Of a DNA stretch of 32,281 nt, positions 1 through 32,281 are shown piece by piece. The translations under genes were made by a program, and so were the position numbers. The stretch lies in NCBI GenBank assembly GCA_030527665.1, contig JAUNAK010000028.1, positions 1 to 32,281 of the forward strand, given 5' to 3'. Source of the DNA: Eubacteriales bacterium (lineage in GTDB: Bacteria > Bacillota > Clostridia > Lachnospirales > Lachnospiraceae). Numbering within the stretch: position 1 is the stretch's first letter; every line of letters begins with the position of its first letter. Below the pieces are notes generated by a model that made no database searches, was not told where the DNA came from, and saw only the letters and a program-made list of their open reading frames with translations.

Positions 1-23
1 GGAACCTGTGGATCATTTTTTTA

Positions 24-236
24 TTAAGTGTGCAACTTCATTTTACAATCGGCGACCAGTGAATCTATATCACTGTAATCAGCAATTCTTGGAATGATTC
101 CCTGATTCTCTAAATCTATAGCCTTTGCTTTGTTTCTTGCGATGCCATAGACTTCTGCATTTGGTGCAAACTCCTTGATAAAAGGGATTGCATAAGTTCC
201 GTAACCGCCTGTTGCGCCTGTAATCATAATCTTCAT
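24..236 (-). pseudogene. Truncated NAD(P)-binding (NmrA/SDR-like) protein, N-terminal fragment
   Basis: The 70-residue product begins with a Rossmann nucleotide-binding start: a beta strand, then ITGATGGYG at about residues 5-13, then a VYGIARNKAKA second strand and helix, as in NmrA or quinone-reductase-2-like NAD(P)H-binding proteins. Such proteins are normally about 250-300 residues. This frame stops at TAA, with a second TAA beside it, right after the segment that should lead into the third strand, so the substrate-binding part is gone. It lies 65 bp downstream of the flavin reductase gene on the same strand and was probably its operon partner. The window starts 23 bases further on, so whether the lost C-terminal part continues in another frame cannot be seen. 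It is called a pseudogene or truncated gene. The family assignment is good; the exact enzyme is not known. Confidence 0.6.
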
Positions 237-301
237 TGTATATGCCTTATCTTTCTTATTGTAATGTTGTATTTTAAGAGTTTTTTCTTTTTAGCTGTAT
301 C

Positions 302-853
302 TTAATGGATGGATGCACCAAGTTCTCTGGCTTGTGCTATGCCCATCTTATCATCTGCTTTTCCGATTCCCAGACCGCTTCCGGAACCGTTGATCACACC
401 GAGATTCTCCCATTTTCCATATAACTCAAAGAAGCTATACCAGCCTAGTGCCTGCTCCAGGGAATGACCTGCCGATGTTAAAATTAGTGCAGTTTTCTTC
501 TTAGGTGTTTCTCTACCGGAAAGAAAATGCTTATTCCAATAAGAGAACATGCGGTCATTGACCATTTTTAGAAGTCCTGTGATGGAATTGAAATAGATTG
601 GGGAAGCAAAGACAATTACATCTGCCCATTCCATTCCGTCATATATGATAGACATGTCATCTTTCTGTACGCAATTACCGCCGTTTCGGGTACATGCAGT
701 ACATCCTAAACAGGTATGAATGTTCTTATCTGCAAGATAGATTTCTCTTACTATATTACCATTTTTTGTTGCGGCTTCTGTAAAGGCGTGAATAAGATCC
801 GCGGTGTTACCATTTTTTCTTGCAGCACTGTTTAAAATTAAAATGTTTGACAT
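302..853 (-). CDS. Flavodoxin-like NAD(P)H-dependent FMN reductase family protein
   Basis: A 183-residue protein with the flavodoxin-like fold of NADPH-dependent FMN reductases and iron-sulfur flavoprotein relatives. The N-terminus reads NILILNSAARKNGNT, the phosphate-binding loop for FMN. A cysteine cluster follows (CLGCTACTRNGGNCVQKDDM), then a DVIVFASPIYFNSITG segment that lines the flavin site. It probably moves electrons from NAD(P)H to a flavin or to a quinone or other electrophile; the substrate is unknown. The start at 853 is chosen because AGGAGG lies 9 nt upstream; a longer frame reaching 895 has no such site. It is divergent from a TetR regulator (start about 978) and likely controlled by it, and it is followed by the truncated NAD(P)-binding gene. 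Confidence 0.85.
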   Translation of the reverse strand: MSNILILNSAARKNGNTADLIHAFTEAATKNGNIVREIYLADKNIHTCLGCTACTRNGGNCVQKDDMSIIYDGMEWADVIVFASPIYFNSITGLLKMVNDRMFSYWNKHFLSGRETPKKKTALILTSAGHSLEQALGWYSFFELYGKWENLGVINGSGSGLGIGKADDKMGIAQARELGASIH

Positions 854-916
854 TTGATGTGGCCTCCTGAAGTATTTCTTGAAATCAGTATACAAAAGGA
901 TGAAAGAAGTGTATAT

Positions 917-938
917 TTATAAAAAGTATAATTTATAA
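917..938. promoter_or_regulatory. Operator-like dyad in the divergent flavin reductase/TetR intergenic region
   Basis: The 124-bp divergent region holds an inverted repeat, TTATAAA (917-923) and TTTATAA (932-938), separated by 8 nt. A plus-strand TATAAT at 927-932 lies inside the dyad and is a possible -10 for the TetR gene, though no good -35 is visible. On the minus strand TATACT (887-892) is a possible -10 for the flavin reductase. TetR-family regulators commonly bind such dyads between themselves and a divergent target, so autoregulation is inferred. AT-richness makes chance matches likely. Confidence 0.35.
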
Positions 939-977
939 GAAAAATTAATGAATGATGATTTTTATAAGAGGGTGATT

Positions 978-1568
978 ATGATAGAAGTAACAATGAAGGA
1001 TCGTACAAAATATTTGTACGCAAAGCATTTGATAGAAATTTTAAAGGATACATCATTTGATAAGATACGAGTTACGGAGCTTGTGAGGAGAACTGGAACC
1101 ACACCGCCAACCTTCTATTATCATTTCAAGGATAAATATGAATTGGTGGCGTGGATGTATTTAAGAGATTTCTCTGATGTTGTAGGATATGAGGAAGCAG
1201 AGTATTCACCGGAGAGACTTGCAAGAATTATGCAGAAGATGGAAGAGAAGAGACCTTTTTATAAAAAAGTATTTGTATCGGATTCACAGAACTCGATTGC
1301 GGCATATATCCATAATCTTGCTTTGGAGATTGCGAAGGATGCTTTAGAGAAAGTGGGATTCACTTCATTAACTGAGGAACAGGAACTTTCTATTGCATAT
1401 CATAATTTTGGAATACAAGGGCTTCTGAAAGATTGGGTTCTTTCTGATAAACCGATGAATACATTAACACTGGCAACATTCATGTATAGCAAAACTCCTG
1501 ATTTCTTAAAAGAGTCCTTTGCGCAGGTTGCCTATGAACCGGAGGATCTGATGAAAAATAAGCTCTAA
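978..1568 (+). CDS. TetR/AcrR family transcriptional regulator
   Basis: The 196-residue product has an N-terminal TetR helix-turn-helix: helix 1 contains KYLYAKHLIEIL, followed by FDKIRVTELVRRTGTTPPTFYYHF, which matches the recognition-helix pattern ending in FYYHFKDKYEL. The C-terminal about 130 residues are helical and form the ligand-binding and dimerisation part, with no recognisable ligand signature. The start at 978 is preferred over 948 because GAGGGTG lies just upstream; a methionine five codons later (993) is also possible. It is divergent from the flavin reductase and upstream of an oxidoreductase remnant and an aldo/keto reductase. That arrangement suggests local control of redox enzymes in response to a small electrophile or oxidant; this role is inferred. 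Confidence 0.85.
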   Translation: MIEVTMKDRTKYLYAKHLIEILKDTSFDKIRVTELVRRTGTTPPTFYYHFKDKYELVAWMYLRDFSDVVGYEEAEYSPERLARIMQKMEEKRPFYKKVFVSDSQNSIAAYIHNLALEIAKDALEKVGFTSLTEEQELSIAYHNFGIQGLLKDWVLSDKPMNTLTLATFMYSKTPDFLKESFAQVAYEPEDLMKNKL

Positions 1569-1588
1569 ATCAAGGAACAGAAATTGGA

Positions 1589-1977
1589 TTGAAGATACAG
1601 AAAAATGGAGAAACATTAAGAACAGTAACACAGTGTCTTCAGCAGTATTTTCCGGATATGTCTGTTGCGCAAAAGCAGAACTTTTTATACATTTTTGTTG
1701 TTATCATAAATGGAAGTCCCAGAGCGAAAGGAAACTCAGATTTACTATGTGATGAGTTTATGCGAGGAGCAATAAGAAAGTATATATTATTGTCACAGGA
1801 CATGACGGCAAAGCAGGCCTGAAGCGTACAGCGGATGATCTGGTTGAAATATTTACACATCTTGGAAACAAAGTGGAACCGGTTATCTGGGGAGATGGCG
1901 TCTGGCAAAAAGGCGAGGTCATTGGAACAAAAGCAATGGAAGAAGCATATCAGGCTGGATTAAGAGTGGGAGAATAA
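1589..1977 (+). pseudogene. Collapsed flavodoxin-family NAD(P)H oxidoreductase remnant
   Basis: Two pieces of one protein family are joined in different frames. Frame 2 carries VVIINGSPRAKGNSDLLCDEFMRGA (about 1707-1773), the FMN phosphate-loop start of a flavodoxin-like oxidoreductase. Frame 1, from about 1777 to the TAA at 1975, carries the tail KVYIIVTGHDGKAGLKRTADDLVEIF through AMEEAYQAGLRVGE. The central roughly 100 residues, including the rest of the flavin site, are missing, and the two parts meet with a frame change near 1774. The stretch before the phosphate loop (from about 1589) is not recognised and may come from something else. It sits 4 bp before the aldo/keto reductase gene, so it was probably co-transcribed with it. 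Confidence 0.65.
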
Positions 1978-1981
1978 AGAC

Positions 1982-3022
1982 ATGGAGTTTAGAAATTTAG
2001 GAAATACAGATATTCACGTTTCCAGAATCTGTATGGGATGCATGGGCTTTGGAAACGCTGCAACAGGACAGCATAGCTGGACTGTAAACGAAGAAACAAC
2101 AAGGCAGATTATCCGCTATGGCTTAGAAAAGGGAATCAATTTTTATGATACTGCAATCGCTTATCAAGCTGGTACGAGCGAACAGTTTGTTGGACAGGCG
2201 CTTAGAGACTTTGCGAAAAGAGAGGAAGTTATTGTTGCTACAAAATTTTTGCCAAGATCTCAGGCAGAGATCGAGTCTGGCGAGAGCGGTGCTGATCATG
2301 TGAAGAAAAGTTTGGATTTAAGTCTTTCTCATCTGGGAATGGATTATGTTGATCTCTATATTTATCACATGTGGGACTGGAATACGCCAATCGAAGAATA
2401 TCTGGAAGCACTGCATCAAGAGGTAAAAGCCGGAAAAATACGTGCGCTCGGTATTGCAAATTGTTTTGCCTGGCAGCTTGCGGAAGCAAATGCGATAGCA
2501 AAAGAGAATGGCTGGACTCCTTTTGTTTCTGTTCAAAATCATTACAATCTGATCATGAGAGAAGAAGAGCGGGAAATGAAAATCTACTGTGATGAACACG
2601 GAATCTCATTGACACCGTACAGTGCACTGGCAGCTGGCAGACTTTCCAGAAAACCCGGTGAAACAACCAGACGTCTGGAAGAGGATACCTATGCAAAATT
2701 TAAATATGATCAGACCGCAGAACAGGATCAGATTATCATAGAGCGAGTTATGAATCTTGCAAAGAAGTATAATGTAAGTATGACGGAAATCTCTATTGCC
2801 TGGCTTCTTACAAAAGTGGATGCTCCAATCTGTGGCGCAACGAAACTTCACCACGTAGATGCACCGGTTGCGGCGGTGGATTTGAAATTATCTGAGAGCG
2901 ATCTGCTATATCTGGAAGAAGCATACGTTCCGCATCCATTATCCGGAGTTATGGCACAGAATACTCCAGATGCAAGAACACAGAAGCATGTCTGGATAAA
3001 AAACGGTGAACAGTCAAAATAA
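1982..3022 (+). CDS. Aldo/keto reductase
   Basis: A 346-residue NADPH-dependent oxidoreductase of the aldo/keto reductase superfamily, with a TIM-barrel fold and a cytoplasmic location. The catalytic tetrad is visible: D56 and Y61 in FYDTAIAY, K88 in VATKF and H129 in YIYHMWD. The N-terminus MEFRNLGNTDIHVSRICMGCMGFG and the SVQNHYNLI segment match the YajO/YhdN-type subfamily, which usually reduces aldehydes or ketones; the substrate is unknown. The length is normal for the family. It begins 4 bp after the oxidoreductase remnant and has only a weak purine-rich region (GGGAGAATAAAG) before the ATG. A strong terminator follows. The context points to the same redox or detoxification unit as the TetR gene. 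Confidence 0.9.
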   Translation: MEFRNLGNTDIHVSRICMGCMGFGNAATGQHSWTVNEETTRQIIRYGLEKGINFYDTAIAYQAGTSEQFVGQALRDFAKREEVIVATKFLPRSQAEIESGESGADHVKKSLDLSLSHLGMDYVDLYIYHMWDWNTPIEEYLEALHQEVKAGKIRALGIANCFAWQLAEANAIAKENGWTPFVSVQNHYNLIMREEEREMKIYCDEHGISLTPYSALAAGRLSRKPGETTRRLEEDTYAKFKYDQTAEQDQIIIERVMNLAKKYNVSMTEISIAWLLTKVDAPICGATKLHHVDAPVAAVDLKLSESDLLYLEEAYVPHPLSGVMAQNTPDARTQKHVWIKNGEQSK

Positions 3023-3070
3023 CAGTCTATATCAGGAATTTAATTAACGAGTTTTAACGTAAAAATGAAA

Positions 3071-3113
3071 CATGCCAGTGGCGCTAGGGTGCGTTGCTGG
3101 CATGTTCTTTTTT
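3071..3113 (+). terminator. Rho-independent terminator after the aldo/keto reductase
   Basis: The arms CATGCCAGTGGCGC (3071-3084) and GCGTTGCTGGCATG (3091-3104) form a 14-bp stem that includes G-U pairs, with a 6-nt loop. It is followed by TTCTTTTTT. It ends the TetR-region transcript 49 nt after the stop codon. Confidence 0.85.
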
Positions 3114-3148
3114 ATGATAAAATAATTTGAAAAATCAGTTGACAAACA

Positions 3149-3335
3149 TTAGAAAGTGTTTAAGAACAAGGTTTCTGTGTAATCTCCGTCGCTCTCTATT
3201 GATTGTCCGCTTCTATAATACCTACCATTTAAGGCATCGACTGGAACTTTGGTCAATGCCGATTCTATGCAATTGTAGATATAAAAAACTATGAATGCTT
3301 TCTTTTGCTTTTTCTTGAGTTAAAGCAGCACTATG
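3149..3335 (-). pseudogene. Possible decayed minus-strand coding fragment of unknown family
   Basis: On the minus strand one frame reads SAALTQEKAKESIHSFLYL and continues QLHRIGID (from 3335 to about 3265). An overlapping second frame continues VPVDALNGRYYRSGQSIES and on through DGDYTETLFLNTF to a TAA at 3149-3151. Neither frame has a start codon or ribosome binding site. The protein-like composition and the hand-over near 3260 suggest a frameshifted remnant. The family is not recognised and chance is a real alternative. Apart from this fragment, the terminator and the next gene's promoter, nothing else was seen between 3023 and 3380. Confidence 0.25.
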
Positions 3336-3342
3336 TTATAAT
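3315..3342 (+). promoter_or_regulatory. Sigma-A-type promoter for the alpha/beta hydrolase at 3381
   Basis: TTGAGT (3315-3320) and a perfect TATAAT (3337-3342) are separated by 16 nt. The predicted start of transcription is about 30 nt before the ATG at 3381, leaving room for AGGAGA at 3365-3370. Confidence 0.6.
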
Positions 3343-3380
3343 GGTTAGAGGAAACTAATTAAAAAGGAGACAACGAAAAT

Positions 3381-4241
3381 ATGGCATTTATAGATGAAAT
3401 AAGCCAATTTAACGAAAATCATAAATTTGTGAATAAGGATATAGATGGAATCAATACAAAATATCTTTTATGTGGAAATGAAGCTGCAGAGGATACATTG
3501 GTTTACCTCGTTGGAGGTGCGGGTTATTCAGAGGTGTGGTTTAAGCATATTCTTAAGATGGAGCAGGATTATCGAATTCTTACATTTGACTATCCGATGG
3601 AGATAGATGATCTTGAAAAGCTGGCCGACCATATTATGAAACTGATTCATAAGCTTGGAGTAAAGAAACCAGTGCTGATTGGAGCATCATTGGGTGGTTT
3701 TATGGCTCAGATTATTGCAAGAAGATACGCAGATGAAATTAGGGCTGTGCTTTTGTATGCGACCTGCAGCTTGTCAGAGCAAAGCGTTGAAGATTTAAAG
3801 AAACAGTACAAGTCTTACGGTGTCATGCTTAAGCTCATGAAGATTGTACCATATTCCTGGATTAAGAAAATCCTGTTTGCATTCTCAAAAAAGCAAGTTG
3901 GCATGGAGAATGAAAAGGATGAGGACAAAGTGTATATGACAGATTTTTTTGCTTGGCTTTATAGTCAGTATACCAAGGAATTTGATCTTCACATGACGGG
4001 TCTTATTGCAGATGTTGCTAATTTGAAACCATTTGTTTTTTCAGATTACGAAAAATTTGATTTTAAATCATTATTGGTACTACCTGATGGAGATGTAGCT
4101 TTTTCCGAGAAGGCAAAACAGGATTTACTTGATTCTATGCCAAAAGCGAAGGTAGTATCGGTAAAAGGTGGTCATACTGCTACGATATATAAGGTTGATG
4201 ATTATGTAAATGCTTCAAGAAATTTCCTGGTTAATATTTGA
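3381..4241 (+). CDS. Alpha/beta hydrolase
   Basis: A 286-residue protein of the alpha/beta hydrolase fold, without a signal peptide and therefore probably cytoplasmic. The nucleophile elbow is GASLGG with Ser103. A late LPDGD segment (D236 or D238) and the histidine in KGGHT (H265) complete a plausible Ser-Asp-His triad. The oxyanion region is LVYLVGGAGYSEVW near residues 40-53. A cap region of about 100 residues lies between the nucleophile and the acid. Substrate cannot be read from sequence: esterase, thioesterase and lactonase are all possible. It has its own promoter and an AGGAGA ribosome binding site, so it is probably a single-gene unit. The gene is AT-rich like its neighbours. Confidence 0.8.
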   Translation: MAFIDEISQFNENHKFVNKDIDGINTKYLLCGNEAAEDTLVYLVGGAGYSEVWFKHILKMEQDYRILTFDYPMEIDDLEKLADHIMKLIHKLGVKKPVLIGASLGGFMAQIIARRYADEIRAVLLYATCSLSEQSVEDLKKQYKSYGVMLKLMKIVPYSWIKKILFAFSKKQVGMENEKDEDKVYMTDFFAWLYSQYTKEFDLHMTGLIADVANLKPFVFSDYEKFDFKSLLVLPDGDVAFSEKAKQDLLDSMPKAKVVSVKGGHTATIYKVDDYVNASRNFLVNI

Positions 4242-4303
4242 GTGGATGAATAAAAATATAAGAAATCAAAGGGAATCAATATTCCGGAGAATTAGGTTAA
4301 TAG

Positions 4304-4504
4304 AGAAGTCTTATAACAGCTGTTAAACAAGTGGCTGAAAATAATAACATAAACAAATTGTCGGTGTGCGTTGTGGTGGGAAATGAGACTGCACAAAGGC
4401 TTTATAAATAGTTAGGAGCAGAACACCTGTATTACTTTGTTGACAATGGTTTTTTTGGGGGTATCAGTGTTAATAGTGAAAAAATGATATGGGCCGTAGG
4501 GTAG
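4304..4504 (+). pseudogene. GNAT acetyltransferase C-terminal remnant with an in-frame stop
   Basis: One frame reads LITAVKQVAENNNINKLSVC, then VVVGNETAQRLYK, a TAG stop at 4409-4411, then LGAEHLYYFVDNGFFGG and on to a TAG at 4502-4504. The segment GNETAQRLYK-stop-LGAE matches the conserved N..A..LY.KLGF acetyl-CoA-binding region of GNAT N-acetyltransferases. The N-terminal half is absent and the frame is closed upstream by TAG at 4301. It is therefore a truncated, nonsense-interrupted relic. Besides this and the hairpin at 4493-4518, nothing clear was found between 4242 and 4713. Confidence 0.6.
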
Positions 4505-4525
4505 AGATACCTTGCGGCTTATTTT
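4493..4525 (+). terminator. Terminator-like hairpin after the GNAT remnant
   Basis: The arms GCCGTAGGGTA (4493-4503) and TACCTTGCGGC (4508-4518) form an 11-bp stem with two G-U pairs and a GAGA loop. It is followed by TTATTTTT. It overlaps the end of the acetyltransferase relic and may be that gene's surviving terminator. Confidence 0.6.
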
Positions 4526-4713
4526 TATGGATCGGAAGTAAGAAAGTTAAGCATCAAGAAAGAGCCTGGTTTTCTGATCGGCGGAAACAGAGAAAGAATA
4601 TCCATGGAATGTAGAAAAAGCAGATGAAAAATGATAGTATAAAAAAGAGTAAAGGAAGACTAACTGTTAGAGGGCAAACTTTATATGCCTGATAAAATCG
4701 GGAGAGGAAGATA

Positions 4714-5568
4714 ATGGCTAAAAGAACTGGAATTCATGTGAAATTACATTGTGCTGATGGTATTTTATATCCGATCGATAACCGTAAAGACAAAGTTGTT
4801 ATTGTGATGTCCGGAAGTGAGGGCAAAACAGAACATGCTGAAAAAGTTTGCTGGTATTTACAGGATAACGGAATCCCTTCTTTGGCATTAGGGTATTTTA
4901 AAACGAAAAATTCCGTAAAAAACCTGGATCGAATCAAGCTTGAGAATATTGAAACGGCAATCCAATGGTTAAAAATGAAGGGCTATGAGAAGATTGGTAT
5001 TCTTGGAGCATCCAAAGGTGCAGAGTATGCAGCGGCAGCAGCAATTGCATATCAGGAACTTAGCTGTGTGATTCTTCGAACGCCGTCCTGGTTTTATAGT
5101 GAGGGTATGATTGGGAAGAGACCGTCTGGAACGAGCTGCTGGTCTTATGGCGGAAAGGAACTTCCATTCACTCCATATAAGACGCGGAAGCTTCCTGTGC
5201 TAAGAGAATTCATGAAACATAAAGAGTACAATACCCTTACCATTAATGAAGGAAAAGAGATCGAACTGGAATCTGTTATACCTGTTGAAAAGATTCAGGC
5301 ACCAATTTTAATGTTCTCGACGAAAGCGGACACAATTTGGCCATCGGAAGAAAGCTGCCTGAAACTGGAAGAGAGACTGTCAGAGAATAAATTTCGATAT
5401 CCGTATAAGCATGTATGCTTTGCACATATGAGTCATATGATGCTGGAATATTGTGGTGGTGCAATTAAATATTTTATTAAATCAGAGAAAGAATTTCAGA
5501 AAGAGTGTGCGGAAGAACGTATTCTAATGGGAAAACAAACGATTCAATGGATAGAAGAAATCTGGTAG
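4714..5568 (+). CDS. Acyl-CoA thioester hydrolase/BAAT C-terminal domain protein (alpha/beta hydrolase)
   Basis: A 284-residue alpha/beta hydrolase resembling the C-terminal domain of bile acid-CoA:amino acid N-acyltransferase and acyl-CoA thioesterases. The nucleophile elbow is IGILGASKGAEYA (Ser100). The acid is D206 in FSTKADTIWPS, and the histidine is H238 or H241 in FAHMSHMM. The segment VIVMSGSEGKTEHAEKV near the N-terminus is the oxyanion-hole strand. No signal peptide is seen. Bacterial members of this group are mostly uncharacterised; thioesterase or peptidase-like activity is possible, and a role in bile acid conjugation should not be assumed. AGAGGAAG precedes the ATG. It appears to be monocistronic, with a 223-bp gap before the DUF4003 gene. 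Confidence 0.75.
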   Translation: MAKRTGIHVKLHCADGILYPIDNRKDKVVIVMSGSEGKTEHAEKVCWYLQDNGIPSLALGYFKTKNSVKNLDRIKLENIETAIQWLKMKGYEKIGILGASKGAEYAAAAAIAYQELSCVILRTPSWFYSEGMIGKRPSGTSCWSYGGKELPFTPYKTRKLPVLREFMKHKEYNTLTINEGKEIELESVIPVEKIQAPILMFSTKADTIWPSEESCLKLEERLSENKFRYPYKHVCFAHMSHMMLEYCGGAIKYFIKSEKEFQKECAEERILMGKQTIQWIEEIW

Positions 5569-5654
5569 AGAACATCCGGCTAACAGTATTTTTATGTTCA
5601 AAAATAACAACATAGAAATGTACCCCTTTAATATAATCAACAAGTTGGATACTG

Positions 5655-5700
5655 TTGGCGGCATGAATGATTTGCAGTAAAATATATGCAACAAGTTGCA
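5655..5700 (+). promoter_or_regulatory. Promoter with operator-like palindrome upstream of DUF4003
   Basis: TTGGCG (5655-5660) and TAAAAT (5678-5683) are separated by 17 nt, a good sigma-A arrangement. Four bases after the -10, where transcription should start, lies the perfect inverted repeat TGCAAC-AA-GTTGCA (5687-5700). A dyad at that place is well positioned for a repressor. The leader to the ATG at 5792 is about 100 nt. Confidence 0.5.
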
Positions 5701-5791
5701 CAAAAACGGAAGGCTATATAAGGAAAGTCTTACACTGTGTTTATAACCAATAACAAAAACGGCAGTACGAATATTGTTTGTAGGAGAAGAA

Positions 5792-6778
5792 ATGAAAGAA
5801 AACGTGAAAACAACATGTGAAGCGATGATTTACAATAAGGACAGATTAAAAGAAGTGCTTAAGTGGGAGGACAATCGCATAGTAACCGTTTGTGCATCCC
5901 TATATGTGCATGCAGATAAAAGGGTGGATGGCGGCCGTGTAGAATACTGCAGGAAACAGATCAAGGAGAAGACCAGTATTTTTTCGGAAATCAGAGGAAT
6001 CGCGCTGTCAGTCATTACATGTATGATCGATATTCGTGGTGGGCAGCCGCAGCATTTTGAGCAATTGATAACGGCATATCAGGCACTGCGGAAGGAGTTT
6101 CATTCCAGTCCGCTTCTTGCCATAGGAGCAGAATTTCTGGCGGAAAATTATGAGCCGGGTCAGTATACCGCAGTGGCGGAGAAGGCAAAGAAGTTATATA
6201 AGATCATGCAGAAGAATCATCCATTTTTTACAGGATCTGATGATCATCTGATGTGCATTCTGCTGGCACAGGCCGAGCGGAATGAGATGATCATTGGCAG
6301 CGAGGTGGAGGACTGCTTTACGGAACTGAAAAATCTGGGACTAAAGGGTGGAAGTAATGCTTTGCAGAGTGTGAGCTGTGTTCTGGCACTTTATGAGGAT
6401 CCTTTAGAAAGTAAGTGTAAAAAGGTTGTATCCTTATATGACGAAATCAGGAATTATCATATGAAGTATGACAGGACCTTTGGATTGCCAATGCTGGTAG
6501 TGCTGAGTCAATTGGATTTATCGAAAGAAGAAATCTGTTCTGATCTGGCAGATACAAATGAGTGGTTAAAAAAACAAAAGGGATTTGGTATGCTCATGGG
6601 CGAATCAGTCCGCATGATGTATGCCGCACTTTTGGTGTCCCAGAGTTATTCCAGGGATCGAAATGCCTCTGCGTCAGCTGCATGCAGTGTCGTCGCAGCA
6701 ATGATTGCAGAGCAGGCTGCCATGGTGGCATGTATTGCTGCAGCAAGTTCTGCATCTGCATCGAGTGGTGCTAACTGA
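5792..6778 (+). CDS. DUF4003 family protein
   Basis: A 328-residue, largely helical protein that fits the DUF4003 family, whose function is unknown. It has no signal peptide, membrane segment or recognisable active site. Typical traits visible here are repeated leucine-rich helical segments, GGSNALQSVSCVLAL in the middle, KGFGMLMG, and an alanine/serine-rich C-terminal tail (AEQAAMVACIAAASSASAS). The start at 5792 is chosen because TAGGAGAAGAA precedes it; an in-frame TTG at 5774 lies upstream of that site. It is driven by the promoter at 5655 and shares a long hairpin terminator with the convergent DUF1846 gene. Confidence 0.75.
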   Translation: MKENVKTTCEAMIYNKDRLKEVLKWEDNRIVTVCASLYVHADKRVDGGRVEYCRKQIKEKTSIFSEIRGIALSVITCMIDIRGGQPQHFEQLITAYQALRKEFHSSPLLAIGAEFLAENYEPGQYTAVAEKAKKLYKIMQKNHPFFTGSDDHLMCILLAQAERNEMIIGSEVEDCFTELKNLGLKGGSNALQSVSCVLALYEDPLESKCKKVVSLYDEIRNYHMKYDRTFGLPMLVVLSQLDLSKEEICSDLADTNEWLKKQKGFGMLMGESVRMMYAALLVSQSYSRDRNASASAACSVVAAMIAEQAAMVACIAAASSASASSGAN

Positions 6779-6802
6779 TTGTTGAACTTTAGGCCGGAAA
6801 TC

Positions 6803-6863
6803 ATAAAGCGTCCGCTGCAGAAGCAGGAGATACCTCCTGTCAATTCTGCAGCGGACGCTTTAT
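6803..6863. terminator. Long nested hairpin shared by convergent DUF4003 and DUF1846 genes
   Basis: Two perfect 20-bp arms (6803-6822 and 6844-6863; core GCGTCCGCTGCAG) are flanked on both sides by A/T runs, giving a bidirectional terminator between convergent stop codons. The 21-nt loop carries a second perfect stem, CAGGAG (6824-6829) with CTCCTG (6834-6839). Confidence 0.9.
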
Positions 6864-6882
6864 TAATATATTAGAAATGATT

Positions 6883-8367
6883 TTATTTACGGTACAGTTT
6901 CTTGCCTTCGTACTTCGGTTCGCAGGTAAGGTTAATACCAAGCTTTTTGAATACGCTTTCATCAATCTGGGCAAGAATCACGGAGGAATGGGCTTCCAGT
7001 CCGCGAAGGTTATCCAGCTGTTCCATTGCTTTTGCGGCATTCTCGTCGCTGACGGATGCGATGGAAAGAGCAATCAGGATCTCGTTCAGATGAAGAAGAG
7101 ACTCTTTGTCACCGCCGAGATGATTCTGCTTCATATCCATGATCGGAGCAATGATCAGCGGAGACAGAAGTTCTACCGAATCATCGATGCCTGCCAGATA
7201 CTTCAGTGCATTCAGAAGAAGTGCAGAAGATGCACCTAACAGAGTAGAGGTCTTGCCGGTGAGGATGGTTCCATCCTGCATCTGCATAGCTGCTGCCGGG
7301 CTGCCGGTGCTTTCAGCTTTGACGTTGGCTGCCATAACTGCCGGACGATTGGAAGCGGTGATGTTGCATTTTTTCATCAGAAGCTCGATCTTCCGGATGG
7401 CTGCATCGGTACCATTGCCTTTGCGTTTTTCACACATTGCCTGATAGTAGCGGCGGATGATTTCCTGTTTGGAAGCTTCGGCGCAGGCCGCATCATCACT
7501 GATGCAGAGACCGACCATATTTACACCCATATCTGTCGGTGATTTATACGGTGAGCTGCCGGAAATGGACTCGAACATTGCATTCAGAACCGGAAATACC
7601 TCAACGTCACGGTTATAGTTGATGCAGGTTTCTCCATATGCTTCCAGATGGAACGGATCGATCATGTTTACATCATCCAGATCAGCAGTAGCTGCTTCAT
7701 AGGCAAGGTTGACCGGATGATTCAGCGGAATATTCCAAACCGGGAAAGTCTCGAATTTTGCATAGCCGGCTTTTACCCCACGTTTGTTTTCATGATACAG
7801 CTGGGAGAGGCAGGTGGCCATCTTGCCGCTTCCCGGTCCCGGAGCGGTGATAACGACCAGCGGGCGTGTGGTTTCGATAAAATCATTCTTGCCGAAGCCT
7901 TCTTCGCTTACGATCATCGGAATGTTGGACGGATAACCGTCGATCGGATAGTGACGATATACTTTCAGTCCCAGAGCTTTCAGTTTTTTCTCATAGGCGA
8001 TTGCGGAAGGCTGTTCTGCAAAGCGGGTAAGAACAACGCTGCCTACCATCAGTCCGTTATTGGTAAAGGCATCTACCAGACGAAGCAGATCCATATCATA
8101 GGTAATACCAAGGTCACCGCGGACTTTGTTCTTTTCAATATCACTGGCGTTAATGACGATGACGATCTCAGCCTGATCGCGAAGCTCCTTCAGCATCGTG
8201 ATTTTGGAGTCCGGATGGAAGCCGGGAAGGACACGGGAAGCATGGAAATCATCAAAAAGCTTTCCGCCGAATTCCAGATACAGCTTTCCGCCGAATTGTG
8301 AGATACGCTCACGGATACGTGCAGACTGTGTTTTCAGATATTTGTCATTATCAAAACCAATCTTCAT
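6883..8367 (-). CDS. DUF1846 family protein
   Basis: A 494-residue protein that matches the DUF1846 family in length and in its start (KIGFDNDKYLKTQSARIRERI). A glycine-rich loop, VVITAPGPGSGKMATCLSQL, resembles a nucleotide phosphate-binding loop. Conserved segments around GVNMVGLCISDD and KQEIIRRYY follow. The family is common in Firmicutes; no reaction is firmly established as far as I know, and an ATP- or nucleotide-dependent role is inferred only from the loop. The start at 8367 is supported by AAGGAG 6 nt upstream; a frame reaching 8403 lacks a site. It is convergent with DUF4003 and divergent from the EF-G paralogue. A minus-strand TTGACC (8406-8411) is a possible -35, but its -10 is unclear. 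Confidence 0.85.
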   Translation of the reverse strand: MKIGFDNDKYLKTQSARIRERISQFGGKLYLEFGGKLFDDFHASRVLPGFHPDSKITMLKELRDQAEIVIVINASDIEKNKVRGDLGITYDMDLLRLVDAFTNNGLMVGSVVLTRFAEQPSAIAYEKKLKALGLKVYRHYPIDGYPSNIPMIVSEEGFGKNDFIETTRPLVVITAPGPGSGKMATCLSQLYHENKRGVKAGYAKFETFPVWNIPLNHPVNLAYEAATADLDDVNMIDPFHLEAYGETCINYNRDVEVFPVLNAMFESISGSSPYKSPTDMGVNMVGLCISDDAACAEASKQEIIRRYYQAMCEKRKGNGTDAAIRKIELLMKKCNITASNRPAVMAANVKAESTGSPAAAMQMQDGTILTGKTSTLLGASSALLLNALKYLAGIDDSVELLSPLIIAPIMDMKQNHLGGDKESLLHLNEILIALSIASVSDENAAKAMEQLDNLRGLEAHSSVILAQIDESVFKKLGINLTCEPKYEGKKLYRK

Positions 8368-8725
8368 ACATAGCTCCTTCATATATATTAGGTAAATAAT
8401 CAACAGGTCAAAGTAACGTGCAGATCTCGAAGAGGATCCGCATGCGGCACCGCTGTTTCAAGTGCGCAGTGCATAGATAAAAGGAAGACTGCCACTTCCT
8501 ATATAGAATGGTAGATTCAAAACTACATTTACCTATCATACTGAGTTTTAAGCATAAATGCAAATCCAAAGCCGCGGAAATTTGAAAAAAAATGCAGTTG
8601 CACAAAAGAAATACTTACTTTTGCTAAGGCGTAAAAATAGCAGAGAGTTATTATCAGATAATTGTGGATATTGCACTTGGAATATACAAAATATATGATG
8701 GATTTGATAATAATTAACAAAAAGC

Positions 8726-8754
8726 TTGAAAAGAAAATAGAAATTTAGTAAAAT
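8726..8754 (+). promoter_or_regulatory. Sigma-A promoter for the EF-G paralogue
   Basis: TTGAAA (8726-8731), a 17-nt spacer and TAAAAT (8749-8754) form a near-consensus promoter, giving a leader of about 70 nt. The leader carries GTTCGAA twice, about 25 nt apart, which could pair or act as a protein site. The rest of the 8368-8829 gap holds only scattered small dyads, such as GCACCGC with GCGCAGTGC around 8446-8473, and no convincing gene. Confidence 0.7.
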
Positions 8755-8829
8755 ATCAACATAGCGAGTTCGAATCGAGTGAACGAAATGAAGGTTCGAA
8801 ACGAATTAAACGTATTGGAGGTACTTACT

Positions 8830-10929
8830 ATGGAAGTTTACAGAACAGGTAGTATTAGAAACGTCGCAATTCTAGGTCACGGCGGTGCCGGAAAAACAAC
8901 TCTGGTAGAGGGTATGGCATATCTTTCCGGAATCACCAGCCGTCTCGGAAAAGTTGACGATGGCAATACCGTCAGTGATTATGATAAAGAAGAAATCAAG
9001 AGAAAATTTTCAATCAGCACCTCTGTAGTTCCGATCGAGTGGGAAAAATGCAAAGTTAACGTTCTGGATACACCGGGATTCTTTGACTTTGTAGGTGAGG
9101 CAGAGGAAGCTGCAGCAGCTGCAGATGCTGCTGTTATCGTTATTTCCGGTAAGTCCGGTGTAGAAGTTGGAACACAGAAAGCATGGGAGCTTTGTGAGAG
9201 ATACAACCTTCCGAGAATGTTTTTTGTAACAGAGATGGACATTGATGACGTTTCCTTCAGAAATGTAGTTCAGAAGCTGCAGGAGCTGTACGGCAAGAAG
9301 ATCGCTCCGCTGCATATGCCCATCCGTGAGAATGGAAAATTCATCGGCTATGTAAATATCGTTAAGAACAAAGGCCGCAGATATATTAATAAGAATGAAA
9401 AAGAAGAAATCGCCATTCCGGATTATCTGGAAGAGTATCTGGAGGAGTACAGAACCGCACTTCTTGACTCCGTAGCAGAAACCAGCGAAGAATTTATGGA
9501 CAGATATCTGGAGTCCGAGAATCCGGCAGAAGAGTTCTCTCCGACAGAGATTCTTTCCGCACTTGCAATCAATGTGGAGAGCGGAGATATGGTTCCGGTA
9601 TGTATGGGATCCCCGATCAATCTGCAGGGCGTTAAGATCCTTCTTGATGATATCGTTGGTTACTTCCCGGATCCGTCCAAGAGACAGCGTGCAGGTCTGG
9701 ACCGCAGCAGCAATACCGTATTTGATGCTGACTACGATTTTACACTTGCAAAGTCCGCTTCTGTCTGGAAGACAATCGCAGATCCGTTCCTGGGCAAATA
9801 TTCGCTGCTGAAGGTTTGCTCAGGCGTTCTGAAAACAAACGATGTACTGTACAACGTTACCCGTGACAGTGAAGAAAAACTCGGAAAACTGTATGTACTG
9901 TGCGGTAATAAACCGATCGAAGTTCCGGAGCTGCATGCCGGTGATATCGGTGCGGTAGCAAAACTGCAGAGTGTGAAGACCGGCGATTCTTTTGCAACAA
10001 AAGATCATCCGATTGACTATGGTACAGTGATCGTATCCAAACCGTATACAGCTAAGAGATACAAACCGCTGAATAAACAGGATGTCGATAAAGTTGCACA
10101 GGGACTTGCAAGACTGCAGGATGAGGATCTGACACTGAAGGTTGTCAATGATTCCGCGAACCGCCAGTCTCTGATCTATGGTATCGGCGATCAGCAGATC
10201 GATGTTGTTGCAAGCAAACTGAAAGAACGCTACAAAGTTGACATCGAGCTGTCTCAGCCGAAGGTGGCTTTCCGTGAGACCATCCGTAAGGTGGCCGATG
10301 TGGATTCCAAGTATAAGAAACAGTCCGGCGGACATGGACAGTACGGTCATGTAAAGATGCGCTTTGAGCCGTCCGGTGATCTGGAGAGTGCATATGTATT
10401 TGAAGAAGAAGTAGTCGGCGGTGCTGTTCCGAAGAACTTCTTCCCGGCAGTAGAAAAAGGTCTTGCTGATTCTGTTGAGTCCGGACCGCTGGCTGCATAT
10501 CCGGTCGTTGGTGTAAAGGCTGTTCTTTATGATGGATCCTATCATCCGGTAGACTCCTCCGAGATGGCATTCAAGACAGCTACAAAGATGGCATTCAAAG
10601 ACGGATTTATGAAAGCGAATCCGGTTCTTCTTGAGCCGATCGTTAACCTGAAGGTTACAGCACCGGATACCTATACCGGCGATATCATGGGCGATCTGAA
10701 CAAACGCCGCGGCCGTGTACTGGGAATGACTCCGGATAAGAGCGGAATCACCGTTGTTGAGGCTGATATCCCGCAGCTGGAGCTCTATGGCTACTGCAAT
10801 ACCCTTCGTTCCATGACCGGTGGAGCAGGTGTATTCGAGTATGAGTTTGCAAGATATGAGCAGGCTCCGTCCGATGTACAGCAGAAGCAGATCCAGGAGC
10901 GCGCAAGCAAAGTCAAAGATATCGAGTAA
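8830..10929 (+). CDS. Elongation factor G paralogue (EF-G2-like) with altered GTPase motifs
   Basis: A 699-residue five-domain translation factor of the EF-G family. The P-loop GHGGAGKTT is at residues 16-24. Switch I reads KRKFSIS where canonical EF-G has RGITI. Switch II reads DTPGFFDF (from D80), so the catalytic histidine of DTPGHxDF is phenylalanine. The base-recognition NKxD is TEMD at 134-137. Domain IV is present (GGHGQYGHVKMRFEP), as are the LEPI...GDIMGDLNKRRGRVLGM segment of domains IV/V and a C-terminal domain V. The start at 8830 follows GGAGG by 8 nt; an upstream in-frame ATG at 8779 lacks a site. It is a separate transcription unit, not in an rpsL-rpsG-tuf operon, so it is a paralogue and not the housekeeping fusA. 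Its role may be specialised translation or ribosome rescue under particular growth conditions; this is inferred. Confidence 0.85.
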   Translation: MEVYRTGSIRNVAILGHGGAGKTTLVEGMAYLSGITSRLGKVDDGNTVSDYDKEEIKRKFSISTSVVPIEWEKCKVNVLDTPGFFDFVGEAEEAAAAADAAVIVISGKSGVEVGTQKAWELCERYNLPRMFFVTEMDIDDVSFRNVVQKLQELYGKKIAPLHMPIRENGKFIGYVNIVKNKGRRYINKNEKEEIAIPDYLEEYLEEYRTALLDSVAETSEEFMDRYLESENPAEEFSPTEILSALAINVESGDMVPVCMGSPINLQGVKILLDDIVGYFPDPSKRQRAGLDRSSNTVFDADYDFTLAKSASVWKTIADPFLGKYSLLKVCSGVLKTNDVLYNVTRDSEEKLGKLYVLCGNKPIEVPELHAGDIGAVAKLQSVKTGDSFATKDHPIDYGTVIVSKPYTAKRYKPLNKQDVDKVAQGLARLQDEDLTLKVVNDSANRQSLIYGIGDQQIDVVASKLKERYKVDIELSQPKVAFRETIRKVADVDSKYKKQSGGHGQYGHVKMRFEPSGDLESAYVFEEEVVGGAVPKNFFPAVEKGLADSVESGPLAAYPVVGVKAVLYDGSYHPVDSSEMAFKTATKMAFKDGFMKANPVLLEPIVNLKVTAPDTYTGDIMGDLNKRRGRVLGMTPDKSGITVVEADIPQLELYGYCNTLRSMTGGAGVFEYEFARYEQAPSDVQQKQIQERASKVKDIE

Positions 10930-10964
10930 TCGGTATTGTAAAAAACAGAAGATAAGTTATGATA

Positions 10965-11001
10965 GAACTGCTGCATCGATTCGGTGCAGCAGTTCTTTTT
11001 T
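10965..11001 (+). terminator. Terminator after the EF-G paralogue
   Basis: GAACTGCTGCA (10965-10975) and TGCAGCAGTTC (10985-10995) form a perfect 11-bp stem with a 9-nt loop, followed by TTTTTT. Confidence 0.9.
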
Positions 11002-11046
11002 ACGTATTTACATTTTAGGGGAGACGCTTTAGGCGTAAGAAACATT

Positions 11047-11694
11047 ATGAAAAGAAAACTAACGATCGGAATAAATGTGTTTATCGGAGTCATGACCTTT
11101 GGAGCATGGTTCTTCATGTCGGTGCTGGCAGAGCATGGAATGGAGCTTTCGGCACATGGATTTTCAAGCCTGAAATTTTTTACAGTTCTGTCGAATCTGT
11201 TTAACGGAGGCGTCTGCCTGGCATATGCATTCCGGCTATGGAAAGAGAAGACATTCGGATCAAAGCAGAAAACAGTAAAACTGCTTGCAACAGCAGCGGT
11301 CGGTCTGACATTTTTGACCGTGATGGGTTTCCTTGGACCCTTGTACGGATATGCAAAAATGTTTAAGGGGGCAAATCTGTGGTTTCATCTGCTGCTTCCT
11401 CTGCTTTCCTTTTTCAGTTTTATGGTTCTGGAACAGGAAAAAAAGATTCCGTTCCGCAATACGTTTTATGCAGTGATACCGACAGCACTCTATGAGATCG
11501 GATATGTTTCCAATCTGCTGATAAACGGAATCGGAACCTGGCCGGATACGAATGACATCTACGGATTTATGAACTGGGGGATAGGACCGGCGGCCGTCAT
11601 TGCTGTGGTGATCCTTCTGGTAACCTGGCTGATTGCGGCCGCTCTTTATGCGGGAAACCGGATATTTGGGAAAATAGTTACAAATAATGCGTAA
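11047..11694 (+). CDS. Multi-pass membrane protein, Pr6Pr (FAR-17a/AIG1-like) type
   Basis: A 215-residue integral membrane protein with about six hydrophobic segments. They lie near residues 7-28, 37-56, 73-93, 105-121, 130-151 and 177-205. The segment SSLKFFTVLSNLFNGGVCLAY and the later LWFHLLLPLLSFFSF resemble the Pr6Pr/FAR-17a family of six-helix membrane proteins, whose bacterial function is unknown. The start at 11047 (MKRKLTIGIN) gives a normal positive-inside N-terminus, but the ribosome binding site is weak. GGGGAG lies about 22 nt upstream, too far to serve this ATG, and no in-frame start fits it. It follows the EF-G terminator directly and precedes ilvE; no functional link is evident. 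Confidence 0.6.
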   Translation: MKRKLTIGINVFIGVMTFGAWFFMSVLAEHGMELSAHGFSSLKFFTVLSNLFNGGVCLAYAFRLWKEKTFGSKQKTVKLLATAAVGLTFLTVMGFLGPLYGYAKMFKGANLWFHLLLPLLSFFSFMVLEQEKKIPFRNTFYAVIPTALYEIGYVSNLLINGIGTWPDTNDIYGFMNWGIGPAAVIAVVILLVTWLIAAALYAGNRIFGKIVTNNA

Positions 11695-11741
11695 ATAGAA
11701 GTGGAAATTACAGGTAAAAGAGCAAAAAACAAAAATTATTC

Positions 11742-11770
11742 CTTTATTTATGGGAATGAAGGTGTATAAT
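11742..11770 (+). promoter_or_regulatory. Promoter for ilvE
   Basis: A perfect TATAAT -10 sits at 11765-11770, with a poor -35 (CTTTAT, 11742-11747) at 17 nt. The leader to the ATG at 11816 is only about 40 nt, which leaves no room for a T-box or attenuator. Confidence 0.5.
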
Positions 11771-11815
11771 ATCACTTATTGAAAAAATAAGCAGCAACTT
11801 TAGGAGGATGATCCA

Positions 11816-12850
11816 ATGGCAATCAAAGATATCGACTGGAGCTCCATCGGCTTCAGCTATATAGAGACCGATTACAGTTATGTATCCATGTACAAAGACG
11901 GAAAATGGGATGAGGGTACATTGACAAAAGAGCATACAGTCACCATGAGTGAGTGTGCAGGTGTTCTGCAGTACAGCCAGTCCTGTTTTGAAGGACTGAA
12001 GGCTTACAGAACCGAAGACGGCAAGATCGTTACCTTCCGTCCGGATCTGAACGGACAGAGAATGATCGATTCCTGCAAGAGACTGGAGATGCCGGAATTC
12101 CCGATGGAGAGATTTCTGGACGCCGTTGATCAGGTAGTAAAAGCAAATGCAGACTGGGTACCGCCGTACGGTTCCGGTGCAACACTGTATATTCGTCCGT
12201 ACATGTTCGGTTACAATTCTGTAATCGGTGTAAAACCGGCAGATGAGTACATGTTCCGTATCCTGGTTACTCCGGTAGGTCCGTACTTCAAGGGCGGCGC
12301 AAAACCGATCGTTCTTCGTATTCCGGATTTCGACCGTGCAGCACCGCATGGAACCGGAAACATCAAAGCTGGTCTGAACTATGCAATGAGTCTGCACCCG
12401 GTAATGGAAGCACATCGTGAAGGATATGCAGAGAACATGTATCTGGATCCGGCAACCAGAACCTATATCGAAGAGACCGGCGGAGCAAACATCATCTTTA
12501 TCAAGGATGGCGGAAAAACACTGGTAACTCCGAAGTCCGATTCCATCCTGCCGTCTATCACCAGACGTTCCATCTGCTATGTTGCAGAGCATTATCTGGG
12601 AATGAACGTTGAGCAGAGAAGAATTCCGTATGCAGAAATCACCGAAATGGAAGAGATGGGACTTTGTGGAACCGCAGCAGTTATCTCTCCGGTAGGCAGA
12701 GTGGATGATCACGGAAAACAGATCTGCATTCCGACCGGAATGGAGAATGTCGGACCGGTGACCAAGAAGCTGTACGATACACTTACCGGTATCCAGATGG
12801 GAACTATCGAGGCACCGGAAGGCTGGATCCGTGAGATCAAAGCGGACTAA
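11816..12850 (+). CDS. ilvE: Branched-chain amino acid aminotransferase
   Basis: A 344-residue PLP-dependent class IV aminotransferase. It interconverts valine, leucine and isoleucine with their 2-oxo acids, using glutamate/2-oxoglutarate. It belongs to the longer BCAT type: SCFEGLKAYR, GATLYIRPYMFG, and the PLP lysine K184 in GNIKAGLNYAMSL. EETGGANIIFI and the phosphate-binding SILPSITRRS follow. Length is as expected for this type (about 340-360). The start is fixed by AGGAGG at 11802-11807. It is monocistronic, with its own promoter and terminator, and no other ilv or leu gene is in the window. Confidence 0.95.
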   Translation: MAIKDIDWSSIGFSYIETDYSYVSMYKDGKWDEGTLTKEHTVTMSECAGVLQYSQSCFEGLKAYRTEDGKIVTFRPDLNGQRMIDSCKRLEMPEFPMERFLDAVDQVVKANADWVPPYGSGATLYIRPYMFGYNSVIGVKPADEYMFRILVTPVGPYFKGGAKPIVLRIPDFDRAAPHGTGNIKAGLNYAMSLHPVMEAHREGYAENMYLDPATRTYIEETGGANIIFIKDGGKTLVTPKSDSILPSITRRSICYVAEHYLGMNVEQRRIPYAEITEMEEMGLCGTAAVISPVGRVDDHGKQICIPTGMENVGPVTKKLYDTLTGIQMGTIEAPEGWIREIKAD

Positions 12851-12867
12851 AAATAAGAATACGGAAG

Positions 12868-12908
12868 TTCATTCGACAGCGGAAAGCAGTCCTGGCGGAT
12901 CGAATGAA
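12868..12908. repeat. Inverted repeat downstream of ilvE
   Basis: TTCATTCGA (12868-12876) and TCGAATGAA (12900-12908) are perfect 9-bp complements separated by 23 nt. There is no T-run after it, so it is not a terminator by itself. It may stabilise the ilvE mRNA end or be a decayed hairpin element. Confidence 0.6.
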
Positions 12909-12939
12909 ACCGGTTAAACAAATCATATGCTAACAGGCA

Positions 12940-12977
12940 AACAGGCCGCAGATACTATCTGCAGGCCTGTTTTTTTT
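12940..12977 (+). terminator. Terminator after ilvE
   Basis: AACAGGCC (12940-12947) pairs with GGCCTGTT (12964-12971). An inner GCAGA/TCTGC stem and one bulged A extend the hairpin. A T-tract runs to 12977. Confidence 0.9.
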
Positions 12978-12987
12978 ATCGATAAAA

Positions 12988-13050
12988 GCCTGCAATGCAG
13001 CCATGAGCAGCAGTGCAGGCACATGCGAGGCTATGGATATAGTGCAAAGC
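12988..13050. repeat. Structured palindromic repeat, copy A (related to 27475-27537)
   Basis: This 63-nt stretch directly follows the ilvE terminator. By hand it aligns along its whole length with 27475-27537: about 42 of about 60 aligned positions match. Shared parts are CTGC-ATGCAG, CAT, a GTGC-nn-GCAC tip, GCGA, TATG, TATAG and GCA. Pairing is kept in both copies at the tip, at the outer stem (TGCA/TGCA here, TGCG/CGCA there) and in the middle stem (CCAT/ATGG here, ACAT/ATGT there), with base-pair substitutions. No open reading frame covers it. It is a degraded second copy of the hairpin family. The remaining 13051-13114 is AT-rich and shows nothing further. Confidence 0.6.
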
Positions 13051-13114
13051 TACTAAAAACGAATGCTTAAAATTAGTAAGATATACGAAAACAAAATATT
13101 CTATAAAAAATGCT

Positions 13115-13142
13115 TTGTTTTCTGTCAAAGGAGTGCTATATT
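13115..13142 (+). promoter_or_regulatory. Candidate promoter of the maltodextrin operon
   Basis: TTGTTT (13115-13120) and TATATT (13137-13142) are separated by 16 nt. This would place the transcription start near 13149, just before the 12-nt repeats and about 120 nt before the ATG at 13270. Confidence 0.45.
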
Positions 13143-13155
13143 CAGATTACGGAAA

Positions 13156-13214
13156 CATTCCCGAAAACGTTCCCGACATCGTTCCCGAGAATCGGTGATC
13201 GGATGAGAACGTTC
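13156..13214. promoter_or_regulatory. Triplicated 12-nt operator-like repeat upstream of the maltodextrin operon
   Basis: Three head-to-tail 12-mers occur at 13156-13167, 13168-13179 and 13180-13191, with consensus CGTTCCCGANAN. They are followed by GAACGTTC (13207-13214), a perfect palindrome. LacI-family repressors bind palindromes with a central CG such as AACGTT, and that core is also present at the junction of repeats 1 and 2. A LacI regulator gene follows the operon at 18445, so these are the natural candidates for its binding sites. Confidence 0.5.
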
Positions 13215-13269
13215 GGGTCATTGAAACGCATGTATAAAGTTTCAGGTATTTATTCAAGGAGGAAAAGAA

Positions 13270-14610
13270 ATGAATAAGAAACTGGTTAGTGTTGTTCTTA
13301 GTGCAGCAATGGCAGCAGGAATGCTCGCAGGATGTGGTTCCAAAGCAGCTGAGACAGCAAACAACGAGAATGCAAGCAGCACAAGCGCAGCAGCAGCTCC
13401 GGCAGCTGCCGCAGGAGAAGGTTCTGTATACTGGCTGAACTTCAAGCCGGAAGCAGATAAGGCTCTGCAGGGAATCGCAGAGACTTACACAAAAGAGACA
13501 GGTGTTCCGGTTAAGGTTGTTACCGCAGCTTCCGGTACTTATGAGTCCACACTTACAGCAGAGATGGACAAGAGCAATGCACCGACCCTGTTCGTAGTAG
13601 GAAACCAGGCTGCAGTTAATACCTGGGGCGGATACTGCCTGGACCTGAAGGGAACCGATATATACAATGAGCTGACAACCGATGAGTTCACTCTGTATGA
13701 TGCAGACGGAAAAGCATGCTCCATCGGATACTGCTATGAGTCCTATGGTATCATCGTAAACAAAACTCTTCTTGAGAAAGCAGGACATTCTCTTGATGAG
13801 ATCACAAACTTCGAAACACTGAAAACCGTTGTTGAGGATATTCATGCAAATGCCGATACACTTGGCTTTGATGCATTCACTTCCTCCGGTATGGATGATT
13901 CTTCTTCCTGGAGATTCACAGGACATCTTGCAAACATGCCGCTGTTCTATGAGTCCAGAGATGACGGCTGGACAGAGTGCCCGGCAGAGATCAAAGGTAC
14001 TTACCTGGATAACTTCAAAGCAGTATGGGATCTGTACACAGAGAACAGTGCTGTTGACAAATCTACTCTTGCAACCGGCGGATATGACGCTGAGGGTGAG
14101 TTCAAACAGGGCAAAGCAGTATTCTTCCAGAACGGTACATGGGAGTATGCAGCAATCAGCGAAGTACTCGGTGATGATGAGATCGCTATGATCCCGATTT
14201 ACTGCGGTGTTGAAGGCGAGGAGAAAGCCGGCCTTTGCTCCGGTACAGAGAACTGCTGGGCAGTAAATGCAAACGCTTCCGAGGCAGATCAGAAGGCTAC
14301 TCTGGACTTCATGAAATGGATGGTTACTTCTGAGGCCGGTACAACTCTGATGGCTGAGCAGTTCGGTCAGATTCCGTACAAAGCAGCTGCAGACAGCAAG
14401 AACAAATTCCTTGCAGATTCCGCTGCACTTCTTGAGGCTGGAAACTACAACGTAGCATGGGCATTCAACTACACTCCGAACGTAAACGACTGGAGATCCG
14501 GTATGGTTGCAGCTATGAACCAGTACGACAACGGCGGATCCTGGGATGACGTTAAGAACGCATTCGTTGGCGGATGGGCAGCACAGTATAAAGCTGCAAA
14601 TGCAGGCTGA
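13270..14610 (+). CDS. Maltodextrin-type ABC transporter substrate-binding lipoprotein
   Basis: A 446-residue extracellular solute-binding protein of family 1 (MalE-like). The lipoprotein signal peptide is clear: MNKK, a hydrophobic core, then the lipobox LAGC with the lipidated cysteine at C22. An Asn/Ser/Ala-rich linker (about 30-50) precedes the mature lobe, which starts VYWLNFKPEADKALQGIAE. The family-typical AVFFQNGTWEYAAI and a tryptophan-rich C-terminus (NVNDWRSGMVAAMNQY) are present. It captures an oligosaccharide outside the cell; malto-oligosaccharides are inferred from the adjacent malQ. AAGGAGG lies 7 nt before the ATG. It is the first gene of the operon and is followed by an internal terminator that should make it more abundant than the permeases. 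Confidence 0.9.
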   Translation: MNKKLVSVVLSAAMAAGMLAGCGSKAAETANNENASSTSAAAAPAAAAGEGSVYWLNFKPEADKALQGIAETYTKETGVPVKVVTAASGTYESTLTAEMDKSNAPTLFVVGNQAAVNTWGGYCLDLKGTDIYNELTTDEFTLYDADGKACSIGYCYESYGIIVNKTLLEKAGHSLDEITNFETLKTVVEDIHANADTLGFDAFTSSGMDDSSSWRFTGHLANMPLFYESRDDGWTECPAEIKGTYLDNFKAVWDLYTENSAVDKSTLATGGYDAEGEFKQGKAVFFQNGTWEYAAISEVLGDDEIAMIPIYCGVEGEEKAGLCSGTENCWAVNANASEADQKATLDFMKWMVTSEAGTTLMAEQFGQIPYKAAADSKNKFLADSAALLEAGNYNVAWAFNYTPNVNDWRSGMVAAMNQYDNGGSWDDVKNAFVGGWAAQYKAANAG

Positions 14611-14700
14611 TAAAGTGTGGAGCAGAAATCAAACATTCGATTTCGCCCAAAGAATAATACATAGAGATAATACGAAGTAACTTAGAGTATTATGTAGAAA

Positions 14701-14740
14701 AACAGGAGCTGGGTTATATTCTGCGGCTCCTGTTTTTTTT
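14701..14740 (+). terminator. Terminator inside the operon, between binding protein and permeases
   Basis: AACAGGAGC (14701-14709) and GCTCCTGTT (14726-14734) form a perfect 9-bp stem, followed by a T-tract to 14740. The ribosome binding site of the next gene (GGGGGA, from 14743) begins right after it. Upstream, ATAATAC (14667-14673) and GTATTAT (14687-14693) form another hairpin. Partial termination here would lower permease expression relative to the binding protein. Confidence 0.8.
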
Positions 14741-14752
14741 ACGGGGGATCAT

Positions 14753-15673
14753 ATGGCTAACAATACAAAAAAGAAAAAAAGAAGCTCCGGCATGAATATG
14801 GTTGCCAGAAGCTATGTGAAATATTTTCCGCTTTTTCTGCTGCCGACAGTTGCAGCATTCCTGATCGGATTCATCTATCCGTTCTGCAAAGGTATTTATC
14901 TTTCCTTATGTAAATTTACAACTACCAGTGATGCAACGCTGATCGGTTTCGGCAACTATGTGAAAGCATTCCAGGATCCGACCTTCCTGCATGCATTCTG
15001 GTACACAGCACTGTATGCGGTCGTTTCTCTTATTCTGATCAACCTGTTTGCATTCATGATCGCATATGCACTGACACAGAAAATTAAAGGCGCAAACCTG
15101 TTCCGTACAGCCTTCTTTATGCCGAACCTGATCGGTGGTATCGTACTTGGATACATCTGGAGTATGATTTTCAATGGTGTTCTGGCTAAATACAACACTT
15201 CGATTCTGATGGAGACCAAATACGGTTTCTGGGGACTTATCATTCTGATGTGCTGGCAGCAGATCGGATACATGATGATCATTTATATCGCCGGACTGCA
15301 GTCTATTCCGGGGGATATGCTGGAGGCTGCAAAGATCGATGGAGCTACCGAGTTCCAGACACTGATCCGTGTAACCATTCCAAACCTGATGTCTTCCATC
15401 ACCGTATGTCTGTTCCTGACTCTGACCAACGGATTCAAGCTGTTTGACCAGAACCTTGCACTGACCAACGGTCAGCCGTTTATCTTCCAGGAAGACGGAA
15501 GCGTAGTAAAAACTACAGAGATGCTTGCACTGAATATCTACAACACTTTCTATGGACAGAATATTTCCGCCCGTGGTGTTGCACAGGCAAAAGCCGTTCT
15601 GTTCTTTATTCTGGTTGCTGGTATTTCTATCCTGCAGCTGAAATTAACATCTTCCAAGGAGGTTGAAGCATAA
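14753..15673 (+). CDS. Carbohydrate ABC transporter permease (MalF-type)
   Basis: A 306-residue inner-membrane permease with six hydrophobic segments after a basic N-terminus (NTKKKKRSS). The EAA loop that contacts the ATPase is visible from E191: EAAKIDGATEFQTLIRVTIP. The long insertion of proteobacterial MalF is absent, as in Gram-positive sugar permeases. It forms the channel with the next gene product and receives sugar from the lipoprotein upstream. The start follows GGGGGA just downstream of the internal terminator. Its stop overlaps the next start (TAATG). Confidence 0.9.
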   Translation: MANNTKKKKRSSGMNMVARSYVKYFPLFLLPTVAAFLIGFIYPFCKGIYLSLCKFTTTSDATLIGFGNYVKAFQDPTFLHAFWYTALYAVVSLILINLFAFMIAYALTQKIKGANLFRTAFFMPNLIGGIVLGYIWSMIFNGVLAKYNTSILMETKYGFWGLIILMCWQQIGYMMIIYIAGLQSIPGDMLEAAKIDGATEFQTLIRVTIPNLMSSITVCLFLTLTNGFKLFDQNLALTNGQPFIFQEDGSVVKTTEMLALNIYNTFYGQNISARGVAQAKAVLFFILVAGISILQLKLTSSKEVEA

Positions 15674-16509
15674 TGGAAAAGAAAAACGGAAAAGCACTTA
15701 CCGTCGTGTTTTCAATCATCAGTATCGTATATGTACTTCCGATCTTTCTGGTTCTGATGAACTCCTTTAAGGAAAACACATTTGTAAAAACAGAGACTTT
15801 CAAATGGCCGATGGGAGAGACCTTTGTCGGCTGGGCAAACTATATTAAGGGATTCACCTTCGGAAACTATCCGTTCCTGAAGTCTATCGGATTTTCCTTT
15901 ATGATCACTGTGCTGGCTACGGCACTGATTCTGCTGTGTACATCCATGGCTGCGTGGTATGTTATCCGCGTTAACAATCTGATCTGTAAGATCTGCTATT
16001 ACCTGTTTGTATTCTCCATGATCGTACCATTCCAGATGCTGATGTTCCCGCTGGCAAAGGTATCCGATACCCTGCATCTGAATACTCCCTGGACGATTCC
16101 GATCGTATATCTCGGATTCGGAGCCGGAATGGCGACCTTCATGCTGACCGGATTTGTCAAGACTCTGCCGATGGAGATCGAAGAGGCTGCTGCTATTGAC
16201 GGATGCAGCCCGATCAAGACATTCTTCGTCGTTATTCTTCCGATGCTCAGCCCGACACTGATCTCGGTTGCTATTCTGGAGATCATGTGGATCTGGAACG
16301 ACTATCTGTTGCCGTACCTGGTTCTGGACAGAACAAAGTATATGACTATTCCAATCCATATCCAGTATCTGCAGGGAAGCTACGGCTCTGTAGACCTGGG
16401 TGCAATTATGGCGTTGATCGTACTGAGTATTATCCCGGTAATTGTATTCTATCTGAGCTGTCAGAAATACATCATCAAGGGTGTTGCTGCAGGAGCTGTT
16501 AAGGGTTAA
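15673..16509 (+). CDS. Carbohydrate ABC transporter permease (MalG-type)
   Basis: A 278-residue six-helix permease, partner of the preceding gene. The EAA loop reads EEAAAIDGCSPIKTFFVVILP, with its second glutamate at residue 171. The length is normal for MalG-type subunits. The ATG overlaps the preceding stop by one base, indicating translational coupling. No ATPase gene follows. In many Firmicutes sugar importers of this kind an MsmK-like ATPase encoded elsewhere serves several transporters, and the same is inferred here. Confidence 0.9.
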   Translation: MEKKNGKALTVVFSIISIVYVLPIFLVLMNSFKENTFVKTETFKWPMGETFVGWANYIKGFTFGNYPFLKSIGFSFMITVLATALILLCTSMAAWYVIRVNNLICKICYYLFVFSMIVPFQMLMFPLAKVSDTLHLNTPWTIPIVYLGFGAGMATFMLTGFVKTLPMEIEEAAAIDGCSPIKTFFVVILPMLSPTLISVAILEIMWIWNDYLLPYLVLDRTKYMTIPIHIQYLQGSYGSVDLGAIMALIVLSIIPVIVFYLSCQKYIIKGVAAGAVKG

Positions 16510-16522
16510 CAGGATAATCTGG

Positions 16523-16548
16523 CAGGTGAGGCGCAATATCCTCACCTG
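16523..16548 (+). other. Hairpin between the permease gene and malQ
   Basis: CAGGTGAGG (16523-16531) and CCTCACCTG (16540-16548) are perfect 9-bp complements with an 8-nt loop. What follows (TCTGTGTTTCG) is a poor T-tract, so it is more likely an RNA-processing or stability hairpin, or a weak terminator, than a full stop. malQ begins 83 nt later. Confidence 0.6.
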
Positions 16549-16630
16549 TCTGTGTTTCGACTGTGTAAATCTTCTATAAGAATTGCATCGGGATCCTGTG
16601 ACATATCCGCCCATCAAAGAGGAGACAACT

Positions 16631-18121
16631 ATGAAGAGAGCAAGCGGAGTTCTGCTTCCTGTGTTCAGCCTTCCGAGCAGATTCGGAATCGGTTCGTTTT
16701 CAAAGGAAGCCTATGAGTTTGTGGATTATCTGAAAAATGCCGGACAGACTTACTGGCAGATCCTTCCGCTGGGACCGACCAGCTATGGGGATTCGCCGTA
16801 TCAGTCATTCTCGACATTTGCCGGAAATCCGTATTTTATCGATCCGGAGGAACTGATCCGTCAGGGACTGCTGACAGAGGAAGAATGCAGTGCCGTTGAT
16901 TTCGGAACGGATCCGAAGAACGTCGATTATGAAAAAATGTACAACGGCAGATATACACTGCTGTTGACTGCATTCCATCGAAGCGGAATCGCAGAGAAGA
17001 AAGAATTTTCTGACTGGTGCAGAGAGAATGCATTTTGGCTGGATGATTATTCCCTGTTCATGGCGGTGAAAAGCAGTCAGAACGGCGTCAGCTATATGGA
17101 ATGGCCGGAGGATATTCGGAAACATGAAGCAGATGCCGTAGAGAAATATGCGGAAGAGCTGCAGGAGCAGATTTTTTTCTATAAATATCTGCAGTATGAA
17201 TTCAGCTGCCAGTGGATGAAGCTGAAGGCATATGCTAATGCACAGGGAATTCGTATTATCGGAGATATACCGATCTATGTATCTGCAGACAGTGCGGATA
17301 TATGGGCGAATCCGGGACTGTTTCAGCTGGATGAGGAAGGCAGACCATCGGCAGTGGCAGGCTGTCCTCCGGATGGCTTTGCTGCAGACGGACAGCTTTG
17401 GGGTAATCCGCTCTATGACTGGACGGCCAATAAGGAGACCGGTTACGCATGGTGGATCAGCCGGATCGCTGCATGCCGTCAGAAATATGATGTGATCCGT
17501 ATCGATCACTTCCGGGGTTTTGATGAGTACTTTTCGATCAAAGCCGGAGAGCCGACAGCCAGAGACGGACATTGGGAAAAAGGACCGGGCATGGATCTTT
17601 TCCTTGCGATCCGCGAGGCGTTGGGAGAAATCGATATCATTGCCGAAGATCTGGGATATATTACCGATTCGGTACGGCAGCTGGTAAGAGACAGTGGATT
17701 CCCGAATATGAAGGTTCTGGAATTTGCTTTCGATTCTCGTGATTCCAGCGGAGCGGCGGAGTATCTTCCATATAATTTTAATAAGAATTGTGTTGTTTAT
17801 ACGGGTACGCATGACAATGAGACACTGCTGCAGTGGCTTGACAGTATTCTGCCGGAGGAACGTAGAATGGTGGAGGCTTATCTGGGATACAGCTATGATA
17901 CAAAAGAAGAACTGGTGGATGCACTCGTGCGTCTGGCACACGCAAGTACAGCTGATCTCTGTATTATTCCGATGCAGGATTATCTGTGTCTGGGTGCGGA
18001 AGCCAGAATCAACCAGCCTTCGATCACCGGCTGCAATTGGAAGTGGCGTCTGGTTCCGGAACAGCTGAATGAGGCAGTTCAGGAAAAAATAAGAATAAAT
18101 ACAAAGATATTCGGACGATAA
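16631..18121 (+). CDS. malQ: 4-alpha-glucanotransferase
   Basis: A 496-residue GH77 amylomaltase. It transfers glucan segments between malto-oligosaccharides and releases glucose, allowing imported maltodextrins of any length to be used in the cytoplasm. It starts with the typical KRASGVLLPVFSLPSRFGIGSF. The catalytic residues are visible: nucleophile D292 in RIDHFRGF, acid/base E339 in IAEDLG and D395 in GTHDNETLLQW, close to the numbering of Thermus amylomaltase. NQPSITGCNWKWR near the C-terminus is also characteristic. The start is placed by AGAGGAGA (from 16618); a frame reaching 16583 has no site. It is the fourth gene of the sugar operon. Confidence 0.95.
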   Translation: MKRASGVLLPVFSLPSRFGIGSFSKEAYEFVDYLKNAGQTYWQILPLGPTSYGDSPYQSFSTFAGNPYFIDPEELIRQGLLTEEECSAVDFGTDPKNVDYEKMYNGRYTLLLTAFHRSGIAEKKEFSDWCRENAFWLDDYSLFMAVKSSQNGVSYMEWPEDIRKHEADAVEKYAEELQEQIFFYKYLQYEFSCQWMKLKAYANAQGIRIIGDIPIYVSADSADIWANPGLFQLDEEGRPSAVAGCPPDGFAADGQLWGNPLYDWTANKETGYAWWISRIAACRQKYDVIRIDHFRGFDEYFSIKAGEPTARDGHWEKGPGMDLFLAIREALGEIDIIAEDLGYITDSVRQLVRDSGFPNMKVLEFAFDSRDSSGAAEYLPYNFNKNCVVYTGTHDNETLLQWLDSILPEERRMVEAYLGYSYDTKEELVDALVRLAHASTADLCIIPMQDYLCLGAEARINQPSITGCNWKWRLVPEQLNEAVQEKIRINTKIFGR

Positions 18122-18400
18122 GAACCGACTGTTGAGTGCATACAGCGGATACTTGCTGTCTTCTTAGAAAGAAGCTGGAGAAATTCCGGTTGAGATGGCA
18201 CGGTTAGGCTGTACAGCATGTGGGTTTACGGTCCTCGGTATTTGTGTTACGATTAGTAACGTGATATAGGACAGAGACGGAGAATGATCGAGAATCCGTT
18301 CGGCAATGGAAAGATATTTTGCAGTTGCCGGACCTGCGTGCGGATCCTACTGCAGGATTCGTGATAGATAAAGATTGGAATTGCTCCGGATAAGAAGTAT

Positions 18401-18431
18401 AAAGGGTCTGCGTGTATTACGCAGTCCCTTT
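18401..18431 (+). other. Terminator-like hairpin directly before the LacI gene start
   Basis: AAAGGG-T-CTGCGT (18401-18413) pairs with ACGCAG-T-CCCTTT (18419-18431) around a GTATT loop, with one T-T mismatch. It ends in TTTTC, and the ribosome binding site TGAGG (18434-18438) follows at once. It could end malQ transcription or modulate regulator translation. Elsewhere in 18122-18400 only a short dyad (GTTAC-GATTA-GTAAC near 18247) was seen, and no gene. Confidence 0.6.
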
Positions 18432-18444
18432 TCTGAGGTTAATA

Positions 18445-19482
18445 ATGGCGACAATGACGATTAAGGATATCGCAAGGATCTGCGGATGCAGTACAAGCAC
18501 CGTATCCCGTGCGATCAATGATGATTCGGGAATCAACAAAAATACAAAGGAAAGAATCCTGCGGGTCGTAGAAGAAAGCGGGTTTGTTCCGAACAACAGT
18601 GCGCGTAATCTGAAGATCATCGAATCCAATACGATCGCTCTCATGATCAAGGGAATTGCCAATCCGTTCTTTCAGGGTATGTTTAATATTTTTGAACAGG
18701 AACTGAACGAATTGGAATATTCTTTCATTGTGCATGAGGTCGGGGAAGAGCAGGATGAGGTTGCTGCGGCGATTCAGCTGACACAGGAAAAGAAACTGAA
18801 GGGCATCATCTTTCTGGGAGGTCTGGTGGAGACACCGGAGGAGGAGAGAAGAAGAATTAAAGTTCCTTATGTACGATGCACTTCCGCTATCTATGGGAAT
18901 AATCAGAACTGGGGAGGCTCATCCGTTGCCATTGACGATGAGAAGGAAAGTTTCCGGATCGTGGATTATCTGTGCAGGATGGGGCATAAGCGGATCGCCA
19001 TTATTACGACACCTGTTACCGACCAGTCTGTAGGTAAGCTGCGTCTGGACGGATACCGTCGGGCACTGGAAACGAATGGAATACTGATCGACACCAATCT
19101 GATCCGACGGCTGAAGAAGGGACAGAGAGAGTTTTCGATTGCTGCCGGTTATGAAGCTGCAAAGGAGCTGCTGGAATCAGGTGAGGACTTTACTGCTCTC
19201 TATGTGATTTCCGATATGATGGCTTTCGGTGCATATAAGGCGATCCAGGAAACGGGTAAGAAGATTCCTGCCGATTATTCGGTAATCGGATTCGACGGAA
19301 TTGAGATGGGTGCGTATTACCATCCGTCTCTCACAACGCTGGAGCAGCCGGTTAAGGAAATGGTAACGGCAAGTATCGACCAGCTGATGAAAGCAATCAA
19401 GGGCAAGCCCTATGAGAAAAAAACCATTTTTGAGGGGGAACTGGTAGAACGCCATTCGGTTCGCCGCATAGAGAAGGATTAA
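18445..19482 (+). CDS. LacI family transcriptional regulator of the maltodextrin operon
   Basis: A 345-residue LacI/GalR-type repressor. The N-terminal DNA-binding domain reads TIKDIARICGCSTSTVSRAI and continues to a hinge helix near NNSARNLK. The periplasmic-binding-protein-like effector domain follows: IANPFFQGMFNIFEQEL, then DYLCRMGHKRIAIITTP, VIGFDGIEMGAYYHPSLTTLEQP and a short C-terminus. The start at 18445 is supported by TGAGG; the ATG nine bases later is possible. Its position right after malQ suggests that it controls the transport operon in response to maltose or maltodextrin, acting at the repeats near 13156-13214. That link is inferred. Confidence 0.9.
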   Translation: MATMTIKDIARICGCSTSTVSRAINDDSGINKNTKERILRVVEESGFVPNNSARNLKIIESNTIALMIKGIANPFFQGMFNIFEQELNELEYSFIVHEVGEEQDEVAAAIQLTQEKKLKGIIFLGGLVETPEEERRRIKVPYVRCTSAIYGNNQNWGGSSVAIDDEKESFRIVDYLCRMGHKRIAIITTPVTDQSVGKLRLDGYRRALETNGILIDTNLIRRLKKGQREFSIAAGYEAAKELLESGEDFTALYVISDMMAFGAYKAIQETGKKIPADYSVIGFDGIEMGAYYHPSLTTLEQPVKEMVTASIDQLMKAIKGKPYEKKTIFEGELVERHSVRRIEKD

Positions 19483-19523
19483 TGTAGTCGGGGGTTTAGC
19501 AAGAGGAGTTTACACACGGCACT

Positions 19524-19550
19524 TGCTGCCCGTCTTTCGGACGAGCAGCA
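19524..19550. other. Stem-loop downstream of the LacI gene
   Basis: TGCTGCCCGTC and GACGAGCAGCA pair over 10 of 11 positions with one C-A mismatch, around a short TTTCG loop. It lacks a T-tract and precedes the true terminator at 19567, so it may protect the mRNA end. Confidence 0.5.
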
Positions 19551-19566
19551 TACATCGCCTGAGAGG

Positions 19567-19597
19567 AAAGAGTCAGATGCTGTCTGGCTCTTTTTTT
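19567..19597 (+). terminator. Terminator after the LacI gene
   Basis: AAAGAGTCAGA (19567-19577) and TCTGGCTCTTT (19583-19593) form an 11-bp stem with one G-U pair and a 5-nt loop, followed by a T-run to 19597. Confidence 0.85.
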
Positions 19598-19678
19598 GAT
19601 GAACATTCGGTGCTTTACTTCACTTATCCGCAATTTAATGATATGATTATATTTGAAAAACTATGATTGGAAGAAATA

Positions 19679-21265
19679 ATGAAGCGAATGTATAACAGAA
19701 ACCAGAACAGGACACCTTTGATCGATGCAATGGAAAATTTTATTCAGGGTGAACCTGCTTTTTTTCGCATTCCGGCACATCGATTTGACAGAGGTGTCGA
19801 TGCCCGTGCTCTTCAGCTGCTGGGCTCGAAGGTATATAAAGCAGACCTGACAGAAGCAGAGGGACTGGATGATCTTCATCATCCGGAAGGAGCGATCCGG
19901 GACGCGGAAGAACTGGCGGCTGAGCTGTTTCAGGCAGACCGATGCTGGTTTCTGGTAAACGGAACTACCTGCGGCAATGAAGCGATGATACTGGCAGCTT
20001 TGCAGCCGGGAGATAAGATACTCCTTCCGAGAAATGCACATAAATCCGTTTTGATGGGCGTGATACTGGCAGGTGCGATTCCCGTTTGGATCATGCCGGA
20101 ATATCTGGAGGAATGGCAGCTTTACGGTGTGATACGACCGTCCGATGTGCGGGACGCGCTGGAAAAGGATCCGGATATCAAAGCTGTTTTTCTGGTTAGT
20201 CCGACCTATTACGGCATTCGCTCCGATATACGCCGGATCGCCGATATCTGTCATTTTCACGGGGTACCGCTTCTGGTGGATGAAGCACATGGCTCCCATC
20301 TGTATTTTTCAGAGAAACTTCCGGAAGGGGCGATTCAGTCAGGTGCGGATGCTGCTGCACAGAGTATTCACAAAACGGCCGGCAGTATGACGCAGAGTTC
20401 GATGCTGCAGATGAAAAGCCGACTGATCGATCCGGCAAGACTGGATGAGTGCCTGAAACTGGTCATGAGTACCAGTCCTAATTATGTATTGATGGCTTCT
20501 CTGGACGGTGCGCGGCATGCACTGGCTATGCATGGACGTGCGATGATGGAAAGGGCACTGGAGCTGGCTGAAAAGGCTGCTGCCGGGCTGGAATCGATCG
20601 AGGGGATCCGGGTGCTGCATACGCCGCGAACAGGGATTCCGTATGATCCGCTGCGGCTTGTTTTTTCTGCGGCAGAGCTTGGAATCGGCGGATATGAGCT
20701 GCAGGAAAGAATCTATGCGATCGATCATGTCAGTACAGAGCTTGCGGATTTTCGGAATGTAGTGGCAGTTGTTACCTGGGCAAATACGGAAGAGGATATC
20801 CGGCGTCTGGTGGAAGCTGTTCGAAAGGCCGCTGTGATGCGGAAGGGGCAAAAGAATGAAAGCAGTGAAGGAACGGCCGTTCAGGATCCGGCAGGTGCCG
20901 ATGCCGGGGATGAAATAGATACAGAAGAAAGCAGCGCACTCGTATATGAAGATACGCATCTGCGTATGGAAGAAAAAGAACTGGTTCAGATGGTTGGTTC
21001 TATTCTGCAGCTTCCGGAGACGGTATTGCGTCCGCGGGAAGCATTTTATGCAAAAAAAGATACCATTCCCTGGAGTTCATCCGTGGTTGGAATGATTGCC
21101 GCAGAGGCAGTCATCCCGTATCCACCGGGAATTCCGCTGCTGAATCCGGGTGAAAGAATCACCGAGGAGATCTATCGAACAGTCGAAAATTATCGGCGGG
21201 CGGGACTGCCGATTCATGGACCGGCAGATCCGGAACTGGAGACCATTCAGATCATTGCGGGATAA
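19679..21265 (+). CDS. Orn/Lys/Arg decarboxylase family, PLP-dependent protein
   Basis: A 528-residue fold-type I PLP enzyme of the ornithine/lysine/arginine decarboxylase family, the shorter YaaO-like form without the N-terminal wing domain. Visible features are [12 protein letters not shown] at the N-terminus, [25 protein letters not shown]201 in [10 protein letters not shown] and the PLP-binding K232 in [10 protein letters not shown]-terminal domain ends in [11 protein letters not shown], typical of the family. Between the two domains (about residues 390-425) lies an acidic, low-complexity linker rich in E, D, A and G. The likely reaction is decarboxylation of arginine, lysine or ornithine to a polyamine precursor; the substrate is not fixed by sequence. 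GGAAG precedes the ATG at 19679; an in-frame ATG at 19688 is an alternative. Confidence 0.85.
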
Positions 21266-21356
21266 CAGGAATCAAAAAATGTTATCTGCTTGTCTGAAAA
21301 AAAGAAATAAGGGATGCAGACAACGGCAGATCCTGTTTTGTAATGGGAGATTATAC

Positions 21357-22109
21357 ATGAAATTAATTTCTTGGAATGTCAATGGCCTTAGGGCTTGTGT
21401 GACAAAAGGATTTGAGGACTTTTTTTATACGGCAGATGCAGATATCTTCTGTATTCAGGAGAGCAAGCTGCAGGAGGGCCAGATCGATTTTGCTCCGGAC
21501 GGCTGGCATGGATACTGGAATTACGCGGAGAAAAAAGGGTATTCCGGAACGGCAATTTTTACAAAGAGAGAGCCGCTTTCGGTTTCACTGGGACTTGGAA
21601 TCGAGGAGCATGATCATGAAGGACGTGTGGTAACGCTGGAGTTTCCGGAATTCTATATGATCACCGTATATACGCCGAATGCACAGGATGGACTGAAGCG
21701 GCTGGATTACCGGATGAGCTGGGAGGATGCTTTTCGTTCTTATATCAGGGAACTGGATCAGAAGAAGCCGGTGATCGTCTGCGGTGATATGAATGTGGCA
21801 CACGAGGAGATCGACCTGAAGAATCCGAAGACCAACCGGAAAAATGCAGGTTTCTCCGATGAGGAGAGAGGGAAATTCACGGAGCTTCTGCAGGCCGGAT
21901 TTATTGATACCTACCGGACATTGTATCCGGACAAGGTGGAATATTCCTGGTGGTCCTATCGTTTTAAAGCCCGTGAGAAAAATGCAGGCTGGAGAATTGA
22001 CTATTTTGTAACTTCCGGGAGATTAAGGGATAAGATCCGGGATGCATCGATTCTTACCGATGTATTCGGTTCGGATCATTGTCCGGTGCAGCTGGAGATC
22101 GATTTTTGA
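21357..22109 (+). CDS. Exodeoxyribonuclease III
   Basis: A 250-residue AP endonuclease/3'-5' exonuclease of the ExoIII/ExoA family for base-excision repair. It begins with the diagnostic [13 protein letters not shown]. Other motifs are the metal-binding E in FCIQESKLQ, the catalytic [18 protein letters not shown] segment and the C-terminal [11 protein letters not shown]. The length fits B. subtilis ExoA (about 252). The start at 21357 is placed by GGGAG 8 nt upstream; an overlapping longer frame from 21150 would run into the previous gene. It follows the decarboxylase by 91 bp and is followed by the GH13-like gene after 20 bp, so those two are probably co-transcribed. Confidence 0.95.
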
Positions 22110-22129
22110 CTGAGCATAAGGAGAATGGT

Positions 22130-24037
22130 ATGAGAAAACAAAACAACAACAGGCAGGCAGAAAAAGGAGTGCCATTCTATTATGAATATGCAGCACCGCA
22201 GCGCATGGGCGTTTGTCACAGGGATAACGGATATCTCTTCGGGATCCGGGTTCCCGATGGACAGGAAGCGGAACTTTTGCTGTATCGTTCGGATGAAGAG
22301 GAACCCTGCCAGCGTATTCCACTGACAGAGGAGGAACGGATCGGTGAGATCAATGCCGTATGGGTAGATATGCCGGAGGTGACTGCAGCTTCCGCACCGG
22401 ATGCCGTTACCGCATACAATTATCGGATCGGTAAGGTGATCATGGCTGATCCCTATTCCGAGAGCATTCTGGAATATACACACAAGGAAAGCGGAAGGAA
22501 AGAACTGCGCACCTCTTTGCGTACCCATCTGCATTCGGTAACAAAGCCGCTGGAGATTCCGTATGAGGACTGCATTTTTTATAAAGCACATGTCAAGGGA
22601 TTTACTGCAGCAAAACCGGCAGGTGTGCGTCATCCCGGAACCTTCGCGGGGATTCGGGAACGGATTCCTTATCTGAAAGAACTGGGGATCAATGCGCTGA
22701 TCCTGATGCCGGTCTATGAGTTCTTTGAAACCGGGAGAAAAGAAGGGTATTACGAGCTGGACAGCAATGTCAAGGTCATGCATGTGGAAAAAGAGAAGAG
22801 AAGAAACTACTGGGGATATGCAGACGGTTTCTATTTTGCTCCGAAAAAAGCCTACAGCGAGACCGAAGATCCGGCAGTTGCCTTTGCCTCTCTGGTGGAT
22901 GAACTGCATAAGGCAGGAATAGAATGTATACCGGAGTTTTATTTTCCGCCGGAAATGAGCGGCGGAAAAGCCATTGATGTGCTTAGTTCCTGGAGAATGC
23001 GTTTCCATGTGGATGGCTTCCATCTTCTGGGAGAGGGCGGATGGATCGATGCAGTCACATCGGAGCCGCTGCTGAAGAAAACAAAGCTGATCCATACCGG
23101 TTTTTCCACCGGGGCTATGTACGGAGGAAAACCGCCGTATTTCCGGAATCTCGGTGTGATGAATCTGGAATATGAACATAGTATCCGTCGTTTTCTGAAA
23201 GGGGAGCAGGATCAGTCCAAAGACGAGCTGGCCTGGATCATGCGCAGAAATCCGGAAGATAAGGCATTTATCAACTACATCGTTGATCAGGACGGCTTTA
23301 CTCTGGCTGATATGGTCTCCTATGAGAGAAAGTGTAACGATGCCAACGGAGAAAATAACCGGGACGGCAGTGATTACAACCTGACCTGGAACTGCGGAGA
23401 GGAAGGCCCCTCCCGTAAAACAGCAGTTAAGACACTGCGGGAACAGCAGATGCGAAATGCGATCTTCCTTATGATGACCGCACAGGGCGCACCGATGCTG
23501 TATGCCGGTGATGAAGTGATGAATACCCAGGACGGCAACAACAATGCCTGGTGCCAGGATAATCCGCTTGGCTGGGTGACCTGGAAACGGACAAAAGCGG
23601 CAAGACAGATGCAGTCCTTCGTTAAAGAGGCGATTCGATTCCGAAAAGAGCATCCGATCCTTCATATGAAGAAAGAACTTCGCATGGGGGATTATAAAGG
23701 AAAAGGAATTCCGGATCTGTCCTATCACAGTCAGGTGGCCTGGATGGCGGGCAGCGGCAGTGCCAACGCAGGCATCGGCATGCTGTACTGCGGGGCCTAT
23801 GCGGAAAAGGCGGACGGAACATCGGATGATACCATGTATATTGCCTATAATCTGCGCTGGGAGAAACAGATGCTGGCAATTCCGAAGATCAAACCAAGAA
23901 AGAAATGGTATGAAAAGGTGAATACATTTTTGCCCCAGTCCTTTTATGCGGACGGAGAGGAACCGGAAGCAGAGCTGATCGATGAAAAGTATATTGAAGT
24001 TCCAGCAAGAACGATCCTCGTTCTGGTCGCCAAATAA
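22130..24037 (+). CDS. GH13 glycogen debranching (GlgX/isoamylase)-like protein lacking catalytic residues
   Basis: A 635-residue protein with the layout of isoamylase-type GH13 enzymes: an N-terminal beta domain (about 20-120), then a TIM-barrel-like region starting KAHVKGFTA and a C-terminal beta domain. The best conserved part is DQDGFTLADMVSYERK followed by NGENNRDGSDYNLTWNCG (about 385-425), a debranching-enzyme signature. The catalytic regions are altered: the nucleophile position of VDGFRFD reads VDGFHLL (294-300), the acid/base region of AEPWD reads IHTGF (321-325), and region I (DVVYNH) reads PEFYFP. Only the aspartate of region IV (D388) remains. It is therefore probably not an active glycosidase and may bind glucan. 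AAGGAG precedes the ATG at 22130. The exoIII gene ends 20 bp upstream. Confidence 0.8.
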   Translation: MRKQNNNRQAEKGVPFYYEYAAPQRMGVCHRDNGYLFGIRVPDGQEAELLLYRSDEEEPCQRIPLTEEERIGEINAVWVDMPEVTAASAPDAVTAYNYRIGKVIMADPYSESILEYTHKESGRKELRTSLRTHLHSVTKPLEIPYEDCIFYKAHVKGFTAAKPAGVRHPGTFAGIRERIPYLKELGINALILMPVYEFFETGRKEGYYELDSNVKVMHVEKEKRRNYWGYADGFYFAPKKAYSETEDPAVAFASLVDELHKAGIECIPEFYFPPEMSGGKAIDVLSSWRMRFHVDGFHLLGEGGWIDAVTSEPLLKKTKLIHTGFSTGAMYGGKPPYFRNLGVMNLEYEHSIRRFLKGEQDQSKDELAWIMRRNPEDKAFINYIVDQDGFTLADMVSYERKCNDANGENNRDGSDYNLTWNCGEEGPSRKTAVKTLREQQMRNAIFLMMTAQGAPMLYAGDEVMNTQDGNNNAWCQDNPLGWVTWKRTKAARQMQSFVKEAIRFRKEHPILHMKKELRMGDYKGKGIPDLSYHSQVAWMAGSGSANAGIGMLYCGAYAEKADGTSDDTMYIAYNLRWEKQMLAIPKIKPRKKWYEKVNTFLPQSFYADGEEPEAELIDEKYIEVPARTILVLVAK

Positions 24038-24059
24038 GGAAACCGGCAGGGGAATTCTC

Positions 24060-24121
24060 TTGTAACATCAAATAAAATCTGTTAGAATCTCTGTCGTAAC
24101 CCTATGGTTTCGACAGAGATT
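24060..24121 (+). promoter_or_regulatory. Promoter with overlapping dyad upstream of DUF5662
   Basis: TTGTAA (24060-24065), a 17-nt spacer and TAGAAT (24083-24088) form a promoter. AATCTCTGTCG (24086-24096) and CGACAGAGATT (24111-24121) are perfect 11-bp complements beginning at the -10; an inner AACC/GGTT pair extends the stem. With no T-tract after it, the dyad is better placed as an operator over the transcription start, though it could also end the upstream GH13 transcript. Confidence 0.45.
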
Positions 24122-24154
24122 TGCGATTAAATTTGTAAGGGAGAGGAAGACGGT

Positions 24155-24688
24155 ATGCCGGCGTGGAATCATTTTAAAACAATTACCAAACATAAGATTC
24201 TGGTTACCAGATACTGTTTTCGAATGGGATTGTATAAACAGGGGCTGATGCATGATATGTCCAAGTATTCCCCCACAGAGTTTCGCGAAGGAGCGAAATA
24301 CTGGCAGGGGATCCGCAGTCCGCATGTGGCGGAACGTAAGGATAAAGGGTATTCGGAAGCCTGGCTTCATCATGCCGGACGCAACAAGCACCATTTTGAA
24401 TACTGGATTGACTACGGTTTCAACTGTGATACAATCATCCATGGAGTTCCGATCCCGCGAAAGTATATTGCGGAGATGATCGCAGATCGAATCAGTGCTT
24501 CCCGGGTATATCTTGGTGACAAGTACACGCAGGAAGAACCGTTGAAATATCTGAACAACAGCCTTCCCCGCCTTTGGTTCGTACACGACGAGGTCAAGGA
24601 ACAGCTTAGCTTTCTGTTGGGAATGCTGGCGGAAAAAGGAGAAGACGAGACCATTCATTATATAAGGAATGTTTTCCTTAAGGAGTAA
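24155..24688 (+). CDS. DUF5662 family protein
   Basis: A 177-residue cytoplasmic protein resembling DUF5662, of unknown function. It is rich in conserved histidines: LMHDMSKYSPTEF (about 31-43), WLHHAGRNKHHFEYW (about 71-85) and later ADRISASRVYLGD. The HD-like and HH motifs suggest a metal site such as that of HD-domain phosphohydrolases, but this is only an inference. AGAGGAAG lies upstream of the ATG. The coding end contains the ribosome binding site (AAGGAG) of the aspartate kinase gene, which begins 5 nt after the stop, so the two genes are translationally linked. Confidence 0.7.
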   Translation: MPAWNHFKTITKHKILVTRYCFRMGLYKQGLMHDMSKYSPTEFREGAKYWQGIRSPHVAERKDKGYSEAWLHHAGRNKHHFEYWIDYGFNCDTIIHGVPIPRKYIAEMIADRISASRVYLGDKYTQEEPLKYLNNSLPRLWFVHDEVKEQLSFLLGMLAEKGEDETIHYIRNVFLKE

Positions 24689-24693
24689 TACGC

Positions 24694-26013
24694 ATGAAAA
24701 AAGTAGTAAAATTCGGAGGAAGCTCTCTGGCAAATGCAGAGCAGTTTGAAAAGGTAGGCAATATCATTCGCGCTGAAGAAGGCAGAAGATACGTAGTACC
24801 GTCTGCACCGGGTCGTCGTTATACAAACGATACCAAGGTAACCGATCTTCTGTACGAATGTTATCATAAAGCAGAAGAGGATCAGAATTTTGAGAAGGTC
24901 CTGAAAAATATCCGCGGGCGTTATGATGAGATCATTCAGGGGCTTGGTCTGGATCTGAATCTGGACGACGAGTTTGATACGATCCGTGATAATTTCAAGA
25001 ACAAGATCGGTGTAGATTATGCCGCATCCCGCGGTGAGTACCTGAACGGTATCGTCATGGCCAACTATCTTGGATTTGATTTTGTAGATGCAGCGGAAGT
25101 GGTTGTATTTGATATGAACGGCGAGTTCAATGCAAAGGCCACCGACAAGAAGATGAGTGCACGTCTGAATGCACTGGAGCATGCGGTTATTCCGGGCTTC
25201 TACGGTGCAAAAGAGGACGGAACCATTACGACCTTCTCCAGAGGAGGTTCTGATATTACCGGTTCTCTGGTTGCCAAGGCTGTTCATGCCGATCTGTATG
25301 AGAACTGGACCGATGTATGCGGTTTCCTGATGGCAGATCCGCGTATTATCAAGGATCCGGTAACAATCAACACGATCACCTATCGCGAGATGCGAGAGCT
25401 GTCCTACATGGGCGCTACCGTATTGCATGAGGATGCAATCTTCCCGCTGAAAAAAGAAGGAATTCCGATCAACGTTAGAAATACAAACGATCCGGAAAAT
25501 CCGGGAACCATGGTTGTTGAGAGTACCTGCAACAAGCCGCGTTACGTCATTACCGGTATCGGCGGCAAGAAGGGATTTGTATCTGTTACCATCGAGAAAG
25601 CGATGATGAACAGTGAGTGCGGTTTCGGAAGAAAGGTTCTGCAGGTATTTGAGGAGTGCGGACTGACTTTCGAGCATACCCCGTCCGGAATCGATACCTT
25701 CTCCGTATTCTGCAACCAGAAGGAGTTTGAGAAAAAAGAGCAGCAGATCATTGCCGGTCTTCACAGAAGCGTACAGCCGGATCTGATCGAACTGGATTCC
25801 GATCTTGCACTGATCGCGATCGTAGGACGCGGAATGCGCCGTACCAGAGGTACTGCAGGAAGAATCTTTGCAGCACTGGCAAAAGCGCATGTAAATGTTA
25901 AGATGATCGATCAGGGATCTTCCGAGCTGAATATTATTATCGGTGTGGAAAATCATGACTTCGAGACTGCATTGAATGCAATTTATGATGTTTTTGTTAC
26001 CGGTCAGTTATAA
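24694..26013 (+). CDS. Aspartate kinase
   Basis: A 439-residue aspartokinase. It phosphorylates aspartate at the first step toward lysine, threonine, methionine and diaminopimelate for the cell wall. The N-terminal amino acid kinase domain starts KKVVKFGGSSLAN, with FSRGGSDITGSLVAKA and TDPR-like MADPRIIKD segments. Two C-terminal ACT domains (about 300-370 and 375-439; VSVTIEKAMMNSECGFG and LIAIVGRGMRRTRG) provide feedback control by an end product. The monofunctional length of about 440 fits the clostridial type. AAGGAG overlaps the end of the DUF5662 gene. It lies upstream of pyrH, which has its own promoter. Confidence 0.93.
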   Translation: MKKVVKFGGSSLANAEQFEKVGNIIRAEEGRRYVVPSAPGRRYTNDTKVTDLLYECYHKAEEDQNFEKVLKNIRGRYDEIIQGLGLDLNLDDEFDTIRDNFKNKIGVDYAASRGEYLNGIVMANYLGFDFVDAAEVVVFDMNGEFNAKATDKKMSARLNALEHAVIPGFYGAKEDGTITTFSRGGSDITGSLVAKAVHADLYENWTDVCGFLMADPRIIKDPVTINTITYREMRELSYMGATVLHEDAIFPLKKEGIPINVRNTNDPENPGTMVVESTCNKPRYVITGIGGKKGFVSVTIEKAMMNSECGFGRKVLQVFEECGLTFEHTPSGIDTFSVFCNQKEFEKKEQQIIAGLHRSVQPDLIELDSDLALIAIVGRGMRRTRGTAGRIFAALAKAHVNVKMIDQGSSELNIIIGVENHDFETALNAIYDVFVTGQL

Positions 26014-26027
26014 TTTTCTGACAGTTG

Positions 26028-26036
26028 TGTTATAAT
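26028..26036 (+). promoter_or_regulatory. Extended -10 promoter upstream of pyrH
   Basis: TGTTATAAT (26028-26036) is a perfect extended -10 element (TGn plus TATAAT). No good -35 is needed for such promoters and none is seen. It gives a leader of about 90 nt before the pyrH ATG at 26135. Confidence 0.6.
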
Positions 26037-26134
26037 AGAATAGTCCCGAAATGCGGTCATGCATTCAGCAGGTCTGCAGGACAGAGAGTATGGATATACA
26101 TACACAGCATGCTTTTACATGTAAGGAGATTACG

Positions 26135-26830
26135 ATGAAACGTTTATTGCTCAAATTAAGCGGTGAAGCACTTGCCGGCGAAAAAAAGACAGGATTTGAC
26201 GAGGCAGTATGTATTGAGGTGGCAAAGCAGGTAAAAACACTGGTTGATGAAGGCTATGAGATCGGTGTGGTAATCGGCGGAGGCAACTTCTGGAGAGGCA
26301 GAACCAGCAAGAATATCGACCGTACAAAGGCAGATGAGATCGGTATGCTTGCAACAGTAATGAACTGTATCTATGTATCTGAGATCTTCCGTTCACAGGG
26401 AATGATGACATCGGTATTATCCCCGTTTGAGATTCCGGGAATTACCAAGATCTTCTCCAAGGACAGAAGCAACAAGTATTTTGCACATAACATGGTTGTA
26501 TTCTATGGCGGAGGAACAGGAAGTCCGTATTTCTCCACAGATACAACAGCAGTGCTTCGTGCGATTCAGATCGATGCCGATGCGCTTCTGCTGGCGAAAG
26601 CCATCGACGGCGTGTACGATGACGATCCGAAGAGCAATCCGAATGCAAAGAAATACGATGAAGTAAGTATCGATGAAGTAATCGAGAAGAAGCTGCAGGT
26701 CGTTGATATGACTGCTTCCATTCTGGCAATGGAAAACAAGATGCCGATGATCGTATTCGGTCTCAATGAGAAAGACAGCATTATCAATGCAGCACACGGC
26801 ATCATTACAGGAACAAAAGTAACCGTATAA
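26135..26830 (+). CDS. pyrH: UMP kinase
   Basis: A 231-residue bacterial uridylate kinase that converts UMP to UDP with ATP. It acts as a hexamer and is regulated by GTP and UTP in other bacteria. Motifs: LLKLSGEALAG at the start, VVIGGGNFWRG, the FSTDTTAVLRAIQIDADALLLAK nucleotide-binding region and a KAIDGVYDDDPKSNP loop. The start follows AAGGAG by 8 nt; an upstream in-frame extension to 26051 has no site. It is the first gene of the pyrH-frr block. The usual upstream partners rpsB and tsf are not here. Confidence 0.96.
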   Translation: MKRLLLKLSGEALAGEKKTGFDEAVCIEVAKQVKTLVDEGYEIGVVIGGGNFWRGRTSKNIDRTKADEIGMLATVMNCIYVSEIFRSQGMMTSVLSPFEIPGITKIFSKDRSNKYFAHNMVVFYGGGTGSPYFSTDTTAVLRAIQIDADALLLAKAIDGVYDDDPKSNPNAKKYDEVSIDEVIEKKLQVVDMTASILAMENKMPMIVFGLNEKDSIINAAHGIITGTKVTV

Positions 26831-26857
26831 TAAAAAACTATCGGAGGGGGTTATACA

Positions 26858-27412
26858 ATGGACGCTAGACTGAAAGTTTATGAAGAGAAGATGAATAAGA
26901 CACTTGCAAACCTGGCAAGTGAATTCGGAACCATCCGTGCAGGTCGTGCAAACCCGCATGTACTGGATCGTATTACTGTAGATTATTACGGAACAGCAAC
27001 ACCGCTGAATCAGGTGGCTAATATCACTGTTCCGGAAGCAAGAATGATCCAGATCCAGCCCTGGGAGGCATCTCTGGTAAAAGAGATCTGCAAGGCAATC
27101 CAGATGTCCGATCTGGGTATCAACCCGAGCACAGACGGAAAAGTGATCCGTCTGATTTTCCCGGAGCTTACCGAGGAGCGCCGTAAACAGCTGAGCAAGG
27201 ATGTTAAGAAGAAAGGTGACGAGGCTAAGGTCGCTGTCCGCAACATTCGTCGTGACGGCAACGATGCATTCAAGAAGCTGGAGAAAACAGAGGATGTATC
27301 CGAGGACGTAGTAAAAGAGCTGCAGGATGATCTTCAGAAGCTGACTGACAAATTTGTGAAACAGATCGACAAAGATGTCGAAGAGAAAACAAAGGAAATC
27401 ATGAAAGTCTGA
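26858..27412 (+). CDS. frr: Ribosome recycling factor
   Basis: A 184-residue, tRNA-shaped factor that splits post-termination ribosomes together with EF-G. Diagnostic segments are [55 protein letters not shown] and the C-terminal helix with [17 protein letters not shown]. The length is standard. GGAGGGGG precedes the ATG, 27 nt after pyrH. A strong terminator follows, so transcription of uppS and later genes probably depends on read-through or a further promoter. Confidence 0.97.
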
Positions 27413-27433
27413 TCATAACGGCTGGGATTGATA

Positions 27434-27466
27434 GACTCCGGGCAGAAGTCTGCCCGGAGTCTTTTG
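27434..27466 (+). terminator. Terminator after frr
   Basis: GACTCCGGGCAGA (27434-27446) and TCTGCCCGGAGTC (27449-27461) form an up to 13-bp stem with a very short loop, followed by TTTTGTT. Its last six stem bases (27456-27461) are also the first bases of the closing stem of the structured element at 27456-27640, so the two cannot form fully at once. Confidence 0.85.
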
Positions 27467-27640
27467 TTATGAAAGTCTGCGATGCAGACATAACAGAGCC
27501 GTGCCTGCACGAGCGAAGTTATGTCTATAGCGCAGACAAGACAACATGAGCATGAAGGTCGAAAGACCGAAATGCGAATGTTGTCGGCGATTACGGGAGC
27601 GTGGAACGCGGAATAATCGCTTTACATGACAAAAGACTCC
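27456..27640. ncRNA. Candidate multibranch structured RNA or palindromic element between frr and uppS
   Basis: The ends GGAGTCTTTTGTTATG (27456-27471) and CATGACAAAAGACTCC (27625-27640) pair over 16 positions with one G-U. Inside are three adjacent hairpins. The first is 27475-27537. In the second (27540-27585) GACAACAT pairs with ATGTTGTC, GCAT with ATGC and GGTC with GACC; these are separated by symmetric GA/GA and GAA/GAA internal loops and capped by a GAAA tetraloop. The third (27587-27620) has a GCGATTA/TAATCGC outer stem and an inner GCG/CGC. Linkers are only 3, 2, 1 and 4 nt. No plausible coding frame covers it. It may be a structured RNA, a cis-regulatory leader for uppS, or a MITE-like palindromic insertion. 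Confidence 0.55.
27475..27537. repeat. Structured palindromic repeat, copy B (related to 12988-13050)
   Basis: This is the first hairpin of the multibranch element. GTCTGCG (27475-27481) pairs with CGCAGAC (27531-27537), AGACATAAC (27486-27494) with GTTATGTCT (27518-27526), and CGTG with CACG at the tip (27500-27511). An AGA/GAA internal loop lies between the middle stem and the tip. It is the intact counterpart of the diverged copy after ilvE; both have the same overall length and both follow a terminator. Confidence 0.65.
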
Positions 27641-27646
27641 ATGGAT

Positions 27647-27715
27647 GCGCACTCGCGCGAAAGGAAAATATCGCGAAGCAATCGCGCTCGGCGCTGAATG
27701 TGCCAAGGCACATTC
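27647..27715. repeat. GC-rich hairpins between the multibranch element and uppS
   Basis: GCGC (27647-27650) with GCGC (27691-27694) and GCGCGA (27655-27660) with TCGCGC (27682-27687) can form one hairpin that contains the self-complementary TCGCGA (27671-27676). GAATGTGC (27696-27703) and GCACATTC (27708-27715) form a perfect second hairpin with a CAAG loop, about 46 nt before the uppS start. No T-tract follows. Together with the element upstream, nearly the whole 348-nt frr-uppS gap is foldable. Confidence 0.5.
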
Positions 27716-27761
27716 TATTGTTATAAAAGTTTGCATTTACTGTTAAAAAGGAGATATATGG

Positions 27762-28487
27762 ATGTCTGAACAATATACAGAGGATTTAAAGCTTCCGCAG
27801 CATATTGCCATTATTCTGGACGGAAACGGACGATGGGCGAAGAAACGGAAAATGCCGCGCGGGTACGGACACATTGTCGGCTGTGACAATCTGGAGAAAA
27901 TGTGTGATATTATTGCAGATATGGGAATCAAATATCTTACCGTATATGCATTTTCTACCGAGAACTGGAAGCGTTCGGAGGAAGAGGTCAAGGGCTTGAT
28001 GGATCTTTTCCGTAAATATCTGAAACGCTGTCTGAAAAAGGCAAAACGCAACCAGATGCGTATTCGTATCATCGGCGATCCGTCTGCACTGGATGCGGAT
28101 ATTCAGGAGTCGATCCGGGTTTTGGAGGAGTCCACAAAGGATTATGACCGGATGTTTTTCCAGATTGCTCTGAATTACGGAGGACGGGACGAGATCGAGC
28201 GTGCGGTAACAAAGATCGCTGAGGATGCAAGATCCGGTAAGCTTCCGGAAGGAAGAATTACAGGCGAGGTGTTTGAGCAGTATCTGGATACGGCAGGCAT
28301 TCCTGACCCCGATCTGATGATTCGAACCAGCGGAGAACTGCGTTTGTCCAACTTCCTGCTCTGGCAGCTGGCATATTCCGAATTCTATTTCACCGATGTA
28401 CCTTGGCCGGACTTCAACAGAGATGAGCTGATGAAAGCAATCGAGAAATACAACGGCCGCGATCGGCGTTTCGGAGATGCAAAATAA
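27762..28487 (+). CDS. uppS: Isoprenyl transferase (undecaprenyl diphosphate synthase)
   Basis: A 241-residue cis-prenyltransferase that extends farnesyl diphosphate with isopentenyl units to the C55 carrier used for peptidoglycan and other envelope polymers. The start motif IAIILDGNGRWAKKR holds the catalytic D20 and the G21-N22-G23-R24 pyrophosphate loop. Also present are TVYAFSTENWKRS, NYGGRDEI and the C-terminal PDLMIRTSGELRLSNFLLWQLAYSE. The start at 27762 is chosen because AAAAAGGAGA precedes it and the ATG at 27758 hits a stop after three codons. It supplies the lipid carrier, while dxr two genes later supplies its isoprene precursors. Confidence 0.96.
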   Translation: MSEQYTEDLKLPQHIAIILDGNGRWAKKRKMPRGYGHIVGCDNLEKMCDIIADMGIKYLTVYAFSTENWKRSEEEVKGLMDLFRKYLKRCLKKAKRNQMRIRIIGDPSALDADIQESIRVLEESTKDYDRMFFQIALNYGGRDEIERAVTKIAEDARSGKLPEGRITGEVFEQYLDTAGIPDPDLMIRTSGELRLSNFLLWQLAYSEFYFTDVPWPDFNRDELMKAIEKYNGRDRRFGDAK

Positions 28488-28584
28488 CAGAACCGGTCAT
28501 TCCGTTGTTTGAAATGCAAAACCTCCCGGAAGGTATGCATTCGAAAGAATAATCGGAAAATGTAGGATAGGAGAAATATATATA

Positions 28585-29466
28585 ATGATGCAAACATTTA
28601 CGATCATCTGTCTGATCGGAACAGTCCTTATGCTCGGCATTCAGTTTTTGACAAAAAATAAAGTGAATTCCTTTCTGGAACGTCTGATCAGCGGAATCAT
28701 TCTGGTAATGCTGGCAATCATCTGTATCGGCAACGGAGGCTGGATCCTGTATGTGGTATCCATGGTGCTTTCCATGATCGGGGCAGGGGAGCTGTATGCG
28801 GCTATGAAGATCCGTAAACAGGAGAAGAAATGGGATCTGCTGGAGATCTTCGGCTATCTGGGAATACTTATTTTCTATATCAGTCTTCTGATCACAGATG
28901 CACGAATGGAAATCGCATTTCTGCTTGCCGATCTGATCCTTTTGATGTTCCTGTTCGTATTTACCTATCCCCGCTATACAAGTACCGAGATCATGGTTGC
29001 CTTTTTCGGTATCGTATATCTGGGTGTCATGCTTTCCTGCGTATATCAGACAAGAATGATGAACAACGGACAGTATCTGGTATGGCTGATCTTCCTGTGT
29101 TCCTGGGGCTGTGATACCTGTGCCTACTGCGCGGGACGTCTGTTCGGACGCCACAAGATGGCTCCGGTGCTCAGTCCGAAAAAAACAGTGGAAGGTGCTG
29201 TCGGCGGCGTGATCGGTGCCGGTCTTCTGGGAATGATCTATGCCATGGTTACAGGCGGTCCTGCTGCTGTTTATGCACTGATCTGTGTGATCGGCGGTCT
29301 GATCTCCATGGTAGGAGATCTTGCGGCATCGGCAATCAAACGAATCGAAGGAATCAAGGACTATGGAAAACTGATTCCCGGTCACGGCGGTATTCTGGAT
29401 CGATTTGACAGTGTGATCTTTACCGCACCGATCATTTATTATCTGGCAGCTGCTTTGATCCACTAA
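28585..29466 (+). CDS. cdsA: Phosphatidate cytidylyltransferase
   Basis: A 293-residue membrane enzyme that makes CDP-diacylglycerol from phosphatidate and CTP, the branch point for phosphatidylglycerol and other phospholipids. There are about seven or eight hydrophobic segments. The family signature is intact at the C-terminus: SAIKRIEGIKDYGKLIPGHGGILDRFDS (about 248-275), with the metal-binding aspartates. SPKKTVEGAVGG precedes it. TAGGAGAA lies upstream; two adjacent ATGs (28585 and 28588) are possible starts. It ends 29 bp before dxr. Confidence 0.95.
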   Translation: MMQTFTIICLIGTVLMLGIQFLTKNKVNSFLERLISGIILVMLAIICIGNGGWILYVVSMVLSMIGAGELYAAMKIRKQEKKWDLLEIFGYLGILIFYISLLITDARMEIAFLLADLILLMFLFVFTYPRYTSTEIMVAFFGIVYLGVMLSCVYQTRMMNNGQYLVWLIFLCSWGCDTCAYCAGRLFGRHKMAPVLSPKKTVEGAVGGVIGAGLLGMIYAMVTGGPAAVYALICVIGGLISMVGDLAASAIKRIEGIKDYGKLIPGHGGILDRFDSVIFTAPIIYYLAAALIH

Positions 29467-29495
29467 GGCAAATAATTTTCCGAAAGGAGATAAGA

Positions 29496-30638
29496 ATGAG
29501 AAAAATAGCAATTTTAGGGTCTACCGGTTCCATCGGTACACAGACTCTGGATGTTGTAAGAAATAACAAGGATCTGGAAGTTGTGGGTATTTCAGCGGGA
29601 CATAATGTGGCTATGCTGGAAGAGCAGGTACGCGAGTTCCATCCGCGTCTTGCAGTCGTATATGATCCGGCAGCTGCCGAGGATCTGAAGGCACGCATTT
29701 ACGATACGGAGACAACGGTTCTGTCCGGAATGGAGGGACTTCTGGAGCTGGCAGCCATGCCGGAATCCGAGATACTTGTCACTGCCATTGTCGGAATGAT
29801 CGGTATTCGTCCGACACTGGCTGCCATTGAAGCCGGCAAAGATATTGCGCTTGCCAATAAGGAGACACTGGTTACCGCCGGCCATCTGATCATGCCGCTG
29901 GCAAAGGAAAAGAACGTCAATATTCTTCCGGTCGACAGCGAGCACAGTGCGATCTTTCAGTGTCTGCATGGGGAAAACAGAAAAGAGATCCATAAACTGC
30001 TGATCACGGCGTCCGGCGGACCTTTCCGCGGCCGTAAGACCGGGCAGCTCGCAGATGTACGTCCGGAGGATGCTCTGAAGCATCCGAACTGGGATATGGG
30101 AGCAAAGATCACCATCGATTCCGCATCTCTGGTCAATAAGGGACTGGAGGTCATGGAAGCTCACTGGCTCTTCGGCGTCTCACTGGATCAGATCGAAGTT
30201 GTTGTTCAGCCGCAGAGCATCATTCATTCCATGGTAGAATTTGAGGACGGAGCGGTTATCGCACAGCTGGGAACACCGGATATGCGCCTGCCGATCCAGT
30301 ATGCTCTGTATTATCCGGAGCATCGTTACCTTCCGGGAAAACGTCTGGATTTCTCACAGATCACATCGATCGAGATCGCAAAACCGGATATGGATACCTT
30401 CAAGGGGCTTCCGATGGCGATCGAAGCAGCCCGTATCGGCGGTTCCATGCCGACGGTATTCAATGCAGCCAATGAAGAGGCAGTAGCCATGTTCCTGCAT
30501 AAGGAGATCGGCTTCCTGGATATTTATCGCCTGATCCGTGAAGCTATGGATGCACATCAGGTAATCGAGAATCCGGATCTGGATACGATCCTTGAGGTGG
30601 AGAAAGTTACCCGGGAGAGGGTAAGAGCTAACAAATAA
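29496..30638 (+). CDS. dxr: 1-deoxy-D-xylulose-5-phosphate reductoisomerase
   Basis: A 380-residue NADPH-dependent enzyme for the second step of the non-mevalonate (MEP) isoprenoid pathway. The NADPH loop GSTGSIGTQTLDVV is at residues 8-21. ALANKETLVTAG follows, then the metal- and substrate-binding PVDSEHSAIFQCL. A flexible-loop region and LVNKGLEVMEAHWLFG with E residues of the active site come next, then the C-terminal helical domain. The length is normal (about 380-400). AAAGGAG precedes the ATG. It feeds isopentenyl units to UppS in the same block. A 185-nt gap with a hairpin separates it from rseP. Confidence 0.97.
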   Translation: MRKIAILGSTGSIGTQTLDVVRNNKDLEVVGISAGHNVAMLEEQVREFHPRLAVVYDPAAAEDLKARIYDTETTVLSGMEGLLELAAMPESEILVTAIVGMIGIRPTLAAIEAGKDIALANKETLVTAGHLIMPLAKEKNVNILPVDSEHSAIFQCLHGENRKEIHKLLITASGGPFRGRKTGQLADVRPEDALKHPNWDMGAKITIDSASLVNKGLEVMEAHWLFGVSLDQIEVVVQPQSIIHSMVEFEDGAVIAQLGTPDMRLPIQYALYYPEHRYLPGKRLDFSQITSIEIAKPDMDTFKGLPMAIEAARIGGSMPTVFNAANEEAVAMFLHKEIGFLDIYRLIREAMDAHQVIENPDLDTILEVEKVTRERVRANK

Positions 30639-30663
30639 TACATGAATCAGCTCAGCAGGGATG

Positions 30664-30714
30664 CGCAAGGATTCGGATGGGTAGATGTCAGCTAAAGCTG
30701 ACCCGAATCCTGTG
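30664..30714 (+). other. Two-part hairpin between dxr and rseP
   Basis: AGGATTCGG (30668-30676) pairs with CCGAATCCT (30703-30711). Immediately inside on the right and after a 10-nt left bulge, GTCAGC (30687-30692) pairs with GCTGAC (30697-30702) around TAAA. Outer GCA/TGC bases extend it past a bulge. There is no T-tract, so it is not a classic terminator; RNA stability or a processing role is more likely. Confidence 0.55.
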
Positions 30715-30793
30715 CCAAGTTTCGCAGAGCCTGACTTGAATTGTATGATTGACAAAATGTAGTGCATAATAAAAAAACAGGGGAGAGACCTGC

Positions 30794-30817
30794 GTGTGGT
30801 TGATAGAAAGCAGGTAA
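30794..30817 (+). CDS. Possible 7-codon leader ORF in frame with rseP
   Basis: GTG at 30794 follows a strong GGGGAGAG (30780-30787) by 6 nt and opens a frame reading MWLIESR, then TAA (30815-30817). The rseP TTG start is in the same frame only 6 nt after this stop. The best ribosome binding site in the region thus serves this short frame, and rseP could be made by re-initiation. A sequencing error, a point nonsense mutation in an originally longer rseP start, or chance are alternatives. Confidence 0.3.
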   Translation: MWLIESR

Positions 30818-30823
30818 AAGGAA

Positions 30824-32134
30824 TTGAAGTATTTAATTGGAATTATCGTTTTGGGACTGGTTGTTCTGTTCCACGAATTCGGACATTTTCTTCTGGCGCG
30901 GATGAATCATATCGTAGTAGAGGAGTTTTCCCTGGGCATGGGACCGAGAATCCTGTCGCATACAAGCAGGAAAAGCGGTACGGTCTATTCCTGGAAGCTC
31001 CTGCCCTTCGGCGGTTCCTGTGCCATGCTGAATGAGGAGGAAGGGGAACCGACGGAAGGAAGCTTTATCGGGGCTAAGATCTGGCAGCGGGCACTTGTGG
31101 TAGCGGCCGGACCGGCATTTAACCTGATCCTGGCATTTTTGATCTCTGTGATCCTTGTGTCTGTAACGGGTGCAGATCCGGCATATCTGGCGGGCATTGA
31201 ATCCGGTACACCGGAAGCTGAGGCAGGACTGCAGGACGGTGACCGTGTGGTTCGATATAACGGCAGTACGATTGCGAACAGTCGGGAACTCTATATGGTT
31301 TCGCTGATGAATGAGACACCTACGGATGAAATCACCATGACGGTCGTTCATGCGGATGGTCAAAAGGAGAAGATCAGTTATCAGCCGGAACTGACCAGCC
31401 GGTATCTGCTTGGTTTTTCCTATGGAGAATCAGATAACGGAGATGGTATTCTGGTATCCATGGTCAACAAAGACAGTGTTCTGAAGGGCAGCGGCATTCA
31501 GATGGGCGATGTGATCACATCGATCAACGGTGTTCCGATCAGCGGGATGGAGTCTATGGGCAATTATTTGTCCGAGCATCCGATGGATGGCTCACCGGTA
31601 ACACTGACCTATAAAAGTGCAAACGGAAAAGAAAAAGAAGTGGCAGGGCTGATTCCTGTGGAGAAAAAGCTGGCGGTTCTGCATTTCGGATTTCAGGCTG
31701 CCAGAGTAAAGCAGGGAATCGGCGGTATAATTGCCTACAGTTTCGGTGAAGTTGGTTTATGGGTGCGCGTGACGGGACGAACGCTTGCCGGCATGTTCAG
31801 CGGTCTGTTTTCTGTTAATGATATGTCTGGTCCGGTCGGTATCGTCAAATCCATGGGAGATACTGTTGCAGATACGGCCAAAGAGTATTCTGTTCTGTCT
31901 GCAGTTTTAACTATGCTGAGTCTGGCATCGATGATCTCCTGCAACCTGGGACTGATGAACCTGATTCCGCTTCCTGCACTGGACGGCGGAAGACTGCTGA
32001 TGATGCTGATCGAAGCCGTGTCCAGAAAAGAAGTGAATCGAAATGTGGAAGCATTCATCAATTATGCGGGACTGATCGCATTGATGGTACTGATGGCCTT
32101 TGTGACCGCATATGATATTTTGAAGCTGTTCTAA
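30824..32134 (+). CDS. rseP: RIP metalloprotease (site-2 protease family)
   Basis: A 436-residue intramembrane zinc protease (RseP/RasP family) that cuts anti-sigma factors, remnant signal peptides and other membrane substrates. The first membrane helix holds the zinc-binding HEFGH at residues 17-21. Two PDZ-like domains lie in the middle (about 120-190 and 195-265; GLQDGDRVVRYNG and GIQMGDVITSING). The third zinc ligand is in LIPLPALDGGRLL near residue 390, with a final helix at the end. The TTG start is used because an in-frame TAA sits two codons upstream and no ATG precedes HEFGH; its own ribosome binding site is poor. It is the last gene of the block and is followed by a strong terminator. 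Confidence 0.92.
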   Translation: MKYLIGIIVLGLVVLFHEFGHFLLARMNHIVVEEFSLGMGPRILSHTSRKSGTVYSWKLLPFGGSCAMLNEEEGEPTEGSFIGAKIWQRALVVAAGPAFNLILAFLISVILVSVTGADPAYLAGIESGTPEAEAGLQDGDRVVRYNGSTIANSRELYMVSLMNETPTDEITMTVVHADGQKEKISYQPELTSRYLLGFSYGESDNGDGILVSMVNKDSVLKGSGIQMGDVITSINGVPISGMESMGNYLSEHPMDGSPVTLTYKSANGKEKEVAGLIPVEKKLAVLHFGFQAARVKQGIGGIIAYSFGEVGLWVRVTGRTLAGMFSGLFSVNDMSGPVGIVKSMGDTVADTAKEYSVLSAVLTMLSLASMISCNLGLMNLIPLPALDGGRLLMMLIEAVSRKEVNRNVEAFINYAGLIALMVLMAFVTAYDILKLF

Positions 32135-32167
32135 ACTTCTTGGCCGCGATTTGAAAAAACATATTTA

Positions 32168-32233
32168 CTCATCTTTTGATGAGAAAAGACCATCTGGTCT
32201 CTCGCAGCAATGGGAGTCAGATGGTCTTTTTTT
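32168..32233 (+). terminator. Terminator after rseP, with a preceding small hairpin
   Basis: AAAAGACCATCTG (32184-32196) and CAGATGGTCTTTT (32218-32230) form a perfect 13-bp stem, followed by TTT. Just upstream, CTCATC-TTTT-GATGAG (32168-32183) forms a second hairpin. It closes the pyrH-rseP block, so any ispG or polC gene beyond the window would be a separate unit. Confidence 0.9.
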
Positions 32234-32255
32234 GGTTCTAAGTCAATAGTTGGGG

Positions 32256-32276
32256 CGCGATTCGTCAGGAATCGCG
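32256..32276. repeat. Inverted repeat at the right edge of the window
   Basis: CGCGATTC (32256-32263) and GAATCGCG (32269-32276) are perfect complements around GTCAG. GC-rich short palindromes of this kind also occur in the frr-uppS gap. It is only five bases from the window end, so its context is unknown. Confidence 0.5.
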
Positions 32277-32281
32277 TCCTT

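Follow-up and report, generated by a model that had tools for sequence, protein, structure and literature searches.

The structured element that lies between frr and uppS in the stretch of Eubacteriales bacterium DNA analysed here (32,281 nucleotides; hereafter the window) is likely to belong to a MITE family, entered in Rfam as Clostridiales-1 RNA (RF01699), with a fold that is kept as DNA; the copy here is old and probably no longer moves. The family itself was already known from Rfam, and what is new here is the evidence for a transposon with a DNA-level fold. Its members are dispersed, vary in presence and absence at uppS loci, form clusters on one strand, and share a conserved fold in which wobble pairs are scarce; complete copies in related genomes have inverted ends and 5-bp target duplications.

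The preliminary description had placed a closed multibranch element at 27456-27640 (+), and this fold is real: the predicted structure has a free energy of -92.8 kcal/mol (z -12.2), and none of 200 shuffles of the same stretch (-44.7 +/- 3.9 kcal/mol) folded as low. The predicted fold also reproduces the details that had been given, namely a closing stem of 16 bp in which one pair is G-U, three hairpins inside it joined by linkers of 0-3 nt, and GA/GA and GAA/GAA internal loops together with a GAAA loop in hairpin 2 (Table 1). In the copy of the element in the window, 3 of the 57 predicted pairs are G-U, which counts somewhat against a fold kept as DNA. The minus strand folds well too (-82.6 kcal/mol, z -11.1), and about half of the difference between the strands is a matter of base composition.

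Table 1. Features of the frr-uppS region; positions are those of the window
Feature	Position	Strand	Evidence or remark
frr, ribosome recycling factor	26858..27412	+	PF01765, E 8.5e-70
frr intrinsic terminator	27433..27466	+	terminator scan; stem 27433-27462
Left arm, outer part of 16-bp stem	27456..27466	+	3' arm of frr terminator and T tract; outside model 1-166
Clostridiales-1 element (RF01699), full-length copy, four-way junction	27467..27629	+	cmscan 108.8 bits, E 4.4e-24
Hairpin 1 of element	27475..27537	+	predicted fold; inverted repeat I2
Hairpin 2, GA/GA and GAA/GAA internal loops	27540..27585	+	predicted fold; inverted repeat I3
Hairpin 3	27586..27621	+	predicted fold; helices 6 and 7 of family alignment
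Right arm, outer part of 16-bp stem	27630..27640	+	R2 leader; resembles R2 leader of G009, ACAAAACGCTCCGC, by eye
R2, second dispersed repeat	27643..27724	+	no overlapping Rfam family at E <= 1
Terminator-like hairpin at R2 end	27696..27715	+	terminator scan, predicted fold
Direct repeat, 86% to 27460-27480	27714..27734	+	repeat search (D1)
uppS, undecaprenyl diphosphate synthase	27762..28487	+	PF01255, E 3.1e-85

A covariance search of the whole window against Rfam returned a single match over threshold, to RF01699, which spans 27467-27629 (+) and the complete model (positions 1-166 of 166) with 108.8 bits against a cut-off of 48. With the covariance model built here, the training set of which includes the window copy, this copy scores 109.4 bits. 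The preliminary description recognised no known riboswitch; the element belongs to a catalogued sRNA family, which comes from a 2010 survey. The table of that survey, which gives Clostridiales as the source group, rates Clostridiales-1 as 'probably' RNA, and considers both a cis-regulatory role and a riboswitch improbable (PMC2864571). The preliminary description had also envisaged that a known terminator-only or repeat family might be matched, and a known family was indeed matched, but as an sRNA and not as a terminator family. Among open-access papers that name Clostridiales-1 or RF01699 in their full text, none is by its title concerned with function, and among the titles and abstract openings that literature searches brought up, none treats Clostridiales-1 as a mobile element.

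The extent of the element had to be redrawn: the fold covers 27456-27640, whereas the conserved element is 27467-27629 only. The outer 11 bp of the closing stem were rejected as part of it, as they lie outside the Rfam model, are the longest extension among 160 copies, and have arms that are the frr terminator on one side and R2 on the other. In those 160 Clostridiales-1 copies, exact pairing beyond the model amounts to 0-2 bp in 122 and reaches its maximum of 11 in the window copy only. Judged by its sequence, the outer stem is a chimera of the end of the frr terminator and the leader of R2. In G009, the genome with the closest UppS among those searched (83%), a similar hairpin stands behind frr and the element is absent from that place (gaps compared by eye).

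R2 is a second dispersed repeat, for which 17 genomes were searched: there are 3 matches in the window's own genome (the window's included), at least 34 in G009, where 40 of the 52 candidates received a score, and the 15 others have none. The window reads GACAAAAGACTCC...GGATGCGCAC where R2 copies of G009 read, for example, GACAAAACGCTCCGC.GGATGCGCAC (by eye). In the copies retrieved (L445-L474), a variable hairpin comes first, then AAAANGCTCC, then a core rich in G and C, and last a hairpin like that of a terminator; several of those looked at stand directly behind a T tract. Taken as a whole, R2 of the window has a fold little better than those of its shuffles (z -1.65); the direct repeat at its end (27714-27734) could be what is left of the beginning of another tandem copy. 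We also note that elsewhere in the same genome (L004:1460-1667; G000:C10, near the R2 match at 9170-9250) R2 is followed by a shortened Clostridiales-1-like copy, that an exact direct repeat of 19 bp lies on either side of the two and doubles as an arm of a palindrome resembling a terminator, and that on the minus strand of 27467-27736 in the window a mechanical open frame of 89 aa runs across the element and R2.

The fold is conserved across the family. In the covariance-model alignment, which was used instead of a MAFFT/RNAalifold alignment that missed P1 and part of hairpin 1, 87.6% of the cells are paired over 120 distinct copies and 61 pairs, and in hairpin 3 the figures are 95.4% for helix 6 and 99.3% for helix 7; here and in the counts of pair types, identical rows were counted once. 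Changes on both sides of a pair occupy 1817 cells, compared with 560.6 +/- 19.0 in shuffles and at most 564 with slid partners, an excess so large that the fold must be regarded as really conserved, and the idea that many copies might show no covariation can be dropped. Conservation is not confined to paired columns: in an alignment of 49 copies (six weak or cut matches of the window's own genome, L030-L035, and identical copies left out), the GA/GA loop of hairpin 2 lies within nearly invariant ATGAG...CGAAT columns, while the apical part of that hairpin varies from copy to copy, the GAAA loop included.

These unpaired columns bear on the proposal that the covariation has no function, that templated (quasipalindrome) repair keeps the hairpins perfect and that the elements are neutral debris. 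Such repair would account for consensuses that are nearly perfectly Watson-Crick and for a stem that in the window reaches 11 bp into flanks outside the family; however, it should erase internal loops, and across the 49 copies there is little or no variation at ATGAG...CGAAT and further unpaired positions. We therefore consider this proposal improbable.

The types of base pair are unusual for an RNA. Over 156 distinct copies we counted 7602 Watson-Crick, 239 G-U and 180 A-C cells and 912 other mismatches. Among voted pairs, G-U makes up 3.0% and A-C 2.2% in Clostridiales-1 (49 copies), compared with 10.1% and 0.8% in RNase P RNA (30 loci) and 8.2% and 0.2% in TPP riboswitches (29 of 30 loci, L319 left out) of related genomes, so that the ratio of G-U to A-C is 1.34 for Clostridiales-1 and 11.9 and 34 for the two controls. 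In predicted folds, G-U accounts for 2.8% of the pairs in Clostridiales-1, 10.8% in RNase P and 12.8% in TPP, the controls here being RNAs only. Because copies may merely decay after insertion, the count was repeated on cluster consensuses. For this, 149 of 161 copies were kept (145-185 nt, no N) and 78 of the 149 were used, in 11 clusters with at least three members, the window copy falling outside them; the 11 consensuses contain 9 G-U in 687 pairs (1.3%), and private changes relative to them created 72 G-U and 47 A-C. In this tally, as in the one over 156 copies, G-U is still slightly commoner than A-C, a point against the DNA reading. With G-U nearly absent, the pairing does not look like RNA pairing. 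So strict an avoidance of G-U is not what one expects from selection on an RNA; it is expected of a palindrome that is maintained as DNA or that is read from both of its strands, and the structure looks to be kept as Watson-Crick DNA and not as RNA. The suggestion of a structured RNA made in the preliminary description agrees with how Rfam classes the family but fits poorly with how its members pair.

The same counts weigh on a second alternative, in which the mobile element carries a genuine small RNA: the + strand would be transcribed, and the folded RNA would act in trans or shield mRNA ends. The Rfam type (sRNA), the 'probably' RNA of the 2010 survey table (PMC2864571) and the strong covariation are all in keeping with this possibility. 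However, G-U at 1.3-2.8% against 10.8-12.8% in the RNA controls, with A-C nearly as common as G-U, speaks against it, as do two features of its genomic setting: a scan of the + strand of the window at 27380-27790 found no promoter-like site, and copies occur in all four arrangements relative to the neighbouring genes.

Those arrangements are not equally frequent. With one copy per locus they number 45 (>E>), 23 (<E>), 17 (<E<) and 13 (>E<), so that elements tend to point the same way as the next gene: in 68 of 98 cases the gene on the right runs in their direction (80 of 119 without thinning); the associated p of 1.6e-4 is a guide, since the genes are mechanical frames of at least 100 aa and the copies within a genome are not fully independent. 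In addition, the + strand folds better in all 11 cluster consensuses, partly through base composition, and the conserved loops are asymmetric between the strands. The bias beside genes and the better + fold are points in favour of a small RNA, as are its G-CUUG-C and purine-rich loops, which are familiar in RNA. Strand bias, + fold and asymmetric loops would fit some effect at the RNA level, exerted within the transcript of the host, for which the bias in particular speaks, or else a folded DNA strand being favoured over the other. We judge a small RNA unlikely. Of the 161 copies, 21 lie inside a mechanical frame of at least 100 aa, and one copy (G008:C18:142545-142954) adjoins a match to the TPP riboswitch, below cut-off, on the same strand.

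Complete copies, found in G015, G017, G008, G023, G002, G005, G006 and G010, extend past the Rfam model: beyond it they have a further tail, and they begin and end with inverted TGAT...ATCA ends of 18 nt that are imperfect. A rule for such ends selected 34 of 161 distinct copies, a set that keeps two rows (L093, L022) with apparently misplaced ends. An exact 5-bp target duplication flanks 22 of the 34, compared with 0.97 expected on swapping partners; at other lengths, exact matches number 0 at 3 bp, 0 at 4 bp and 2 at 6 bp. All 22 duplications read TNNNA, with A before in 21 and T after in 20, from which the target is ATNNNAT. Two derivatives of ~70 bp (L189, L191) retain both ends and duplication (by eye).

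The window copy has no target duplication at the ends of the model, where its flanks are TTTTG and CAAAA, and all that it has by way of inverted ends is the short closing stem. By eye it is like other copies of its genome that have GAAAG-type ends, at which no target duplication was seen either, and it is for this reason best taken as an old copy. The earlier suggestion of a MITE-like repeat is accordingly borne out for the family, by copy number, inverted ends and 5-bp duplications, and is not shown for the window copy itself.

A parent transposon did not emerge. None was among the matches of end-pattern scans in G017, G023, G008, G018, G015 and G000 (20 places inspected around the end motif, the remaining matches as list rows), and none of 20 rve or DDE_Tnp_1 loci, from five of the six genomes searched for these two transposase families, has the ends of the element; in G017, with its many fresh copies, neither rve nor DDE_Tnp_1 was matched at E <= 1e-5. 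G002 and G008 have a stretch of 1.66 kb in common with a TGAT-like motif close by, which was dropped as a candidate, since the motif lies ~120 bp inside the stretch. We likewise set aside promoter capture, through a TATAA-like duplication joined to the T of the element, for which the copies are too few to make a claim: the left junction reaches a promoter score of at least 9 of 12 in 14 of 58 copies, and among the 34 complete copies 8 do so at the left junction, against 4 at the right junction when this is read in reverse.

The family is abundant in the window's own family of bacteria. The window's genome holds 13 RF01699 matches over cut-off, some of them partial. Among 61 genomes searched, 32 have matches at E <= 0.001 and 26 over cut-off; at E <= 0.001 these include 30 of 37 genomes of the window's family, against 2 of 24 in the other families of the order. 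The copy counts from this search are lower bounds, as scoring stopped at 38 candidates in any one genome. With all candidates scored, G008 yielded 35 matches at E <= 0.001 (26 over cut-off) and G057, a single contig, 19 (10 over cut-off). At loci with several copies, all lie on one strand in 27 of 27, and none mixes strands.

The position of the window copy, between frr and uppS and downstream of a terminator, is what might lead one to a cis-regulatory leader of uppS, as the preliminary description had proposed among other readings. However, a match over cut-off is missing from 14 of the 15 other uppS loci examined, and frr was identified as the neighbouring gene at 14 of these 15, so that related gaps without the element, which that description had named as refuting evidence, do exist. 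The sole other uppS locus with a copy over cut-off, in G005, has it on the opposite strand, and that copy belongs to a cluster of ten, whereas at 85% the window copy has no cluster partner. The family also has copies at numerous further sites, both in this genome and in its relatives. A leader or riboswitch of uppS was rejected on this pattern of presence and absence, which would leave at most an effect peculiar to this strain, and the leader has in our view hardly any chance of being correct.

One module of the fold is found more widely. Among the 80 matches listed in a search for the hairpin-2 motif, 20 were searched with the model, of which 11 contained a copy and the other 9 had the motif alone or a chance match, the latter probably the case for a Terriglobia record (L379). 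As to carriage by phages, viral contigs yielded 0 matches to an exact hairpin-2 pattern. In Eubacterium ramulus (L345, L363, L374) a different multi-hairpin repeat has the same module (CATGAGCAAGTAG...GCGGATTGCGAATG), which therefore seems common to different elements. The module also occurs in a stretch of ~310 bp from Roseburia faecis, two Blautia species and a Eubacterium sp. (L382, L393, L403, L358), nearly the same in three species and represented by its second half only in the fourth; a frame downstream of it resembles what we take to be TnpV of mobilisable transposons.

Taken as a MITE, the element would be moved through its TGAT...ATCA ends by a cut-and-paste (DDE-type) transposase supplied in trans. 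The multibranch interior may be kept as Watson-Crick DNA, either as an extruded cruciform or as one folded single strand, and the fold would presumably be needed for pairing the ends or for binding a protein. Once inserted, a copy would stay mostly idle and then decay. The window copy would have settled behind the frr terminator and beside R2, its borders forming the extended closing stem by chance or by templated repair. A more far-reaching version, to which we would give somewhat less than an even chance, is that the RF01699 family is made up not of RNAs but of copies of a transposon that depends on its structure: four-way-junction DNA, with Watson-Crick covariation across Lachnospiraceae-like genomes, that is read as a folded strand by a trans-acting transposase or recombinase and can build head-to-tail arrays.

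These possibilities matter beyond one locus. Rfam models annotate genomes automatically, and if the family is mobile DNA, the 'sRNA genes' so called are transposon copies. Counting G-U against A-C in covarying pairs, with RNAs of related genomes as a reference, costs little and can tell pairing at the DNA level from pairing at the RNA level; if our reading is true, the same count could unmask further 'RNAs' in the catalogue. It also becomes a testable question why a transposon of ~200 bp has a four-way fold and invariant internal loops.

To place the element among known systems, we compared it with four of them. It is the same as RF01699 Clostridiales-1 in its full-length match and fold; the Rfam model, however, is listed as an sRNA gene, and complete copies are longer, with a tail that contains an inverted end, and have target duplications. 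With MITEs (non-autonomous bacterial DDE transposons) it shares short size, high copy number, inverted ends and a duplication of fixed length, and it differs from them in its conserved multibranch interior with covariation and in that no parent transposase was found. REP/BIME-type intergenic palindromes are dispersed, clustered and hairpin-rich, and Clostridiales-1 is like them in all three respects; we know of no target duplication or TGAT ends in REP/BIME, and these set Clostridiales-1 apart. Integron attC sites, which are structured single-stranded DNA, resemble it in that their positions covary as in an RNA although it may be the DNA that works. OTH-22-1, a motif that came out of a search for RNAs, has been assigned to this structured single-stranded DNA kind before (PMC8632094). 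Clostridiales-1 shows the preference for Watson-Crick over wobble pairs expected of structured DNA, with 1.3% G-U in its consensuses and RNAs as the only controls. To our knowledge, attC insertion makes no target duplication, and it is in its 5-bp duplication that Clostridiales-1 differs from attC sites.
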